This document shows positions 1 through 64,000 of a stretch of 64,000 nucleotides of DNA, in pieces (position 1 is the first letter of the stretch; each line of letters begins with the position of its first letter). The notes under the pieces are model-generated. The model had not been told where the DNA came from. It did not search any database and worked only from the letters and a program-made list of their open reading frames with translations. The position numbers and the translations under genes were made by a program. Where the stretch lies: positions 62,001 through 126,000 of the forward strand of contig MEDJ01000002.1 in NCBI GenBank assembly GCA_001724025.1. The letters are read 5' to 3'. Origin of the DNA: Acidobacteria bacterium SCN 69-37. Lineage in GTDB: Bacteria > Acidobacteriota > Vicinamibacteria > Vicinamibacterales > SCN-69-37.

Positions 1-2
1 AA

Positions 3-1046
3 GCGTTCGTCGAACTGCTCGCCGCCGAGCAGACGCATTCCGACACATCCTGGTACCAGGGCACAGCCGACGCGGTGCGCAAGAACATGGTGCACCTGCT
101 CAATCACGACTTCGACTACGTCCTCGTGCTGAGCGGTGACCAGCTCTACCGGATGGACTACCGGACGATCATCGCGCAGCACATCGAGTCCGGGGCGGAC
201 GTCACGCTCGGCACCATTCCCGTCGGCCGGCGCGAGGCCGAGGCACTCGGGATCATGCAGATCGACACCGACTACCGGATCACGCGGTTCGTGGAGAAGC
301 CGAAGGATCCCGAGGTCCAGGATTCGCTCGTGATCCCGCGCCGGCTGTATCCCGCGCTCGAGATCCCCGAGGAGTCGGACGACCTGCTGCTCGGCTCGAT
401 GGGCATCTATGTCTTCAACCGCGACGTGCTCACCCAGTTGCTCGACAACACGTACGCGGACTTCGGGAAGCACATCATCCCGCGCGCGATCGACTCGCAC
501 AAGGTGTTCGCGTACGTCTTCCAGGGCTACTGGGAGGACATCGGCACGATCCGCGCGTTCTTCGAGGCCTGCCTGGAACTGACGGCCGAACTGCCGCGCT
601 TCAACTTTTTCGACATGACCGCGCCGATTTTCAGCCGGCCGCTGTTCCTGCCGGCGTCCAAGGTGAACGGGGCGCAGATCGATCACGCCGTCATCTCGGA
701 CGGGTGCATCATCACGCACGCCAGCATCCACCAGTCGATTATCGGCATCCGCAGCGTCATCGAGCCGGGCAGCCAGCTGACGCGGACGATCATGATGGGC
801 GGCGACGACTACGAGTCGGCCGAGTCGATCGCCGAGAATGCCAGGGCAGGGCGGCCGCGCATGGGCGTGGGACGCAACACCCGGATCGAGAACGCCATCA
901 TCGACAAGAACGCCCGCATCGGCAGCAACGTGGTCATCACGCCCGACGGCAAGCCGGAGAAGGTGGATCACCCGCTGTACTACATCCGCGACGGCGTCGT
1001 GATCATCCCCAAGGGCGGCGTCGTCCCCGACGGGACCGTCATCTGA
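3..1046 (+). CDS. glgC: Glucose-1-phosphate adenylyltransferase, 5' truncated
   Basis: Makes ADP-glucose from glucose-1-phosphate and ATP for glycogen synthesis in the cytoplasm. The frame is open from base 3 and runs off the left edge, so the N-terminal nucleotide-binding loop is missing; 347 codons remain of a family that is usually about 420 residues. Visible family features are WYQGTADAVRKN at the left edge, the LSGDQLYRMDY stretch, VEKPKDP, the GYWEDIGTIRAFFEA block and a C-terminal left-handed beta-helix repeat (ISDGCIITHASIHQSIIGIRS, then NTRIENAIIDKNARIGSNVVI) ending in PDGTVI. An internal ATG at 75 is not the true start, because the family alignment clearly continues upstream of it. 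No other glycogen gene is in the window. Confidence 0.93.
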   Translation, partial: AFVELLAAEQTHSDTSWYQGTADAVRKNMVHLLNHDFDYVLVLSGDQLYRMDYRTIIAQHIESGADVTLGTIPVGRREAEALGIMQIDTDYRITRFVEKPKDPEVQDSLVIPRRLYPALEIPEESDDLLLGSMGIYVFNRDVLTQLLDNTYADFGKHIIPRAIDSHKVFAYVFQGYWEDIGTIRAFFEACLELTAELPRFNFFDMTAPIFSRPLFLPASKVNGAQIDHAVISDGCIITHASIHQSIIGIRSVIEPGSQLTRTIMMGGDDYESAESIAENARAGRPRMGVGRNTRIENAIIDKNARIGSNVVITPDGKPEKVDHPLYYIRDGVVIIPKGGVVPDGTVI

Positions 1047-1134
1047 GAGGCGGCTGAAAGAGCCAGCAACCTTACTTCTGGCCCGGGAGCCTGCGTTCTT
1101 CTGCGGGCTTCTGATTGACAGGATCGGATTCGTC

Positions 1135-1488
1135 GTGAACCTTGTCATCGAGCACGCCACGCCGCAGCAGATCACCCTCCGTCTCCGCGAGGGCGAGGTC
1201 GAGACGTCCGTCACCGGCTGGCACACGCCGAGCGCCGTCTCGGCCCTGCTGGCGGCGGTCGACGCGGTGACGGCAGGCGAGGGGTACGCCGAGTGCTTCT
1301 GGCCCGAGCCCACGGGCCAGTACTGGTGGATGTTCAACCGCGACGGCGAGCGGCTCGAGGTGGTCGTGCTCTGGAGCCGTGGCGCGGGGACCGGGTGGCA
1401 GCACGTGTTCCGCGCGGCCGACGAAGTGCACTACCTCGACGAGCGGATCCGCGAGGAACTCGCCGCCCACGATCTGCTGCCCGGCTGA
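1135..1488 (+). CDS. Hypothetical protein, 117 aa
   Basis: Small soluble protein that I do not recognise. It starts at a GTG with AGGAT about 10 bases upstream and lies 88 bases after glgC on the same strand. The sequence is acidic and aromatic-rich in the middle (CFWPEPTGQYWWMFNRDGERLEVVVLW), with no signal peptide or membrane segment, and reads like a compact alpha/beta fold. A 139-codon frame on the opposite strand covers almost the same bases but is arginine- and proline-rich in the manner of GC-rich shadow frames, so the plus-strand reading is preferred. Function unknown. Confidence 0.6.
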   Translation: MNLVIEHATPQQITLRLREGEVETSVTGWHTPSAVSALLAAVDAVTAGEGYAECFWPEPTGQYWWMFNRDGERLEVVVLWSRGAGTGWQHVFRAADEVHYLDERIREELAAHDLLPG

Positions 1489-1527
1489 CATCGGCCCGCG
1501 GCCGGTCGACGCGGTGTCAGCGACAGC

Positions 1528-3249
1528 CTACGGCTGCCGGCACGCGTACGACGCCGCATCGTCCGGCGGCCCGTCGACGTAGTGCGGATAGGCGGGATAG
1601 CTGCAGAGCGGCAGGCTGCGGCCGCCGGTCGTGACGCGGCCGTGCAGCGCCGGGGCCACGCCGCGTTCCACCCAGTCGAACAGCATCGACACACGATCGA
1701 CGCCGACAGGGAGAGGCGCCTGCGTCAGAGTCCGACCCTGGCCGTCGCGCGCGGCATTCTGCCCGCGCAGCCCGTGATTGGCCTGTGGAATCACGAACAG
1801 CCGCGCGAAGGTCTCGACGACATTGCGTCCCATGGTATCGAGCACGGCCTGGTAGTAGTCGAGCTGCGCACCGGGCGAGGCCAGCGTATCGTCGGTGCCG
1901 ATCGTGACGATCAACCGGCCGCCCTTCGCGCGGAACGCCGAGAGATCGGGATCGGCCCCGTCGAGCCACGACGACAATTCGCGTCGTCGGGTGTCGAGCT
2001 GACCGCCTTCTTCGTAGTCGAGCGGATTGGCGGCGAGATCGCGCATGAGGAAGCCGGTGACGCCGAGCACACCGAGATGAGCGTGCATCGGGGCGTCGGA
2101 TGGAGCGCCCTCCTGGCCGAGGAAGCGTGTGGCCTCGATCAGGCCGCTGCCCGAGGGATCCGTGTTCGGCACCCACATCCCGAACGAGGTGACGTCGTGT
2201 GCCAGCGGGGTGGCGAAGCGGTAGCGGCTGTAGACGAACTCGAGGGTCTCAATCTGACCGTCGGTCAGACACGCATCGGGACCGGCGTCCGCGGGCGCGG
2301 GATCGACAGAGCCCGGACAGCGCTTCGCCGACCACGGGTGCCGGTCCGAGGGGCCGCCGTGGACATCGAAGATGGCCCGGCACGCCTGATAGTTGTTGAT
2401 GATGCCGTCCACGCGTCCGTCGAGGTGATCGCACGTGCGCATGACGTGATCCCGGATCGCCTCGACCTTCGCGCGCGTTACCCAGTTGGCGATCGGCTTC
2501 TCCTGGATGCGGATGAGTTCGGGCGCAAGCATCAGCGACGAGAATCCGACGATGGGGACGTTGGAGATGATGCCGTCGTAGTCGTCGGGATAGCGCTGTG
2601 CCACGGTCAGGGCCTCGCGACCGCCCTGCGACGTGCCGACGTAATACGTGAACGCGGGACGCGCGTCGTACGCCCGTTCGATCAGGACCATCGCGGCGTC
2701 ATGCGTCTTCTTCATCTGCATGTAGCCGAGGTTCTGAATCGCCTCGTCGTTCAGCGTCCACTCCGGGCTCGCAGCTGGACCCGCCCGGTGGCCCGAGTCA
2801 CTGCCGAAGGTGACGACGCCGCGTGCGGGACCACTGGCGCCGCCGTCGATCGGGCCCGTCAGGTTGGGGATCACGCCATTGAAGCCGCTGCCGCCCAACT
2901 GGATGGCCCGGCCGTTCCATGACGCGGGCAGGATGACACGGAAGTTGATGGGCTGTGCACGCGGCGACGGATCGACAGGCGCCATGGCGCCGGTGACCGC
3001 ACAGAACGCCGGTGTCGTGGTCGTGGCGTCCGTCCAGACGGGGCCATCGAGCGTGACGGCCGATACGGGTTCGCCAATCGCGGTCGGAGGGATCGACGTG
3101 CCGAGGCGTGCGGACGTACAGTCCGCCGTGGCCAGGGCACGGATCTGCGGCATCGTCGACGGAGGCGCAACCTGCTGTCCCTGCAACAGCGTCGTTGCCG
3201 CGCCCGACAGGATGATCGTGGCGAGTATGACGGTCGTGAGTCGCTGCAT
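1528..3249 (-). CDS. Tannase/feruloyl esterase family protein, exported
   Basis: Probable secreted esterase of the tannase/feruloyl esterase family (573 aa), which cleaves aromatic esters such as gallates or hydroxycinnamates from plant material. The start ATG at 3249 is preceded by AGAGGGA at good spacing and gives a signal peptide (MQRLTTVILATIILSGAATTLLQGQQ); the frame extends further upstream but without support. The nucleophile serine is Ser207 in GTSQGG, in the family context TYYVGTSQGGREALTVAQRYP; an oxyanion-type GGSGFNG lies near residue 119, and the C-terminal PQANHGLRGQN supplies the likely catalytic histidine. It lies 201 bases downstream of the hydroxycinnamate CoA-ligase operon on the same strand, which fits a role in liberating the acid that those genes degrade. 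Exact substrate unknown. Confidence 0.82.
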   Translation of the reverse strand: MQRLTTVILATIILSGAATTLLQGQQVAPPSTMPQIRALATADCTSARLGTSIPPTAIGEPVSAVTLDGPVWTDATTTTPAFCAVTGAMAPVDPSPRAQPINFRVILPASWNGRAIQLGGSGFNGVIPNLTGPIDGGASGPARGVVTFGSDSGHRAGPAASPEWTLNDEAIQNLGYMQMKKTHDAAMVLIERAYDARPAFTYYVGTSQGGREALTVAQRYPDDYDGIISNVPIVGFSSLMLAPELIRIQEKPIANWVTRAKVEAIRDHVMRTCDHLDGRVDGIINNYQACRAIFDVHGGPSDRHPWSAKRCPGSVDPAPADAGPDACLTDGQIETLEFVYSRYRFATPLAHDVTSFGMWVPNTDPSGSGLIEATRFLGQEGAPSDAPMHAHLGVLGVTGFLMRDLAANPLDYEEGGQLDTRRRELSSWLDGADPDLSAFRAKGGRLIVTIGTDDTLASPGAQLDYYQAVLDTMGRNVVETFARLFVIPQANHGLRGQNAARDGQGRTLTQAPLPVGVDRVSMLFDWVERGVAPALHGRVTTGGRSLPLCSYPAYPHYVDGPPDDAASYACRQP

Positions 3250-3359
3250 GACGTCCCTCTTTGCAACCGTAGAGAACATGGAGGAAATGGAGAGCAGGGG
3301 CTGGGCTGTCGCCGAGCCTTTCAACGCCCTTTCATTTCTCTGATCGTCGCGGGATTCCC

Positions 3360-3411
3360 GGCGGCCTCAGGCCGCCGGTGGCCCGCCTGCGGGCCACCGC
3401 GCTCGTCGCGC
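3360..3411. repeat. Three consecutive perfect hairpins
   Basis: Between the tannase and amidohydrolase genes lie three back-to-back inverted repeats: GGCGGCC/GGCCGCC around TCA (3360-3376), GGTGGCCCGC/GCGGGCCACC around CT (3377-3398) and GCGC/GCGC around TCGTC (3399-3411). On the minus-strand transcript they follow the amidohydrolase stop at 3451 and could end or process that operon before the tannase gene. There is no U-run. They could equally be a dispersed palindromic repeat. Confidence 0.6.
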
Positions 3412-3450
3412 TACTCTTACGTGCCCTCCATCCCTCCACGGTTCCCTGGT

Positions 3451-4314
3451 CTACTGGCCCAATCCGAACAGCTTCACCGCGTTCTCTTTCAGGATCAGCG
3501 GCCGCACCTCGTCCTTGATCGGAATGGCTGCGAAGTCCGTCAGCCAGCGGTCCGGCGTGATCAGCGGATAGTCGGTGCCGAAGAGCACCTTGTGCTTGAG
3601 CAGGGTGTTCGCGTACTGCACGAGCGTGGCCGAGAAGTACTTCGGCGACCAGCCGGACAGATCGATGTAGACCGTTGGCTTGTGCAGGCAGATGGAGATC
3701 GCCTCGTCCTGCCAGGGAAACGACGGGTGCGCCAGGATGATCGGCAGATCCGGGAAGTCCACCGCCACGTCGTCGATGAGCATCGGATTGCCGTACTTCA
3801 GGCGCACGCCGCCACCGCCCGGCATGCCGGTGCCGATGCCGCTGTGTCCCGTATGGAACAGCACGGGCAGCCTGGCCTCGGCGAACACCTCGTACAGCGG
3901 ATAGGCCAGCGGATCGTTCGGCGAGAACTGCTGGAGCGGCGGGTGCAGCTTCAGGCCGCGGACGACACCCTCGGCAACGAGACGTTTCGCTTCCCGAACC
4001 GCCTCGGGTCCGCGTGTTGGATCCAGACTCGCGAACGGGATGACCACATCCGGATGCGCGCGCGCGAGATCGATGACGGCCTGGTTCGACACGTGCGGTC
4101 GGCCCGTGAGCCGTTCATCGACGGTGAACACGACGCACGCCATCTGGCGCGCCCGGTAGTAGTCGACGAGCGAGGCTCCGTCGCGCGCGGCACCGCTGTC
4201 GCCGAAATACTTCGTGGCGGCGGCGTCGGTGGCGTGGCCGCCCTTCGGCGCTTCCAGGTGGACGTGGACGTCGATGGCAGTCAGGCGCGCCGGATCGGGA
4301 GCGGGCATGGTCAT
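3451..4314 (-). CDS. Amidohydrolase-family protein, CouO-like (hydroxyphenyl-beta-ketoacyl-CoA hydrolase candidate)
   Basis: A 287-aa metal-dependent TIM-barrel hydrolase (amidohydrolase-2, COG2159). Visible metal and catalytic positions are DVHVHLE (His17, His19), LKLHPPLQQF, LFHTGHSG, LAHPSFPW and FGTDYPLI, whose Asp is the usual base. Family knowledge: in actinobacterial p-hydroxycinnamate catabolism the amidohydrolase CouO cleaves 4-hydroxyphenyl-beta-ketoacyl-CoA to 4-hydroxybenzoate and acetyl-CoA. Context supports the same job here: it is the last gene of gntR - hydratase/dehydrogenase - CoA ligase - this gene, 13 bases after the ligase stop, and pobA for 4-hydroxybenzoate lies in the neighbouring operon. 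The alternative is a decarboxylase of the same superfamily. Confidence 0.75.
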   Translation of the reverse strand: MTMPAPDPARLTAIDVHVHLEAPKGGHATDAAATKYFGDSGAARDGASLVDYYRARQMACVVFTVDERLTGRPHVSNQAVIDLARAHPDVVIPFASLDPTRGPEAVREAKRLVAEGVVRGLKLHPPLQQFSPNDPLAYPLYEVFAEARLPVLFHTGHSGIGTGMPGGGGVRLKYGNPMLIDDVAVDFPDLPIILAHPSFPWQDEAISICLHKPTVYIDLSGWSPKYFSATLVQYANTLLKHKVLFGTDYPLITPDRWLTDFAAIPIKDEVRPLILKENAVKLFGLGQ

Positions 4315-4327
4315 GAATGAGGTCCTG

Positions 4328-6184
4328 TCAGACGAGGATGGTGTCGACGTCGGCGTCGTAGATCCGGTCGACGATGCTGCGGCGGTGCGTCAGCACGGCG
4401 CGCTGATTGAGGGAACCTTTGTCGGTGATTTCCGTGGCCTCGAGCGACGGAGGACTGGTCAGCAGGGTGGCGCGGTAGACGGCCGTCGAGCTCCCCGGGT
4501 TGTCGGCGTTGTAGCGTGCCAGGCGTTCGGTGAACGCTGCGCGCACGGCCGTATGCGCGACCACCTCGACCAGCGGAGTCTCCCCTGTGGCCCCGACAAG
4601 CGCGCGGCAGGCGGTGGCGTTCGGAAAGATGAGCACCGCAAGGTGCTCGCGTCCGTGACCGGCGATTGCCACGTCCTGCGCGAGATCGCCAATCAGCGCC
4701 AGCAGCCTGGCACGGACCGGCCCCGCGTGGACCCACGTGCCGGTCGAGAGTTTGAAATCCTCGTTGATGCGGCCCTGGAACATGAAGCCGCGTGCGATGG
4801 TCGGGTCATCGGGATCGGCGGGCGCAACGGCGTCGCCCATCCGATAGAACCCTTCCTCGTCGAACGCCGCGGTGGTCAGGGCGTCGTCGCGCCAGTAGCC
4901 GGGCGTGATGTTGGGGCCGCGCAGGCGCGCTTCGAGTCGGCCGTCGACAGGCACGGCCTTCAGCTCGAGCCCGGGTACCGGGACGCCGATGTGGGTGGTC
5001 GTGGAACGCAGCGCCCCGGTGCACAACGCGAACGGCGCGCTCTCGGTGGCGCCGAGGCCCGTGATCCAGGGCACCGGACGGCCCGTGGTCATCATGGCCA
5101 GCTCCTGCATCCCGTCGGCGATTTCCGGACGCAGACCCGCTGCCGCGAAGAAGAGCGCCTGCACGCGGCCGAAAAAGTGGCGACGGAACGCCTCGTCGGC
5201 GCGCAGCGCCGGCAGGAGCATCTCGAAGCCGCGCGGCACGTTGAAGTACGCCGTCGTCGCGATCTCGCGGAGGTTGGCCAGCGTGCGATCCATCTGGCCG
5301 GGGACCGGCCGGCCGCTATCGATGTAGAGCGTGCCGCCGTTGTAGAGGACAATCCCGAAGTTGTGGTTGCCGCCGAACGTGTGATTCCACGGCAGCCAGT
5401 CGCAGAGCACAGGTGGAGCGTCGGCGAGGAACCGCAGGACCGTGCGCAGCTGTTCCTGGTTCGCGCAGAGCATCCGCTGCGTGTTGATGACCCCCTTTGG
5501 ACGGCCGGTCGACCCCGAGGTGAACAGCACCTTCGCTACGGTATCGGCCGATACGCGTCGATGGGCCGTGTCGACGATGGCCGTCGGCGTCGAGGCCTCG
5601 AGCGTGTCGAGCGGCGTCGTCCGCAGTGACGCGCACGGCGTACGCGTCACGATTTCGACGTCGGCGGTGGCCACGTCGCGCAGCGCCGACTCGAACAGCG
5701 CGCCGTCGTCGGCGAACAGCAGGCCGGGGCGCATGACCTCGACCAGGCGTGCGAGCGTCGTGTGATCGCGGACGAGCAATGAGTAGGCCGGCGCCGCGGG
5801 CGCGTAGGGCACGCCCGCGTACATGGCCGCCAGCGCCACGACGGCGTGATCGATGCTGTTGCCGGACAGGATGACGACCGTGCGGTCCTCGGACAGGCGG
5901 CGATCGTGGAACGCCTGCGCCACGGCGCGCGTGCGAGTCCTCGCGTCGGCGTACGTCAGGAAGCGCCACGCGCCATTCGCGTCGCGCTCGGCGAGGAACG
6001 GCCGGTTCGGCGTGGCTGCGGCCCAGTAGTCGAGTCGATCGGTCAGGCGCGTGGGATACGGCCCGAGCGGGTGCGGTGAGCGCGCCCGGATCGTGCCGTC
6101 TGCCTCGCGCGAGACGACGATGTCGGCGGGCAGGACGCGCGCATCGGTCAGGATTCCCGGGCTGTCGATCGGCGTGTGGCGCAT
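4328..6184 (-). CDS. Feruloyl-CoA synthase-like hydroxycinnamate:CoA ligase
   Basis: AMP-forming acyl-CoA ligase (618 aa) that should activate ferulate, p-coumarate or caffeate with ATP and CoA. The adenylation motif VLFTSGSTGRPKGVINTQ, the core WITGLGATESAPFALCTGA, the RLRGPNITPGYWRDD loop and the GRINEDFKLSTGTWVHAGPVR C-terminal hinge are all present and follow the feruloyl-CoA synthase subfamily rather than acetyl-CoA synthetases. The ATG at 6184 is chosen because it begins family-like sequence; the longer frame upstream only shadows the next gene. It starts 4 bases after the stop of the fused hydratase/dehydrogenase, so the two are co-transcribed and probably translationally coupled. Acyl specificity (ferulate or p-coumarate) cannot be read from the sequence. 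Confidence 0.88.
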   Translation of the reverse strand: MRHTPIDSPGILTDARVLPADIVVSREADGTIRARSPHPLGPYPTRLTDRLDYWAAATPNRPFLAERDANGAWRFLTYADARTRTRAVAQAFHDRRLSEDRTVVILSGNSIDHAVVALAAMYAGVPYAPAAPAYSLLVRDHTTLARLVEVMRPGLLFADDGALFESALRDVATADVEIVTRTPCASLRTTPLDTLEASTPTAIVDTAHRRVSADTVAKVLFTSGSTGRPKGVINTQRMLCANQEQLRTVLRFLADAPPVLCDWLPWNHTFGGNHNFGIVLYNGGTLYIDSGRPVPGQMDRTLANLREIATTAYFNVPRGFEMLLPALRADEAFRRHFFGRVQALFFAAAGLRPEIADGMQELAMMTTGRPVPWITGLGATESAPFALCTGALRSTTTHIGVPVPGLELKAVPVDGRLEARLRGPNITPGYWRDDALTTAAFDEEGFYRMGDAVAPADPDDPTIARGFMFQGRINEDFKLSTGTWVHAGPVRARLLALIGDLAQDVAIAGHGREHLAVLIFPNATACRALVGATGETPLVEVVAHTAVRAAFTERLARYNADNPGSSTAVYRATLLTSPPSLEATEITDKGSLNQRAVLTHRRSIVDRIYDADVDTILV

Positions 6185-6188
6185 GAGG

Positions 6189-8309
6189 CTATCGACGATC
6201 GAGGCCCCGGAACGTACCGCCCTCGCGTGCGAGCCGTTCCAGCAGTGGCGCCGGCGTCCAGCGTGCGCCGAAGTCGCGATGGAATGCGGACACGCGATCG
6301 ACGATGCGATCGAGGCCGACGCGATCGGCGTAGAACATCGGGCCGCCGCGCCAGGCCGGGAACCCGTACCCGTTGACGTAGATCGTGTCGATGTCCGACG
6401 CGCGCAGGGCCAGGCCGAGGTCGAGCGCGCGCGCACCTTCGTTGATCAGCGCGTAGATCGATCGCTCGACGATCGCGTCGTCCGTGAACGTCCGCTGTGA
6501 GATTCCGGCCTCGCGTGCCCTGGTCCGGATGAGATCGATGACCGCCGGATCCGGGTGTGGCTTCCGATTGTCGCCGTAGTGGTACCAGCCCCTGCCGGTC
6601 TTCTGTCCCAGCCGACCGGCGTCGACGAGCGCGCGCTGCACCAGGGGGCGACGATCCGCGGGATCGGCGAAATGGTGGAGGGCGTCCTGCACGCGGATCG
6701 CCACGTCGATGCCCGCCATGTCGTCGACGGCGAACATGCCCATCGCCATGCCGAACCCCGTCAGCGCCGCGTCGACCTGCTGCGGCGTCGCGCCCTCCTC
6801 GACAAGGTACTGCGTCTCATACATGTACGGGAACATCATCCGGTTGCCGACGAATCCGGGTCCGTTCCTGACGACCACGCCGACCTTGCCGAGCGTCTTG
6901 GCAAAGGCCAGGGCCGTGGCGAGCGTGGAGGTGGCCGTGGAACCGCCGCGCACGATTTCGAGCAGCCGCATGACGTTGGCCGGGCTGAAGAAGTGCAGGC
7001 CGACCACCTCGCCCGGCCGCGAGGTGACGGCGGCAATGGCGTCGATGTCGAGTGTCGACGTGTTGGTGGCCAGCACCGCGCCCGGGCGCATCACGCGATC
7101 GAGATCGCGGAACACCTGCTGCTTCAGCGCCAGATCCTCGAACACGGCCTCGATGACGATGTCGGCGGTCTCGAATCCGGCGACGTCGGTCTGTGCCGTG
7201 ATGCGCACCAGTCGATCGGCCACGCCCTGTTCCGTGAATCGACCGCGCGCCACCGAGACGGCGTAGTTTTTCCGGATGGCGTCGAGGCCGCGATCGAGCG
7301 CCTCGCGCGACGCGTCCTGCAGGATCACCTCGAGGCCCGCGTTGGTACACGCCATCGCGATGCCGCCCCCCATCGTGCCCGACCCGACGATGGCGACGCG
7401 TCGGATGGGCGCGGCCTTCGTCTCGCGCGGCAGGTCCGGAATTCGACTGACGGCCCGTTCGGCGAAGAAGACGTGGATCAGCGCCTTCGCCGGTTCGGTG
7501 CGGATGACGTCGAGGAAGAGATCGGTTTCGCGACGGCATCCCTCGGCAAACGGCAGCCGGGTGGCCGCCTCGATGGCATCGATGGCGGCAAGCGGCGCCG
7601 GCTGCTGGGGTTTGACCTTGCGCGCGAGCGCACGCGCGGCCTCGTACAGCGGCGCGTTGTCGTCTGGCGTGCCGAGCTTCTCCGTGCGACCGCTTGTGCG
7701 CGGGTGCGGACCGCTGCGGGCAGCGACGCCTTCGGCGAACGCCACCGCACCCTCGAGCAGGTCGCCGTCGATGATCGCGTCGAGCAGGCCGTGGGTGAGG
7801 GCGTCGGCCGCGGTGATCGGCTTCGACGTCACGACCATGTTCAGCGCCTGTTCGACGCCGACGAGTCGCGGCAGCCGCTGCGTGCCCTCGGCACCGGGGA
7901 TGATCCCCAGGGCGCATTCGGGCAGGCCGAGCCTGGCGTTGGCGACCGCCACGCGGTAATGACCCGCCATCGCCAGTTCCAGGCCGCCGCCGAGCGCCGT
8001 GCCGTGGATGGCCATGACGACAGGCTTTGTCGCGTGTTCGACGCGCGCGAGCAGGTCGTGCAACTCGGGCTTCGGGGCATCCGGATCCCAGGCCAGCGGT
8101 TCGAGTGTGGTGATGTCGGCGCCGGCGACGAACGTGCGGCCGGCCGCGATGATGACGATGGCCGCAATCGCCGCATCGGCCTCGGCGTCGTCAATCGCGG
8201 CCGTGAGGCCCTCGGGCACGCCGGGGCTCAGCGCATTGACGGGCGGGTTGTCGACCGTGATGACGCGGACGTGACGATGGGTGTCTGTGCGAACGAGTGG
8301 TGCGGTCAT
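6189..8309 (-). CDS. Fused enoyl-CoA hydratase / 3-hydroxyacyl-CoA dehydrogenase
   Basis: Bifunctional beta-oxidation enzyme of 706 aa. Residues 1-280 are a crotonase: the oxyanion region HGTALGGGLELAMAG and GLPECALGIIPG carry the two catalytic glutamates of multifunctional hydratases. From about residue 290 follows an NAD-binding domain (VAIVGSGTMGGGIAMACTNAG) and the dehydrogenase core (TNTSTLDI, VVGLHFFSPANVMRLLEI with the catalytic His, GPGFVGNRM), then two C-terminal dehydrogenase repeats ending in NGYGFPAWRGGPM. Next to a hydroxycinnamoyl-CoA ligase and a CouO-like hydrolase it most likely hydrates the side-chain double bond and oxidises the beta-hydroxyl, doing in one chain what CouM and CouN do separately. 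Ordinary fatty-acid oxidation is the alternative, but no acyl-CoA dehydrogenase is nearby. Confidence 0.88.
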   Translation of the reverse strand: MTAPLVRTDTHRHVRVITVDNPPVNALSPGVPEGLTAAIDDAEADAAIAAIVIIAAGRTFVAGADITTLEPLAWDPDAPKPELHDLLARVEHATKPVVMAIHGTALGGGLELAMAGHYRVAVANARLGLPECALGIIPGAEGTQRLPRLVGVEQALNMVVTSKPITAADALTHGLLDAIIDGDLLEGAVAFAEGVAARSGPHPRTSGRTEKLGTPDDNAPLYEAARALARKVKPQQPAPLAAIDAIEAATRLPFAEGCRRETDLFLDVIRTEPAKALIHVFFAERAVSRIPDLPRETKAAPIRRVAIVGSGTMGGGIAMACTNAGLEVILQDASREALDRGLDAIRKNYAVSVARGRFTEQGVADRLVRITAQTDVAGFETADIVIEAVFEDLALKQQVFRDLDRVMRPGAVLATNTSTLDIDAIAAVTSRPGEVVGLHFFSPANVMRLLEIVRGGSTATSTLATALAFAKTLGKVGVVVRNGPGFVGNRMMFPYMYETQYLVEEGATPQQVDAALTGFGMAMGMFAVDDMAGIDVAIRVQDALHHFADPADRRPLVQRALVDAGRLGQKTGRGWYHYGDNRKPHPDPAVIDLIRTRAREAGISQRTFTDDAIVERSIYALINEGARALDLGLALRASDIDTIYVNGYGFPAWRGGPMFYADRVGLDRIVDRVSAFHRDFGARWTPAPLLERLAREGGTFRGLDRR

Positions 8310-8328
8310 GGGAGCGTGAAGCGCAATG

Positions 8329-9066
8329 TCAGACAGCGAACGGGACGCGGACCAGGGCCGCGCCCGGCATGCGCGCGAACAGGGCCTTGTTGGTAAGTGC
8401 GCGCTGGAGGTTCTTCCAGGCGATGAGGGCGTGTTCGCGCGCCAGGGCCTCGGCCCGCGCGCCCTCGCGACGCTCGATGGCCTCGACGATGGCCTGGTGC
8501 TGCGACTGCGCCAGGTCAGCGGTCCATCGCGCCTCGGCCACCTCGGCATCGCCGAAGACCAGCGCGCCAGGTGCGGCGAACGGCAGGCGGACGACCTGTT
8601 CGATCGTGGCGACGAGCATGCGGTTGCCCGAGAGGGTCCACATCTCGCGGTGGAAGCGATCGTTGATCTGGACGTACGCGACGAAGTCCGTGAGCGAACG
8701 CGGCAGCCGGTGATCGAGTTCGATGAGCAGACGTCGGAGCGGCGCAAGGGCCGTGGCATCCGTCAGCCGTTCGGCAGCCAGGCGCGCGGCCGAGCCCTCG
8801 AGGATGCCGCGCAGTTCGATGGCGCTCCAGATCTCGTCGACGGTGAACGCGCGGACACGATAGCCGCCGCGCGGCAGCTCTTCGAGCAGTCCCTCGTGGG
8901 CCAGGCGCGCCAGTGCGTGACGGACCGGCGTGCGCGAGACGCCCAGCCGCGGGGCCAGGCCGAGTTCGGTCAGACGTGTGCCGGCTGGACAACTGCCGTC
9001 GAGCAGCAGTTCACGCAACAGGATGACCGCGCGGTCGCTCTGGGAGGCTGTCGATCGGGCATCCAT
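8329..9066 (-). CDS. GntR-family transcriptional regulator with FCD domain
   Basis: Cytoplasmic DNA-binding regulator of 245 aa in the FadR/VanR branch. The N-terminal winged helix-turn-helix spans about residues 10-75 (GTRLTELGLAPRLGVSRTPVRHALARLAHEGLL). The C-terminal all-helical FCD domain carries a probable metal or ligand site (NDRFHREMW, then HQAIVEAI and a later His). It is the first gene of the minus-strand operon, 19 bases before the hydratase/dehydrogenase, and faces the exported esterase gene across 138 bases that hold two GTATAC palindromes. A CoA ester or free hydroxycinnamate is a reasonable inducer by analogy with other regulators of phenolic-acid operons. Confidence 0.85.
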   Translation of the reverse strand: MDARSTASQSDRAVILLRELLLDGSCPAGTRLTELGLAPRLGVSRTPVRHALARLAHEGLLEELPRGGYRVRAFTVDEIWSAIELRGILEGSAARLAAERLTDATALAPLRRLLIELDHRLPRSLTDFVAYVQINDRFHREMWTLSGNRMLVATIEQVVRLPFAAPGALVFGDAEVAEARWTADLAQSQHQAIVEAIERREGARAEALAREHALIAWKNLQRALTNKALFARMPGAALVRVPFAV

Positions 9067-9092
9067 GAGTCAGCGCGCCATGGTAGCGTCCT

Positions 9093-9098
9093 GTATAC
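9093..9098. promoter_or_regulatory. GTATAC palindrome, candidate GntR operator 1
   Basis: A perfect 6-bp palindrome in the context CTGTATACCG, 26 bases upstream of the gntR start. Regulators of the FCD branch often bind short palindromes of the type TTGTATACAA. The second copy lies 84 bp away, a whole number of helical turns. Confidence 0.4.
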
Positions 9099-9176
9099 CG
9101 TCTGGCAAGGTTCGGGGAAACAGATCGGCCGAACGGGCCGTATCTGAGCGTCGTCTCCGTGCATCACGTTCTGGAT

Positions 9177-9182
9177 GTATAC
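9177..9182. promoter_or_regulatory. GTATAC palindrome, candidate GntR operator 2
   Basis: Second copy, in the context GGATGTATACAAG, closer to the TTGTATACAA type. It sits 22 bases before the esterase start codon at 9205, where binding would block transcription or initiation of that gene. Confidence 0.42.
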
Positions 9183-9204
9183 AAGTAGGTCGATTGGAGT
9201 CCGT

Positions 9205-10227
9205 ATGACCCGTACAACGAGTCTCTTCGTCGCCGGCCTGATCGCCGGGTTGGCGAGTCCGGCCGTGGCGCAGCAGCCTGCCGTGGCGCCAGGGGCCTAT
9301 CGCACGCTGCCGGCCGTGTCGCTCTACGGCGGACCTGCGCCGACGCCGGCCGACTGGCCGGGGCGTGTCCCGGGCCCCGTCGAGGAAGTGGCCACGCAGA
9401 ACGGCGGCGTGCTGTTCAACATCACCGAGCCGAGCTACACGGCGTTCATCCCCGACGCGGCCCGCAACACGCGGACGGCGGTGGTCATCGCCCCCGGCGG
9501 CGGGTTCCGCCAGTTGTCGATCGACAGCGAGGGCAATCGCGTGGCCGTGTGGCTGGCCGAGCGCGGGATTGCGTCCTTTGTCGTGAAGTACCGGCTGGTG
9601 CAGCAGACCGGGCCGAACTTCTCGATGATGGCGCGCATGCAGGACATGCCGATGAACGTGGCCGGTGCGCCAGCCGTGGAGGACACGCTGAAAACGCTCG
9701 CGCTCGTGCGCGAACGGGCGGACGAGTACGGCATCGATCCGGCGAAGGTGGTGGCGATTGGCTTCTCGGCCGGTGCCCACGCCGTGGCGATGGCGGCGCT
9801 CGCGACCGACGTCGCGGCGCGGCCGGATTTTGTGGCCCCGATCTATGGCGGTCCATTTGGCGGCATCCCGCCGATTCCCGCGGCTGACGCCGCCGACAAG
9901 CTGCCGCCGATCTTCCTCGCGATGGCGCAGGACGATCCGCTGGTCGGCGACGACGTGCGCGCGTTCTACGCGGAGCTGTTCGCGAAGGGCTATCGGCCGG
10001 AGACGCACCTCTACATGAGTGGCGGCCACGGCTTCGGCATGAACGAGCGTCGGCATACGAGCGATCACTTCATCGATCAGTTCTATGACTGGCTGCGCGT
10101 GCAGGGCCTGACGCAGAAGCCCGGCGATCCGGACATGCGGCCGGCTCCTGGGCGTGGCTTCGGCCCCGGCGGACCCGGTGGTCCCGCTGGCGGCCGTCGT
10201 GGCGGCGGCCCTGGGCGCGGGCAGTAG
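9205..10227 (+). CDS. Exported alpha/beta hydrolase (acetyl/carbohydrate esterase-like)
   Basis: Secreted esterase of 340 aa. The ATG at 9205 has GGAG six bases upstream and starts a clean signal peptide (MTRTTSLFVAGLIAGLASPAVAQQ). The fold shows an oxyanion loop APGGGF (96-101), the nucleophile elbow GFSAGA with Ser188, and Asp/His near AQDDP and SGGHGFGM, as in the exported xylan-acetyl or feruloyl esterase-like family. The last 30 residues are a low-complexity Gly/Pro/Arg tail unrelated to the fold. Divergent from the gntR operon and sharing its control region, it may cleave plant ester substrates feeding this catabolic block. A lipase or acetyl esterase role is equally possible. Confidence 0.8.
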   Translation: MTRTTSLFVAGLIAGLASPAVAQQPAVAPGAYRTLPAVSLYGGPAPTPADWPGRVPGPVEEVATQNGGVLFNITEPSYTAFIPDAARNTRTAVVIAPGGGFRQLSIDSEGNRVAVWLAERGIASFVVKYRLVQQTGPNFSMMARMQDMPMNVAGAPAVEDTLKTLALVRERADEYGIDPAKVVAIGFSAGAHAVAMAALATDVAARPDFVAPIYGGPFGGIPPIPAADAADKLPPIFLAMAQDDPLVGDDVRAFYAELFAKGYRPETHLYMSGGHGFGMNERRHTSDHFIDQFYDWLRVQGLTQKPGDPDMRPAPGRGFGPGGPGGPAGGRRGGGPGRGQ

Positions 10228-10318
10228 CGGACGGGCGGGCCGCACGGCCGCGGGCTGCTCGGCAAGAATCCTTCGAGCCCGGGCGGCCCGTCTTGTTGCT
10301 TGTACGCGTGCTGTGCGT

Positions 10319-10349
10319 CCGATTATCGGTCTTTATATCCGATATTCGG
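10319..10349. promoter_or_regulatory. Tandem CCGAT-N-ATCGG operators
   Basis: A perfect palindrome CCGATTATCGG (10319-10329) is followed exactly 20 bp later by CCGATATTCGG (10339-10349), one mismatch from perfect. The second ends two bases before a TTGACT -35 element. Two sites on the same helix face abutting a -35 box are typical of an activator or autoregulated repressor of the downstream pcaF operon. Confidence 0.55.
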
Positions 10350-10351
10350 TA

Positions 10352-10380
10352 TTGACTCGGCGCCGCCGGGTTCATACAGT
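10352..10380 (+). promoter_or_regulatory. Sigma-70-type promoter for the pca/pob operon
   Basis: TTGACT at 10352-10357, a 17-base spacer, then TACAGT at 10375-10380. The expected transcript starts near 10387 and leaves about 75 bases of leader before pcaF at 10464. The -10 is weak, which suits activation from the tandem operator just upstream. Confidence 0.5.
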
Positions 10381-10463
10381 GGCTCCGACCTCGACAACCG
10401 ACACGTCCGTCCGCGATCTGCGGGCCGCGGTCTCGCCGGGCACCGAGGGCCAGTGAGCGCCTT

Positions 10464-11669
10464 ATGAGTCAGCCTGCCTACATCTGCGACGGCATCCGTA
10501 CCCCGTTCGGCCGCTATGGCGGCGCGCTAGCCTCCGTCCGGGCCGACGAGCTGGCCGCCATCCCGATTCGTGCGCTCATCGAGCGGCAGCGGCACGTCGA
10601 CTGGGCGCGGCTCGACGACGTGGTGCTGGGTTGCGCGAACCAGGCGGGCGAAGACAACCGCAACGTCGCGCGGATGGCGCTGCTGCTCGCCGGCCTGCCC
10701 GCGAACGTGCCGGGCGTGACAGTCAATCGCCTGTGTGCGTCGAGCCTCGATGCCGTGGCTTCCGCAGCACGCGCCGTGATGACGGGCGAGGCGTCGCTCG
10801 TGGTGGCCGGTGGCGTCGAGAGCATGTCGCGCGCGCCCTTCGTCATGGGCAAGACGGAGGTGCCGTTCGGCCGGAACGTGCGGCTCGAGGACACGACGCT
10901 GGGGTGGCGCTTCGTCAACCCGGCGATGCAGCAGCGCTACGGTATCGACTCGATGGCGGAGACGGCAGAGAACGTGGCTGCCGAGTGCGGCGTGGCGCGC
11001 GACGATCAGGATGCGTTTGCCCTGCGCAGTCAGCAGCGCGCGGCCGCGGCGCAGCAGGCCGGGCGGCTGGCCGAGGAGATCGTGCCCGTACCCGTCACGC
11101 AGAAGAAGACGACGGCGACGGTGACCGACGACGAGCACCCGCGCCCCGACACGACGATCGAGGCGCTGGCGCGGCTGCGTCCCATCGTGCGCCAGGACGG
11201 CACGGTGACGGCGGGCAACGCGTCGGGCATCAACGACGGCGCTGCGGCGCTGCTCATCGCTTCCGAGACCGCCGTGCGCGAGCACGGCCTGACGCCGCGC
11301 GCGCGCGTGATCGGCGCGGCCGCCGCGGGCGTCGAGCCGCGCGTGATGGGTCTGGGGCCGGTACCGGCGACAGAGAAACTGCTGACGCGTCTCGGGCTGA
11401 CGGTGCGCGGGCTCGACGTGATCGAGTTGAACGAAGCGTTTGCGGCGCAGGCGCTCGCGGTCCTGCGCGCGCTCGGACTGCCCGATGACGCGCCGCACGT
11501 CAATCCGAACGGCGGCGCGATCGCGCTCGGCCACCCGCTCGGCGCGAGCGGCGCACGCCTCGTGATCGCGGCGGTCAACGAACTGGTTCGCGCGAAGAAG
11601 TCGCGGGCGCTCTGCACCATGTGCATCGGCGTCGGCCAGGGCCTGTCGCTGGTCATCGAACGCGTCTGA
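10464..11669 (+). CDS. pcaF: 3-oxoadipyl-CoA thiolase
   Basis: Thiolase of 401 aa that splits 3-oxoadipyl-CoA to succinyl-CoA and acetyl-CoA, the last step of the beta-ketoadipate pathway. The catalytic cysteine is Cys91 in NRLCASSLDAV; the other active-site motifs are NEAFAAQ, NPNGGAIALGHPLGASGAR (His) and CTMCIGVGQG (second Cys). The N-terminus (DGIRTPFGRYGGALASVRADELAA) matches PcaF-type thiolases closely. It is the first gene of a nine-gene plus-strand run with pobA and the other pca genes. It could also serve generic acetyl-CoA C-acyltransfer, but context makes the oxoadipyl role much more likely. Confidence 0.92.
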   Translation: MSQPAYICDGIRTPFGRYGGALASVRADELAAIPIRALIERQRHVDWARLDDVVLGCANQAGEDNRNVARMALLLAGLPANVPGVTVNRLCASSLDAVASAARAVMTGEASLVVAGGVESMSRAPFVMGKTEVPFGRNVRLEDTTLGWRFVNPAMQQRYGIDSMAETAENVAAECGVARDDQDAFALRSQQRAAAAQQAGRLAEEIVPVPVTQKKTTATVTDDEHPRPDTTIEALARLRPIVRQDGTVTAGNASGINDGAAALLIASETAVREHGLTPRARVIGAAAAGVEPRVMGLGPVPATEKLLTRLGLTVRGLDVIELNEAFAAQALAVLRALGLPDDAPHVNPNGGAIALGHPLGASGARLVIAAVNELVRAKKSRALCTMCIGVGQGLSLVIERV

Positions 11670-12875
<1,206 letters not shown>

Positions 12876-12905
12876 TCCGGGAAACGCGAATCGCGAGGAA
12901 CACCG

Positions 12906-14255
12906 ATGCAGCAGCAGGAGAATGCAGTCGATGTCGGGTCGCTGATTGATGCCGGCACGTGGACCGGCTACCAGCGGTGGCTCGTGCTCCTCGTGGCGAT
13001 GACCATCGTCTTCGACGGCATCGACAACCAGTTGCTCGGCATCGTCATTCCGACGGTGATGGCCGAATGGGACGTGCCGCGCAGTGCGTTCGCGCCCGTC
13101 GTCTCGTTCGGGTACGGCGGCATGATGGTGGGCGGACTCGTGGCCGGGTTCGTTGGCGATCGGATCGGCCGGCGCGCGGCGCTGCTCGGGAGCATGGCCG
13201 TCTTCGGCGTGCTGACGGTGGTCGCGGCCTTCGTGCACTCGACCGAGTCGCTGACCGTTTTGCGGTTTCTCGCGGGCATCGGCCTGGGTGGGGCCATGCC
13301 CAACGCCGCCGCCCTGGCGGCTGAGTACGTGCCGGCGCGCGTACGGCCAATCGCCGTCACCGCGACCATCGTCTGCGTGCCGCTCGGTGGGACGCTGGCG
13401 GGTCTCCTCGGCATCCAGGTCCTGCCCGCCATCGGCTGGCGTGCGCTGTTCATCATCGGTGGCATCGTGCCGCTGGTGGCGGCCGTGGCGCTGCGGTTCC
13501 TGCTGCCCGAATCGCCGCAGTTCCTCGTGCGTCGTCGGGATCGATGGCACGAACTCATTGCCGTCATGCGTCGCATGGGGCACACGCTGGCCCCGGGCAC
13601 CACGTTCGTCGATCCGGCCGTCGGGCGCGCGGTGTCGCAGGCGTCGTTCGGCACGCTGTTCTCGGCCGCGTTCCGGCGCGACACGCTCGCGCTCTGGGGA
13701 TCGTTCTTCTCGTGCCTGCTGGCCGTGTATCTCGGCTTCAGCTGGCTGACCACGCTGCTGAGCGGCGCGGGATTCGATCCGGCCACGGCCAACACCGGCA
13801 TCACGGCTTTCAACCTTGGCGGCGTCGTGGGCGCACTGCTCGGCGGCGTGGTGATCACGCGCCTGGGATCGCGTCTGGCAATGCTCACGATGACCGGCGT
13901 GGCGATCGGCGGGGCCACGGGGCTCGCGATGATGGAGATTTCGCCGGCGGCCTCGTTGTTCACCATCATGGCGATGCTGACGTTGACGGGCAGCATGATC
14001 AACGGCGTGCAGACGACCATGTATGCGCTGGCCGCGCACGTGTATCCGACGGCGATCCGGGCGCGCGGCGTGGGGACAGCCGTGGCCTTCGGCCGGATCG
14101 GCGCCTTCATGACCGGGTTCATCGGATCGTGGGCCGCGGACATGGGCGGAACTCAGGCGTTCTTCGGGGTCGTGGCGGCCATGATGGTGGTCACGTTCGT
14201 GTCCCTGGCCCTGGTGTCGCGGCACGTGCCGGCGACGAACCGGGTTGGTGAATGA
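12906..14255 (+). CDS. pcaK: Aromatic acid:H+ symporter, MFS (PcaK-like)
   Basis: Inner-membrane uptake protein of 449 aa with about twelve hydrophobic helices. It belongs to the AAHS family of the major facilitator superfamily: it has the early DGIDNQLLG motif (acidic residue in TM1), the loop 2-3 signature GDRIGRRAALLG and the central loop after LLPESPQFLVRR. The likely substrates are 4-hydroxybenzoate and protocatechuate, taken up with protons. It lies between pobA (30-base gap) and pcaI, whose start codon overlaps its stop as ATGA, so it is part of the pca operon. The substrate is assigned from operon context; the transport family itself is clear. Confidence 0.88.
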   Translation: MQQQENAVDVGSLIDAGTWTGYQRWLVLLVAMTIVFDGIDNQLLGIVIPTVMAEWDVPRSAFAPVVSFGYGGMMVGGLVAGFVGDRIGRRAALLGSMAVFGVLTVVAAFVHSTESLTVLRFLAGIGLGGAMPNAAALAAEYVPARVRPIAVTATIVCVPLGGTLAGLLGIQVLPAIGWRALFIIGGIVPLVAAVALRFLLPESPQFLVRRRDRWHELIAVMRRMGHTLAPGTTFVDPAVGRAVSQASFGTLFSAAFRRDTLALWGSFFSCLLAVYLGFSWLTTLLSGAGFDPATANTGITAFNLGGVVGALLGGVVITRLGSRLAMLTMTGVAIGGATGLAMMEISPAASLFTIMAMLTLTGSMINGVQTTMYALAAHVYPTAIRARGVGTAVAFGRIGAFMTGFIGSWAADMGGTQAFFGVVAAMMVVTFVSLALVSRHVPATNRVGE

Positions 14256-15076
14256 GTATGTTTCTCTCGTTGAAGGACGCCGTCGCACGGTTCGTGCGAT
14301 CCGGCGATCGCGTGGCCCTCGAAGGGTTCACGCACCTGATTCCGTTCGCGGCCGGTCACGAGATCATCAGGCAGCGGCTGACGGATCTGACACTGATCCG
14401 GATGACGCCGGATCTGCTCTACGACCAGATGATTGGCAGCGGCTGCGCGAAGAAGCTGATCTTCTCGTGGGGCGGCAATCCGGGCGTGGGGTCGCTGCAC
14501 CGGCTGCGCGAGGCGGTCGAGAAGCAGTGGCCTGCGCCGCTCGAGATCGAGGAACACAGCCATTCCGCGATGGCGCACGCGTACGCGGCCGGCGCCGCGG
14601 GCATGCCGGCGGCCTTCTTCCGCGGCTATCGTGGATCGGATCTCGCGAAGGTCAACCCCAACATCCGCTTCATCACGTGCCCGTTCACCGGCGAGTCGCT
14701 GGCCGCGGTCCCGGCGCTGCGGCCGGACGTCGGCATCGTGCACGCGCAGCAGGCGGACAGGGACGGCAACGTACGCGTGTCGGGCATCGTCGGCGTGCAG
14801 AAGGAAGTGGTGCTGGCCTCGGCGCGCGTGATCGTCACGGTCGAGGAAGTCGTGGACCGTGTGGCTGACGGCGGATCGAATGCGGTGGTGCTGCCGTCGT
14901 GGACGATCGACGCGATTGCCGTGGTGCCCGGCGGGGCACGGCCGTCGTATGCCCACGGGTACTACCAGCGGGACAACGCTTTCTACGTGGCGTGGGATGC
15001 GATTTCTCGCGATCGAGACGCGTTCAGGCAGTGGATCGACACCCACGTGCATGGCGTGGCGGCGGAGGTCCGATGA
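14252..15076 (+). CDS. pcaI: 3-oxoadipate CoA-transferase subunit A (CatI/PcaI type)
   Basis: Alpha subunit (274 aa) of the transferase that moves CoA from succinyl-CoA to 3-oxoadipate. It is of the larger glutaconate-CoA-transferase-like type (MSMFLSLKDAVARFVRSGDRVALEGFTHLIPFAAGHEII), not the shorter PcaI of Pseudomonas putida. Its ATG overlaps the pcaK stop (ATGA), and its own stop overlaps the next ATG, so translation of both subunits is coupled. The region KVNPNIRFITCPFTGESLAAVPALRPDVGIVHAQQAD is typical of the alpha subunit. Confidence 0.9.
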   Translation: MSMFLSLKDAVARFVRSGDRVALEGFTHLIPFAAGHEIIRQRLTDLTLIRMTPDLLYDQMIGSGCAKKLIFSWGGNPGVGSLHRLREAVEKQWPAPLEIEEHSHSAMAHAYAAGAAGMPAAFFRGYRGSDLAKVNPNIRFITCPFTGESLAAVPALRPDVGIVHAQQADRDGNVRVSGIVGVQKEVVLASARVIVTVEEVVDRVADGGSNAVVLPSWTIDAIAVVPGGARPSYAHGYYQRDNAFYVAWDAISRDRDAFRQWIDTHVHGVAAEVR

Positions 15077-15879
15077 GTACCACGACGAATGATGTGACGT
15101 ACACCGCCACCGAAATGATGACCGTGGCCGCGGCCCGGGCGTTGACGAACGACGACGTCTGCTTCGTGGGTATCGGACTGCCGTCGGCGGCCTGCAATCT
15201 GGCACGCCTGACCCACGCACCCAGACTGAAGCTGCTCTATGAATCGGGCACGCTCGAGACGAAGCCGCAGGTCCTGCCGCTGTCGATCGGCGACGGCGAG
15301 TTGTGCGAGACCGCGCTGACAACGGTCTCCGTGCCCGAGATGTTCCAGTACTGGCTGCAGGGCGAGCGGATCACCATCGGCTTTCTGGGTGGCGCGCAGG
15401 TCGACCGCTTCGGGAACCTCAACAGCACGGTCATCGGTGATTACGCGGCACCGAAGGTCAGGCTGCCCGGCAGCGGGGGCGCGACGGAAATCGCCACGGG
15501 GTGTCAGCGCATCTACATCGTGATGCGGCACAACCCGCGCGCATTCGTCGAGAGGCTCAGCTTCCAGACGTCGCTCGGTCACGGGCCGACGGGGCGCGAA
15601 CGCCGCGCGCTCAGCGTGCACACGGAGGGGCCCGCGCTGCTCGTGACGGATCTCTGCGTGATGAAGCCTGATGCCGAGACGAACGAGTTCTGCGTGGTGA
15701 GCATCCATCCCGGTGTGACGCGCGAACAGGTGGTCGCGGCGACCGGGTGGCCCGTGAGATTCGCCGCGGCCGTGACCGTGACGCCCGCACCGAACACCGC
15801 CGAACTCGAGGCGCTGCGTGATCTCAATGCCCGCACAGCGAAGGCGCACGGGTCTTCGAGCGGGGCCGCGGATCTTTGA
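15073..15879 (+). CDS. pcaJ: 3-oxoadipate CoA-transferase subunit B (CatJ/PcaJ type)
   Basis: Beta subunit (268 aa) of 3-oxoadipate CoA-transferase. The start ATG at 15073 overlaps the pcaI stop and has GGCGGAGG just upstream. In this family the CoA-accepting glutamate sits in the beta subunit; candidates are the ESGTLE motif near residue 56 and the GDGELCE segment. The PGSGGATEIATGCQRIYIVM stretch is characteristic. After its stop comes a 120-base gap that contains one copy of the GGGGCTTCAGCCCC palindrome before pcaH. Confidence 0.9.
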   Translation: MSTTTNDVTYTATEMMTVAAARALTNDDVCFVGIGLPSAACNLARLTHAPRLKLLYESGTLETKPQVLPLSIGDGELCETALTTVSVPEMFQYWLQGERITIGFLGGAQVDRFGNLNSTVIGDYAAPKVRLPGSGGATEIATGCQRIYIVMRHNPRAFVERLSFQTSLGHGPTGRERRALSVHTEGPALLVTDLCVMKPDAETNEFCVVSIHPGVTREQVVAATGWPVRFAAAVTVTPAPNTAELEALRDLNARTAKAHGSSSGAADL

Positions 15880-15929
15880 CGCCCGAATCAGCGATCAGGA
15901 GATCAGTCGGCGCCCTGGGGCCGGCGATC

Positions 15930-15955
15930 GGAGCCCTGGGGCTTCAGCCCCAGGG
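15930..15955. repeat. GGGGCTTCAGCCCC palindrome, copy 1
   Basis: Arms CCCTGGGGCT and AGCCCCAGGG around TC, preceded by GGAG. It lies in the pcaJ-pcaH gap inside an operon, so full termination here would be unexpected. Confidence 0.85.
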
Positions 15956-15999
15956 ACAGACACGTTCCGGATCCTCGAGGAAAACGACGCGAGACGACC

Positions 16000-16704
16000 A
16001 TGACAGACAGAAAGCCAGACGTGCTGAAGAGCCAGCCCCCGCTGCTGTATCCGCCCTACGCGTCGACGAGGCTCCGGGCACCTCAGCAGCCGTTGATTCA
16101 GCTGCCGGCCCGCTACTCGGATCTCACGCAGCCGGTTTACGGTCACCTGCCGCTGCGGCCGAGCGACAGCGATCTGACGCGCCAGTGCCCGGGCGGTGAG
16201 CCGCAGGGCGAGCGCATCATCGTCACCGGGCGTGTCGTCGACGAAGACGGCCGGCCGCAGCCGAATGTGCTGATCGAGGTCTGGCAGGCCAACGCGGCCG
16301 GGCGATATCGGCACGTCGTCGACACGCACCCGGCGCCGATCGATCCGTACTTCCTCGGGGCCGGTCGCGCGGAGACCGACAGCGACGGTCGCTATCGGTT
16401 CACGACGATCAAACCTGGCGCCTACCCGTGGCGGAACCATCCGAACGCGTGGCGGCCGGCGCACATCCATTTCTCAATCTTCGGCCGGTCGTTCCAGACG
16501 CGACTCGTCACGCAGATGTACTTCCCCGGCGATCCGCTCCAGCCGTTCGATCCGATGCTGCTCTCGCTGCCGTCGGATCGCGCCCGCGAGCGGCTGATCT
16601 CGAAGTTCGACCTGGACATCACGCAGCCGGAGTGGGCGCTCGGCTACGTGTTCGACATCGTGCTGCGTGGCGACAACGCCACGCCCTGGGAGGAACGCGC
16701 GTGA
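16000..16704 (+). CDS. pcaH: Protocatechuate 3,4-dioxygenase, beta subunit
   Basis: Fe(III)-bearing subunit (234 aa) of the intradiol dioxygenase that opens protocatechuate to 3-carboxy-cis,cis-muconate. Iron ligands expected for the family are visible: tyrosines in IDPYFLG and GAYPWRNHPN and the histidine pair in RPAHIHFS. The N-terminal LYPPYASTRLRAPQQPLIQLP and the beta-sandwich core GRVVDEDGRPQPNVLIEVWQANAAGRY are typical of PcaH. The gene overlaps pcaG by a GTGA start/stop. It is the first gene after the only sizeable gap in the pca run. Confidence 0.95.
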   Translation: MTDRKPDVLKSQPPLLYPPYASTRLRAPQQPLIQLPARYSDLTQPVYGHLPLRPSDSDLTRQCPGGEPQGERIIVTGRVVDEDGRPQPNVLIEVWQANAAGRYRHVVDTHPAPIDPYFLGAGRAETDSDGRYRFTTIKPGAYPWRNHPNAWRPAHIHFSIFGRSFQTRLVTQMYFPGDPLQPFDPMLLSLPSDRARERLISKFDLDITQPEWALGYVFDIVLRGDNATPWEERA

Positions 16705-17279
16705 GCGGGCAGAACGAATCCCCGGTGGCGAGTGGCTCGCAGACGGTCGGGCCGTACCTGCACATTGGCCTCGATACCGAGCCGCGTCATGGCGTCATGG
16801 TCGGACCGCACACGGCCGGCGAGCGGATGCGCCTGCGCCTGTGCGTGCTCGATGGTGCGGGTCAGCCGGTGCCCGATGCGCTCGTCGAGCTGTGGCAGGC
16901 CGACGCGAGCGGCCGATACGTGGAGACGGCCGATCATCCCAATCCCGATCCGGGCGAGGCATTTCGCGGGTGGGGCCGCCGCGCGACCAACCGCGACGGG
17001 TGGACCCTGTTCGAGACGATTCGTCCCGCGCCGACGACGAGCGCTGACGGCCGGACGCAGGCGTCACACATCAACGTGTGCCTGTTCGCGCGCGGCATGC
17101 TGCGGCACATCTTCACGCGCGTCTATTTCGCGGGCGACCCGATGCTGGCGACGGATCCGGTCCTGGCGCTGGTGCCCGAGGCCCGTCGCGGCACGCTCAT
17201 CGCGGATCGTGTCGACGATATGTGGACCCTGACGATTCGTATTCAAGGCGACGGCGAGACGGTGTTTTTCGATCTGTGA
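16701..17279 (+). CDS. pcaG: Protocatechuate 3,4-dioxygenase, alpha subunit
   Basis: Partner subunit (192 aa) of PcaH; it forms the heteromeric dioxygenase but carries no iron. It begins at the GTG overlapping the pcaH stop; the longer frame upstream only shadows pcaH. Family features are SQTVGPYLHIGLD near the N-terminus, VPDALVELWQADASGRYVE, SHINVCLFARGMLRHIFTRVYF (where the beta subunit has its His ligands) and IQGDGETVFFDL at the end. Translational coupling should keep the two subunits equimolar. Confidence 0.94.
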   Translation: MSGQNESPVASGSQTVGPYLHIGLDTEPRHGVMVGPHTAGERMRLRLCVLDGAGQPVPDALVELWQADASGRYVETADHPNPDPGEAFRGWGRRATNRDGWTLFETIRPAPTTSADGRTQASHINVCLFARGMLRHIFTRVYFAGDPMLATDPVLALVPEARRGTLIADRVDDMWTLTIRIQGDGETVFFDL

Positions 17280-17338
17280 CCGGCGGCGTGGGCCGACACG
17301 AGGTTGGCCTCTACGCGCGCCCGCATACAATCCCCATC

Positions 17339-18691
17339 ATGCCTTCACCGCTCACGCACACCCTCGTGACGACCGACGCGGTCGGTCGTGCGTTCGCGGA
17401 CGAGGCGCTGTTCTCGGCCATGTGCCGCTTCGAGATCGCCCTCGCGCGGGCCGAGGCGGTGGCGGGTGTGATTCCCGACGCGGCGGCCACGGCCATCGCC
17501 GACGTCGTGCGGACCGCCGCGATCGATGACGCCGTTGCCCTGCGCGTCAGCCTGCGCGCGAACGCCACGCTGTCGATTGCTGTCGTGCAGGCGTTGAGCG
17601 CCCGCGTGGCGCAGGCGCATCCCGAGGCCGCCCGATACGTGCACTGGGGTGCAACGAGTCAGGACGTCTTCGATACGGCCCTCATGCTCTGTCTGCGCGA
17701 CGCGTGGATCGCGATCGAGGCCGATCATCTGCGGCTGATGGCCGCGCTCGACGCGCTGGCCGTGCGGCACGCGCGTACGGTGATGCTCGGCCGCACGCTG
17801 CTGCAGCCGGCCGTGCCGACGACGTTCGGGCTGAAGGCCGCAGGCTGGCTCGGGACCCTCGCGCGCAGCTGGCGCGCCTGGGCGTCGACGTTCGATCGCA
17901 CGCAGGTCGTGCAGTTCGGCGGCGCCGCGGGGACGCTGTCCGCCCTCGGCACGCATGGCCCGGCCGTGGAGCAGGCCCTGGCCGAGGACCTGGGGCTCGA
18001 GATCCCCGACGCGCCGTGGCACGCGCATCGCGATCGCCTGGCAGCGTTCGTGGCCGCCGCCGGCGTCTACGTCGGAGCGCTCGGCAAACTGGCCGGCGAC
18101 GTCGCACTGCTGATGCAGCCGGAGATCGGCGAGGCGTTCGAGGCGGGCGGCGGATCGTCCACGATGCCGCACAAACGCAATCCCTCGCGCTGCGCCGTCG
18201 TTGTGGCGTGCGCGCACCGCGTGCCCGGCCTCGTGGCCACGATGCTCGGTGCCATGGTGCAGGAACACGAGCGCGCCGTGGGCGGATGGCACGTCGAGGC
18301 GGCCACGCTCGTCGATACCGTGCAGGCGTCGGCCTCGGCGGCCGCGTCGATGGCCGACGTTCTCGAGTCGCTCACGATCGACGATGTGCGGATGCGCGCG
18401 AACATCGAGGCCACGCGCGGCACCATTTTCGCGGAACGATTGGTGATGCGGCTGGCGCCCGACCTGGGACGACAGGAGGCGGCGGCGCTCGTGAAGACCG
18501 CCCTCGAGGCGGCGGCTGCGTCGGGGCGATCGCTGGCCGACGCGGCAGCTGATCTGCCCGCGCTGGCCGATCGACTGACGGCCGATGAACGGGCGACGCT
18601 GTTCGAGGCCGACACCTATCTGGGATCCGCCGAGACGTTCCGCGCGCGCCTGCTGGCTGCGGCGGCCGCGCCCGGATCGCGAAGGCACTGA
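17339..18691 (+). CDS. pcaB: 3-carboxy-cis,cis-muconate cycloisomerase
   Basis: Fumarase/aspartase-superfamily enzyme of 450 aa that lactonises 3-carboxymuconate to 4-carboxymuconolactone. The superfamily signature is GGSSTMPHKRNPSRCAVV, and the other conserved regions are VHWGATSQDVFDTA and TLLQPAVPTTFGLKAAGWL, typical of bacterial PcaB. The ATG at 17339 is selected because the family N-terminus (LVTTDAVGRAFADEALFSAMCRFE) begins right after it; upstream codons shadow pcaG. It starts 59 bases after pcaG and ends 1 base before pcaL. Confidence 0.93.
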   Translation: MPSPLTHTLVTTDAVGRAFADEALFSAMCRFEIALARAEAVAGVIPDAAATAIADVVRTAAIDDAVALRVSLRANATLSIAVVQALSARVAQAHPEAARYVHWGATSQDVFDTALMLCLRDAWIAIEADHLRLMAALDALAVRHARTVMLGRTLLQPAVPTTFGLKAAGWLGTLARSWRAWASTFDRTQVVQFGGAAGTLSALGTHGPAVEQALAEDLGLEIPDAPWHAHRDRLAAFVAAAGVYVGALGKLAGDVALLMQPEIGEAFEAGGGSSTMPHKRNPSRCAVVVACAHRVPGLVATMLGAMVQEHERAVGGWHVEAATLVDTVQASASAAASMADVLESLTIDDVRMRANIEATRGTIFAERLVMRLAPDLGRQEAAALVKTALEAAAASGRSLADAAADLPALADRLTADERATLFEADTYLGSAETFRARLLAAAAAPGSRRH

Positions 18692-18692
18692 G

Positions 18693-19865
18693 ATGGCGTT
18701 CATCACGACCAGCGACGACGAGATCTATTACCGGATCGACGGCCCGGCAGACGCGCCTGTCGTCATCCTTTCGCACTCACTCGGGCTCGATCACGGCATG
18801 TGGGACGCCCAGGCGGCCGACCTCGCGCGGCATGTGCGTGTGGTGCGCTACGATACACGCGGACATGGGGCCTCGGCCGCGCCGGCGGGCGATTACACCA
18901 TCGAACAGCTCGGCCGCGACGTGCTGGCGCTGGCCGATGCGCTCGGGATCCCGGCGTTCGCCTTCTGCGGACTGTCGCTCGGCGGCATGATCGGCCAGTG
19001 GCTGGGCATTCACGCGCCGGAGCGGCTGACGCACCTGGTGCTGGCGAACACGACGGCGCGCGTGTCTGAGCCGGCGGCGATGGACGCGCGGCGCCGGGCC
19101 GTGCTCGAGGGCGGCATGGCCGCGGTGGTCGAGACGGCCATGTCGCGGTTCTTCACGCCCGTGTCGCTCCAGCGAGATTCCCCTGTCGTCGCTGCTGCCC
19201 GCCGCACCCTGCTGGCGTCGTCGGCCGTCGGGTACGCGGGGTGCTGCGCGGCGATCCGCGACATGGATCAGCGTGCGTCGATCGCGCGCATCACGGTGCC
19301 CACGCTCGTGATTGGTGGCGACCTCGACGTTTCGATGCCCTGGGATCCGCACGGTCACACCCTGGCGTCGTCGATTCCGGGCGCGACGGTCGTGCGGCTG
19401 CCGACCGCGCACCTGTCGAATCTCGAACAGCCACGGTCCTTCTCGGCGGCGCTCTTTCGGTTCCTGCTGCCGCGGCCGGCCGATGCGCTCGCGGCCGGCA
19501 TGCCCGTCCGGCGTGCGGTGCTCGGTGACGCGCACGTCGATCGATCGATCGCCGGAGCGACGGACCTCACCCGCGAGTTCCAGGCGCTGATCACGCGGTT
19601 TGCCTGGGGCACCATCTGGACCCGGCCGGGCCTGGAGCACCGGACGCGCCGGCTGCTCGTGCTGGCGATGACCGCGGCGATGGGCCGCTGGGAGGAATTC
19701 CGACTGCACCTCCGGTCCGGGATCGCGCACGAACTCGAGTGGGTCGACGTCGAGGAAGTGCTGCTGCAGGTGGCCGTGTATGCCGGCGTGCCTGCGGCCA
19801 ATACGGCCTTTCACATCGCCACCGAGGAGCGCGCCGCCACGCGCGGTGAGTCCGCACCGCACTGA
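18693..19865 (+). CDS. pcaL: Fused 3-oxoadipate enol-lactonase / 4-carboxymuconolactone decarboxylase
   Basis: Single chain of 390 aa doing two consecutive steps of the pathway. Residues 1-260 are an alpha/beta hydrolase (PcaD) with HSLGLDHGMWD, nucleophile Ser95 in CGLSLGGM, an Asp around GGDLDVSMP and a His near TAHLSN. Residues 270-385 are a carboxymuconolactone decarboxylase domain (PcaC) with LTREFQALITRFAWGTIWTRPGLEHRTRRLLVLAM and the HLRSGIAHELEWVDVEEVLLQVAVYAG helices. This PcaD-PcaC fusion is known as PcaL in actinomycetes and some other bacteria. With it every step from protocatechuate to succinyl-CoA plus acetyl-CoA is encoded here. Confidence 0.93.
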   Translation: MAFITTSDDEIYYRIDGPADAPVVILSHSLGLDHGMWDAQAADLARHVRVVRYDTRGHGASAAPAGDYTIEQLGRDVLALADALGIPAFAFCGLSLGGMIGQWLGIHAPERLTHLVLANTTARVSEPAAMDARRRAVLEGGMAAVVETAMSRFFTPVSLQRDSPVVAAARRTLLASSAVGYAGCCAAIRDMDQRASIARITVPTLVIGGDLDVSMPWDPHGHTLASSIPGATVVRLPTAHLSNLEQPRSFSAALFRFLLPRPADALAAGMPVRRAVLGDAHVDRSIAGATDLTREFQALITRFAWGTIWTRPGLEHRTRRLLVLAMTAAMGRWEEFRLHLRSGIAHELEWVDVEEVLLQVAVYAGVPAANTAFHIATEERAATRGESAPH

Positions 19866-19946
19866 GCGATGGCCGTGACTCCAGGGGAGCGTCGACAGCG
19901 GGCCGCGTCTCCCCGTATGCTGTGTCCTTCACACGGAGACCTGTTC

Positions 19947-21167
19947 ATGAGATTGCTGCGATTCTCGCTGGCCGCGATGTTCCTCCTGTTCTGTGCCGGT
20001 CCGGCCGCTGCCCAGCGATATACCGCCACCCAGCAGGGCGAGATCATCGAGATCGTCGACACCACCGCGGACATGCGCGTGGAGGTCGTCCCGAGCATGA
20101 GCAATGCCTGGCGGATCCGTGTGAAGGGGCACGACCTGGTGCGGACGTCGGCGACGCTCGAGGCCTTCAAGGCCAATCCCGGCTACAACGGGATGCCGCT
20201 GCTCGCCCCGTTCGCGAACCGGCTCGACCAGACGGCGTTCTACGCCAACGGGCAGAAGTACAACTTCGATCTCGAACTGGGCAGCGTCCGGGGGCCGATT
20301 CCGTCGACCGGCTTCGTCAACGGTACGAAGGACTGGCAGCTCGTCGAGTTCAAGGCTGACGACACCGGGGCCTGGGTGATTTGCCGGCTCGACTTCTACA
20401 AGAACCCGCGGTTCCTGCAGCAGTGGCCGTTCGCGCACACGATCACGATGACCTACAAGGTGTCGGACGGTGCGCTCGAGGTGCGCACGCGGCTCGACAA
20501 CATGAGCGCCGAGCCGATGCCTGTCGTCTTCGGCTATCACCCCATCTACGAACTGCCCGACGGCACCAGGAACGACTGGACGGTCTCGGTCGACGCGGCT
20601 ACGCACTGGATCGAGATTCCGCAGCGGCTGCCGACCGGCGAGACGCAGCCGATCGAGAAGTTCTTCAATGCGGATCGCACAGCCATTCAGCTCAAGAACT
20701 ACGCGTTGATCGACGACGTGTTCACGGGCCTCATCCGCGACGCGAACGGCCGCGCGACGATGAAGTTGATGGGCGGCGGCAAGGAACTGCAGGTGAGCCT
20801 CGGGCCGAAGTACGGCACGGTACTGCTATGGTCGACGCCGTTGACGGCGGCCGCTCCCGGCGGTCGCGGCGGTGCGCCCGGTGCGCGTGGTGGCGGGCCC
20901 GGTCGTGCGGGCGGGGCTGCCCAGGCGCCCGCGCCGTCGGGGCCGTTCCCTGTCGATCCGGCCCAGGGCGTGCGGGTCGCGCCGTCGGCCGTGCCGCTGC
21001 CCGAGGGCGCAACGCCATCCGGCAAGGGCTTCATCGCGTTCGAGCCGATGGTGGCCATCACCAACGCGCTGAATTTGGCGCACACCGGCGTCTACAAGGA
21101 CCTCCAGAGCGTCGCGCCCGGCGCGTCGTGGGAAGAGAGCTTCTGGATCACGACGAAGGGCTACTGA
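19947..21167 (+). CDS. Exported aldose 1-epimerase-family protein
   Basis: Probable periplasmic sugar-binding or mutarotase-type enzyme (406 aa) of the galactose-mutarotase fold. The ATG at 19947 follows an ACGGAG ribosome site and opens a signal peptide (MRLLRFSLAAMFLLFCAGPAAAQ). Fold-typical stretches are MPLLAPFANRLDQTAFYANGQKYNF, VFGYHPIYELP and the late SFWITTKGY. A low-complexity Gly/Ala/Pro/Arg insert of about 40 residues interrupts the last third, similar in composition to the tail of the esterase at 9205. The gene follows the pca operon by 81 bases but has no obvious part in aromatic catabolism. Confidence 0.78.
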   Translation: MRLLRFSLAAMFLLFCAGPAAAQRYTATQQGEIIEIVDTTADMRVEVVPSMSNAWRIRVKGHDLVRTSATLEAFKANPGYNGMPLLAPFANRLDQTAFYANGQKYNFDLELGSVRGPIPSTGFVNGTKDWQLVEFKADDTGAWVICRLDFYKNPRFLQQWPFAHTITMTYKVSDGALEVRTRLDNMSAEPMPVVFGYHPIYELPDGTRNDWTVSVDAATHWIEIPQRLPTGETQPIEKFFNADRTAIQLKNYALIDDVFTGLIRDANGRATMKLMGGGKELQVSLGPKYGTVLLWSTPLTAAAPGGRGGAPGARGGGPGRAGGAAQAPAPSGPFPVDPAQGVRVAPSAVPLPEGATPSGKGFIAFEPMVAITNALNLAHTGVYKDLQSVAPGASWEESFWITTKGY

Positions 21168-21186
21168 CGGGTGGTATCCTGCGTCC

Positions 21187-21363
21187 ATGGTTCAGCCGTC
21201 GCGTGATCCGGTCGTCGAGGTCTACAAGCGGGACGTCGATCGGACGCTGTTCAGGGAGAACCTGAAGCTCACGCCGGAACAGCGCATCCTGAAGCTTCAG
21301 GACTTCGTCGCGTTCACGTATCAGCTCCGTGCGGCCGGCCGACTCGCACGTCGATCGTCGTGA
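21187..21363 (+). CDS. Small protein, 58 aa, partner of nucleotidyltransferase
   Basis: Short charged protein beginning MVQPSRDPVVEVYKRDVDRT and containing LTPEQRILKLQDFVAF, a pattern often seen in small proteins encoded just before nucleotidyltransferase-like genes. No signal peptide or membrane segment. Its TGA overlaps the GTG start of the next gene (GTGA), so the two are one translational unit, and it lies 19 bases after the epimerase gene. The arrangement resembles small two-gene modules of the toxin-antitoxin type, but the sequence does not show which partner, if either, would be toxic. Confidence 0.65.
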   Translation: MVQPSRDPVVEVYKRDVDRTLFRENLKLTPEQRILKLQDFVAFTYQLRAAGRLARRSS

Positions 21364-21854
21364 ATGAGCGCCCCACCGATTTCGCGGGCCTGCTGAAGCA
21401 GCTGCTCGACACCGGCGTCGAGTTCATCCTCGTGGGCGGCCTTGCCGGTAACGTGCACGGGGCCGCCCGCGCCACCTACGACGTCGACATCGTCTACCGT
21501 CGGACACCCGACAACCTGCGCCGGCTCACGGACGCCCTGGCACCCCTGCAGCCATATCTGCGCGGTGCGCCGCCGGGCCTGCCGTTCGTCCTCGACGTCG
21601 AAACGCTGGCGCGCGGTCTGAATTTCACGCTGCGAACAACGCTGGGTGATCTCGATCTGCTCGGGGAAGTGACCGGCGGCGGGACATTCGACGCGCTGGT
21701 GTCCGACACCATCGGCATCACGCTGTTCGGCGTCGAGTGCCGCTGTGTGAGCCTGGAGACTCTGATTCGCCTGAAGCAGGCGGCCGGCCGGCCAAAGGAT
21801 CTCGAGGCGTTGGCCGAACTCGAGGCGATGTACGAAGAACAGGACCGGGCGTAG
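21360..21854 (+). CDS. Nucleotidyltransferase-fold protein (MNT/AbiEii-like)
   Basis: Protein of 164 aa with a minimal nucleotidyltransferase fold. The segment GVEFILVGGLAGNVHGAARATYDVDIVY carries the GG...D-x-D active-site signature, a later acidic segment GDLDLLGEV is the likely third carboxylate, and SLETLIRLKQAAGRPKDLEAL is the C-terminal helix seen in this family (compare DUF1814/AbiEii-type proteins). It starts at a GTG overlapping the stop of the 58-aa gene. Members may transfer nucleotides to tRNA or partner proteins, and some act in toxin-antitoxin or phage-abortive systems. The role here is unproven. Confidence 0.68.
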   Translation: MNERPTDFAGLLKQLLDTGVEFILVGGLAGNVHGAARATYDVDIVYRRTPDNLRRLTDALAPLQPYLRGAPPGLPFVLDVETLARGLNFTLRTTLGDLDLLGEVTGGGTFDALVSDTIGITLFGVECRCVSLETLIRLKQAAGRPKDLEALAELEAMYEEQDRA

Positions 21855-21873
21855 GGCGGGGCATCTTCTTTGT

Positions 21874-21902
21874 TTGCTAATCAAATGATCTGGCGCTAGA
21901 CT
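21874..21902 (+). promoter_or_regulatory. Promoter of the ADOP permease gene
   Basis: TTGCTA at 21874-21879, a 17-base spacer and TAGACT at 21897-21902, in one of the few AT-richer patches of the window. It reads toward the permease start at 21930. Confidence 0.5.
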
Positions 21903-21904
21903 CC

Positions 21905-21919
21905 ATTGGCATTGCCAAT
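21905..21919. promoter_or_regulatory. ATTGGC-N3-GCCAAT inverted repeat, candidate operator
   Basis: Perfect 6-bp arms around ATT, lying between the -10 box and the AGGAGG ribosome site (21920-21925) of the permease gene. Occupancy would cover the transcription start. It could also fold into a small hairpin next to the ribosome site. Confidence 0.45.
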
Positions 21920-21929
21920 AGGAGGCGCG

Positions 21930-24575
21930 ATGGGACGGTTCCAGGACGTGATCGGTCGTGTGCGTGCCGCGTTCAGGCGACGCCGGACCGATCGGGATCT
22001 GCAGGACGAGCTCGAAGCCCACCTCGCGATGGCAGCCGACGAGCTGCGGCGCCGCGGGCATGAGTCCGCCGTAGCCACGCGCCTGGCGACCGTCCGCGCC
22101 GGCGGCGTGTCGCCGGCTCTGGAGGCCCTGCGCGACCAGCGCGGTCTGCCGTGGCTGTCGGACGCGGTGCGTGACGTGCGGTACGCCTGCCGCGGCCTGA
22201 TGCGCGCGCGAGGGCTGGCCGCGGTCGCTGTGGTCTCGCTGGCGCTCGGCATCGGCGCGAGCACCCTCATCTTCAGCATCGTCGACGCCGCGCTGCTGCG
22301 GCCGTTGCCGTACAGGGATGCCGATCGGCTCGTGGACATGCAGCGCGTCGTGGAGACGGTGACCGGAGCCCGCGCGCGGATCAGGGTGGATGGCGGCCGG
22401 ATCGACCAGATACGCGCGATGCCACAGGTGTTCGAAGGTGCGGCGGCGCTCAGCGATGCGAGGAGTCTCGCGCTGGCCGACGGTCCGGAGATCAGCCTCG
22501 GCGTCGGCGCGTTCGCGCCGGGATTTCCGGCGTTCCTTGGCATCGCCCCGCAACTCGGCCGGGACTTCACTGACGACGACGTCACGGCCGGTGATCGCAT
22601 CGTCATCAGTGACGCGTACTGGAGCCGTGCGTTCAATCGCGATCCGGAGGTGATTGGGGCGACAGTACCCCTTGCCAGCGGGGCGCGCGTGATCGTCGGC
22701 GTGATGCCACCGACGTTTCGGTACTTCGTGGGCGGTCAGACGGACGCGTGGCTGCCCACGGCGGAAGGCGAGGCCAGCCAGGTCGTCGCACGCGTGCGCG
22801 CCGGATTGACCATCGATGAGGCGCAGCGGGAATTGAATGTGCTGCTGGCACGCCCGGACGCCGCCTGGAAGCCGCTTGGCATCGAGATCCAGCCTGGTGA
22901 CTGGAACCGCGCCGGCCAGTACTTCGGACAGGGCGGTCGGTCGACGAGGGCAATGTTGTCGAGCCTGTTCGGTGCCGTCGGTCTGCTGCTGGTGATCGGC
23001 TGTGTCAACGTGGCGAACCTGCTGCTGTCGCGCACGCTCGCGCGGCAGCGCGACATTGCCATTCGCCGGTTGCTCGGTGTCACGCGCGTACGTGTGGCTT
23101 TACAGCTGCTCACCGACGGGTTCTTACTCGCCGGAATCGGCACCGCGGCCGCCGCGGTGTTGGTGTGGTGGGGGATCCACGCGCTGCCCTCGATCGTACC
23201 CGCGGATCTCGCCTTGTCAGTGTTCAGCGTCGGCCTGCCGCAGTTCGACGCCAGGGCCCTGGCCTTTGGTGGGATGGTCAGTGCAGGTTCTGCACTCGTG
23301 TGCGGCAGTGCGTCAGCGGCCCGGGCCTTCGCGTCCGACGCTGCAGGTGACGTGCTCGCGGGCGGCCAGCGTGTTGCCGGACCAACCCGCGCCGTGCGCC
23401 GCACGCATGCCGCGTTCCAGACGCTGCAGGTGGCCATGACGGTCGTGCTCCTGGCCAGCGCAGGACTGTTGCTGGCGAGTGTGTACCGGATGGCGACAAT
23501 GCCGCCGGGGTTCGATTCGACGAATCTCGGATATGCGTCGCTGGATTTCAGTACCGTGGGATGGACGGGAAGATCTGGACTGGCGCCGCGCGGCGAATTT
23601 CTCGACAATCTTGCCACGCGCGTGAAGGCGATGCCCGGCATCACGGACGCCATCGTTGGTCAGCTGCCCGTGGCGGGTTTCGCCAACCAGGGATTTCTGC
23701 CCGAAGCGCCTGGCGAGCCTGTGTCGGATCCCGTTCGGACGAGCAGCTACTACGTGGGATCGGACTACTTCGCCTTCGTCGGGACGGGGATTGTGGCAGG
23801 GCGATCCTTCGACGGGGACGACGCGAGAGGCGGGCCGCCGGTGGCGATCGTCAGTGAGCACACGGCCAGGCAGGTCTGGCCGTCCGGGAACTGGATCGGG
23901 CAGCGCTTCAAGCGCTGGGGAGAGGCAGATGAGCCGTTCCTGACCGTGGTCGGCGTAGCTGAGGATGTGCGGGCCATCTCGCTGATGGAAGACGAGGCCA
24001 CGGTCTATCTGCCGATCGCGCAAGCGTTCGATCCGGGGTCGATCCTGTTCCGCACCACTGGTGACGAGGCCGCCGCGATCGCCGTCGTCCGCACCGCCGC
24101 ACGAGCCGTGAATCCGAAGGTCACGGTCACGGCTGTCGGTACCGTCGACGGCTTCTTCGAGCGGCGGGCGCCGATTGGCGTCGCCCGCTTCTACGGCGCG
24201 TTTCTCAGCCTGTTCGCGATCGTCGCGCTGACGATCGCCATGATTGGCCTTTACGGCACGTTGTCTTACGCGGTCAGCCGGCGCATACACGAGATTGGCG
24301 TGCACCTCGCGCTCGGCGCCACCGCCGCACGCGTTTGCGGCATGATGGCGCGCGAAATCCTGGCGCCCGTCGTCGTCGGACTTGTCGCCGGCGTGGCCGC
24401 TTCGCTCTGGGCGTCACGTTTCATTGCCTCGCAGCTGTTCCAGGTTGCGCCGCACGATCCCGTCATCCTCGGCACCGTTGTCCTTCTGCTCATCCTGGCG
24501 TCGTCTGTTGCCGCGATCGTTCCCGCACGCCGCGCGTCCCAAGTGGATCCCGCCCAGGCGCTGCGAGCCGAGTAG
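21930..24575 (+). CDS. ADOP-family ABC transporter permease (duplicated MacB/FtsX type)
   Basis: Inner-membrane protein of 881 aa of the acidobacterial duplicated orphan permease type. A cytoplasmic N-terminal segment with the DLQDELEAHLAMAADELRRRGHESAVA signature is followed by RDVRYACRGLMRARGLAAVAVVSLALGIGASTLIFSIVD, a periplasmic MacB-like domain, an FtsX core (ARQRDIAIRRLLGVTRVRVALQLL), and then a second periplasmic and FtsX unit ending SRRIHEIGVHLALGATAARVCGMMAREIL and ASQVDPAQALRAE. There is no ATP-binding gene next to it, as is usual for orphan members. Cargo unknown. The ATG at 21930 is fixed by AGGAGG five bases upstream. The family is concentrated in Acidobacteriota and is the best phylum marker in the window. 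Confidence 0.9.
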   Translation: MGRFQDVIGRVRAAFRRRRTDRDLQDELEAHLAMAADELRRRGHESAVATRLATVRAGGVSPALEALRDQRGLPWLSDAVRDVRYACRGLMRARGLAAVAVVSLALGIGASTLIFSIVDAALLRPLPYRDADRLVDMQRVVETVTGARARIRVDGGRIDQIRAMPQVFEGAAALSDARSLALADGPEISLGVGAFAPGFPAFLGIAPQLGRDFTDDDVTAGDRIVISDAYWSRAFNRDPEVIGATVPLASGARVIVGVMPPTFRYFVGGQTDAWLPTAEGEASQVVARVRAGLTIDEAQRELNVLLARPDAAWKPLGIEIQPGDWNRAGQYFGQGGRSTRAMLSSLFGAVGLLLVIGCVNVANLLLSRTLARQRDIAIRRLLGVTRVRVALQLLTDGFLLAGIGTAAAAVLVWWGIHALPSIVPADLALSVFSVGLPQFDARALAFGGMVSAGSALVCGSASAARAFASDAAGDVLAGGQRVAGPTRAVRRTHAAFQTLQVAMTVVLLASAGLLLASVYRMATMPPGFDSTNLGYASLDFSTVGWTGRSGLAPRGEFLDNLATRVKAMPGITDAIVGQLPVAGFANQGFLPEAPGEPVSDPVRTSSYYVGSDYFAFVGTGIVAGRSFDGDDARGGPPVAIVSEHTARQVWPSGNWIGQRFKRWGEADEPFLTVVGVAEDVRAISLMEDEATVYLPIAQAFDPGSILFRTTGDEAAAIAVVRTAARAVNPKVTVTAVGTVDGFFERRAPIGVARFYGAFLSLFAIVALTIAMIGLYGTLSYAVSRRIHEIGVHLALGATAARVCGMMAREILAPVVVGLVAGVAASLWASRFIASQLFQVAPHDPVILGTVVLLLILASSVAAIVPARRASQVDPAQALRAE

Positions 24576-24750
24576 GAGGCGCGCCAGCGCGCCCGCGCAT
24601 CGCCTGAGAAGGCCGATATGGCGGCATTGTGATGACGCGGCCATCACGCACGAGGCGCGGGCGATGTTCGATCCCGCGCTCGAGATGAAGGGTGGTCGCG
24701 CCGCGATGCCCGATGGCCCCGGCTGGGGCATCCGTGTCGAGGCGGACTGG

Positions 24751-24797
24751 CTTCCCGCCTTCCAGCCTCCTTCCCGCCTGTCGCCTCCCAGCCTCCT
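24751..24797. repeat. Degenerate GCCTCCCAGCCTCC tract
   Basis: Low-complexity run of units such as CTTCCCGCCT, CCAGCCTCC and GCCTCCCAGCCTCC, ending at the stop codon of the DUF481 gene. The reverse-complementary kind of tract (GGAGGCTGGGAGGC) recurs at 31938-31982. The remaining bases of the 221-base gap from 24576 show nothing else recognisable. Confidence 0.55.
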
Positions 24798-25540
24798 CAG
24801 TTCTTGAACACCACCGCGAACAGGGTCGAGATGTCGTTCTTCTCGACGCGTGTGTCTGTCGGCTTGCTGCTGTAGTTGTCGAGCGCCTCGATCTTCAGCT
24901 GGACTCTGGCGTTGATGCCGACGGCGAGCGCGATGCTGAACTGATAGGACGAGTCAGCCAGGTCCTCCGTCTTCCAGAGGCCCGAGACCGACTGCGTGAG
25001 CGTGGTCGTGTGTGAGACGGACTGCGTCCACTTCTGGCCGAACGTGACGGCACCCGACGCGCGGACGTCGACGTACGGGTTCTTCTCCCACACACCGCCG
25101 GCGCCCGCGTCGATCGTCAGTGTCGTGCGATCGGTCTTGACTGCCGTCACGCCCACGCCGCCCGTGGGTGCGACGAGGTACTGGATGCGCTTGAACCGGT
25201 CCCGCTGATACTGGTTCTGGCCGAAAACGAAGATGCGGTCGCCGACGCGGTACTCCTCGCGCAGGTTCAGGCCGAAGCGCTCGTTCGAAAGTTCGCCGTC
25301 GGTGGTGCCGCGGAGCAGGAGCGCGTCAGACTTGAAGGTGCGTCTCGGGTGAGGCGTGTAGATGATGTTGTAGGACGCGTTGTAGGTCGAGGTGTCCTTG
25401 TTGCCGTTCGTCAGCGCCAGTCCGGCGCCGAAATTCAGGCGCCACGGGCGCGGTGCCGGGGTGGGAGCCGTCTGGGCGATGGCGAGAGATGTCGGCAGGA
25501 TGAGGCAGATCAGAACACAGACGACCACACGCAAGAACAT
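24797..25540 (-). CDS. DUF481 outer-membrane protein (YdiY-like)
   Basis: Predicted outer-membrane beta-barrel of 247 aa. After a signal peptide (MFLRVVVCVLICLILPTSLAIAQ) come repeated amphipathic strands such as WRLNFGAGLALTNGNKDTSTYNASYNIIY and RFGLNLREEYRVGDRIFVFGQNQYQRDRFKRI, and it ends in Phe-Lys-Asn. The pattern fits DUF481 (salt-stress/YdiY-like) proteins of about 250 aa. The ATG at 25540 is preferred because GGAG lies 8 bases upstream; a GTG three codons earlier is possible. Transcribed in the same direction as the TIGR01777 gene 51 bases upstream. Confidence 0.8.
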   Translation of the reverse strand: MFLRVVVCVLICLILPTSLAIAQTAPTPAPRPWRLNFGAGLALTNGNKDTSTYNASYNIIYTPHPRRTFKSDALLLRGTTDGELSNERFGLNLREEYRVGDRIFVFGQNQYQRDRFKRIQYLVAPTGGVGVTAVKTDRTTLTIDAGAGGVWEKNPYVDVRASGAVTFGQKWTQSVSHTTTLTQSVSGLWKTEDLADSSYQFSIALAVGINARVQLKIEALDNYSSKPTDTRVEKNDISTLFAVVFKN

Positions 25541-25591
25541 GCTGAACACTCCGGGGACACGTACTGCCTGACCGCGCGCGCCCGCGCAGGG

Positions 25592-26509
25592 TCAGGGCCG
25601 CAAAATGGCGGCGAGGGCCCGTTCGAGATCGGCCTGCGCGAACGCGAAGCCGTGCGCCTGCGCCAGGGCCGGGACGACGCGCTGGCCGCCGAGCACGATC
25701 GCGTCGGCCATCTCACCGAGCAGGATGCGCAGGACGAACGACGGGACGGGGAAGAGATTCGGCCGTCGCAGGACCCGCGCCAGCGCCGACGCGAACTGCG
25801 CGTTGGTCACCGGCTCCGGCGCCGTGGCATTGATCGGGCCGGAGATGGCCGGTGTCTGGATTGCCCAGACGACCATTGCGACCCAGTCGCCGATCGTGAT
25901 CCACGGCACGAACTGCCGCCCCGTTCCGATCGGCCCACCCACGAAGAACCGGAACGGTTGCGCCAGACGCGGCAATGCGCCGCCCTCGCGACTCAGCGCC
26001 ACGCCCGTCCGCACGATGACGAGCCGGCACGGCCTCGCCGCGGCGACGGCATTGGCGGCAGACTCCCATTCGACGGCCAGACGCGCCAGAAAGTCGGATC
26101 CGGCCGGCGACGATTCGTCGATCGCCCCGGCGTCCAGGGTGGATCCGTAGTAGCCGACGGCCGATCCCTGCACGAAGACCGGCGGCGGCGTTGACGCCTG
26201 CGCGACAGCCGTCACCAGGCTGCGCGTGCTGTCGATCCGGCTCGATCGGAGCCGTGTCTTGCGCGACGGCGTCCACCGGCCCTCCGCGATGCCCGCGCCG
26301 GCCAGGTTGATGACGCCGTCGGCCCCGTCAATCTCGCGGGCCCACGGCCCCGCCGATCCGTCTGGCGTCCACGCGACCGCGCGCACGCGCGCGCCGACAT
26401 CGCTGTTCGCGTGGCGCGTGAGCACGATGACCTCGTGTCCCTCGCTCGTGAGCCACGTCGTGAGCGCCCGCCCCAGCAGGCCCGTTCCCCCCGCAATGAC
26501 AATGCGCAT
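25592..26509 (-). CDS. TIGR01777-family NAD(P)-binding epimerase-like protein
   Basis: Short-chain dehydrogenase/epimerase-fold protein of 305 aa (YfcH / cell-division inhibitor SulA-like family). The N-terminal Rossmann motif is MRIVIAGGTGLLGRALTTWL; further family motifs are DGVINLAGAGIAEGRWTPSRKTRLRSSRIDSTRSL, GSAVGYYG and PWITIGDWV. A DUF1731-type C-terminal segment (LRRPNLFPVPSFVLRILLGEMADAIVLGGQRVVPA) completes the family architecture. It lies 94 bases downstream of hisA, behind a pair of palindromes. Biochemical function is unknown for most of the family; no link to histidine synthesis is known. Confidence 0.85.
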   Translation of the reverse strand: MRIVIAGGTGLLGRALTTWLTSEGHEVIVLTRHANSDVGARVRAVAWTPDGSAGPWAREIDGADGVINLAGAGIAEGRWTPSRKTRLRSSRIDSTRSLVTAVAQASTPPPVFVQGSAVGYYGSTLDAGAIDESSPAGSDFLARLAVEWESAANAVAAARPCRLVIVRTGVALSREGGALPRLAQPFRFFVGGPIGTGRQFVPWITIGDWVAMVVWAIQTPAISGPINATAPEPVTNAQFASALARVLRRPNLFPVPSFVLRILLGEMADAIVLGGQRVVPALAQAHGFAFAQADLERALAAILRP

Positions 26510-26522
26510 GGGACATTGTCCT

Positions 26523-26548
26523 CCGGGGCTGAAGCCCCGCGGCTCCGA
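26523..26548. repeat. GGGGCTTCAGCCCC palindrome, copy 2 (inverted)
   Basis: Variant GGGGCTGAAGCCCC element in reverse orientation, followed by CGGCTCC. With the next copy 20 bases away it forms a large inverted pair between hisA and the TIGR01777 gene. Confidence 0.8.
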
Positions 26549-26568
26549 AAGATGAAGATGGAGTCTTC

Positions 26569-26594
26569 GGAGCCCTGGGGCTTCAGCCCCAGGG
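26569..26594. repeat. GGGGCTTCAGCCCC palindrome, copy 3
   Basis: Canonical copy with 10-bp arms around TC, facing copy 2. It lies 10 bases beyond the hisA stop codon, so the pair probably terminates or stabilises the his mRNA. Confidence 0.85.
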
Positions 26595-26603
26595 AGACGT
26601 GGG

Positions 26604-27284
26604 TTACGGCTTCAGTTCGATCGCCCCGGTGTAGATCGCCATACCGACCACCGCGTCGATGCCGAGGGCGTCGAGGGCGTCGATCTCTTCGCGCGTGCGG
26701 ATGCCACCGGCCGCGATCAGACGCAGGCGCGACGACTCGTTCACCGACTTCACCGCGTCGAAGTCGAGACCGGTCATCATGCCCTCGGTGTCGACGTGCG
26801 TGTAGAGCAGCGCGCCGACGTATGGTTCGAGCGTGCGGGCGGCATCCTCGGGCGTGATCGTCAGCGGCGTTTTCCAGCCGTGAATGACGACCTTGCCGCC
26901 GCGGCTGTCGATGGCGCCAATGAGCGCGTCGGTCGGCAGCGCCTCCGCGAACGCTTCGGCGCGTCCCTTGTTCACGCCGCGCTCGTTGAACAGCGACGAC
27001 CCGAGAATCACGCGCCGCGCTCCGGCGTCGAGCAGTTCCTGCGCGCGCTCGATCGATCGGACACCGCCGCCGACCTGGCAGGGGAGCCGCGTCGCCACGT
27101 GCCGCACTAGGTCGTCGTTGGCCGGACGCCCCATCGCGGCATCGAGATCGATCAGCTGCACGATCTGGAAGTCCTTGAACTTCTCTATCCACCCATCCAC
27201 GTCGTCGCTCTGCAGCGCCAGGCGTTCGCCCTGCTGCAGCTGTACGACCTTGCCACCCATCAGATCGATCGAAGGAATCAACAC
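26604..27284 (-). CDS. hisA: HisA: ProFAR isomerase
   Basis: TIM-barrel enzyme of 226 aa that isomerises ProFAR to PRFAR, the fourth step of histidine synthesis. The N-terminus (MLIPSIDLMGGKVVQLQQG) carries the catalytic Asp of the first half barrel and IGAIDSRGGKVVIHGWK that of the second; phosphate-binding loops are VGGGVRS and AAGGIRTREE. It starts 7 bases after hisF and is the last his gene of the operon. Slightly shorter than typical 240-aa HisA but complete. Confidence 0.93.
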   Translation of the reverse strand: MLIPSIDLMGGKVVQLQQGERLALQSDDVDGWIEKFKDFQIVQLIDLDAAMGRPANDDLVRHVATRLPCQVGGGVRSIERAQELLDAGARRVILGSSLFNERGVNKGRAEAFAEALPTDALIGAIDSRGGKVVIHGWKTPLTITPEDAARTLEPYVGALLYTHVDTEGMMTGLDFDAVKSVNESSRLRLIAAGGIRTREEIDALDALGIDAVVGMAIYTGAIELKP

Positions 27285-27291
27285 GCTTGGT

Positions 27292-28053
27292 TCACCAGTC
27301 GAGACGCATCGGGATGCCGCGTGCGGACAGAAACTGCTTCAGGTCCGTCACGGCATGTTCGGAGAAATGAAAAATCGATGCGGCCAGCGCGGCGTCCGCG
27401 CGGCCCTCAGAGAATACATCGACGAAATGGTCCGGCGTGCCCGCGCCGCCCGACGCGATTACCGGAATCTGCACGGCCTGGCTCACCGCGGCCGTCAGTT
27501 CGCAGTCGAAGCCGCTGCGCGTGCCGTCGCGATCGATCGACGTCAGGAGGATCTCGCCCGCACCGCGGTCCGCGGCCTCGCACGCCCACGCCACGGCTTC
27601 GCGTGCGTCCTTCGTCGTGCCGCTGCGGCCGAATACCTCGAACGTGCCGTGCGCGCGCTTGGCGTCGATGGCCACGATGACCGCCTGGCTGCCGTACGTG
27701 CGCGCCAGGGCCGTGATGAGCGCCGGCTGCGCCAGGGCCGCGCTGTTGAGGCTGACCTTGTCGGCGCCCGCGTCAATCACCGCGCGCGCATCGTCCATCG
27801 ACCGGATGCCGCCACCCACGCACAGCGGGATGAAGAGCTGCTGCGAGACGCGGCGGATCGTGTCGAGCAGCGCGCGCCGGCCCTCGAGCGTGGCCGTGAC
27901 GTCGAGCACCGTGAGCTCGTCGATCCCTTCCTCGTTGTAACGGGCGGCCAGCTCCGCCGGATCACCGGCGTTGCGCAGGCCCTGGAAGTTGACGCCCTTG
28001 ACGACCGATCCATCGCGGACGTCGAGGCAGGCAATCAGGCGTTTCGCGAGCAT
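27292..28053 (-). CDS. hisF: HisF: imidazole glycerol phosphate synthase cyclase subunit
   Basis: TIM-barrel subunit of 253 aa that closes the imidazole ring using ammonia channelled from HisH. Conserved features are [25 protein letters not shown] (catalytic Asp), [34 protein letters not shown] (second catalytic Asp) and [13 protein letters not shown]. It begins 1 base after the hisH stop, so the two subunits of the synthase are translated together. Confidence 0.95.
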
Positions 28054-28054
28054 G

Positions 28055-28663
28055 TCAGGCCGCCCCTTGCACGACGCGGAGGAAGTTGGTCAGCAGCCGC
28101 AGCCCCGTCCGTCCCGACTTCTCCGGGTGGAACTGCACGCCGAAGACGAGGCCGCGTTCCACGGCCGACGAGAACGGCACGGCGTGCGTCGTCGTCGCGA
28201 TCGTGTCGGCGACGACGGGCGCGGCGTACGAATGCGTGAAGTAGGCCGACGAGTCCGTGGGGATCCCGTCGAAGAGTCGCGACGGCCGCGCGGCCAGGGC
28301 CAGGCCGTTCCAGCCCACGTGCGGCACCTTCACCTCGCCCTCGAGGCGGAAGCAGCGGCCGGGCATCAGGCCGAGTCCCGGCGCGTCCGGGGCCTCGGCG
28401 CTGCCCTCGAACAGCCACTGCAGGCCCAGGCAGATCCCGAACAGCGGCACGCCCCGGCCGATCGCCGACTGGATGCCGGTCCGCCACTCGGGGCCGAGCG
28501 AGGTCGTGGCCGCGAAGTGCCCGACGCCCGGCACCACGATGGCGCGCGCGCCGTCGAGCCCTTCGACCGCACTGATTACCGAGACGTCGGCGCCCACGGC
28601 CTTGAAGGCCTTGACGACCGAGGTCAGGTTGCCCGCGCCGTAATCGACGAGCGCGATACTCAC
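28055..28663 (-). CDS. hisH: HisH: imidazole glycerol phosphate synthase glutaminase subunit
   Basis: Class-I glutamine amidotransferase of 202 aa feeding ammonia to HisF. The nucleophile Cys is in [13 protein letters not shown], and the His-Glu pair in [11 protein letters not shown]. The GTG at 28663 overlaps the hisB stop (GTGA) and begins family-like sequence ([19 protein letters not shown]); a longer upstream frame is only a shadow of hisB. Confidence 0.94.
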
Positions 28664-29250
28664 AGCAGGCCCTTGGTGGACGGCAGCATCTTCGCCAGCC
28701 GCTTGTCCTTCGCGCACGCCACGCGCAGCGCCCGCGCGAAGGCCTTGAAGACCGCCTCGATCTGGTGATGACTCGATCGGCCGTAGAGCACCTTGACGTG
28801 GACGTTCGCACGCGCCGCGTTGGCGAAGCCTTCGAAGAAGTCCTGTACCAGTTCGACGGGCAGATCGCCCACCTGCGTCGCCGTGATGTTCGTGAGATCG
28901 ACGACAGGGAACGGACGGCCGGACAGATCGACGGCGGCCACGGCGAGCGTCTCGTCCATCGGCATCAGGAAGTAGCCGGCACGGTTGATCCCCTTCTTGG
29001 TGCCGACCGCCTGGGCCACGGCCTCGCCGAGCGCGATGCCGACGTCCTCGACGGTGTGGTGCGCGTCCACGTCGAGATCGCCCGTGGCCTTCAGCCTCAG
29101 ATCGAAGCCGCCGTGCCGGGCGAACAGCTCGAGCATGTGGTCGAAGAACCGGATGCCGGTGCTGACCGTGTAGGTACCCTTGCCGTCGAGGTTCAGGGTG
29201 AGCTGGATCTGCGTTTCCGTGGTTCGTCGATCAATACGTCCGCGCCGCAA
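28660..29250 (-). CDS. hisB: HisB: imidazoleglycerol-phosphate dehydratase
   Basis: Mn-dependent dehydratase of 196 aa for the sixth step of the pathway. The metal-binding motifs are [18 protein letters not shown] and the C-terminal [32 protein letters not shown]-type sequence appears as [18 protein letters not shown]. It is the monofunctional form, without the fused histidinol-phosphatase of enterobacteria. It starts 43 bases after hisD, the only real gap within the his genes. Confidence 0.95.
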
Positions 29251-29293
29251 GGGGATCCTCCCGATCTGAAATGAGCCGTGTCGACATGCCGGA

Positions 29294-30541
29294 TCAGAGA
29301 CGCAGGCGGATCGACGCCGCGTGCGCAGTCAGGCCCTCGGCGTCGGCCAGCGTGGCAGCCGCCGGACCGAGACGGCGCATCGCGGCCGCACTCAGCGTCT
29401 GCACCGAGAACACGCGCACGAAGTCCGATGCGCTGAGGCCGCCCCGGAAGCGGCCGGCGCCACCAGTGGGCAGGACGTGGTTCGACCCCGTGCAGTAGTC
29501 ACCCGCTGCCTGCACGCTGTACTCGCCGACGAAGATCGTGCCGGCCGTCTGGTACCGACGCGCGTCGTCGCTGGCGTCGATGACGAGGTGCTCCGGGGCC
29601 AGGCGGTTGACGATGTCGATGGCCTCGCGGCGCGATCGAGCCACGATGATGGCGCCACCTGCCGCTATCGCCGCCGCGGCCGGTCCCGTGGCCGGCATCT
29701 GTGCGGCAACCGCCTGGGCCACGGCTCTGGCGAGCGGCGTCTTCGTGGTCACGAGAATGGCGCGCGCGGCCGGATCGTGCTCGGCCTGCGCGATCAGATC
29801 CGCGGCAATCCACGTCGCATTCCCCGTGTCGGAGCAGACGACGATTTCGCTCGGCCCTGCGTGCAGGTCGATGGGGCAATCACGGGACACGAGCGCCTTG
29901 GCGGCTGCGACCCAGGCGTTGCCGGGCCCGACGATCTTGTCGACGCGGTCGATCGTCTCCGTCCCGTAGGCCAGCGCCCCGATCGCCTGTGCCCCGCCAA
30001 TCGCGTACAGCTCCGTGACGCCGGCCACGAGTGCGGCTGCCAGCACCACGGGCGCCGGTGACGGGCACACGGCCACGATGGCCTTCACGCCGGCCGCACG
30101 CGCGGGTACGGCGGTCATCAGCAGCGTGGACGGCAGCGGATAGCGGCCGCCCGGCACGTAGCAGCCCACGCGCGCGAGCGGCTGCACGCGCTGCTCGATG
30201 CGGTGGCCCGGTCCGATGTTGACGACGAACGGGCGCGGGACCTGTTTTTCGGCCACGCGCGCGATGTTCGCCGCGGCCAGTTCGAGCGCCTGGCGCACGT
30301 CCGGGGGCGTGGCCTCCCAGCCGCGCCGCAGCTCGGCCGCCGACAGGGGCGCGAGCGAGATGCGCGCACGCGATCCGCGCCTGTCGAGCGTGCGCGTCCA
30401 CTCGCGCAGGGCGCGATCGCCGCGCGCGCGCACGTCGGCGACAATGCGGGCGGCCTGGCGTTCGACAGCCGCATCGCGCGAGTGATCGCGCGCGGCCAGG
30501 GCGTCGAGGGTCCTGCGATCGGACGATCGGACGATGCGCAT
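29294..30541 (-). CDS. hisD: HisD: histidinol dehydrogenase
   Basis: NAD- and zinc-dependent enzyme of 415 aa that oxidises histidinol to histidine in two steps. Family landmarks are [72 protein letters not shown], the zinc region [27 protein letters not shown] and [11 protein letters not shown]. The ATG at 30541 overlaps the hisG stop codon (ATGA). Further upstream the frame lacks family similarity. Confidence 0.95.
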
Positions 30542-31428
30542 CACAGCACGATCTTGTTGAGCGGGTATTCGACGATGCCCTGGGCGCCGGCCGCCTTGAG
30601 ACGCGGAATCAGCTCGCGTACGGTCCGTTCCTCGATGATCGTGTTGACCGCCACCCAGACGTTGTCGCTGAGCGGCGAAATCGTCGGCCGCTGGAGCGCC
30701 GGGAGCAGGGCCACGACGCGGTCGAGATCGTCGAGCTTCACGTTCAGCATCATGCCCACGCGGCCCTGGGCCTCGATGGCGGCACGCAGCAGGAGCGCGA
30801 TGTTGTCGACCTTCGTCTTCTTCCACGCGTCGTCCAGCACGGCGGGATTGACGATGAACTGCGTGTTCGACTCGAGCACGGTATCGATGATGCGCAGGCG
30901 GTTGGCGCGCAGCGACGATCCCGTCTCGGTCACCTCGACGATGGCGTCGGCCAGCACGGGCGGCTTCACCTCGGTGGCGCCCCACGAGAATTCGACGTTC
31001 ACATTGACGCCCTGCCGCGAAAAGTAGGCCTCGGTGGCCCGCACCAGCTCGGTGGCGACCGTCTTGCCCTCGAGATCCGCCGCCGTCTGGTACGGGGAGT
31101 CATCGGGGACCGCGAGCACCCATTTCACGCGACCGAAGCTCTGCTTCGCGTAGATCAGGTCGGCCACGGGCACGACCGCGGTGTCGTTCTTCGACGCGGC
31201 CGCGTGCTCGGCGACCCAGTCGAGGCCCGTCAGGCCGGCGTCGATGACGCCGTCGGCCACGTACCGCGCCATCTCCTGCGCACGGATCAGCAGGCACTCG
31301 ATTTCCGGGTCGTCGATGCCCGGGTAGTACGAGCGGGAATTGACGTAGATGTTGAAGCCCGCGCGCCCGAACAGCTGAATCGTCGCGTCCTGGAGCGAGC
31401 CCTTGGGCAGGCCGAGCTTGAGTGTCAT
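30541..31428 (-). CDS. hisG: HisG: ATP phosphoribosyltransferase, long form
   Basis: First enzyme of the pathway, joining ATP and PRPP; 295 aa. It has a full C-terminal regulatory domain (ending [23 protein letters not shown]) where histidine normally binds, so it is the hexameric long form and needs no HisZ. The N-terminus [32 protein letters not shown] and the periplasmic-binding-like fold are typical. Its ATG overlaps the hisI stop, and its stop overlaps the hisD start. Feedback inhibition by histidine is expected from the domain. Confidence 0.94.
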
Positions 31429-31751
31429 CGCGTCACCTCGAGCGTCATCGGCTTGAAGAAGCACGTGCGCTCGCCCGTGTGACAGACGTTGCCGTCGCCC
31501 TCGCGCCGTACCCGCACCAGCACCGTGTCGTCGTCGCAGTCGGTCGAGAGACCGACGACGGCCAGGCGGTTGCCGGAGGTCTCACCCTTCATCCAGAGTT
31601 TCTGACGGGTCCGCGAGTAGAACGTGGCGTAGCCCGTCGAGCGGGTGAGCGCGAGGGCTTCGTCGTTCATGAAACCCACCATGAGCACTTCGTTCGATTC
31701 GGCATCCTGGATGACTGCCGGAACGAGGCCATCGAGCTTGCTGAAATCCAT
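31425..31751 (-). CDS. hisI: HisI: phosphoribosyl-AMP cyclohydrolase
   Basis: Zinc enzyme of 108 aa, the third step of the pathway, without the HisE domain fused to it in enterobacteria. Metal ligands are in [31 protein letters not shown] (three cysteines) and the substrate region is [26 protein letters not shown]. The ATG at 31751 has AAGGA 10 bases upstream. It is the first structural gene of the operon, preceded by the His-rich leader ORF. hisE and hisC are not in this window. Confidence 0.94.
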
Positions 31752-31778
31752 AACCGGATTGTCCTTGCCCGGACGGAA

Positions 31779-31804
31779 CTGGTGGGGACAATGCACCCCA
31801 CCAG
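31779..31804 (-). terminator. Perfect 9-bp hairpin before hisI, candidate attenuator stem
   Basis: Arms CTGGTGGGG and CCCCACCAG around an 8-base loop, 27 bases upstream of the hisI start and downstream of the His-rich ORF. No U-run follows, so it may pause polymerase, act with Rho, or govern ribosome access. The segment just beyond it can instead pair with the 3' end of the leader ORF. Confidence 0.5.
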
Positions 31805-31845
31805 GACCGGCGGGGCTGCTGAGATCGTGCGAGGTTGACGAGTCG

Positions 31846-31917
31846 CTACGCGCAGTTCCACCGGACGGTCAGGTGACCGTGATGATGGTGGACGTGGGCG
31901 TGGCGACGCTGGAACAT
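31846..31917 (-). CDS. Histidine-rich leader peptide, 23 aa (hisL-like)
   Basis: A minus-strand ATG-TAG ORF of 24 codons lies 94 bases in front of hisI. Codons 6-15 read HAHVHHHHGH, seven histidines in ten, which is the hallmark of a his-operon leader peptide whose ribosome stalls when charged His-tRNA is scarce. An inverted repeat ACGGTCA/TGACCGT (31865-31880) overlaps the 3' end of the His codons, and CCGGTGGAACT at the end of the ORF can pair with AGTTCCGTCCGG at 31769-31780. There is no clear ribosome site. TAACAT at 31930-31925 could be a -10 box that starts the RNA almost at the ATG (leaderless translation). Not homologous by eye to enterobacterial HisL beyond the His run. Confidence 0.7.
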   Translation of the reverse strand: MFQRRHAHVHHHHGHLTVRWNCA

Positions 31918-31937
31918 CGGGGAAATGTTAGCACAGG

Positions 31938-31982
31938 GGAGGCTGGGAGGCGGCAGGCTGGGAGAAGGCCGGGAGGCCGGGA
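31938..31982. repeat. Degenerate GGAGGCTGGGAGGC tract
   Basis: Low-complexity purine-rich run of GGAGGCTGGGAGG, GGCAGGCTGGGAG and GGCCGGGAG units, the reverse complement in style of 24751-24797. It sits upstream of the his leader. The stretch 31983-32065 is a run of GAGGCT/GGGGC-like sequence without a recognisable gene. Confidence 0.55.
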
Positions 31983-32065
31983 GCGCTCTCCGAGCCTCGA
32001 GGCTTCGGAGGGGCTACGAGGTCACGAGGCTACGGGGCCGCGGGGCTCGAGGCGGCGGGCAAGTC

Positions 32066-32091
32066 GGAGCCCTGGGGCTTCAGCCCCAGGG
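32066..32091. repeat. GGGGCTTCAGCCCC palindrome, copy 4
   Basis: Canonical copy with 10-bp arms around TC, in the divergent gap between the his operon and the RuBisCO-like gene. Being upstream of both units it cannot be a terminator for either. Confidence 0.85.
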
Positions 32092-32172
32092 GAACACGAG
32101 AGGGCGTGGCCACAGACGCCGGTCCCGTAGACTTGACGGGATGATTCATCTCACCGGGCGTCGGGACCGACC

Positions 32173-33279
32173 GTGGCATCACGACTGACGGTCGTCTATC
32201 GCGTGCGCGGCAGCGCAGCGTCGGCGGCCGAGCGCGCCGAGGCGCTGGCCGTCGAGCAGAGCGTGGAGATGCCCGTCTCGGCGATCGCCGACGCATACGT
32301 GCGTGAACAGATCGTCGGCCGTGTCCTGGGGATCGACCAGGTCGACGACGAGGTGCACGATGTGCGCATCGGCCTGGCGCCCGAGACGATCGGAGACGAC
32401 GCGGGACAGCTCTTCAACATGCTGTTCGGCAACAGTTCGCTGCTCGATGACGTCGTGCTGCAGGACGTCGATCTGCCCGACGATCTGGTGCGGGCGTTCG
32501 GCGGACCGCGCCACGGCATCGACGGATTGCGTCGTCGCATCGGCGGCCGGCGGCGGGCCCTGACCGGATCGGCACTGAAGCCCCAGGGGCTCCCGCCGGA
32601 CGATCTGGCGCGGCTGGCCGCGCGATTCGCGCAGGGCGGCATCGACGTGGTGAAGGACGATCACGGCCTGGCGGACCAGGCCTACTCGCCGTTCGCCGCG
32701 CGAATCACGGCCGTTGCCGCAGCGCTGCGGGACGTGGCCGATCGGACGGGGCACCGCACGTGCTACGTCCCCAGCGTCTCCGGCGATCTCGACCGTTGCA
32801 GCCGCCAGATCGATCTGGCGCGCGGCGAAGGACTCGACACGGTGATGGTGGCGCCGATGATTGCCGGCCCCGCGAACGTACAGGCCCTGGTGCGCCGCTA
32901 CCCGGACATCGCGTTCATCGCGCATCCAACGCTGGCCGGCGCGGCGCGTCTCGCCCCGCTGGTGCTCTACGGCCGGCTCTTCCGCCTGATCGGCATCGAC
33001 GGCGTGATCTTCCCGAATCACGGCGGGCGATTCGGCTATTCGGCCGACACGTGCCGCGCGCTTGCCGACGCGGCCCGAGGGCCATGGCGCGATCTGGCTC
33101 CGGTACTCCCGATTCCCGCCGGTGGGATGACGCCGGATCGCGCCGGTGAGATGCTCGACTTCTACGGCCGCGACGTGCTGCTGCTGATTGGCGGCGCGCT
33201 GCTCAGGGCCGGCGATCGACTGATCGACGCAACGGCGGCGTTCGTGCGGGCCGTCGACGCGCACACCTACGGAGACTGA
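32173..33279 (+). CDS. RuBisCO-like protein (form IV type)
   Basis: A 368-aa relative of the RuBisCO large subunit. The N-terminal domain ends in FGNSSLLDDVVLQDVDLP, and the barrel begins SALKPQGLPPDDLA (Lys136, matching the first active-site lysine) followed by GGIDVVKDDHGLADQAYSPFAAR, where Lys161-Asp162-Asp163 match the carbamylated lysine and metal aspartate but the metal glutamate is His164. His251 (FIAHPTLAG) is in the place of the proton-transfer histidine. Loop 6, which should carry the catalytic lysine, reads GVIFPNHGGRFGYS and has none, so CO2 fixation is excluded. Relatives of this group include isomerases of methionine salvage and decarboxylases or transcarboxylases of sugar-acid catabolism. 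It starts at GTG 32173 and leads a cupin and a hydrolase gene. Confidence 0.88.
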   Translation: MASRLTVVYRVRGSAASAAERAEALAVEQSVEMPVSAIADAYVREQIVGRVLGIDQVDDEVHDVRIGLAPETIGDDAGQLFNMLFGNSSLLDDVVLQDVDLPDDLVRAFGGPRHGIDGLRRRIGGRRRALTGSALKPQGLPPDDLARLAARFAQGGIDVVKDDHGLADQAYSPFAARITAVAAALRDVADRTGHRTCYVPSVSGDLDRCSRQIDLARGEGLDTVMVAPMIAGPANVQALVRRYPDIAFIAHPTLAGAARLAPLVLYGRLFRLIGIDGVIFPNHGGRFGYSADTCRALADAARGPWRDLAPVLPIPAGGMTPDRAGEMLDFYGRDVLLLIGGALLRAGDRLIDATAAFVRAVDAHTYGD

Positions 33280-33281
33280 CG

Positions 33282-33740
33282 ATGCACACACAGTCGTCAC
33301 ATGTTCGTCGCTGTCACGACTTCCGATGGGACGACGTGCCGCTGCTCGAGTACAAGGCGGTCGACGAAGCTCCGTTCAAGGACGTGACGCGACAGGTCCT
33401 GTTCCAGCGTGACGACATGGCTTCCGAGTTGCGCTACTTCGAGGTCGCGCCCGGCGGTCACTCGACGCTCGAACGGCACGCGCACGTCCATGCCGTGATC
33501 ATCCTGCGCGGCCGCGGACGCTGTCTGGTGGGAATCGAGGTGACGGCCATCGACACGCACGACCTGATCACGGTGCCGCCGATGACCTGGCACCAGTTCC
33601 GCGCGGCCGACGACGCGCCGCTGGGATTCCTCTGCATGGTCGCACACGATCGCGACCGGCCACAGCTGCCGACGGCCGACGATCTGGTGCAACTGCGGGC
33701 CAGGCCGGACGTTGCGTCGTTTCTCGACGGTGCGGCGTGA
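33282..33740 (+). CDS. Cupin-domain protein
   Basis: Single-domain cupin of 152 aa, 2 bases after the RuBisCO-like gene. Cupin motif 1 is FEVAPGGHSTLERHAHVHAVIILRGRGRCLVG, with the metal ligands His-x-His and the following acidic or glutamate position partly replaced; motif 2 is PPMTWHQFRAADDAPLGFLCMV with the second-shell His. A metal-dependent isomerase, lyase or hydrolase acting on a sugar-phosphate-like substrate is plausible. A RuBisCO-like protein and a cupin also act in sequence in the Rhodospirillum rubrum methylthioadenosine-isoprenoid shunt. Its stop overlaps the start of the next gene. Confidence 0.82.
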   Translation: MHTQSSHVRRCHDFRWDDVPLLEYKAVDEAPFKDVTRQVLFQRDDMASELRYFEVAPGGHSTLERHAHVHAVIILRGRGRCLVGIEVTAIDTHDLITVPPMTWHQFRAADDAPLGFLCMVAHDRDRPQLPTADDLVQLRARPDVASFLDGAA

Positions 33741-34669
33741 CAGGGGCACGACGTGCCGAGCTCTACGAACTCCTGGGTGATCTGCCTGACCGCACGCGCC
33801 CCGTGCACGGCCGCCAGCGCGCCGAGGTGGTGCGCGACGGCTACGTCCTCGAGACCTGGGATCTCGACCTGAACGGTCTGGAGACGGTGCCGGCCTATGT
33901 GGCCCGGCCGCGATCGGCAGGCGGCCGTCGGCCCGCGGTTGTGTTCAACCATTCGCACGGCGGCAACTACGCCATCGGGAAAACCGAGTTCGTCGAGGGG
34001 CGCGAGTACCTGCAGCCCGAGCCGTACGCCAGGGCGCTCACCGATCTCGGGTACGTGGCCGTGGCAATCGATCACTGGGTGTTCGGCGAGCGCAGCCACA
34101 CGACCGAGCTCGAGATGTTCAAGGCCCTGCTCTGGAAGGGCCAGGTGCTCTGGGGGCTGATGGTCTTCGACAGCCTCAAGGTGATCGACTGGCTGGTGCA
34201 GCGGCCCGATGTGGACGCCGCACGTATCGGCACGATCGGCATGTCGATGGGCAGTTCGATGGCGCAGTGGCTCGGCGCCCTCGATCCGCGCGTCGGCGTC
34301 GTCGTCGATCTCTGTTGTCTGGTCGACTACGACACGTTGATTGCGCAGGACGGCCTCGCGCGACACGGCATCTACTACTACGTGCCGTCGCTGCTGAAGC
34401 ACTTCACCGCCGCGCAGATCAACGCGCTCATCGCGCCCCGGCCGCACCTGTCGATTGCCGGCACGCGCGATCTGCTCACGCCGGCCGAAGGACTCGACAT
34501 CATCGATAGCGAGCTGACGCACGTCTACGCCGCGCACGGCCATGCCGATCGCTGGCAGCTCCGCCGCTACGACGTCGGGCACCAGGAGACCGTCGAGGGC
34601 CGACACGAGGCGCTGGCGTTCCTGCAGCGATGGCTCTCGAACCGTGCAGGCGAGACGTCGACGAGCTGA
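33737..34669 (+). CDS. Alpha/beta hydrolase, dienelactone-hydrolase-like
   Basis: Cytoplasmic hydrolase of 310 aa starting at the GTG that overlaps the cupin stop (GTGA). The nucleophile elbow is GTIGMSMGSSMAQWLG, the oxyanion loop FNHSHGGNY, the acid lies in AGTRDLLTPAEG and the His in YDVGHQETVEG. The long insertion VFGERSHTTELEMFKALLWKGQVLWGLMVFDSLKVIDWL is typical of the acetylxylan esterase/DLH-like 'abhydrolase_7' proteins. As third gene of a tightly coupled cassette with a RuBisCO-like protein and a cupin it probably handles an ester, lactone or thioester intermediate of the same pathway. Confidence 0.82.
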   Translation: MTGARRAELYELLGDLPDRTRPVHGRQRAEVVRDGYVLETWDLDLNGLETVPAYVARPRSAGGRRPAVVFNHSHGGNYAIGKTEFVEGREYLQPEPYARALTDLGYVAVAIDHWVFGERSHTTELEMFKALLWKGQVLWGLMVFDSLKVIDWLVQRPDVDAARIGTIGMSMGSSMAQWLGALDPRVGVVVDLCCLVDYDTLIAQDGLARHGIYYYVPSLLKHFTAAQINALIAPRPHLSIAGTRDLLTPAEGLDIIDSELTHVYAAHGHADRWQLRRYDVGHQETVEGRHEALAFLQRWLSNRAGETSTS

Positions 34670-34709
34670 GCAGCGGAGAACGACGCGTGCGCGGGCGGGC
34701 GCGCGTTCG

Positions 34710-35621
34710 TTACGTGCGCGTCACCTCGGCCCGCCACGTCACGGGGCCCTTTTCCGTCGTCGCGAACGCGAAGCTGCCTGCCGGTTCCGTGGCCTCGAGC
34801 ATGTAGTACATGCAGCTGGGGTCGTGATCGACGGTGATCTTGAGCGTGGCGCCTTTCCGCAGCGTCTTGTAGGCACCGAGGATCGTCTCGAGCCGATCCT
34901 TCGGTTCGACGTCGCGCATGTCGAGCGTCACCTCGCGGGCGTCGTGCGCCGTACCGCAGCCCGTGGGTTTGCGTGATTCGAGCCACGCGTGCCAGCGCGG
35001 CAGCTGATCCGGCGCACTCGGCGCGAGGACGATCAAACCGGCGTACTGAGAGAGCGCGAGGTCGGTCAGCAGCGTCCCGATCCCGCGGCCGCCCTGATCG
35101 TGCTGCTCGGGCCCACCGCCGTAGAGCCGCACCAGTCCGAGCTGTGCGCGCGCCGCGAACAGCACGGCTCCCGCGTCGTCGAGGGACTCCGTGGACGGGC
35201 GGACTTCCCAGCTCAGTCCGACGGACGCGGCGACCCCGGCCTCCGCGATGGCGGTGATCAGCGCCGTCGTCTCGGCCAGGTTCGTGGTGTGGCCGACGAG
35301 CAGGCGCGCTCCGGCCGCCTCGAAGATGCTGCCGACAGCCGCCAGATCGTCAGGGGCGACGCCCTGCGCCGGGACACTCACGGGGACGTCCCAGTGTCGT
35401 GCCAGCAGCGCAAGTACGGGTGCCGTGGCCCTGTCGAGCGCCTCGACACGCAGCGCCACGATGTGCGAGTCGGCGGCGCTGGTCTTCGCGACCAGCGCCT
35501 CCAGGGCCTCGTGTGTCGTCAGCACGAGTTCCTGCCCGTCGAGTCCCCGGGCCAGGCACGCGCTGCCGCGTGCCTGCGCGTCGAGGTGCAGGGCGGCCGT
35601 CGATGTCAGTGACAGTCCCAT
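34710..35621 (-). CDS. DUF2249 protein with unknown N-terminal domain
   Basis: Protein of 303 aa. The last 75 residues are a DUF2249 domain (LDMRDVEPKDRLETILGAYKTLRKGATLKITVDHDPSCMYYMLEATEPAGSFAFATTEKGPVTWRAEVTRT), a TusA/SirA-like fold found near nitric-oxide and copper-enzyme genes. The first 225 residues, with LLVGHTTNLAETTALITAIAEAGVAASVGLSWEVRP and LYGGGPEQHDQGGRGIGTLLTDLAL, look like an alpha/beta barrel that I do not recognise. It is the distal gene of the minus-strand DUF2249 cluster, 1 base after the small DUF2249 protein. Function unknown; a role in redox-centre repair or regulation is inferred from neighbours only. Confidence 0.7.
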   Translation of the reverse strand: MGLSLTSTAALHLDAQARGSACLARGLDGQELVLTTHEALEALVAKTSAADSHIVALRVEALDRATAPVLALLARHWDVPVSVPAQGVAPDDLAAVGSIFEAAGARLLVGHTTNLAETTALITAIAEAGVAASVGLSWEVRPSTESLDDAGAVLFAARAQLGLVRLYGGGPEQHDQGGRGIGTLLTDLALSQYAGLIVLAPSAPDQLPRWHAWLESRKPTGCGTAHDAREVTLDMRDVEPKDRLETILGAYKTLRKGATLKITVDHDPSCMYYMLEATEPAGSFAFATTEKGPVTWRAEVTRT

Positions 35622-35622
35622 G

Positions 35623-35853
35623 TCACGCCGTCTTTCCGATCTCGACCCTCCACACCGTCGGACCGCTCTCGGCGTAGTGCCACGAGTACTTGCCCGTGCG
35701 CGTGGCCTCGAACTGGTGGCGCAGCGGGAACGGATCGTGATCGTTGATCAGCGTGAATGATTCGCCGGGTGCGAGGGCGTCGAACGTCCGGAAGATTGTC
35801 GGGTGCTTCTCGGGTGGGGGAACGACGCGGATATCGAGTTCGATGTTGGCCAT
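35623..35853 (-). CDS. DUF2249 small protein, 76 aa
   Basis: Stand-alone DUF2249 domain beginning MANIELDIRVVPPPEKHPTIFRTFDALAPGESFTL. The family core INDHDPFPLRHQFEATRTGKYSWHYAESGPTVWRVEIGK is complete and keeps the conserved Asp-His-Asp-Pro. The ATG at 35853 has GGAG in the right place (minus strand, AAGGAGACACC). Ten bases separate it from the gene upstream. Such proteins are thought to bind or pass on small molecules or metals in NO metabolism, but no activity is established. Confidence 0.8.
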   Translation of the reverse strand: MANIELDIRVVPPPEKHPTIFRTFDALAPGESFTLINDHDPFPLRHQFEATRTGKYSWHYAESGPTVWRVEIGKTA

Positions 35854-35863
35854 GGTGTCTCCT

Positions 35864-36679
35864 TCAGGGGTGTGTGTGACGGATGAAGATGCGAACGAGA
35901 TCCGCCGACTGCTCGCGGACGTCGTAGGTGAAGCCGCGTTCCTCGAGCTTCGGGATGAGGAACTGCGGCACGCGGACGTTGATCTGGACGAGGGTCTTGC
36001 CGCGCGGCATGGTGGCCAGCGCCTCGAGCGTGCGCACCATCGGCTCGGGCGGCTCCAGGCCACGCACGTCGAGCAGGATGATGTCGGTCTCGGGATCGAT
36101 GGGTGCCGGGGCGTCCGTCGTCGGCGTCGGCGCATCGGCCGCGGCCTCGCGGTGGAACCACACGCACCAGTCGTCGGCAGCCATGCGTTCGGCGAAGTGC
36201 GAGAACCGCTGCTTGGCCAGCACGGCATAGAGCGGTGCGGGCTCGAACGTGGCCCACACCTTGAGCAGTCCGCCCTCCGGCGTCGAACGCGCGGCAGCCA
36301 TGATGCGGGCGAACGGCTCGGCGCCCGCGCGCAGTTCCTCGCGGACGTCGCACTCGACGACCAGGTCGGCGGGAATGCGTCGCAGCGCCTCGGGGACCTC
36401 GGCGCGTTCCGGCTCGGCGGCCGTGTTCACCGGTGCGGGTGGTGTCGGCGGCGCTGCGTCGCCTGGATGCGCCAGGGCGTGGTTGAGCTGCGCGATCAGC
36501 GCTGCGGGGGCGATGCCGGCAACGCGTGCGGCCTGCTCCACGGTGACGAGCCGCGCCATGGTCCGCGGCAGCTCGCCGCGGCTCATCGTGGCGAACGCCG
36601 GCGAGGCCTGCGCCAGCACCGTCATCAGGCGCGGGTCGCGCGCCAGGACTTCATCGAGACGATCGGTTGCGGTGATCAT
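35864..36679 (-). CDS. DUF1858-DUF2249-DUF2249 protein
   Basis: Three-domain soluble protein of 271 aa. Residues 1-70 are a DUF1858/ScdA-N-like helical domain (RLDEVLARDPRLMTVLAQASPAFATMSRGELPRTMARLVTVEQAARVAGI). After a Pro/Ala linker comes one diverged DUF2249 domain (LVVECDVREELRAGAEPFARIMAAARSTPEGGLLKVWATFEPAPLYAVLAKQRF) and, after another linker, a second (IILLDVRGLEPPEPMVRTLEALATMPRGKTLVQINVRVPQFLIPKLEERGF). It starts 1 codon inside the end of the MIP18-type gene (ATGA overlap). The architecture recurs next to haem-copper oxidase-like and NO-response genes. Confidence 0.8.
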   Translation of the reverse strand: MITATDRLDEVLARDPRLMTVLAQASPAFATMSRGELPRTMARLVTVEQAARVAGIAPAALIAQLNHALAHPGDAAPPTPPAPVNTAAEPERAEVPEALRRIPADLVVECDVREELRAGAEPFARIMAAARSTPEGGLLKVWATFEPAPLYAVLAKQRFSHFAERMAADDWCVWFHREAAADAPTPTTDAPAPIDPETDIILLDVRGLEPPEPMVRTLEALATMPRGKTLVQINVRVPQFLIPKLEERGFTYDVREQSADLVRIFIRHTHP

Positions 36680-36969
36680 AGGTACCCCGGTTCGACCATG
36701 CCCGGGTGCCACGCGGGATCCCAGACAAGGTGCGGTCTCACCGTGTTCACGCCCTCGACCTGCGAGACGGCCTGGAGGATGCCGCCCCGGATTGCGTGCT
36801 CCATCGGACAGCCACGCGTGGTGAGGGAGAACGTGATGTCGGCGGCGTCGCCATCGAGCGTGACGTCGTAGACCAGGCCAAGCGTCACGATGTCGAGGCC
36901 GATTTCGGGATCGATGACCAGCCGGAGCGCATCGTAGACGCGCTCGAGCAGCGTGAGGTTCAGTTCCAT
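36676..36969 (-). CDS. MIP18-family (DUF59) iron-sulfur assembly factor
   Basis: Small protein of 97 aa related to SufT/PaaD. The family signature is VYDALRLVIDPEIGLDIVTLGLVYDV followed by FSLTTRGCPMEHAIRGGI, whose single Cys is the conserved reactive residue. Such proteins help mature Fe-S proteins. Its start overlaps the stop of the membrane-protein gene by one base and its stop overlaps the next start, so all are one unit. In this setting it likely helps rebuild clusters damaged by nitric oxide. Confidence 0.86.
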   Translation of the reverse strand: MELNLTLLERVYDALRLVIDPEIGLDIVTLGLVYDVTLDGDAADITFSLTTRGCPMEHAIRGGILQAVSQVEGVNTVRPHLVWDPAWHPGMVEPGYL

Positions 36970-38270
36970 CAGGCAGGCCTCCTCTGGGCAATACGGGCCA
37001 CCGCGATCGCCTCGACGATGGTCCCGGCGGCAAAGACGAGAGCCGAGGCGCGCGCGACCAGCGGTGATCCGAGGATGACTCCCACGACGAGCCCGAGCCA
37101 GCCGGCCATCAGGAGGCCCCCGGCGATCGAGGCTGCGCGCGCCGAATACAGCTCGTGTACTTTCGGCACGGGGCGCAGACCCACGAGCGGGCCGAAGCGG
37201 TGGTACCAGATGAGGAACGGCACGATCTTGTAGTAGTGCCCGGCGACGAACAGACTCACGCCGCCGAGCAGGAGCAGGTGATAGGCGATGAGCAGCTGCG
37301 GATTGGCGAGTCCGGCGCTGAGCGCCAGCGGGGCCGCGATCAGCGCGGCGGCCAGGCCGATGAGCCCGGCCGCGGCCAGTCGCATCCCGGGATCGATGTG
37401 CCGCCGTACGCGGTGCCTGTAGAACGCCAGAGCCTGGACGAGGAAGGCCAGCAGGCCGGCCGCCAGCAGGATCGCGCCAGGGGCCGCAGTGACCATGCCG
37501 CCAATCGGGATCGCCAGCAGCAGCGCACCACTGAACAGCAGGCCAACGGCGATGCCGCCCGCGCGTGAGTCGACCCCGTGCGCGAGCAGGAACATCGGCA
37601 GCAGCCTGTGGGCCACGCCGACCATGACGAGGAGCACCACACCGCCGATGGCGACGTGCACGTGTCTCGCAATCGTGACGAAACGTTCGGCGCCGAGCAG
37701 GCCCTGATCGAGGTTGATCGCGAGGACGACACCGAAGACCGGCGTGATGGCGAGGAACAGGCTGGCGCCGGCCAGGGCCCACCATGTCAGCGAGTGCGTG
37801 CGGGCGCCGGCCAGCGTGGCGGCCAGGTTGATCGCGAAGAGCAGGAACGCCGCGCTGATCGTGGCCGCCCCGATGTGCACGCCGCGCGCGCTGCCCGTGG
37901 GCAACGCCCCCACGAAAATCAGCACCCCCGCCACCTGCAGGGCGAAGGTGACGTGGGCCAGCCATTCCCACCTGATGGCGCGATCGACGGCCACGGGCAG
38001 GAACTGGCACAGGGCCCCGAAGATCGACACCATGATCCACCCGAGCGTGAACAGGTGGACCACAGCGACGACGTGGGGCAGGAAGAAGGCGCCCCGCGCC
38101 AGGTCTGGGGCGACGAGGACCAGGCCGATTGCGCCACAGACGAAGGCGCCGAGGCCCGCGGCAAAATGCTCACCCGGCAGCCGCAGCGGCGGCGACGATG
38201 CCGTGCTGACCCCGGCCGCGGACATGGCGGGCAGGGGAGGACGAGGCGGAACGGCAACGACCGCGGGCAT
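36969..38270 (-). CDS. Haem-copper-oxidase-like multi-pass membrane protein
   Basis: Inner-membrane protein of 433 aa with about twelve hydrophobic helices and conserved histidines inside them: AVVHLFTLGWIMVSIFGALCQFLPV, ARHVHVAIGGVVLLVMVGVAHRLLPMFLLAHG and IAYHLLLLGGVSLFVAGHYYKIVPFLIWYHRF. This resembles truncated cytochrome-oxidase subunit-I / NnrS-like proteins seen with DUF2249 genes, so a haem-binding, NO- or O2-related role is likely. The start is uncertain: MPAVVAVPP at 38270 lies almost at the predicted sigma-54 transcript start, and Met16 (38225) is an alternative with a normal leader but no clear ribosome site. Confidence 0.75.
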   Translation of the reverse strand: MPAVVAVPPRPPLPAMSAAGVSTASSPPLRLPGEHFAAGLGAFVCGAIGLVLVAPDLARGAFFLPHVVAVVHLFTLGWIMVSIFGALCQFLPVAVDRAIRWEWLAHVTFALQVAGVLIFVGALPTGSARGVHIGAATISAAFLLFAINLAATLAGARTHSLTWWALAGASLFLAITPVFGVVLAINLDQGLLGAERFVTIARHVHVAIGGVVLLVMVGVAHRLLPMFLLAHGVDSRAGGIAVGLLFSGALLLAIPIGGMVTAAPGAILLAAGLLAFLVQALAFYRHRVRRHIDPGMRLAAAGLIGLAAALIAAPLALSAGLANPQLLIAYHLLLLGGVSLFVAGHYYKIVPFLIWYHRFGPLVGLRPVPKVHELYSARAASIAGGLLMAGWLGLVVGVILGSPLVARASALVFAAGTIVEAIAVARIAQRRPA

Positions 38271-38284
38271 GTCTCGTTACCAGG

Positions 38285-38301
38285 AGCGAGGGTCGTGCCA
38301 T
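38285..38301 (-). promoter_or_regulatory. Sigma-54 promoter for the haem-copper-oxidase-like/DUF2249 operon
   Basis: Minus strand TGGCACGACCCTCGCT: GG at 38299-38298 and GC at 38287-38286 with exactly 10 bases between, matching TGGCACG-N4-TTGCA at all but one core position. The predicted start is near 38275. The sigma-54 activator gene lies immediately upstream, at 38403-39392. Confidence 0.68.
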
Positions 38302-38402
38302 GTGCGTTCGGTCGCCTGTGTGCGGAAATCGTGTTGGAAAGCCCGTGCGATGTTCCGATTGTTCCAGGATGGACCGATTGGCGCCCGTGTGGCGGGCGCG
38401 GG

Positions 38403-39392
38403 CTATTTCGCGTACTCGCGCAGCTTGCGCCAGAGCGTGTTGCGGGCCAGGCCGAGCACGCGGGCCGCCTCTGACTGGGATCCCTGGCAGGCGTCGAGAA
38501 CGTACAGGATGTGTTCCCGTTCGACGTCGGCCAGGGGCCTGAGGTTGCGCGGCTGGCTGGTCGAGGTGGCGGGGTCGACGCCCCGTGTCAGTTCGTCGGG
38601 CAGATCCTCTTCGTCGACATCGTCGGTGGTGGCCAGCGCGGCGCCGTGCCTGACGACGTTCTGCAGTTCGCGGACGTTGCCCGGCCAGTGGTGCGCGAGG
38701 AGCCGCTTCTTCGCGGCGCGGGTGAACCCGCGCACGGCTGTCCCTTCCTCGGCGAGGAAGCGGTAGGCCAGCGGCAGGATGTCGTCGCGCCTGTCGCGCA
38801 GCGGGGGCACGTCGAGCGTCAGCACGCGCAGCCGGTAGAGCAGATCTTCGCGAAAGGCGCCGTCGCGCACGCGCAGCGCGAGATCCCGGTGCGTGGCGCA
38901 CACTACGCGCACGTCGACCGAGAACGACTGGCTCTCGCCGACCCGCCGGATCTCGCCGTCCTGCAGGGCGCGCAGCAGCTTGGCCTGGAGCGCCAGCGGC
39001 ATGTCGCCAATCTCGTCGAGGAAGAGCGTGCCGCCGTCAGCGGCCTCGAACAGGCCATGCCGTGCCGTGGCCGCGCCGGTGAACGCGCCCTTGCCATGCC
39101 CGAACAGCTCGGACTCGAGCAGGTCGGCCGGGAGCGCGGCGACGTTGATGGCGACGAAGGGACGCGCGGCGCGCGGAGAATTGGCGTGCACGATGCGTGC
39201 GACCACTTCCTTGCCGGTGCCGGTCTCGCCGAGCACGGCGACCGGGGCGTCGCTCGCCGCGAAGCGGGAGGCACGTTTGAGGACGGCCTGCATGGCGTCG
39301 CTGCGCACGATGACCTGGGTCGTGCCGCTGAGGCCCGGCGCGATCGGCACCAGGCCGCAGACACGACACGCATCCCCGCAGATTCGTTCCAT
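38403..39392 (-). CDS. Sigma-54-dependent transcriptional activator
   Basis: Enhancer-binding protein of 329 aa made of an AAA+ domain and a Fis-type helix-turn-helix, without a receiver or GAF domain. Walker A is GETGTGKE, the sigma-54-contact loop is GKGAFTGA, Walker [12 protein letters not shown], the arginine-finger region [12 protein letters not shown], and the DNA-binding end is [23 protein letters not shown]. The short N-terminus has three cysteines ([11 protein letters not shown]) that could bind a metal or sense redox or NO directly. It sits between the two genes that carry sigma-54 promoter candidates. Confidence 0.9.
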
Positions 39393-39459
39393 CTGCTCCA
39401 GTATAGAACGATGCCAGGACGTTCTTCCCGGATCCGACCGTTTTCGCTTCGCGTGCCGA

Positions 39460-39474
39460 TGGCCCGGTTCGTGC
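39460..39474 (+). promoter_or_regulatory. Sigma-54 promoter candidate for the RIC gene
   Basis: TGGCCCGGTTCGTGC: GG at 39461-39462, ten bases, GC at 39473-39474, two mismatches to the TGGCACG-N4-TTGC core. The predicted start is about 39486, just before the ATG at 39488, so either the mRNA is nearly leaderless or translation starts at Met5 (39500). Confidence 0.5.
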
Positions 39475-39487
39475 GTCGGAGCCGGGC

Positions 39488-40174
39488 ATGACGCTCACCA
39501 TGCTCAATCATCAGCAGGCAATCGCCGACGTCGTGCTCGATCATCCCGAGTGCGCGATGGTCTTCCAGCGCCACCGTATGGACTTCTGCTGCGGCGGCGA
39601 CATCAGCATCGAGGCGGCCGCCGCGGCCCGCGGCATGGCGCTGGACGCCCTCGTGGCGGAACTATCCGAGGCGATCGCTGGGCGCGCCGGTGCGCCGCAA
39701 CACGACCCGCGCGATCTGTCGACGGCGCGGCTCGTGGCGCACATCATCTCGACGCACCACGAATACCTGCGGCGGACGCTGCCGTTCGTCGAGACGCTGG
39801 CCACGAAAGTGAGTGAGGTCCACGGCGAGCACCAGCCCGAACTGCGCGACCTGCGCGCGGCCGTGTCCGAGCTCTCGGCGGCATTGATCGCGCACCTCGA
39901 CGAGGAGGAAGACGAGCTCTTCCCGGCGATCATGGCCCGTGAGCCCGATCGGGCGATCACCGACAAGCACTTCGGATCCATGCTGGCCGATCACCTGGAG
40001 GTGGCGAAGCAGCTCGAGCACATCCGGGCCCTCAGCCACGACTTCGGGCTGCCCGACTGGGCCTGCACCAGCTACAAGACGCTGTTTGCCGAGCTTCAGC
40101 GGGTGGAAACGGACACGTTCACGCACGTGCACCTCGAGAACCACGTGCTCCGGCCGCGCTTCCTCGCGGCCTAG
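39488..40174 (+). CDS. Iron-sulfur cluster repair di-iron protein (RIC/YtfE/ScdA)
   Basis: Cytoplasmic di-iron haemerythrin-like protein of 228 aa that restores iron centres damaged by nitric oxide or peroxide. The N-terminal ScdA domain has the Cys-Cys motif ([14 protein letters not shown]), and the haemerythrin domain supplies iron ligands in [32 protein letters not shown] and [13 protein letters not shown]. Length and order match the RIC family (about 220-240 aa). It is divergent from the sigma-54 activator and likely in the same regulon as the DUF2249 operon. Confidence 0.92.
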
Positions 40175-40189
40175 CCAGCGACGCTTGGC

Positions 40190-40267
40190 GTCACTTGCCT
40201 GTCGCCTGTCGTCACGGTCCGTCTGTCGTTATCTGTCGTCACCTGTCGCCTGTCGTACCCGTCGTCC
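40190..40267. repeat. Degenerate CTGTCGYC tandem tract
   Basis: About 78 bases dominated by CCTGTCG, CTGTCGTC and GTCACCTGTCG units between the RIC gene and the convergent AAA ATPase gene. Units are irregular in length and too short for a CRISPR array. It may act as an inter-gene spacer or termination region. Confidence 0.55.
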
Positions 40268-40273
40268 CTGAAA

Positions 40274-41425
40274 TCAGTATGTCTGTCGTGCGACCCACTC
40301 GCGGAACAGGGAATCGGTGACGACGTAGCGGCGGGGGCCGTGGCGGGCGATGAGATCGGCGCGCACGAGTGCGCCGAGCGTCGACTGGACGCTGGAGGCC
40401 GTCGATAGGCGATGGCGCGCGCGGACGTCGGCGCCGAGCAGTTCGCGCCCGTCCTCGAGCACGACGGCGCGCAGGACAGCGCGTTGCGCGAGCGTGAGGC
40501 GCTGCCATGCGTCTTCGAACATCGGGCCCTGTTCGACGAGCAGGCGCGTCAGCGTCGTGTGCAGGTCCTCGACCGTGGCCGTCCGTCGGCCCGCGGCGCG
40601 CACGTCGTCCCACATCTCGTGCGCGAGCCGCTGGACGTCGTACGGCACGTTACCCGCCAGATCGACGATGGCTGCGCCGAGGCCGGGCTCGGGGCGTCTG
40701 CCGGTGGCGGCAAACCGCCCCTCAAGGAACGCGGCGAAGTCGTCCGGAGCGATCTTCTCGAGGCGCATGACCGGGCCGGCCTTGTAGAACGGCCGGCGTG
40801 ACGTGAGCATCCGTTCCATCAGTGACGGCTCGGAACCGGCGAACACGTAGCCGACCTGCCGCTGATCCTGCACGGCCGCGCGCAGGGCATGCTCGACGCT
40901 GTCGTCGCCGAACGTGGTGACGGCCTGGAACTCGTCGAGGGCAATGGCCAGCCGCCGCTTCCGCGCGGCGGCGATCCGCCCCGGCAGTGCGAACACCTCG
41001 CCGGCGAGGCGCGCCACGTCGCGCTCCCGGTGGATGGACGGGAATCCCAGGGCGATCCGCGGAGGGCCCGGCACGTCGGTGTCGATGCGGATCTCCGGCC
41101 GGATCGTGCTGAACAGTTCGGCGGCCCACTGACGGACGCGGCCGGCGGGCGTGTCGGCCACGAGCAGCGCCCGGGCGTAGGCCTCGAGGAAGCCGACGTA
41201 GGAACTCGACGCGGCCACGGTCACCTCGACGGTGAGGAGGCCCTGGCGCGCGAGGCTGCGCAGCACCCAGCGGACGAGCGACGACTTGCCGTAGCGCCGC
41301 GGCGAGATCAGGAAGACCTTCTGCCCTGCGAGCAGGTCGCGCGCCAGGCGGTCGCGCTCGATCTCGCGGTCCGCGAAGGCCGCGTCGGTGACGATCTCGC
41401 CGTAGACGAAAGGGTTGTCCGCCAT
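40274..41425 (-). CDS. AAA-type ATPase, COG1672-like
   Basis: P-loop ATPase of 383 aa with MADNPFVYGEIVTDAAFADREIERDRL at the N-terminus, Walker A SPRRYGKSSL, Walker B RLAIALDEFQ, sensor region GYVFAGSEPSLMERM and a C-terminal winged-helix (LTLAQRAVLRAV...LSTASSVQSTLGALVRADLI). This is the archaeal/bacterial STAND-like ATPase group COG1672, whose function is largely unknown and which is often spread horizontally. The start ATG at 41425 lies 20 bases downstream of a perfect palindrome on the same strand. It is convergent with the RIC gene and follows the MlaF-like gene. Confidence 0.82.
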   Translation of the reverse strand: MADNPFVYGEIVTDAAFADREIERDRLARDLLAGQKVFLISPRRYGKSSLVRWVLRSLARQGLLTVEVTVAASSSYVGFLEAYARALLVADTPAGRVRQWAAELFSTIRPEIRIDTDVPGPPRIALGFPSIHRERDVARLAGEVFALPGRIAAARKRRLAIALDEFQAVTTFGDDSVEHALRAAVQDQRQVGYVFAGSEPSLMERMLTSRRPFYKAGPVMRLEKIAPDDFAAFLEGRFAATGRRPEPGLGAAIVDLAGNVPYDVQRLAHEMWDDVRAAGRRTATVEDLHTTLTRLLVEQGPMFEDAWQRLTLAQRAVLRAVVLEDGRELLGADVRARHRLSTASSVQSTLGALVRADLIARHGPRRYVVTDSLFREWVARQTY

Positions 41426-41444
41426 TACCGTGATTGACGTAGTG

Positions 41445-41464
41445 ATTACCCTGAACAGGGTAAT
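41445..41464. promoter_or_regulatory. ATTACCCTG-AA-CAGGGTAAT palindrome, candidate operator
   Basis: Perfect 9-bp arms around AA, 19 bases upstream of the AAA ATPase start codon. In a GC-rich genome an AT-ended perfect palindrome at this position is best read as a regulator binding site. No regulator gene is adjacent, so the ATPase's own winged-helix domain is a possible ligand. Confidence 0.5.
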
Positions 41465-41500
41465 GCACGGAGCGGCCGGCCGCAAGGGGCCGCGGGGGCG

Positions 41501-42373
41501 TCACCAGGGCGGCAGCGTGTTGAAGAGGAATTCCTTCAGGTACGGATCCGGCGACGCCAGCAGCGCGTCGGCGTCTCCCTCGAAGACGAAGCGTCCCTCG
41601 TGCAGCACCATGAAGTCGGCCCGCGTCGAGCCCGGCGCGGCGTCGACGATCTGGATGCCGGCCGGCGTCCGCACGGCCTGGTGCGTCGCGATGTAGAAGG
41701 CGTCGCGGATCTGGTGCGTCGCGAACACGGCGGTGACCTGTTCGAGATCGCGCAGCTTCACGATCTCGTCGTTGACCGAGATCGACGTGATCGGATCGAG
41801 GCCCGTCGTCGGATCGTCGAACAGCAGCAGGCCCGGCCGCGACGCCATGGCGCGGGCCACGGCCACGCGCCGCCGCTGGCCGCCCGAGAGTTCCGCCGGC
41901 ATGCGCGTCATGTATTCCTCGAGGCCGACGAAGCCCAGGACCTCCTCGACCCGCTGGCGCACGTCGTCAGCGGGCATGTCCGTCTCCTCGTACAGGCGGT
42001 ACCCCACGTTCTCCTCGACCGTCAGCGAGTCGAACAGGGCGATCTCCTGGAAGACCATGCCGATATCGCCCCGGATGTCGAGCAGTTCGGGCTCGGACAG
42101 CGCGTCGATGCGGTGACCGTTGACGGTAATCGTCCCCGAGTCGGGCCGCAACAGACCCAGGATGAGCTTCAGGAGCACGGACTTGCCCGAGCCGCTGGCG
42201 CCGAGCAGGAACCGCATCCGGCCGCGGGGAATGCTGAAACTCACCTCGTGCAGCACGACGTGGTCGTCGAATGCGAACGACACGCGGTCGAAGGCGATGA
42301 TCGGGGGCTCGGGCGACGTCGCGGTGGCGGCGTCGGCCCGGGGAGCAGCGACGGAAGCGGAACGGGGGATCAT
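41501..42373 (-). CDS. ABC transporter ATP-binding protein, MlaF-like
   Basis: ATPase subunit of 290 aa of the MCE/Mla lipid-transport type. Walker A is GASGSGKSV, the Q-loop MVFQEIALFDSLTVEENVGYRL (typical of MlaF), the signature LSGGQRRRVAVARAMASRPGLLLF and the switch His ATHQIRDAF. The Walker B segment reads LLLFDDPTTGLDP, with Asp where most ABC ATPases have the catalytic Glu. The permease (MlaE) and substrate-binding (MlaD) genes are not adjacent. The N-terminal 20 residues before PPIIAFDRVSFAFD may be non-coding if a later start is used. Confidence 0.87.
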   Translation of the reverse strand: MIPRSASVAAPRADAATATSPEPPIIAFDRVSFAFDDHVVLHEVSFSIPRGRMRFLLGASGSGKSVLLKLILGLLRPDSGTITVNGHRIDALSEPELLDIRGDIGMVFQEIALFDSLTVEENVGYRLYEETDMPADDVRQRVEEVLGFVGLEEYMTRMPAELSGGQRRRVAVARAMASRPGLLLFDDPTTGLDPITSISVNDEIVKLRDLEQVTAVFATHQIRDAFYIATHQAVRTPAGIQIVDAAPGSTRADFMVLHEGRFVFEGDADALLASPDPYLKEFLFNTLPPW

Positions 42374-42505
42374 GCCGGAGCAGGCCTCGGTCGTCGATCA
42401 TAACGTCCCCGCGGCTCGCGCTCCGCCCGAACCGGCTGCCGTGGGTTTCCCTATGGCGTTCGAAAGAGGGATGGTAGGCTCTCGGGAGTCGAGAGGTGAG
42501 GGCCG

Positions 42506-42844
42506 ATGGCGAAGGAACGGGGCGATGTCCTGCAGGGCACGCTCGACATGCTGGTGCTCCGGACGCTGCAGCACGAGGCCATGCATGGCTGGGGCATCAC
42601 CGAACGTCTCGAACAGTGGTCCGAGCACGTGCTGCGCCTGGGGCAGGGCACGCTGTATCCGGCGCTGTACCGGCTCGAGCGGCAGGGGTTCGTCCAGTCG
42701 ACGTGGCGGATGACCGAGAACAACAGGCGCGCCCGCTACTACGACCTGACGCGCAGCGGCCGTCGCCGGCTCGAGGACGAGCGGGCGCAGTGGGCCCGCA
42801 TGGCCCGCGCCGTCAACCTCGTGCTCGACGCGCCCTCGCGGTGA
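42506..42844 (+). CDS. PadR-family transcriptional regulator
   Basis: Winged-helix regulator of 112 aa. The PadR core is GDVLQGTLDMLVLRTLQHEAMHGWGITERLEQWS, followed by LRLGQGTLYPALYRLERQGFVQSTWRMTENNRRARYYDLTRSGRRRLEDE and a short C-terminal helix. Start ATG 42506 follows a purine-rich GAGAGGTGAGGG ribosome site. Homologues of this subtype in Acidobacteriota usually stand next to ADOP permeases; here the nearest ADOP gene is 20 kb away, so its target is not obvious. It lies divergent from the MlaF-like gene. Confidence 0.9.
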   Translation: MAKERGDVLQGTLDMLVLRTLQHEAMHGWGITERLEQWSEHVLRLGQGTLYPALYRLERQGFVQSTWRMTENNRRARYYDLTRSGRRRLEDERAQWARMARAVNLVLDAPSR

Positions 42845-42867
42845 CGGTGGCGGCAGGGCCCCTCTTC

Positions 42868-42893
42868 GGAGCCCCGGGCTTCAGCCCCGGGGG
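42868..42893. repeat. GGGGCTTCAGCCCC palindrome, copy 5 (variant)
   Basis: Variant GAGCCCCGGGCTTCAGCCC element between the convergent padR and selO stops, a natural place for a bidirectional terminator. Confidence 0.8.
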
Positions 42894-42897
42894 ATCG

Positions 42898-44349
42898 TCA
42901 CGTCCCGCAGAACGTGCGGTACGCCGGATCGGGCTGCGTTGGCGGGGCCAGGATGTCGGGGCGTGCCCGTGTGTAGTCGTACGGCTGGCGCAGGCCCTCG
43001 ATCAGTTGGTTGAGCGGCTCGAGATCGGTCTGCGCGGCAGCCGCCGCGATGGCGGCCTCCACCGCGTGGTTGCGCGGGATCACCACGGGGCTGCTGGCCT
43101 GCATGCGCGCCGTGGCCTCGGCCGGTGACTGCGGCTGCCGCCCGAGCCGCGTGCGCCAGCGCTCGAACCAGCCGCGGAACGCTTCCTGCTCGTGCGCCAG
43201 CTGTTCGGCCGCACCAACGGTGGCCAGCGCCGAGAACGTGCGCGTGAAGTCGGCGTGCGTTTCCTGCATCCAGTCGAGCAATGCCTCGATCAGTTCGTCG
43301 TCGCCGGGCTCGGCCGTGAAGAGGCCGAGTTTGGCGCGCATGCGCGTGAGCCACTCGTGCTCGAAGCGTTCGATGAACCGCTCGACGGCTACCGTGGCCA
43401 CGGCAATCGCCTTGTCTCGGTCCGCGTCGAACAGCGGGAGCATGGCCTCGGCCAGGCGTGTCAGGTTCCACTGCGCGATGGGCGGCTGGTTGCCGTACGC
43501 GTAGCGCCCGTGCGCGTCGATCGAGCTGAACACCGTGCCCGGGTCGTAGTCGTCCATGAACGCGCACGGACCGTAGTCGATGGTTTCGCCCGAGATCGCC
43601 ATGTTGTCCGTGTTCATCACGCCGTGGATGAATCCGACACTCTGCCACTGCGCTACCAGCGCCGCCTGACGATCGACCACCGCGTCGAAGAATGCACGAT
43701 AGGGATCCGGCATGCCGGCGAGCGCCGGGTCGTGCCTGGCGATCGTGTAGTCCGCCAGTGCCCGCAGCGCGCCGACGTCCTGGTGGGCCGCAGCCCACTG
43801 GAACGTGCCGACGCGGATGTGACTGGCGGCCACGCGCGTGAGCACCGCGCCCGGCAGGACGTCTTCGCGGAAGACCGGCTCGCCCGTCGCCACCACCGCG
43901 AGGCTGCGCGTGGTCGGGATGCCGAGCGCGTGCATGGCTTCGCTGACGATCAGTTCGCGCAGCATGGGCCCTACGGCCGCTCGTCCGTCCCCGCGCCGCG
44001 AATACGGCGTGCGGCCCGCACCCTTCAACTGGATGTCCACGCGCCGGCCGTCGGGCGTGATCTGCTCGCCGAGCAGGATCGCGCGGCCGTCGCCAAGCGC
44101 GGTGAAGTGGCCGAATTGATGGCCCGCGTACGCCTGCGCAATCGGTTGCGCGCCGGGGGGCAGGTGGTTGCCGGCCAGGAGATAGGCGCCCGCGTCCGTC
44201 TCGAGCGCCTGGACGTCGAGGCCGAGAGCCTCGGCCAGCGGGGCGTTGAGCACGACGAACGACGGCTCGCGCACGGGCGTGGGCGTCACCGGCGAGAAGA
44301 ACAGCGGCGGCAGGGTCGTATACGTGCGCTCGAGGGTCCAGCCGCTCAT
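42898..44349 (-). CDS. selO: Protein adenylyltransferase SelO (YdiU family)
   Basis: Pseudokinase-fold enzyme of 483 aa that transfers AMP from ATP to hydroxyl side chains of proteins. Characteristic motifs are YAGHQFGHFTALGDGRAILLGEQ, QLKGAGRTPYSRRGDGRA, RELIVSEAMHALGIPTTRSLAVV and the metal-binding HGVMNTDNMAISGETIDYGPCAFMDDYDP, ending in VIPRNHAVE. Length agrees with bacterial SelO (about 480 aa). It has no C-terminal selenocysteine motif; it ends YRTFCGT. It follows dapE by 7 bases on the same strand and may be read through from that operon. In other bacteria it is linked to redox stress. Confidence 0.94.
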   Translation of the reverse strand: MSGWTLERTYTTLPPLFFSPVTPTPVREPSFVVLNAPLAEALGLDVQALETDAGAYLLAGNHLPPGAQPIAQAYAGHQFGHFTALGDGRAILLGEQITPDGRRVDIQLKGAGRTPYSRRGDGRAAVGPMLRELIVSEAMHALGIPTTRSLAVVATGEPVFREDVLPGAVLTRVAASHIRVGTFQWAAAHQDVGALRALADYTIARHDPALAGMPDPYRAFFDAVVDRQAALVAQWQSVGFIHGVMNTDNMAISGETIDYGPCAFMDDYDPGTVFSSIDAHGRYAYGNQPPIAQWNLTRLAEAMLPLFDADRDKAIAVATVAVERFIERFEHEWLTRMRAKLGLFTAEPGDDELIEALLDWMQETHADFTRTFSALATVGAAEQLAHEQEAFRGWFERWRTRLGRQPQSPAEATARMQASSPVVIPRNHAVEAAIAAAAAQTDLEPLNQLIEGLRQPYDYTRARPDILAPPTQPDPAYRTFCGT

Positions 44350-44356
44350 CGATCCA

Positions 44357-45547
44357 TCATAGCGGGTCGGGTTCGAGGCCTGCGGCCGATCGGCGCAGGC
44401 GTGCGCGGACGGCCTGCTCGTAGATCCGCGAGAGCGTGCCGAGATCGTCGATCTGGATCCGCTCGTTCACCTTGTGGATCGTGTCGTTGGTCGGCCCGAA
44501 CTCCACGACCTCGCGCGCCAGCGTGGCGATGAAACGGCCATCGGAGGTCCCGCCGCTCGTCGACAGCACGGGGATGACGCCGCTCGCCGTGGCAACAGCG
44601 TCGCGCACGGCGTCGACCAGTGGGCCGCCAGGCGTGGCGAACGGGTGCGCGACAGGCTTCCACGTCAGGTCGTAGTCGAGACCGTGGCGATCGAGCACCT
44701 CGCGTACGCGCGTCTGCAGACCGTCGGCCGTCGACTCCGGCGAGAAGCGGAAGTTGAACGTGACGTCGAGCGTGCCAGGGATCACGTTGACCGCGCAGGT
44801 GCCGGCGTGAATGTTCGAGATCTGGAAGCTCGTCGGCGGGAAGTCGGCGTTGCCTCGGTCCCACACGGTGGCGGCAAGCTCGGCCAACGCCGGCAGCGAC
44901 GTCTGAATCGGATTGCGCCCGCGTTCCGGGTACGCGATGTGGCACTGCACGCCCGTCACGTGCAGCGAGCCGCTGAGCGATCCGCGGCGACCGTGCTTGA
45001 TGGTGTCGCCGAGCCGATCGGCCGAGGTCGGTTCGCCCACGATGCAGGCGTCGATGCCCTCGCCCCGCGCGCGCAACGCCTCGATGACGGCGGCCGTACC
45101 GTCGACGGCATCCCCTTCCTCGTCTGACGTGATGAGCAGCGCGATCGACCCGACGGCATCGCGTGTGGCGGCGATCCGTTCGGCCGCCGTGATCATCGAG
45201 GCGAGCGGTCCCTTCATGTCCGACGCGCCGCGTCCGTACAGGCAGCCATCGCGCTCGGTCGGCACGAACGGATCGCTCGTCCAGGCATCGAGGGGTCCTG
45301 GCGGCACCACGTCCACGTGTCCGGCCAGGCAGAGAACCGGAGACGTCGTGCCGGCACGTGCCCACAGGTTGCGGACGCCGCCCCTGTCGATCCGCTCGCA
45401 CACGAATCCGGCTGCCGCGAGTCGCGTCGCGATCAGCGTCATCGCGCCGTCGTCGTCGGGCGTGATCGATCGGCAGGCGATAAGGGCCTTCGCGAGCGCC
45501 AGCGTCTCGTGCTGGATGGCGTCGGCGGTCGCGCGTGGCGTAGCCAT
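44357..45547 (-). CDS. dapE: Succinyl-diaminopimelate desuccinylase
   Basis: Zinc peptidase-family enzyme (396 aa) releasing succinate to give LL-diaminopimelate for lysine and peptidoglycan. Metal and catalytic motifs are [41 protein letters not shown] (general base Glu) and [21 protein letters not shown], with [13 protein letters not shown] near the end. A dimerisation lobe lies between. Third gene of dapC-dapD-dapE, 15 bases after dapD. Confidence 0.93.
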
Positions 45548-45562
45548 CGAATCCGGTGCAGA

Positions 45563-46387
45563 TCAGTCGCGGAGCAGGTCGTTGATCGACGTCTTCGATC
45601 GCGTCTGCGCGTCCACGCGCTTGACGATGACCGCGCAGGCGAGCGAGTAGCGACCGTCGGCCGACGGCAGGCTGCCGGGCACCACGACCGATCCGGACGG
45701 CACGCGACCGTAGAGAATCTCGCCCGTGGTGCGGTCGTAGATCTTCGTGCTCTGACCGATGAACACGCCCATCGAGATGACGGAGTGGGCCTCGACGATG
45801 ACGCCCTCGACGACCTCGGAGCGGGCGCCGATGAAGCAATTGTCTTCGATGATGGTCGGGTTGGCCTGCAGCGGCTCGAGTACGCCGCCGATCCCGACGC
45901 CACCCGACAGGTGCACGTTCCTGCCGATCTGCGCGCACGATCCGACCGTCGCCCACGTGTCGACCATGGTGCCCTCGTCGACGTACGCGCCGATGTTGAC
46001 GAACGACGGCATCAGGATGACGTTCTTCCCGATGAACGTGCCGCGCCGCGCGACGGCGCCGGGGACGACGCGGTATCCGCCGGCTCTGAAGGCCGCGTCG
46101 TCGTAGCCCTCGAAGCGCGCCGGGACCTTGTCGAAGCCCGGACCGGTGCTGCCGGGCATCACCTGGTTGTCGCGCGTGCGGAAGGAGAGCAGCACGGCCT
46201 TCTTGATCCACTGGTGCGTGTGCCACGCGTCGCCGATCTTCTCGGCCACGCGCAGCGTGCCTGCGTCGAGGCCCGCGAGGATGTCGTCGAGGGCGCGCGC
46301 GAGATCGGCGTCGACGCGGCCTGGCGCGAGTTCGGCGCGCCGTTCGAAGGCGGCGTCGACGAGGGAAGCAAGAGCAGCGGTGGTCAC
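45563..46387 (-). CDS. dapD: Tetrahydrodipicolinate N-succinyltransferase
   Basis: Succinyl-CoA-using trimeric enzyme of 274 aa, the same length as the E. coli protein when started at GTG 46387. The N-terminal helical part ([18 protein letters not shown]) is followed by left-handed beta-helix hexapeptide repeats ([57 protein letters not shown]), the active-site loop. It lies 5 bases after dapC. Together dapC, dapD and dapE give the succinylase route of diaminopimelate synthesis, which does not use the direct LL-DAP aminotransferase. Confidence 0.94.
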
Positions 46388-46392
46388 GACTG

Positions 46393-47595
46393 TCAGTGTC
46401 CTTTCCGATCGGTCACGAATCGGGTGATGCGCGTGGCGGCATCCACGCAGGTCTCGAGATCGGCAACGAGCGCGATCCGGACGCGCCCGCGCCCTGGATT
46501 GCCCGCCCGGCCGTCGCGCGCCAGGAACTGGCCTGGCAGCACGGTCACGTACGTTTCGCGGTACAACGCCCTGGCGAACGCCGCGTCGTCGCCGTCCGGA
46601 ATCGGCGCCCAGAGATAGAAGCCGGCATCGGGCCAGGTCGCGGGCAGCGCCGGCTGGAGACGCGGCACGACCGCGGCGAACTTCTCGCGGTAGCGCCGGC
46701 GATTCTCCTGCACGTGCGTTTCGTCCTGCCACGCCGCGATGCTGGCGTGCTGCACGGCCGGACTCATCGCCGACCCATGATACGTGCGATAGCGCAGGAA
46801 TGCCTTCAGCAGCCGCGCGTCCCCCGCGACGGCGCCCGAGCGCATGCCGGGCACGTTCGATCGTTTCGAGAGGCTCGTGAAGACGACGAGGTTGCGGAAG
46901 TCGTCGCGTCCCAGGCGAACGGCAGCCTCGAGGCCGCCGAGGGGCGGCGCAGCCTCGTCGAAATAAATCTCCGAGTAGCACTCGTCCGAGGCAATGACGA
47001 AGCCGTGGCGATCGGCGCGATCGAAGAGCGCGCGCCAGTCGTCGAGCGTCAGCACGTGCCCCGTCGGGTTGCCCGGTGAGCAGACGTACAGCAGCTGCGT
47101 GCGCGCCCAGGTGTCGGCCGGCAGGCTGTCGAGATCGAGGCGATAGCCGTGGTCCGCTGTCTGATCGATGAACACGGGCTCGGCGCCGGCCAGCAGCGCC
47201 GCGCCTTCATAGATCTGGTAGAAGGGGTTCGGCGAGACGACGACGGGCGAGGGGCGCGTGGGATCGACGATCGCCTGTGCGAAAGCGAAGAGTGCCTCAC
47301 GCGATCCGTTGACCGGCAGCACCTCGGTGACCGCGTCGAGGTGGGGCAGGCCGTAGCGTCGCCGGAACCACGCCGCGATCGTCTCGCGCAGCCGGTCCAT
47401 CCCGGCTGTCGACGGATACCGCGCGAGGTCGTGCAGGTGCGCCGTCAGGGCCTCGAGCACGAACGTCGGCGTGGGATGCTGCGGTTCGCCGATCGAGAGG
47501 CGGATCGGTGTCGTCGCCGGCGGCTCGACATCCGAGAACAGGGCGTGCAGACGTTCGAACGGGTACGGGTGCAGCAGAGCGAGACGCGGATTCAC
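46393..47595 (-). CDS. dapC: Succinyldiaminopimelate transaminase
   Basis: PLP-dependent class-I aminotransferase (400 aa) of the DapC type. PLP-contact regions are [34 protein letters not shown] and [12 protein letters not shown], and the Schiff-base lysine is in [21 protein letters not shown]. First gene of the dap operon, with the ATG at 47595 divergent from the GMC gene across 126 bases. That gap holds TTGACG and an AT-richer patch but no promoter I can define with confidence. Confidence 0.9.
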
Positions 47596-47721
47596 CGGAC
47601 CGCTAGCTTACATGAGGGCCGACCCGTTTGGTCGTGATTTTCGGCCTGGATCCGCTTGCCCGCGCGTGTTGTGTTGACGTACTGTGTGCGTCGAAACGAT
47701 TCCAATTTCAGAGAAGGACCC

Positions 47722-49401
47722 ATGGCTGTGCAGACGTTTGACGCCATTGTGGTCGGCTCGGGCATCAGTGGTGGCTGGGCGGCCAAGGAACTCACCGAAC
47801 GTGGTCTTCGCGTGCTCCTGCTCGAGCGGGGACGCAACGTCGAACACATCAAGGACTATCCCAACGCGCTGAAGCGGCCATGGGAGATTCCGCACCGCGG
47901 GCGGACGACGGTCGAGGCGCGCGTGAAGGAACCCGTGCTGCGCCGCGACTACGTCCTGAACGAGACGAACTACGACTTCTGGGCACACGCGGCCGAACAC
48001 CCGTACGTCGAGCAGAAGCCGTTCGACTGGTTCCGCGGGTATCACGTCGGCGGCCGATCGCTGACCTGGGGCCGGCAGAGCTATCGCCACAGTGATATCG
48101 ACTTCGAAGCGAACGCGCGTGAGGGGGTCGGCGTCGACTGGCCGATTCGCTACAAGGACATCGCGCCCTGGTACGACCACGTCGAGCGGTTCGCGGGCAT
48201 CAGCGGATCGCGCGAAGGTCTGCCGCAACTGCCGGACGGCGAGTTCCTGCCGCCGATGGCGCTCAACGCGGGTGAACAGTTCGTGGCCGACGGCATCCGC
48301 AAGGCGTTCAACGACCGGCGCCGGCTGATCATCGGACGGTCCGCGAATCTCTCTGTCGCGCACAATGGGCGCAGCGCCTGCCAGTATCGCAACAAGTGCT
48401 CGGACGGCTGTCCATTCGGCGCCTACTTCAGCACGCAGTCGTCCACGCTGCCCGCCGCGACGCGCACGGGCAACCTCACGCTCCGTCCGCATGCCATCGT
48501 CACGCGCCTCGTGTACGACAAGGATCGGAAGCGCGCGAACGGCGTGGAAGTGCTCGACGCCCAGACGCGGCAGACGATCGAGTACAACGCGCGCGTCGTC
48601 TTCCTGTGCGCGTCCGCGTTCAACTCGACGTGGATCCTGATGAACTCGGCCACCGACGTGTGGCCAGACGGGCTCGGCAGCAGTTCGGGCGAGCTCGGGC
48701 ACAACGTCATGGATCACCACTTCCGCGTCGGCGCGTCGGGCCGCATCGATGGCTTCACCGATCGCATCGTCAACGGGCGCCGGCCGAACGGGCTCTACAT
48801 TCCCCGCTACCGGAACGTGGCCGACGACAAGCGCGACTACCTGCGCGGCTTCGGGTACCAGGGCGCAGCGAGCCGCCAGAACTGGGCGCGCGAAGTGGCC
48901 GAGCTCGGCATCGGCGCGCCGCTGAAGGAGGAACTGCGCGAGCCGGGACCGTGGACGATCGGCATCACCGGCTTCGGCGAGATCCTGCCGCACCACGACA
49001 ATCGCATCATGCTCGATCGGTCCACGACGGACGCCTGGGGCCTGCCGGTGCTCGCCATGAACTGCGAGATCCGGGAGAACGAGCGCCGCATGCGCATCGA
49101 CATGATGAACGACGCGGCCGAGATGCTCGAGGCCGCCGGGTGCCGCAACGTGCAGGCCACCGACACGGGCTATACCTTCGGACGCGGCATCCACGAGATG
49201 GGGACCGCCCGCATGGGACGCGATCCGAAGACGTCGGTGCTCAACGGCAACAACCAGGTGTGGGACGCGCCGAACGTGTTCGTCACGGACGGAGCGTGCA
49301 TGACGTCGGCGGCGTGCGTGAACCCGTCGCTGAGCTACATGGCTCTCACCGCGCGCGCGGCGGCGTTTGCCGTCGACGAACTGAAGAAGCAGAACCTCTG
49401 A
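47722..49401 (+). CDS. GMC-family FAD oxidoreductase
   Basis: Flavoenzyme of 559 aa in the gluconate-2-dehydrogenase-large-subunit-like group. The FAD motif is VVGSGISGGWAAKELTERGLRVLLLE; further family parts are GGRSLTWGRQSYR, NKCSDGCPFGAYFSTQSS, NVMDHHFRVG and the C-terminal catalytic block FGRGIHEMGTARMGRDPKTSVLN followed by FVTDGACMTSAACVNPSLSYMALTARAA. No signal peptide, so export would depend on the Tat signal of its small partner encoded 9 bases downstream. GAGAAGGA supports the ATG at 47722. Substrate probably a sugar or sugar-derived alcohol; not determined. Confidence 0.9.
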   Translation: MAVQTFDAIVVGSGISGGWAAKELTERGLRVLLLERGRNVEHIKDYPNALKRPWEIPHRGRTTVEARVKEPVLRRDYVLNETNYDFWAHAAEHPYVEQKPFDWFRGYHVGGRSLTWGRQSYRHSDIDFEANAREGVGVDWPIRYKDIAPWYDHVERFAGISGSREGLPQLPDGEFLPPMALNAGEQFVADGIRKAFNDRRRLIIGRSANLSVAHNGRSACQYRNKCSDGCPFGAYFSTQSSTLPAATRTGNLTLRPHAIVTRLVYDKDRKRANGVEVLDAQTRQTIEYNARVVFLCASAFNSTWILMNSATDVWPDGLGSSSGELGHNVMDHHFRVGASGRIDGFTDRIVNGRRPNGLYIPRYRNVADDKRDYLRGFGYQGAASRQNWAREVAELGIGAPLKEELREPGPWTIGITGFGEILPHHDNRIMLDRSTTDAWGLPVLAMNCEIRENERRMRIDMMNDAAEMLEAAGCRNVQATDTGYTFGRGIHEMGTARMGRDPKTSVLNGNNQVWDAPNVFVTDGACMTSAACVNPSLSYMALTARAAAFAVDELKKQNL

Positions 49402-49410
49402 GGTCGGACG

Positions 49411-49980
49411 ATGATGACGTTGACACGCCGGGAAGCCGTTCTCCAGTTGGCGACCATGCTGGGCGCCACGGTCGTGGGGCCGAGACTCGCGGCCGCTTCG
49501 TTCGATCTCGATCTCGCGCAGACGGGGCCGTTCGCGGCGGACATCGCGCTGCTCGACGAGATTGGCGATACCATCCTGCCGTCGTCGGACGTGCCCGGGG
49601 CCAAGGCCGTCGGCATCGGTCCGTTCCTCGCGATGATGATGACCGACTGCTACACCGCCGACGAGCAGGTCCCGCTCCGCGCCGGGCTGCGACGGCTCGA
49701 TGCGGAGTTCACCGAGCGGTTCGGCACCGGGTTCGTCTCGGGATCGCCCGCCGACCGCACGACCTACCTGAACGAACTGGATCGTGAACAGCGCGAACAG
49801 CGCCTGACGCAGGGCGCCGGTGCCATGCCGCACTACTTCCGGATCCTGAAAGAGCTGACGATCCTCGGCTACTTCTCGTCCGAGGTTGGCGCGACACAGG
49901 CGCTGCGGTACGCCGACGTGCCGGGCGGCTACGACGGCAACGCGCCGTACACACGCGGCGACCGCGCCTGGTTCAGCTGA
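49411..49980 (+). CDS. Gluconate 2-dehydrogenase subunit 3-family protein with Tat-like signal
   Basis: Small partner (189 aa) of the GMC oxidoreductase. The N-terminus MTLTRREAVLQLATMLGATVVGPRLAAA has a twin-arginine followed by a hydrophobic stretch and an Ala-x-Ala site, consistent with Tat export of the complex. The mature part has the subunit-3 hallmark LLDEIGDTILPSSDVPGAKAVGIGPFLAMMMTDCY and a late FRILKELTILGYFSSEVGATQALRY. The two genes are almost contiguous and form the usual GMC plus subunit-3 pair. Confidence 0.88.
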   Translation: MMTLTRREAVLQLATMLGATVVGPRLAAASFDLDLAQTGPFAADIALLDEIGDTILPSSDVPGAKAVGIGPFLAMMMTDCYTADEQVPLRAGLRRLDAEFTERFGTGFVSGSPADRTTYLNELDREQREQRLTQGAGAMPHYFRILKELTILGYFSSEVGATQALRYADVPGGYDGNAPYTRGDRAWFS

Positions 49981-50050
49981 TGACCCCCGTCCCCCTGGGG
50001 CTGATCACCTTCGCACGAGGCTACGGCGGCCCGCCGACGCCTTGGCGGAG

Positions 50051-50068
50051 GCTGAAGCCCCAGGGCTC
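50051..50068. repeat. GGGGCTTCAGCCCC palindrome, copy 6 (partial, inverted)
   Basis: Partial element GCTGAAGCCCCAGGGCTC in the convergent gap after the subunit-3 gene. A further decayed copy (TTTCAGCTCCAGGGG) lies around 50132-50147. The 235-base gap from 49981 holds only these repeats and copy 7. Confidence 0.65.
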
Positions 50069-50184
50069 AGGACGATCAATTCGTCGCCGCCAGCTCGTGG
50101 CTCGCGCCTGCCGGAACTTTCGAGTTTCAGCTCCAGGGGGCCAGACGATCCGCTCGTGGCGGCCACCCGTCGCTCGTGTCTGTC

Positions 50185-50210
50185 GGAGCCCTGGGGCTTC
50201 AGCCCCAGGG
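50185..50210. repeat. GGGGCTTCAGCCCC palindrome, copy 7
   Basis: Canonical copy, ending 5 bases before the stop codon of the HAD gene read from the other strand. Confidence 0.85.
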
Positions 50211-50215
50211 AGACA

Positions 50216-50899
50216 TCAATCGCGTCCCAGCCTAGCCACTGTCTCTGCCGAGATCTGGTGCAGGCCGTCGAGGATCAGATCCGCGTCCGTCAGCAGGTGT
50301 CGCGGTGACGTCGTGGTGAGACCGATCGTGCGCATGCCCGCGGTCCTGGCCGCCGCCAGGCCGGCAGGGGAATCCTCGATGGCCAGGCACTGCGCGGGAT
50401 CGACGCCGAGACCGGCAGCGGCCTTCAGGTATGGCTCGGGGTCGGGCTTGCACGCACTCACGTCATCGGCCGCAACAATCACGGGGAAGTGGTGCCGCAG
50501 ACGCGCGGCGTCGAGGATGGACGTGATCTCGATCTTCAGCGCGCCCGATGCGATCCCGAGCGCGTAGGCGGCCGCCAGCCGGTCGATGCACGCGGGAGCT
50601 GTCGGGAACAGCACCTCGCCCGCGTCGAGATACCGCGCGAAGAGGCGTGTCTTTTCGTCGACGAGCGTCTCCACCGCGGCTTCATCGAATCCCAGTGCGT
50701 GCTCCTGCCCGAACGCCACGACGAGCCCGGTGTCGTCGTAGCCGAGATAGCGATCGAAATAGGCGCGTTCGTCGAGCTGCCAGCCGCGACGCTCGAAGAC
50801 GTCCTGGAACGCGCGCAGGTGCAGACCCTCGGTATCGGCGATCACCCCGTCGAAGTCGAAGACAACAGCCGTGATGCGCGTGGCAGGGACAACAGACAT
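50216..50899 (-). CDS. HAD-superfamily phosphatase/phosphomutase (beta-phosphoglucomutase-like)
   Basis: Cytoplasmic HAD hydrolase of 227 aa. Motif I is VVFDFDGVIADTE (Asp nucleophile plus Asp), a helical cap follows (LRAFQDVFERRGWQLDERAYFDRYLGYDD), motif II lies in IASGALKIEI, motif III Lys in DVSACKPDPEPYL and motif IV is CLAIEDSPAGLAAARTAGM. The C1-cap form fits beta-phosphoglucomutase or phosphoglycolate-type phosphatases. Substrate unknown. Monocistronic, facing the GMC genes across a repeat-filled gap. Confidence 0.88.
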   Translation of the reverse strand: MSVVPATRITAVVFDFDGVIADTEGLHLRAFQDVFERRGWQLDERAYFDRYLGYDDTGLVVAFGQEHALGFDEAAVETLVDEKTRLFARYLDAGEVLFPTAPACIDRLAAAYALGIASGALKIEITSILDAARLRHHFPVIVAADDVSACKPDPEPYLKAAAGLGVDPAQCLAIEDSPAGLAAARTAGMRTIGLTTTSPRHLLTDADLILDGLHQISAETVARLGRD

Positions 50900-51019
50900 C
50901 CGGACATTCTATCGGCTACCGACCACAGACGACCGGCCACCGCGGCGCCCGTGCGCATCGCATCCTCCAGGTGTGTCTCCCCGGGGCTCCGGGTGAACTG
51001 GCGCACCGACGATCGGATC

Positions 51020-51045
51020 GGAGCCCTGGGGCTTCAGGGCCAGGG
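51020..51045. repeat. GGGGCTTCAGCCCC palindrome, copy 8
   Basis: Copy with one changed arm (CTTCAGGGCCAGGG), so the stem is partly broken. Confidence 0.75.
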
Positions 51046-51053
51046 GGCTGTCT

Positions 51054-51079
51054 CCCCGAGGCTGAAGCCTCGGGGCTCC
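51054..51079. repeat. GGGGCTTCAGCCCC palindrome, copy 9 (inverted variant)
   Basis: Arms CCCCGAGGCT and AGCCTCGGGG around GA, in reverse orientation to copy 8. The base changes are compensatory (CCC to CGA paired with TCG), so the stem is kept. Confidence 0.8.
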
Positions 51080-51122
51080 GGGTGTCGCCGCGCCGCCCGC
51101 CGCCCGCCGCCGCGCAGCAGTC

Positions 51123-51148
51123 GGAGCCCTGGGGCTTCAGCCCCAGGG
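51123..51148. repeat. GGGGCTTCAGCCCC palindrome, copy 10
   Basis: Canonical copy, 56 bases before the GDPD start codon. Confidence 0.85.
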
Positions 51149-51204
51149 GGCGGAGAATAGCCGCTTCTTGCCATCGTCATCACTTCGCGCGACGATGTCC
51201 GCCT

Positions 51205-52146
51205 ATGTCGATGCGCCTGACGGTTCTGCTGCTGGTGATGACGGGATCCACGGCGGCGATCGCCGCGTGCGGGCGGGCGCCCGCGCCTCAGTTGGCGGCC
51301 ACCGAGGGGCTTCCGCCGCCGCCCTGGACGATCGCGCACCGCGGCGCCTCGGCATATGCGCCCGAGAACACCATCCCGGCCTTTTTGCTAGGGGCCGAAC
51401 AGGGTGCGCAGTTCGTGGAACTCGATCTGCAGCGCACGAAGGACGGCCAGATCGTGGTGCTGCACGACCTGACGCTCCAGCGAACGACCGACGTGGCCAC
51501 CGTGTTCCCCGATCGCGCGCGACCGGGACCTGACGATCCCGACCGCAAGCTGCAGTGGTGGCTCGAGGATTTCACGCTCGACGAGGTCCGGCAGCTCGAT
51601 GCGGGGGCGTGGTTCGACACGAAGTTCGCCGGGACACGCATCCCGACCTTCGACGAGGTGATCGGCGCCGTGCGCGGGCGCGTGGGCATTTTCATCGAGC
51701 TGAAGTCACCGGAGCTTTACCCCGGCATCGAGGGCGAGATTCTCGCGGTGCTCGCACGTCACGGCCTCGATCGGGCCGGTGCCGATCCGCAGACCCCAAT
51801 CGTGCTGCAGTCGTTCACGGTGCCGAGCATCCAGGCCCTCGTGGCCGCGGGCACGACGTTGCCGCGGCACGTGCTGATCGGCGCACGTGATGCCGACCGG
51901 TGGCTCTCGGACGATGGTCTGGCAGAGATTCGAGGATTTGCGACGGGGATCAGCCCGGAGAAGGTGACGCTCGACACCCACGCGGCCGGCTGGCGCCGCG
52001 CGGCCGAGCTCGGATTGCCCAGCACACCGTGGACGTTCCGCGCCACGACCGTGAAGGGCTTCGACTCGGTGACGGCCGAGATGGCGCACTACATCGAGCA
52101 GGGCGCCACGGGGGTCATTACCGATAACCCGGATCTTGTGCCGTGA
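51205..52146 (+). CDS. Glycerophosphodiester phosphodiesterase, lipoprotein
   Basis: GDPD-domain enzyme of 313 aa, probably anchored in a membrane: a short signal peptide ends in a lipobox (AAIAACGR, Cys about residue 22). The catalytic TIM-barrel motifs are WTIAHRGASAYAPENTIPAF (two acid/base His and Glu), FVELDLQRTKDGQIVVLHDLTLQRTTD and FIELKSPELYPGIEGE, ending GATGVITDNPDLV. It hydrolyses glycerophosphodiesters to glycerol-3-phosphate and an alcohol. The ATG at 51205 is followed by another at 51211; either gives the same lipobox. A 28-bp palindrome lies 5 bases after its stop. Confidence 0.9.
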   Translation: MSMRLTVLLLVMTGSTAAIAACGRAPAPQLAATEGLPPPPWTIAHRGASAYAPENTIPAFLLGAEQGAQFVELDLQRTKDGQIVVLHDLTLQRTTDVATVFPDRARPGPDDPDRKLQWWLEDFTLDEVRQLDAGAWFDTKFAGTRIPTFDEVIGAVRGRVGIFIELKSPELYPGIEGEILAVLARHGLDRAGADPQTPIVLQSFTVPSIQALVAAGTTLPRHVLIGARDADRWLSDDGLAEIRGFATGISPEKVTLDTHAAGWRRAAELGLPSTPWTFRATTVKGFDSVTAEMAHYIEQGATGVITDNPDLVP

Positions 52147-52151
52147 TGCGC

Positions 52152-52179
52152 GTAGGGGCGACGCATGCGTCGCCCCTAC
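52152..52179. repeat. Perfect 28-bp palindrome, copy A
   Basis: Half-site GTAGGGGCGACGCA followed directly by its exact reverse complement. It lies between the convergent GDPD and argF genes and could terminate both. A second copy is at 63879-63906. Confidence 0.85.
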
Positions 52180-52231
52180 ATGATGCACGAAGACCTGCCG
52201 CCGTCCTTCCGCCGGTGGCCGGTGGCCGATC

Positions 52232-53188
52232 TCAGCCCTTCCCCATCAGCAGTGCCAGCAGCGCTTTCTGCGCGTGCAGGCGGTTTTCGGCCTGATCGAA
52301 GACCGCGGCGTTCGGCGAGTCCATCACCTGATCGGTCACCTCGATGCCCCGGTGTGCGGGCAGGCAGTGCATGAACACGGCGCGCGGTGAGGCCGCGGCC
52401 ATCAGGTCGCGATTCACCTGGAACGGCTCGAAGATCCGCGCCCGCGCGTCGGCTTCGGCTTCCTGCCCCATCGACGCCCACACGTCCGTGTAGACCGCAT
52501 CCGCGCCGGTCACCGCCGCCACGGGATCGTTGCTCAGGGTCAGCGTTGCGCCGTGCCGCGCGACCCGCGCGCAGTCGGCCACCACCGTCGCCGGCAACTC
52601 GTAGCCCTTCGGCGAGGCAATCGTCATCTGCAGACCGGCCAGTGCGCCGGCGTGCGCGAGCGAGGCCGCCACGTTGTTGCCGTCACCGACGTACGTGAGC
52701 TTCAGCCCGCGCGTCGATCCGAAGCGTTCGCCGAGCGTCATGATGTCGGCCAGCGCCTGGCACGGGTGCTCCTCGTCGGTCAGCGCGTTGACGACGTGCA
52801 TGCGCGTGGCCGCGGCCGCGACGCGGGCGAGCCGCTCCTGCGCGTACGTCCGGATGATCACGCCCGACAGCCAGCGTTCGAGGTTGTGCGCGACGTCCTC
52901 GACCGTCTCGCGGCCGCCGAACACGACGTCGGGCGGCGGTTCGATCACCTCGCCGCCGAGTTCGCGCACGGCAATCACGAACGTGATGCGCGTCCGCAGC
53001 GACGGCTTCTCGAACAGGATGGCGACGTGGCGGCCGGCGAGCGCCTGCGGGCTCGATTCGCCCCTGGCGCGACGGACCTTCAGCTCGGCCGCGAGCGCGA
53101 GCAGGTGATCGAACTCGGCCGGCGCCAGGTCGAGCACCGACACGAAGTCCTTGGCAGCGAGCCGGGACACCGGTGTTGTTGGGGTCAC
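52232..53188 (-). CDS. argF: Ornithine carbamoyltransferase
   Basis: Transfers the carbamoyl group to ornithine to form citrulline; 318 aa. Carbamoyl-phosphate site EKPSLRTRITF, then HCQALAD-type sequence seen as DEEHPCQALADIMT, ornithine-side residues around VYTDVWASMGQE, and the HCLPAHRG loop with its Cys. The GTG at 53188 overlaps the argJ stop (GTGA). Last gene of the minus-strand arginine operon. Confidence 0.94.
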   Translation of the reverse strand: MTPTTPVSRLAAKDFVSVLDLAPAEFDHLLALAAELKVRRARGESSPQALAGRHVAILFEKPSLRTRITFVIAVRELGGEVIEPPPDVVFGGRETVEDVAHNLERWLSGVIIRTYAQERLARVAAAATRMHVVNALTDEEHPCQALADIMTLGERFGSTRGLKLTYVGDGNNVAASLAHAGALAGLQMTIASPKGYELPATVVADCARVARHGATLTLSNDPVAAVTGADAVYTDVWASMGQEAEADARARIFEPFQVNRDLMAAASPRAVFMHCLPAHRGIEVTDQVMDSPNAAVFDQAENRLHAQKALLALLMGKG

Positions 53189-54408
53189 GTGCGGTACTCC
53201 GCGTTGATCTTCACGTACTCGGCGCTGAAATCGCAGGTCCACATCGTCGCCTCGTGCGGGCCGCCGAGGCCGAGGTCGACGACGACCGTCACGTCGGCAT
53301 CCTGCAGCACGGCTTCCGCCAGCGGCGTGCGCTCGTCGTGGGGCGTGCCCTCGTCGAAGACCTTGACGTCACCTACCCAGACCGACGCGCGATCGAGGTT
53401 GAACGCGGCGCCCGATCGCCCGGCCGCCGCCACCAGGCGTCCCCAGTTCGGATCGCCCCCGTGGATGGCGGTCTTCACGAGCGGTGAGTTGGCGATGGTC
53501 CGCGCGGCAAGCCAGGCGTCGGCGCTCGTCGCCGCGCCGGTGACTTTCACCGTCACGAGCTTCGTGGCGCCTTCGCCGCCGCGCACGATCTCGCGGGCGA
53601 GATAGCGCGCCACGTGCATGAGCGGCGTGATCAGTCGCGGATCGCGGGAATCGGTGATGGCCACGCCCGACGCGCCGGACGCCATCACGAACACCGAGTC
53701 GTTCGTCGAGCACTCGCCGTCGACGGTGATTGCGTTGAAGGTGAGATCCACGACGTACTTCAGCGCGTCGGCCAGCACACCGGGCTCGATCTGCGCGTCC
53801 GTCGTCAGGTACCCGAGCATCGTGGCCATGCGCGGCTCGATCATGCCCGACCCCTTCGTCATGCCGCCGACGATGATCGTGCCCTCGGGCGAGTCGTAGG
53901 CGGCCGCGTAGGACTTCGGGAACGGGTCGGTCGTCATGATCGCGCGCGTGGCGTTGTCGCCGCCGGTGGCCGAGAGCGCGGCGGCGGCGGCCGTGATGCC
54001 GGCGCGCACTTTCTCGATGTCGAGCAGCACGCCAATCACGCCGGTCGAGGCGACGAGGACCTCGCGATCGGCACAGCCCACGGCGGCCGCGGCGGCCGCG
54101 GCCATCTGGCGGGCCACCTGGCGTCCGGCCTCGCCCGTGGCCGCATTCGCGCAGCCGCTGTTGGTGACGATGGCGCGCGCCCAGCCGCCCGTGGCCTGGA
54201 GGTGTTCGCGCGAGACGACGACAGGCGGCGCCACGGCCTTGTTCGTCGTGAACACGCCCGCCGCCGGCACGAGCCGGTCCGCGACGACGAGCGCCAGATC
54301 GAGCGGCGCCGGTCGTGCGGGATCGCGATGCTTCTTGATGCCACACGCCACGCCCGCGGCCTGGAATCCGGCCGGTGCGGTGATGCCCCCTTCGACGATG
54401 CGAACCAC
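53185..54408 (-). CDS. argJ: Bifunctional glutamate/ornithine N-acetyltransferase ArgJ
   Basis: Recycles the acetyl group from N-acetylornithine to glutamate and may also use acetyl-CoA; 407 aa. The precursor self-cleaves before the Thr nucleophile in GMIEPRMATMLGYLTTDA. Other landmarks are TNKAVAPPVVVSREHL, ITVDGECSTNDSVFVMASG, and the GDPNWGRLVAAAGRSG region. The GTG at 54408 has AGAGG upstream. It is followed by argF and preceded by the NAGS-like gene, so both recycling and fresh acetylation are provided. Confidence 0.94.
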   Translation of the reverse strand: MVRIVEGGITAPAGFQAAGVACGIKKHRDPARPAPLDLALVVADRLVPAAGVFTTNKAVAPPVVVSREHLQATGGWARAIVTNSGCANAATGEAGRQVARQMAAAAAAAVGCADREVLVASTGVIGVLLDIEKVRAGITAAAAALSATGGDNATRAIMTTDPFPKSYAAAYDSPEGTIIVGGMTKGSGMIEPRMATMLGYLTTDAQIEPGVLADALKYVVDLTFNAITVDGECSTNDSVFVMASGASGVAITDSRDPRLITPLMHVARYLAREIVRGGEGATKLVTVKVTGAATSADAWLAARTIANSPLVKTAIHGGDPNWGRLVAAAGRSGAAFNLDRASVWVGDVKVFDEGTPHDERTPLAEAVLQDADVTVVVDLGLGGPHEATMWTCDFSAEYVKINAEYRT

Positions 54409-54422
54409 GTGAATCCTCTCCG

Positions 54423-54974
54423 TTAGGCGACAGCGCCGACAGGTGGGCGCAACGTCGTGATGGTCCCTGCCGGCCGTCCCGTGCCGAGCGGCCGTACCAT
54501 CGCGTACTGCCCGCAGTGGCGGAACAGTCCACAGGTCGAGCAGTCGCGGTCGATCTTCTCCGGCAGCCACGCGTGCGGCACGATCGAGAAGTCGTGCCGC
54601 ATGAAGAAGCGCGGATCGTGAGCCAGCGCCAACAGCGACTGGAACCCCGCGGTCCGTGCGCGGCCCGCGAGCGCGTCGACCAGCCGTGTCGCCACGCCGT
54701 GCCGCCGCAGATCGGGCGAGACGACGAGCGAGCGGACTTCGGCCAGGCGGGTCGACAGTGGCACGAGTTCGGCGCACGCCCTGATCGCGCCCTCGGCCTC
54801 GGCGACGATGAACCGCGGCGCGCGCACGCGGATCTCGTCGATCTGGCGCGGCAGCAGGTGGCCCTCGTCGCGGTGCGCGCGGATCAGCGCATCGATCGCG
54901 TCGGCATCGCCAGCCGTGGCCGGACGGAACGTGACAGCGGGATCCCCGAGCGCCGGGTGTGCGTGGACGTTCAT
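54423..54974 (-). CDS. N-acetylglutamate synthase-like GNAT acetyltransferase
   Basis: Stand-alone GNAT domain of 183 aa (short ArgA type, lacking the amino-acid-kinase domain). The acetyl-CoA-binding motif is VRSLVVSPDLRRHGVATRLVDALAGRA, and the C-terminal region has DCSTCGLFRHCGQYAMV, a cysteine cluster often seen in this bacterial NAGS group. Its ATG overlaps the argD stop, placing it firmly in the arginine operon. It likely primes the acetyl cycle that ArgJ then recycles. Confidence 0.85.
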   Translation of the reverse strand: MNVHAHPALGDPAVTFRPATAGDADAIDALIRAHRDEGHLLPRQIDEIRVRAPRFIVAEAEGAIRACAELVPLSTRLAEVRSLVVSPDLRRHGVATRLVDALAGRARTAGFQSLLALAHDPRFFMRHDFSIVPHAWLPEKIDRDCSTCGLFRHCGQYAMVRPLGTGRPAGTITTLRPPVGAVA

Positions 54975-56167
54975 TGTGCCGCCGCTCCCAGGGCCTGATC
55001 GAGGATGTCGATGGCCGCGTCCACGTGAGCGGGCGTGACGATGTACGGCGGCAGGAGGCGGAGCACCGTCCCGGACGTCCTGTTGATCACGAGCCCGCGC
55101 GCGAGGGCGGCATTGACGACGGCGAGCGCGTCGACGGTCACCTCGATCCCGGCAATCAAGCCGGCGCCGCGCACGTCGGCAATCAGGCCGGGGCGGGCGG
55201 CGGCCAGCGCGTGCAGGCGGTCGAACAGCCGCGTGCTCGCGGCGCGCATCGAGTCCTGGAGGCGATCGGCCTCGTCGAGGAACGTGAGGGCCGCGCGGCA
55301 TGCGAGCAGGTTGCCGCCGTAGGTCGTGCCGTGATCGCCGGGGACCACCGTGGCGGCAATGCGATCGGTGAGCAGTGCGGCACCGACGGGGACGCCGCCC
55401 CCGAGCGCCTTGGCCAGCGCGACCAGATCGGGCGAGAGGCCAAGCGCCTGGCTGTGCAGGAACGGGCCCGTCCGCCACGATCCTGACTGGACTTCGTCGG
55501 CAATCAGCAGCGCGCCAGTGCGGGCGCACGCCTCGCGGATGGCTTCGGCCAGCGCCGACGGAATCGGCCGCACGCCGCCTTCGCCGCGGATCGGCTCGAT
55601 GATGATGGCCGCGGTCGTGTCGTCGACCGCGGCGTGGAGCGCCGCCGGATCGTCGGTCTCGACAAACGTGGCCGTGGGGACGAGCGGCGCGAACGGCGCG
55701 CGGTAGTGATCGTCCCACGTGACCGACAGCGCGCCCATCGTCCGGCCGTGGAAGCCGTGTGCGAGCGCGACGAACTTCTGCCGCGGCTGGCCCTCTGTGA
55801 ACCAGAACCGGCGGGCGAACTTGAGGCAGGCCTCGATGGCTTCCGTGCCGCTGTTGCAGAAGAACGCGCGGTCGTGCCCGGTGAGGGCCGTCAGCCGCGC
55901 AGCGAGCTGTCCCTGCAGCGGGTGGAAATAGAGGTTCGAGGTGTGCAGCAGCGCAGCGGCCTGGTCCGCGATGGCGCGGGTGAGCGCCGGGTGGGCGTAC
56001 CCAAGCGAGGCCACCCCGATGCCCGACAGGAAGTCGAGGTACGCGCGACCGGTCTCGTCGAACAGGCGAACGCCCTCGCCGCGGGTGAACACCACGGGAA
56101 AGCGCTTGTAGTTCTGCAGCACGTGCTGCGTTTCGAGGGTCTTCACGTCCACGGTCGTCGTTGTCAT
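54971..56167 (-). CDS. argD: Acetylornithine aminotransferase
   Basis: PLP enzyme of 398 aa, class-III aminotransferase, converting N-acetylglutamate semialdehyde to N-acetylornithine. Motifs are LDFLSGIGVASLGYAHP, FCNSGTEAIEACLKFARRFW, HGFHGRTMGALSVT, LLIADEVQSGSWRTG and the PLP-lysine in VALAKALGGGVPVGA (Lys), followed by HGTTYGGNLLACRAAL. ATG 56167 is preferred; a GTG at 56191, one base after argB, would add eight residues. It may also serve the dap pathway, but dapC is present for that. Confidence 0.92.
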   Translation of the reverse strand: MTTTTVDVKTLETQHVLQNYKRFPVVFTRGEGVRLFDETGRAYLDFLSGIGVASLGYAHPALTRAIADQAAALLHTSNLYFHPLQGQLAARLTALTGHDRAFFCNSGTEAIEACLKFARRFWFTEGQPRQKFVALAHGFHGRTMGALSVTWDDHYRAPFAPLVPTATFVETDDPAALHAAVDDTTAAIIIEPIRGEGGVRPIPSALAEAIREACARTGALLIADEVQSGSWRTGPFLHSQALGLSPDLVALAKALGGGVPVGAALLTDRIAATVVPGDHGTTYGGNLLACRAALTFLDEADRLQDSMRAASTRLFDRLHALAAARPGLIADVRGAGLIAGIEVTVDALAVVNAALARGLVINRTSGTVLRLLPPYIVTPAHVDAAIDILDQALGAAAQ

Positions 56168-56192
56168 GACATCGTCCAGGGAAAGCGGCACG

Positions 56193-57041
56193 TCAGTGCA
56201 CGCGGAAACGGCTGCCCGATTCGGGCCGCGCCGGAACGACAGCGGTCAGCGTGGTGCCCGGCGCCCCGTCGACGCCGTGATCGGCGTCGAGACCGCGGCC
56301 GTCGACCAGCCGTACCGATGCGACACCAGCCATCAGCGCCGTGCGGCACGAGGCGAGCTTCGCCACCATGCCGGCCGTGGCCGTGCCAGAAGCAATCAGC
56401 CTGTCGATCCCGGCCGGGTCGAGCGCCGGGATGGTCCGGCCGGTGTCGTCGAGAACGCCCGGCGTCGCACCGGCAATCACCAGGTCGCACTCGTCGAACG
56501 CGGCCGCGATCCGGCACGCCATCACGTCGGCGTTCACGTTCAGCACCTGCCCCGGCGTGTCGTCATCGGCGAGATAGCCGAGGCTGGCGACGACCGGGAC
56601 GTAGCCGTTGGCCACGAGCAGTTGCAGCAGGCTGGGATCGGCCTGCGTCGGATCGCCAACGAGTCCCAGGTCGACGATCGCGCCGGAGGTGGCCGTGTGA
56701 GCGGCCGTGCGGCGCGCGCGGCCGAATCCCGCATCCACGCCCGTCAGCCCGACGGCCAGGACGCCGGTCCCGACCATGGCGGCTACCAGGTCGGTGTTGG
56801 CCGAGCCGGCGAGCACCGCGATGACCGCCTCGAGCGTGTCCGGATCGGTAATCCGCAGGCCGTCCACCTTCCGGGGCGTGATCTGCCGGCGCGCCAGTTC
56901 CGCGTCGATGGCGCGGCCGCCGCCGTGCACGACGATCAGGGGTCTGGTGGCCGTGAGTGTGGCCGCGAGCGCGGCAATGCGATCCCGCTGGGGGCGGCTT
57001 TCGAGCAGCTCCCCTCCGAGCTTCAGGACGAGGGGGCGCAT
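56193..57041 (-). CDS. argB: Acetylglutamate kinase
   Basis: Phosphorylates N-acetylglutamate; 282 aa amino-acid-kinase fold. Substrate loops are VLKLGGELL, LIVVHGGGRAIDAEL, KVDGLRITDPDTLEAV, LGYLADDDTPGQVLNVNADVMACRIAAAF and GVLDDTG. The ATG at 57041 begins family sequence; the frame reads on upstream through the control region without support. First gene of argB-argD-NAGS-argJ-argF. argC, needed for the next step, is not in the window. Confidence 0.92.
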   Translation of the reverse strand: MRPLVLKLGGELLESRPQRDRIAALAATLTATRPLIVVHGGGRAIDAELARRQITPRKVDGLRITDPDTLEAVIAVLAGSANTDLVAAMVGTGVLAVGLTGVDAGFGRARRTAAHTATSGAIVDLGLVGDPTQADPSLLQLLVANGYVPVVASLGYLADDDTPGQVLNVNADVMACRIAAAFDECDLVIAGATPGVLDDTGRTIPALDPAGIDRLIASGTATAGMVAKLASCRTALMAGVASVRLVDGRGLDADHGVDGAPGTTLTAVVPARPESGSRFRVH

Positions 57042-57125
57042 CAGCGGACGGCCTGTCGGCGGGTCGGGGAATGCGGGCGGCGCGCGCACGACGCGGGCAC
57101 GATCATGAATGAGAGCACAGGCAGC

Positions 57126-57139
57126 GAATACATATTCAT
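57126..57139. promoter_or_regulatory. ARG box for the argB operon
   Basis: CGAATACATATTCA, 13 of 14 positions of the TGAAT-WWWW-ATTCA consensus, with palindromic GAATA/TATTC arms (57126-57137). It lies just downstream of the predicted argB transcript start near 57144, where ArgR plus arginine would block elongation or initiation. Confidence 0.65.
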
Positions 57140-57150
57140 GCCAAGCGATG

Positions 57151-57179
57151 GTTATACATCCACGGGGCTGGCGTGTCAA
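57151..57179 (-). promoter_or_regulatory. Sigma-70 promoter of the argB operon
   Basis: Minus strand TTGACA (57179-57174), 17-base spacer, TATAAC (57156-57151): a near-consensus promoter. The start near 57144 gives a leader of about 100 bases before argB. Confidence 0.75.
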
Positions 57180-57252
57180 TGGTCCGGAGGGCTGGCGAAA
57201 TCCTGTGGAGATTCGCCGAACCGCTGGCCGGGACCGGTTCGACGGCCAGGAC

Positions 57253-57280
57253 TTGCGCGGCTGACGGCCGTCTGTATAAT
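57253..57280 (+). promoter_or_regulatory. Sigma-70 promoter of argR-argG-argH
   Basis: TTGCGC (57253-57258), 16-base spacer, consensus TATAAT (57275-57280). The predicted start lies near 57287, only about 15 bases before the argR ATG at 57302. Confidence 0.72.
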
Positions 57281-57292
57281 TGTGCGTCGCGC

Positions 57293-57306
57293 TGAATACA
57301 TATGAA
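57293..57306. promoter_or_regulatory. ARG-box-like site at the argR start
   Basis: TGAATACATATGAA: a perfect TGAAT half-site and a diverged second half, covering the expected transcript start and the argR start codon. It suggests autoregulation of argR by its product. Confidence 0.5.
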
Positions 57307-57790
57307 ATCATGGCGGCAGGCTCAGATTCTCGATGTCATCGACCACGAGGCCGTGGTGTCGCAGGAAATCCTGCGGCAGCGGCTCCGCGATCGCGGGATC
57401 GATGCGACGCAGGCCACGATTTCCCGCGATCTGAAGGAGATCGGGCTGGTCAAGCGCGCCGGTGACGGGGCTTATGTGAGGCCTGGCGCCGAGCGGCCGG
57501 ACCCGGCGTCGGGCGAGCATCTGCGTCGGGCCGTCAGTTCGCTGCTGCGGAAGTATGAGCGGGTCGACCCGCTGGTCGTGCTGCGGACCGACAGGGGCCA
57601 GGCCCAGGGGCTGGCCGAGTGGATCGACCGTGCGCAGTTGACGGACGTGGCGGGCACGATTGCCGGCGACGACACGATTCTGCTGGTGTGCCGCGGGACC
57701 GACGCCGCGGCGCGCGTCGAGGCCCGGCTCGGCGCGATGGTGCGAGGGGAAGACAGGGCCGGGCAGCCGGACGATGGCGTCCGGGTCTGA
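57302..57790 (+). CDS. argR: Arginine repressor
   Basis: Hexameric arginine-dependent repressor of 162 aa. The N-terminal winged helix contains SQEILRQRLRDRGIDATQATISRDLKEIGLVK, the ArgR DNA-reading helix; the C-terminal arginine-binding domain contains LRTDRGQAQGLAEWIDRAQLTDVAGTIAGDDTILLVCR with the GT-GDDT arginine pocket. It begins the plus-strand argR-argG-argH unit and sits beside ARG boxes facing both directions. Confidence 0.95.
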   Translation: MKSWRQAQILDVIDHEAVVSQEILRQRLRDRGIDATQATISRDLKEIGLVKRAGDGAYVRPGAERPDPASGEHLRRAVSSLLRKYERVDPLVVLRTDRGQAQGLAEWIDRAQLTDVAGTIAGDDTILLVCRGTDAAARVEARLGAMVRGEDRAGQPDDGVRV

Positions 57791-57823
57791 GTTGGCGTGG
57801 TGCAGGAAGGACTCGAACGTCTC

Positions 57824-58960
57824 ATGGATCGTATCGTTCTCGCGTATTCGGGTGGGCTCGACACCTCGGTCGCCATTCCCTGGCTGGCCGAGAAATACGG
57901 GGCCGAAATCGTGACCGTCACGATGGACCTCGGCCAGGGCAAGGAGCTCGACGACGCGCGCGAGCGCGCGCTGGCGCTCGGCGCGGTGCGGGCGCACGTG
58001 CTCGATCTGCGCAATGAATTCGCACGCGACTTCGTCCTGCCCGCGCTGCAGGCCGGCGCCGTCTACGAACAGCGTTATCCGTTGGCCACGGCGCTCGGCC
58101 GTCCGCTGATTGCCCGGCACCTGGTCGAGATCGCGCGCCTCGAGAACGCCTCGGTCGTGGCGCACGGCTGCGGCACCGAGAAGGGCAATGACGCGATCCG
58201 CATCGACCTGGCCGTGCGCGCGCTCAATCCCGATCTCGAGGTGCTCGAACCGCTCGGCGTGTGGGACGTGACCAAGCAGGAGAAGGTCGCGTTTGCGAAG
58301 AAGCGCGGCATTCCCGTGCCCGCGGGGGCCGACAGTCCCTACACGACCGACGTGAACCTGTGGGGCCGCTCGATCGAGTACGGCGTGCTCGACGATCCGT
58401 GGCTCGAGCCGCCCGACGACGTGTACGTGCTGACGCGGGCGCCGAAGGACGCGCCGGACCTGCCGGCCTACGTCGAGATCGAGTTCGAGCGCGGCGTGCC
58501 GGTGGCGATCAACGGCGTCACGCTGTCGCTCGTCGAGCTCATCTCGAGCCTCGAGACGATTGCCGGCGTGCACGGCGTGGGCCGCATCGACCTGCTGGAG
58601 AACCGGCTGGGCGATACCAAGTCGCGCGAGATCTACGAGGCGCCGGCCGGCGTGCTGCTGCACGCGGCGCACAACGAATTGCAGAAGTACGTTACGCCGC
58701 GCGATCTGGCGCGGCTGGCGTCCGAGGTCGGCGTGCGGTACGCGGACCTCGTCTACAACGGCGACTGGTACAGCCACACGCGCGAGGCGATGGATGCGCT
58801 GGTGGCGAAGGTCCAGGAACGTGTCACGGGCGCCATCCGCCTCAAGCTCTTCAAGGGCGACCACCGAGTCGTCGGGCGCACGTCGCCGTTCGGACTCTAC
58901 GATCAGGACCGGATCGCGCAGTCGGCCGACACGCGGCCGTCGCTCGAACTGCGGCCCTGA
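57824..58960 (+). CDS. argG: Argininosuccinate synthase
   Basis: ATP-driven condensation of citrulline and aspartate; 378 aa. PP-loop MDRIVLAYSGGLDTSVAIPWL, then LVEIARLENASVVAHGCGTEKGNDAIRIDLAVRAL, TTDVNLWGRSIEYGVLDDPW and IDLLENRLGDTKSREIYEAPAGVLL. The ATG at 57824 starts exactly at the family N-terminus; a GTG at 57797 would add nine residues. It lies 33 bases after argR. Confidence 0.95.
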   Translation: MDRIVLAYSGGLDTSVAIPWLAEKYGAEIVTVTMDLGQGKELDDARERALALGAVRAHVLDLRNEFARDFVLPALQAGAVYEQRYPLATALGRPLIARHLVEIARLENASVVAHGCGTEKGNDAIRIDLAVRALNPDLEVLEPLGVWDVTKQEKVAFAKKRGIPVPAGADSPYTTDVNLWGRSIEYGVLDDPWLEPPDDVYVLTRAPKDAPDLPAYVEIEFERGVPVAINGVTLSLVELISSLETIAGVHGVGRIDLLENRLGDTKSREIYEAPAGVLLHAAHNELQKYVTPRDLARLASEVGVRYADLVYNGDWYSHTREAMDALVAKVQERVTGAIRLKLFKGDHRVVGRTSPFGLYDQDRIAQSADTRPSLELRP

Positions 58961-58975
58961 ACGGGGAGACACGTC

Positions 58976-60379
58976 ATGGCGACGCTCTATTCAGGTCGTT
59001 TCAGCATCGAACCCGACGCCGAGGTGTTCGGGCACGGGCGGTCGCTGCCCGTCGACCGGCGGCTGATCGAGGACGACATCACCGGCAGCGTGGCGTGGGC
59101 GCGCGCGCTCGCGCGCGCCGGCGTGCTGTCGGAAGCCGACGCGCACGCGATCGTCGGCGGGCTCGAGGCCATCCGCCTGGCCGTGCGCGGCACGCCGTCG
59201 CTCATCATCGATGCGACAGACGAGGACGTGCACTCGTTCGTGGAACGCGAGCTCGTCGCGCGTCTCGGCGACACGGGCAAGCGGCTGCACACGGGCCGAT
59301 CGCGCAACGAGCAGGTCTCGGTCGATTTCCGCCTGTATCTCCTGCGCCGCATCCCTGTCGTCCAGCAGGCGCTGGCGGGACTCATCGAGGCACTGCTGCA
59401 CCAGGCGGAGCTTGCCGGCCGCGCCGTGATGCCGTCGTACACGCACCTGCGTCGCGCCCAGCCCGTGCTGGTGGCGCACGTGTGCCTGTCACACGCCTCG
59501 GCGTTCCGCCGCGACATCGAGCGGTTCGACACGGCACGGGCCGAGGCCGACGCCATGCCGCTCGGCTCGGGGGCCATTGCCGGGACCGCGTACGACATCG
59601 ACGTCGACTGGCTGGCCGAGACGCTCGGCTTCTCGCGCGTGGTGGCCAACAGCATCGACGCGTCCGGCGACCGGGACTTCGTCGCGACGTTCCTTTACGC
59701 GTGCGCGATGGCCATGGTGCACATCAGCCGGCTGGCCGAGGACGTCATCATCCTGTCGAGCGAGGAGTTCGGCTTCTTCGAGATCCACGACTCGGTGGCC
59801 ACCGGCTCGAGCCTGATGCCGCAGAAGAAGAACCCGGATCCGCTCGAGCTGGTGCGCGGCAAGGCGGGCAAGGCGATTGGCACGCTCACCGGGTGGCTGA
59901 CGACGCTCAAGGGACTGCCGCTCGGCTACAACAAGGATTTGCAGGAAGACAAGGCGCTGGCCTTCGACGCTGAGGATTCACTGATCGGCTGCGCGTCGGT
60001 GACGGCCACGGCGGTGCGCACGCTCACGCTGCGGCCCGACGTGGCGCGGCAGGCGGCGTCCGGCCTGTTGCTGGCGACCGAGGTGGCCGACTATCTCGTC
60101 GGCCGCGGCCTGCCGTTCCGCACGGCGCACGAGGTCAGCGGCCGGATCTCGCGCGAGCTGTATGCCGCAGGTCGCGATTTCTCGTCGCTGTCGCTCGAGG
60201 ACTGGCAGCGGTATCACGAGGCGTTCGACGCCGGCATCTTCCGGGCGATTACCCCGGAAGCCGCCGTCGAAGCCCGATTGACCCCGCAGTCGACCAATCC
60301 CGCCCAGGTGGCACGTGCGCTGGCGGCGATGCGGGAGTGGCTTGCGGCACGCGAACTCGAAGTGAGAAGTACGAAGTAA
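58976..60379 (+). CDS. argH: Argininosuccinate lyase
   Basis: Last step of arginine synthesis; 467 aa of the fumarase/aspartase superfamily. Signature GSSLMPQKKNPDPLELVRGKAG, substrate loops THLRRAQPV and LHTGRSRNEQVSVDFRLY. The last codons (LEVRSTK and the TAA) are written by the start of a GAAGT-rich inverted repeat, so the repeat appears to have replaced or extended the original C-terminus. It starts 15 bases after argG. Confidence 0.95.
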   Translation: MATLYSGRFSIEPDAEVFGHGRSLPVDRRLIEDDITGSVAWARALARAGVLSEADAHAIVGGLEAIRLAVRGTPSLIIDATDEDVHSFVERELVARLGDTGKRLHTGRSRNEQVSVDFRLYLLRRIPVVQQALAGLIEALLHQAELAGRAVMPSYTHLRRAQPVLVAHVCLSHASAFRRDIERFDTARAEADAMPLGSGAIAGTAYDIDVDWLAETLGFSRVVANSIDASGDRDFVATFLYACAMAMVHISRLAEDVIILSSEEFGFFEIHDSVATGSSLMPQKKNPDPLELVRGKAGKAIGTLTGWLTTLKGLPLGYNKDLQEDKALAFDAEDSLIGCASVTATAVRTLTLRPDVARQAASGLLLATEVADYLVGRGLPFRTAHEVSGRISRELYAAGRDFSSLSLEDWQRYHEAFDAGIFRAITPEAAVEARLTPQSTNPAQVARALAAMREWLAARELEVRSTK

Positions 60380-60464
60380 GACGTGCGAATTCGGAAAACT
60401 TCGAAGTTCGAACTTCGAACTTTCCGCAACTTCTGACTTCCCACTTCGTACTTCTGACTTGTTC
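60364..60464. repeat. GAAGT-rich long inverted repeat
   Basis: Left arm built of GAAGT and GAAGTACGAAGT units (from AGTGAGAAGTACGAAGTAAG), right arm the reverse complement (CTTCCCACTTCGTACTTCTG), with nested CTTCGAAGTTCGAACTTCG at the centre. It overlaps the argH stop and ends before the DUF2007 gene. A related tract is at 62050-62115. Confidence 0.75.
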
Positions 60465-60477
60465 GAGGAGGGTCCCC

Positions 60478-60705
60478 ATGGCGCCCAGTGAACCGGTGGT
60501 CGTTCGTCAGTTCATGAGCACTGTCGAGGCGGAGATTGCGCAGGGTGCGCTGCAGGCTGCCGGGATCGAGGCGGCGGTCAGCGCCGACGACTGCGGCGGC
60601 ATGCGGCCGCACCTCCAGGTGGGACGCGTGGCGCTGCTGGTCAGGCCCGAGGACGTGGACGAAGCCGAGCGGATCCTGGACCTGCCGGCGGAGGACGTCT
60701 CGTGA
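60478..60705 (+). CDS. DUF2007-like small signal-transducing-type protein, 75 aa
   Basis: Small protein beginning MAPSEPVVVRQFMSTVEAEIAQGALQAAGIEAAVSADDCGGMRPHLQVG and ending VRPEDVDEAERILDLP: the ferredoxin-like DUF2007 fold (putative PII-like or signal-transducing proteins). GAGGAGG lies eight bases upstream of the ATG at 60478. The frame is open further upstream but only through the GAAGT repeat. Function unknown; it precedes the DACNV-like gene by 28 bases. Confidence 0.8.
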   Translation: MAPSEPVVVRQFMSTVEAEIAQGALQAAGIEAAVSADDCGGMRPHLQVGRVALLVRPEDVDEAERILDLPAEDVS

Positions 60706-60733
60706 GCGACGAGCGCGTGGCTCGTCGACGTCG

Positions 60734-62038
60734 ATGAGCTACGCCTTTCCTGCCGACCTGGCCGAACAGGTCCTCGCGCGCTGGCACACCTTCGTCGCCC
60801 GTCACGATCAGCCGGCGCCGCCGCTGCCCCCGCCGGCCTGCCTGCGTCTGATCCTCGACACGGCGTTCTTCGCCAGTTTTTCCCGCGAGGAGAGGCGCGA
60901 CCTGCGGTTCGTTCTCTGCTGTGCGCCGACGACCGTGATTCCGCGCGAGGGCGAGGGCGCCGTGCCGGTGATGCGGTTCGAGTCGCCCCGACCGCTGACG
61001 CCCGAGACCCTGCGGTCGCTCGCGCCCGCTGTCAACCCGACGAGCGCCGCGCTGCTCGTCCGCGTGCCCGAGGAGGACAGCACGTCGATCGCCTGCGAGA
61101 TTGCCGGCGTGCTGAACGTGGGATCGCACCTGGCGCGCGCCCGCAGCGGCCGGGCGTTCTATCACCGCCCCTCGGTGCACGCGCTGCTCGTCGACGTCCG
61201 CGGCGCCGGCGACATCCACATCTACCGTGGCGGCATCAAGCTGGCGATGCTCGAGTCCGGCCGCCTGCAGGATCAACTCGCGTACTCGGGCCTCGAGTTC
61301 CTGCCGATCAGCGACATCCTGGCAGCCGGCACGGACGCGTTGCGCCCGCGGATCCAGCGGCCGATTCCGGAGCCGAGCCGCGAGAGCGCGGACTTCGAGT
61401 GGACGGCCCTGCTCAACACCATCCTCTGCATCGTCAATGGCGTGAAGGAACACGAGCACGGCGGGACAGTGCTGCTCGTGGCGCCCGGTGCCGAGACGAC
61501 GCTGCCCGTGCGCACCAAGTTCGGCGTCGACGACGGGCCCTGCATGGTGACCGATCGGTTCATCGACTTCGTCAATGCGCGCCATCGCCTGACCGAGGCA
61601 CGTGCCACCTATGCGGCCACCGGCGGCGGTCGCGAAGGCGTGTCGCACCTGAAGAACGCGACGTTCGTGGCCGAGGAAGAACTCGCGGATGCCGCCGATC
61701 TGGCGGCCAGGCTCAGCGCCGTGGACGGTGCGCTGGTGTTGCGATCGGATCTGTCCGTGATCGGATTCGGGGCCGAGATCGTGCTCGATACGACGCAGCG
61801 CGTCGACGCGTTCGAGGTCACGGGACATCCGCTGCGCAGCCAGGACTGGCCGGTGATCGACAGCGAGCGTTTCGGCATGCGCCACCGGTCGGCCGTGCGC
61901 TGCATTGCGTCGGCCGAGGCCGCCGCGGCGTTCGTCGTCTCGCAGGACGGCACCGTGACGTTCATGTGGAAACAGGACGGCCGCCTGCTGCTCAAGCGCC
62001 ACGTCAATACCGCCAACCCGAACATGGTCGGGGCCTGA
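60734..62038 (+). CDS. DACNV/DisA_N-like protein, possible diadenylate cyclase
   Basis: Protein of 434 aa with a C-terminal domain resembling DisA_N diadenylate cyclases. The two catalytic motifs are recognisable: DGA at 331-333 (SAVDGALVLRSDLSVIGFGAEI) and RHR at 383-385 (ERFGMRHRSAVRCIASAEAAAAFVVSQDGTVTF). Residues 1-230 form a separate domain (VHALLVDVRGAGDIHIYRGGIKLAMLESGRLQDQ) typical of the so-called DACNV sensor region. If active it would make c-di-AMP from two ATP. No signal peptide or membrane helix is seen. The DGA-RHR distance (50 residues) is somewhat long, so activity needs testing; it could be a nucleotide sensor only. Confidence 0.7.
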   Translation: MSYAFPADLAEQVLARWHTFVARHDQPAPPLPPPACLRLILDTAFFASFSREERRDLRFVLCCAPTTVIPREGEGAVPVMRFESPRPLTPETLRSLAPAVNPTSAALLVRVPEEDSTSIACEIAGVLNVGSHLARARSGRAFYHRPSVHALLVDVRGAGDIHIYRGGIKLAMLESGRLQDQLAYSGLEFLPISDILAAGTDALRPRIQRPIPEPSRESADFEWTALLNTILCIVNGVKEHEHGGTVLLVAPGAETTLPVRTKFGVDDGPCMVTDRFIDFVNARHRLTEARATYAATGGGREGVSHLKNATFVAEEELADAADLAARLSAVDGALVLRSDLSVIGFGAEIVLDTTQRVDAFEVTGHPLRSQDWPVIDSERFGMRHRSAVRCIASAEAAAAFVVSQDGTVTFMWKQDGRLLLKRHVNTANPNMVGA

Positions 62039-62049
62039 CGGCCTGACGG

Positions 62050-62115
62050 GAAGTGAGAAGTTAGAAGTACGAAGTTAGAAGGCTGGAGTGGCGGGGGGAA
62101 CTTCGAAGTTCAGCT
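62050..62115. repeat. GAAGT-rich tract, second locus
   Basis: AAGTGAGAAGTTAGAAGT, ACGAAGTTAGAAG and, after 22 bases, GGAACTTCGAAGTTC, the same units as 60364-60464. It separates the convergent DACNV-like and MFS genes and reaches into the MFS stop codon at 62110. Confidence 0.7.
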
Positions 62116-63363
62116 TTCCGTCGCTCCAAAGGTTGTCCGCGCGACGACGATCGCGACGAGGAGCAGGACGGCGGCCAGCAGGAAGGGGGCGCCGGGGACG
62201 TGCCAGCGGACGTCGGGGGCGATCGATCGCGCGAAGACATCCGCGAAGAGCACGGGGCCGAAGATGCCCATCGCCATCTGGACGCTGCCGAAGGCGCCCT
62301 GGAGGGCCCCCTGCCTGTCGCGCCCGACCATTCGCGTGATCAACCCCTGCACGGCTGGCGAGTACATCCCCCAGAAGGCCAGGATGGGAACGGCCAGCAG
62401 GAACGTGGCGCCGGTGGGGGCGATGCCATAGGCGGCGAACCCGATGACGCCCGCCGTCAGGCCTGCGAGCAGCGTCCGGCGTTCACCCACACGTGCGACG
62501 ATGCGCCCGACGAGACCGGCCTGCACGATGGCCGAGCAGACGCCCGTTGCGGCCAGCGTCAGGCCGACGGTCATGCTCGTCCACCCGAAGCGATAGGCCA
62601 CGTTCAGGACGAAGACCGCCGAGAGCGAGTGGTGCGCCAGGTGATAGAGCGCGTGGACCGCGGCCAGGCCCGACAGCGCGCGGGTGGATCGCAGCAGGCG
62701 CAGCGCGCCCATCGGATTGGCGCGCTTCCAGGAGAACGGCGAACGGTGATCGGCGGCGAGCGACTCCGGCAGGATGAAGTAGCCGTAGCACGCGTTGGCC
62801 AGGCTCAGCCCCGCGGCTACCCAGAACGGGGTGCGGGGGCCCCAGGCGCCGAGTACACCGCCCAGCGCCGGGCCGACGACGAAACCGATGCCGAACGCAG
62901 CGCCGAGCAGACCGTAGCTGCGCGCGCGGCGTTCCGGGGGCGTGACGTCGGCGATGTAGGCATAGGCCGTGGGCACGCTGGCCGAGGTAATCCCCGAGAT
63001 GATCCGGCCCACGAACAGCCAGCCGAGCGAGGGCGCCAGCGCCATGAGCATGTAGTCGAGGCCGAGGCCGAAGTTCGAGAGCAGGACGACGGGGCGCCGA
63101 CCGAAGCGATCGGAGAGCGAGCCGAGCAGTGGGGCTGCGACGAACTGCACCGCCGCCCAGGAGGCCCCGAAGATGCCGACCATCCGGGCGGCCGAGGCGG
63201 TGTCGCCGCCGCGGAACATCTCGATCAGCAGCGGCAGCACCGGGATGATCATCCCGAGCGCCAGCATGTCGAGCATGACGGTCACGAAGATGAACGCGAT
63301 GGCTGCGCGCCGGGTGGAGGGAGGATGCAGGGGAGCGGTCGCGGTCTGGCCGGCCACGGACAT
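62110..63363 (-). CDS. MFS drug exporter, TetA/Bcr-like
   Basis: Inner-membrane antiporter-type protein of 417 aa with twelve predicted helices. Motif A in loop 2-3 is GSLSDRFGRRPVVLLSNFGLG, the drug-export motif C region is around GAAFGIGFVVGPALGGVLG, and the sequence DMLALGMIIPVLPLLIEMF opens TM1, all as in the tetracycline-type efflux family. Substrate unknown; TetA-like does not mean tetracycline resistance. Its start ATG is only 6 bases from the start proposed for the divergent glutathione peroxidase gene, so one of the two starts is probably further in. Confidence 0.85.
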   Translation of the reverse strand: MSVAGQTATAPLHPPSTRRAAIAFIFVTVMLDMLALGMIIPVLPLLIEMFRGGDTASAARMVGIFGASWAAVQFVAAPLLGSLSDRFGRRPVVLLSNFGLGLDYMLMALAPSLGWLFVGRIISGITSASVPTAYAYIADVTPPERRARSYGLLGAAFGIGFVVGPALGGVLGAWGPRTPFWVAAGLSLANACYGYFILPESLAADHRSPFSWKRANPMGALRLLRSTRALSGLAAVHALYHLAHHSLSAVFVLNVAYRFGWTSMTVGLTLAATGVCSAIVQAGLVGRIVARVGERRTLLAGLTAGVIGFAAYGIAPTGATFLLAVPILAFWGMYSPAVQGLITRMVGRDRQGALQGAFGSVQMAMGIFGPVLFADVFARSIAPDVRWHVPGAPFLLAAVLLLVAIVVARTTFGATES

Positions 63364-63369
63364 CCCGCC

Positions 63370-63882
63370 ATGCTAGCATCGCGACTCGTGCCGGGCACAC
63401 TCTGGGAAATTACGGCGACGGACATCGCGGGCCACGCGGTCCCGCTCGAGCGATACCGTGATCAGGTCCTGCTCGTGGTGAACGTCGCGAGCCGGTGCGG
63501 GTTCACGCCGCAGTACCGCGGACTCGAGGCGCTCTATCGCCGGCACCGCGATGCCGGGTTCGTGATTCTCGGATTTCCGTGCAACCAGTTCGGCCACCAG
63601 GAGCCCGGCACCGAATCCGAGATTGCGGCGTTCTGCTCGACAACGTATGACGTGACGTTCCCGATGTTCGCGCGCATCGACGTGAACGGCCCGGCGGCGC
63701 ATCCGCTCTACCGGTTCCTCAAGTCCCGGCGGAAGGGCCTGCTCGGCACCGGCACCATCAAGTGGAACTTCACGAAGTTCCTCGTCGATCGCGCTGGTCA
63801 TGTCGTCGAACGCTTCGGACCAGGCGCCACGCCCGAGTCGATTGACCCGGCCATCGAACGGCTGCTCGCCGGACGTATGTAA
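63370..63882 (+). CDS. Glutathione peroxidase (cysteine type)
   Basis: Thiol peroxidase of about 164-170 aa. The peroxidatic Cys is in VNVASRCGFTPQYRGLEALY, the Gln of the catalytic tetrad in GFPCNQFGHQEPGT and the Trp-Asn in TGTIKWNFTKFLVDR. It uses glutathione or, more likely for this class, thioredoxin. ATG 63370 is taken; GTG 63388 fits the divergent neighbour better and would give 164 aa. Its TAA stop lies inside the second copy of the 28-bp palindrome. The last 94 bases of the window after that hold nothing recognisable. Confidence 0.92.
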   Translation: MLASRLVPGTLWEITATDIAGHAVPLERYRDQVLLVVNVASRCGFTPQYRGLEALYRRHRDAGFVILGFPCNQFGHQEPGTESEIAAFCSTTYDVTFPMFARIDVNGPAAHPLYRFLKSRRKGLLGTGTIKWNFTKFLVDRAGHVVERFGPGATPESIDPAIERLLAGRM

Positions 63883-63906
63883 GGGCGACGCATGCGTCGC
63901 CCCTAC
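63879..63906. repeat. 28-bp palindrome, copy B
   Basis: Same as 52152-52179 with one change (GTAAGGGC for GTAGGGGC). The left edge provides the glutathione-peroxidase stop codon TAA at 63880-63882, so the element was present when the reading frame's end was fixed. Confidence 0.85.
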
Positions 63907-64000
63907 GGGGACGGATGCGTGCCCCCGCTGTCACCGACGTGGCTGGATTCCCTGCGTCGCCCCCAACGGTGACGGGATCTGAATCCGCCGCAGAATCGTG

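Follow-up and report, generated by a model that had tools for sequence, protein, structure and literature searches.

Ribosome-mediated attenuation of his operons is classical in gamma-proteobacteria. According to a 2010 survey, almost no function had been assigned to the attenuators of Acidobacteria (PMC2965389). Candidate His leader attenuators have been predicted in a few Firmicutes (the Bacillus cereus group, Peptostreptococcaceae and Erysipelotrichales) in a study that covers Gram-positive bacteria and makes no mention of Acidobacteria (PMC9413887). As for attenuators read from leaderless mRNAs, the attenuator mRNA of S. meliloti trpL starts at the AUG of the leader peptide (PMC7298713), and the ilvBNC leader of Corynebacterium glutamicum has been treated as leaderless (PMC11857589); about 13% of the genes in Acidobacteria are predicted to be leaderless (PMC3160421). 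No description of his attenuation in Acidobacteria was found in the literature that we searched. We analysed a 64,000-nt stretch of acidobacterial DNA (the window) together with related genomes, and consider it likely that a ribosome-mediated attenuator, with a putatively leaderless His-rich leader as its sensor, controls the his operon in this group.

The his operon of the window lies on the minus strand in the order hisI-G-D-B-H-F-A; all seven genes were identified with NCBIfam, bearing out the operon with hisI as its first gene that had been proposed in an initial annotation of this DNA. Table 1 lists the features of the locus. The 23-codon leader ORF MFQRRHAHVHHHHGHLTVRWNCA has its His run, HAHVHHHHGH, at residues 6-15, and 94 nt separate its stop codon from the hisI ATG (31751). 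All of this had been described before and was found again, and re-reading the sequence showed every coordinate given earlier to be correct. In 10 dinucleotide-shuffled windows no stretch with at least six His in 12 residues was found in any frame, and among the 4 copies of the pattern CAYCAYCAYCAYNNNCAY in the whole genome, the his-leader copy alone sits in a short ORF. The His-rich leader ORF is confirmed as real and is far from what chance would produce.

Table 1. Features of the his leader region and his operon (positions are those of the window)
Feature	Position	Strand	Basis or remark
Extended -10 element TGTGCTAACAT (-10 is TAACAT, 31930-31925)	31925..31935	minus	sequence; 7 nt from the leader ATG
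Histidine leader peptide ORF MFQRRHAHVHHHHGHLTVRWNCA	31846..31917	minus	23 codons, predicted leaderless
Segment 1, TCCACC, within the His codons, partner of segment 2	31887..31892	minus	fold of the leader ORF
Inverted repeat ACGGTC/GACCGT, 6 bp, apical stem of the 1:2 hairpin	31865..31880	minus	fold
Segment 2, CCGGTGGAACTGC, 3' end of the leader ORF, partner of segment 1 or 3	31852..31864	minus	duplex with segment 3, covariation
Segment 3, GCAGCCCCGCCGG, terminator 5' arm and antiterminator 3' half	31807..31819	minus	duplex, alignment, covariation
Segment 4, GGTGGGG, terminator 3' arm	31796..31802	minus	covariation of 3:4
9-bp hairpin, segments 4:5, alternative to 3:4	31779..31804	minus	fold; present in the window's clade
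U-poor tract TGCATTGT in place of the TTTTTT of relatives	31788..31795	minus	comparison with relatives
Shine-Dalgarno (SD) sequence AAGGA of hisI	31762..31766	minus	sequence
hisI, first structural gene	31425..31751	minus	NCBIfam NF000768, 141 bits (cut-off 126)
hisG-hisD-hisB-hisH-hisF-hisA, remainder of the operon	26604..31464	minus	NCBIfam; start codons not refined

Two other elements were observed in the window. A palindromic repeat, CTGGGGCTGAAGCCCCAGGG, has five perfect copies on the minus strand of the window (15934-15953, 26573-26592, 32070-32089, 50189-50208 and 51127-51146; 0 expected), and the copy at 32070 is located upstream of the his leader; its match to the Rfam family Acido-Lenti-1 is weak and below threshold. 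The divergent neighbor of the his operon (32173-33279, plus strand) encodes a RuBisCO-like protein that falls under the cut-offs of all RuBisCO-family models.

To see how widely the leader occurs, we gathered hisI upstream regions from the family, order, class and phylum of the window. At the level of the order (Vicinamibacterales; the set includes loci labelled Vicinamibacterales, Vicinamibacteraceae and Luteitalea), we counted loci whose upstream sequence reached 150 nt or more and called a leader when at least four His occur in 12 residues. By this measure 120 of the 126 loci have a His leader before hisI. Absence of the His run from relatives had been named beforehand as what would speak against the proposal; the run is kept. 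In three of the remaining six loci the His run is thinned out; the other three, all from one genus (g77; L066, L076 and L096), have lost the leader. In L076 the promoter gives way almost at once to a hairpin that resembles a terminator and has a short T-run. All tested hisI-first loci of the Terriglobia type (labelled Acidobacteriaceae, Edaphobacter and Angelobacter) have the leader as well (19/19 in one sample, and 20 with adequate upstream sequence in another, the two sets overlapping). Outside this order but within its class, none of 24 hisI loci has it. The leader peptides have only the His run in common, and their other residues and length are free to vary. His codons are used near 1:1 (468 CAC and 457 CAT), a sign that selection acts on the amino acid and not on one codon.

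Before hisG, a His leader was found in one alone of 27 genomes of other families: the hisG locus L321 (genome G290, from another family of the phylum) has the His-rich ORF MYQGISQIHHLHHHHATHSRVN upstream, perhaps an independent His attenuator. No convincing Trp leader was found before trpE in the relatives. We note that 4 of the 14 genomes of the window's family (G007, G008, G010 and G013), two of them rated 100% complete, have no hisI match, and these may be histidine auxotrophs or have a replaced enzyme. Four loci titled Acidimicrobiia (L164, L202, L205 and L208) encode HisI proteins 69-77% identical to that of the window and close to those of this order; their titles are probably wrong.

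Transcription normally starts 6-8 nt past the -10 element. In 107 of 139 relatives, the distance from the end of the -10 to the start codon of the leader is 8-10 nt (about 7 expected, best promoter match against shuffles), and their leaders usually have a TTGACA-like -35. An SD core precedes the leader in 8/139 as compared to 60/139 before hisI. With this spacing the his mRNA should begin at the leader AUG or 1-3 nt before it and, SD cores being nearly absent, the leader is predicted to be translated from a leaderless mRNA, in support of the earlier suggestion that it is possibly leaderless and lacks an SD. The window itself, with a spacing of 7 nt and no SD before the leader ORF, has the arrangement by which leaderless mRNAs are recognized (a -10 located 5-10 nt before the start codon, and no SD); no good -35 is seen in the window upstream of its extended -10.

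The leader region can be divided into four segments that pair as 1:2, 2:3 or 3:4. The 1:2 hairpin, formed by the His codons and segment 2, has a folding energy of -33.9 kcal/mol (z -4.65), and a similar hairpin was seen in most relatives inspected; the inverted repeat noticed before at 31865-31880 is indeed present, and is the tip of this larger hairpin, which spans the whole leader ORF. In the window, 2:3 pairs CCGGTGG..CTGC (31864-31852) with GCAG..CCGCCGG (31819-31807) in a duplex of -22.2 kcal/mol, and 3:4 pairs 31815-31809 with 31802-31796 (hairpin 31815-31796). Neither was part of the initial annotation, and these are the pairings conserved in relatives. Segment 2 lies within the 3' end of the leader ORF and would be covered by a ribosome that has reached the leader stop codon; the 2:3 antiterminator excludes the 3:4 terminator. 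Such an arrangement, with a leader rich in codons for the operon's own amino acid, marks attenuators of the trp/his type, and judging from its 1:2, 2:3 and 3:4 layout this locus is probably one of them.

Both conserved helices covary, as scored on an alignment of 69 sequences with a test that shared ancestry inflates. For 2:3 the score was 38 against 18.4 expected, with 77.9% of cells paired as compared to 21-49% in slid controls, which clearly fail; for 3:4 there were 30 double-change cells against 7.3 expected, and 99% of cells are paired. Segments 2 and 3 from the same relative form duplexes of -22.4 kcal/mol versus -20.0 kcal/mol for swapped partners (0 of 5000 permutations; shared ancestry not removed). 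By inspection, and with mismatches allowed, about 115 of 120 Vicinamibacterales loci have a GC-rich hairpin and then a U-run after the leader stop; under a strict definition this arrangement is found in 102/120 versus 1/600 shuffles, and most of the loci that fail have it with a mismatch. At the level of sequence, the comparison documents the leader, the promoter spacing, the covarying 2:3 and 3:4 pairings and the U-run in about 115 relatives, and it supports the concept of a His leader peptide with an attenuator. The upstream alignment proposed earlier shows the His run kept and two helices covarying, but the two pairings first picked out, a 9-bp hairpin and a long-range complementarity, are not among the conserved parts. 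The latter (31854-31864 with 31769-31780) is partial: AGTTCC and CCGG pair, with a bulge, outside the conserved switch. We rejected it as a switch; segment 3 is the better partner for these leader bases.

In the mechanism that we propose, transcription would begin at the leader AUG or about 1-3 nt away from it, and a ribosome would load on the leaderless mRNA and follow RNA polymerase, translating the His-rich leader. With ample His-tRNA, the ribosome would get to the stop codon and cover segment 2 (or depart, in which case 1:2 would reform); either way segment 3 would be free, 3:4 could form, and transcription would end before hisI. With scarce His-tRNA, the ribosome would stall on the His run and open 1:2, so that the 2:3 antiterminator would form, 3:4 would be blocked and the operon would be transcribed. 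Ribosome stalling, leaderless initiation and termination in vivo are steps that we infer from these conserved elements. When ribosome states were folded at equilibrium with the full terminator present, 3:4 prevailed in the majority of species, a stalled ribosome notwithstanding, and the switch was seen in just 38/115. Equilibrium folding mostly misses the switch because, once complete, the terminator is almost without exception more stable than any other structure. Such folding is uninformative about kinetics and was dropped as a test of the switch; for the model to work, folding has to be governed by co-transcriptional kinetics.

The window's own clade (the window, L002 from the same genus, and L004 and L005 from two close genera; four genomes in three genera) departs from this scheme at one step. 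Segments 1-4 are intact in all four, but the U-run is gone, and a consensus scan found no terminator in this clade. The initial annotation was right that this genome has no U-run, but its absence reflects a loss within the window's clade and is not typical of the phylum. (L083 is another, separate Vicinamibacterales locus with the attenuator hairpin but no U-run.) In the window, TGC (31795-31793) pairs with GCA (31819-31817), which lengthens the 3:4 stem. The perfect 9-bp hairpin reported earlier, CTGGTGGGG/CCCCACCAG (31804-31796/31787-31779), is present (-18.8 kcal/mol, z -3.7), but it is a feature of this clade and does not belong to the conserved switch; with no U-run, and with 3:4 in its place outside the close relatives, it was also discarded as a terminator. 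In the window, 3:4 and 4:5 have equal minimum free energies (-18.8 kcal/mol) and share segment 4, making them mutually exclusive, and L004 and L005 retain 4:5 via an exchange of U-A to C-G (possibly a single event).

Since the U-run has been lost in its clade, we infer attenuation in this exact genome from its relatives. With 1:2, 2:3 and 3:4 kept but the U-run lost, the stop step there may use a U-poor or factor-assisted terminator. For this clade we prefer the reading that transcription would terminate at a U-poor hairpin, either unaided or helped by a factor. More tentatively, the his attenuator of Acidobacteriota may be old and peculiar to them, with a leaderless leader; in the window's clade it may have become a switch between two hairpins (3:4 and 4:5) of equal predicted stability, without a U-run and read out in some way that differs from classical intrinsic termination.

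The same changes could fit a translational attenuator, in which 3:4, once formed, frees downstream bases to pair with the SD of hisI, and 4:5, formed after stalling, frees the SD. Replacement of this kind is known in other attenuators (PMC9413887). The loss of the U-run with segments 1-4 kept, and the survival of 4:5 in two relatives in which U-A has become C-G, agree with it, as does the complementarity of ATTGTCC to GGACAAT in the window and of GTCCTT to AAGGAC in the same-genus relative. In folding, the SD of L002 is 1% unpaired with 3:4 trapped versus 26% with 2:3 formed, but the effect in the window goes the wrong way (60% versus 44%), and L004 and L005 show no effect on SD accessibility. 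With the expected direction in L002 only, sequestration of the ribosome binding site is unsupported by folding, and we regard translational control in this clade as unlikely. Alternatively, the attenuator there may be decaying into a relic, with the leader remaining and the operon expressed constitutively. That the U-run is missing from four genomes of three genera, and that genus g77 has wholly lost the leader, would fit; against this, the His run, 2:3 and 3:4 are intact across three genera while the flanks diverge, and the 2:3 pair CCGGTGG/GCAGCCCCGCCGG is identical in L001 and L002, and we hold a relic to be quite improbable.

The two other explanations concern the leader itself. Its His-rich composition would suit a functional, metal-binding small protein that is in the operon by happenstance, but this is very hard to reconcile with residues and length that vary freely outside the His run, with the covariation between the RNA of the ORF 3' end and a terminator arm, and with a presence that tracks hisI-first his operons and a single copy in the genome. 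A chance ORF with chance hairpins, which GC-rich sequence would commonly form, is refuted by conservation in more than 120 species and none in shuffles.

Searches against Rfam place the leader outside the described families. The leader region matches no Rfam family; RF00514 (His_leader) gave no hit at E-values up to 10 in the window region and none in 20 loci at the gathering threshold, and the T-box (RF00230) has no match in the window region or in 20 loci at the gathering threshold. Attenuation of his would be one assigned function for attenuators across the whole order, and probably in Terriglobia too. In leaderless attenuation, ribosome loading must keep pace with RNA polymerase without an SD, and the near-constant spacing between promoter and start codon makes these loci a large natural data set on attenuation driven by leaderless translation. 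The window's clade illustrates how the U-run of a terminator can be lost while the sensing part stays.

Among known systems, the hisDCB 5' UTR of C. glutamicum (T-box-like or translational) is alike in that his is controlled at the RNA level, with SD sequestration proposed, but it has no His-rich ORF (PMC3896937), whereas the Acidobacteriota loci do have one and are not matched by the T-box model. The trpL and ilvBNC leaders concern Trp or branched-chain amino acids in Proteobacteria and Actinobacteria, and the Acidobacteriota his case is a predicted one. The Firmicutes candidates (PMC9413887) share a short run of His codons and a terminator and antiterminator derived from comparative genomics; they have 3-5 consecutive His codons, while the leaders of Acidobacteriota, another phylum, mostly have 5-8 His. 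HisL of gamma-proteobacteria (RF00514) likewise combines a His-rich leader with alternative antiterminator and terminator hairpins before the his operon. The Acidobacteriota leader differs from it in lacking an SD and lying at the predicted transcription start, in preceding hisI and not hisG, in its simpler 1-2-3-4 layout, and, within the window's clade, in the loss of the U-run. What appears to be new, from these comparisons, is a probable his attenuator in Acidobacteriota with a predicted leaderless leader and a different first gene, on a principle known from E. coli.
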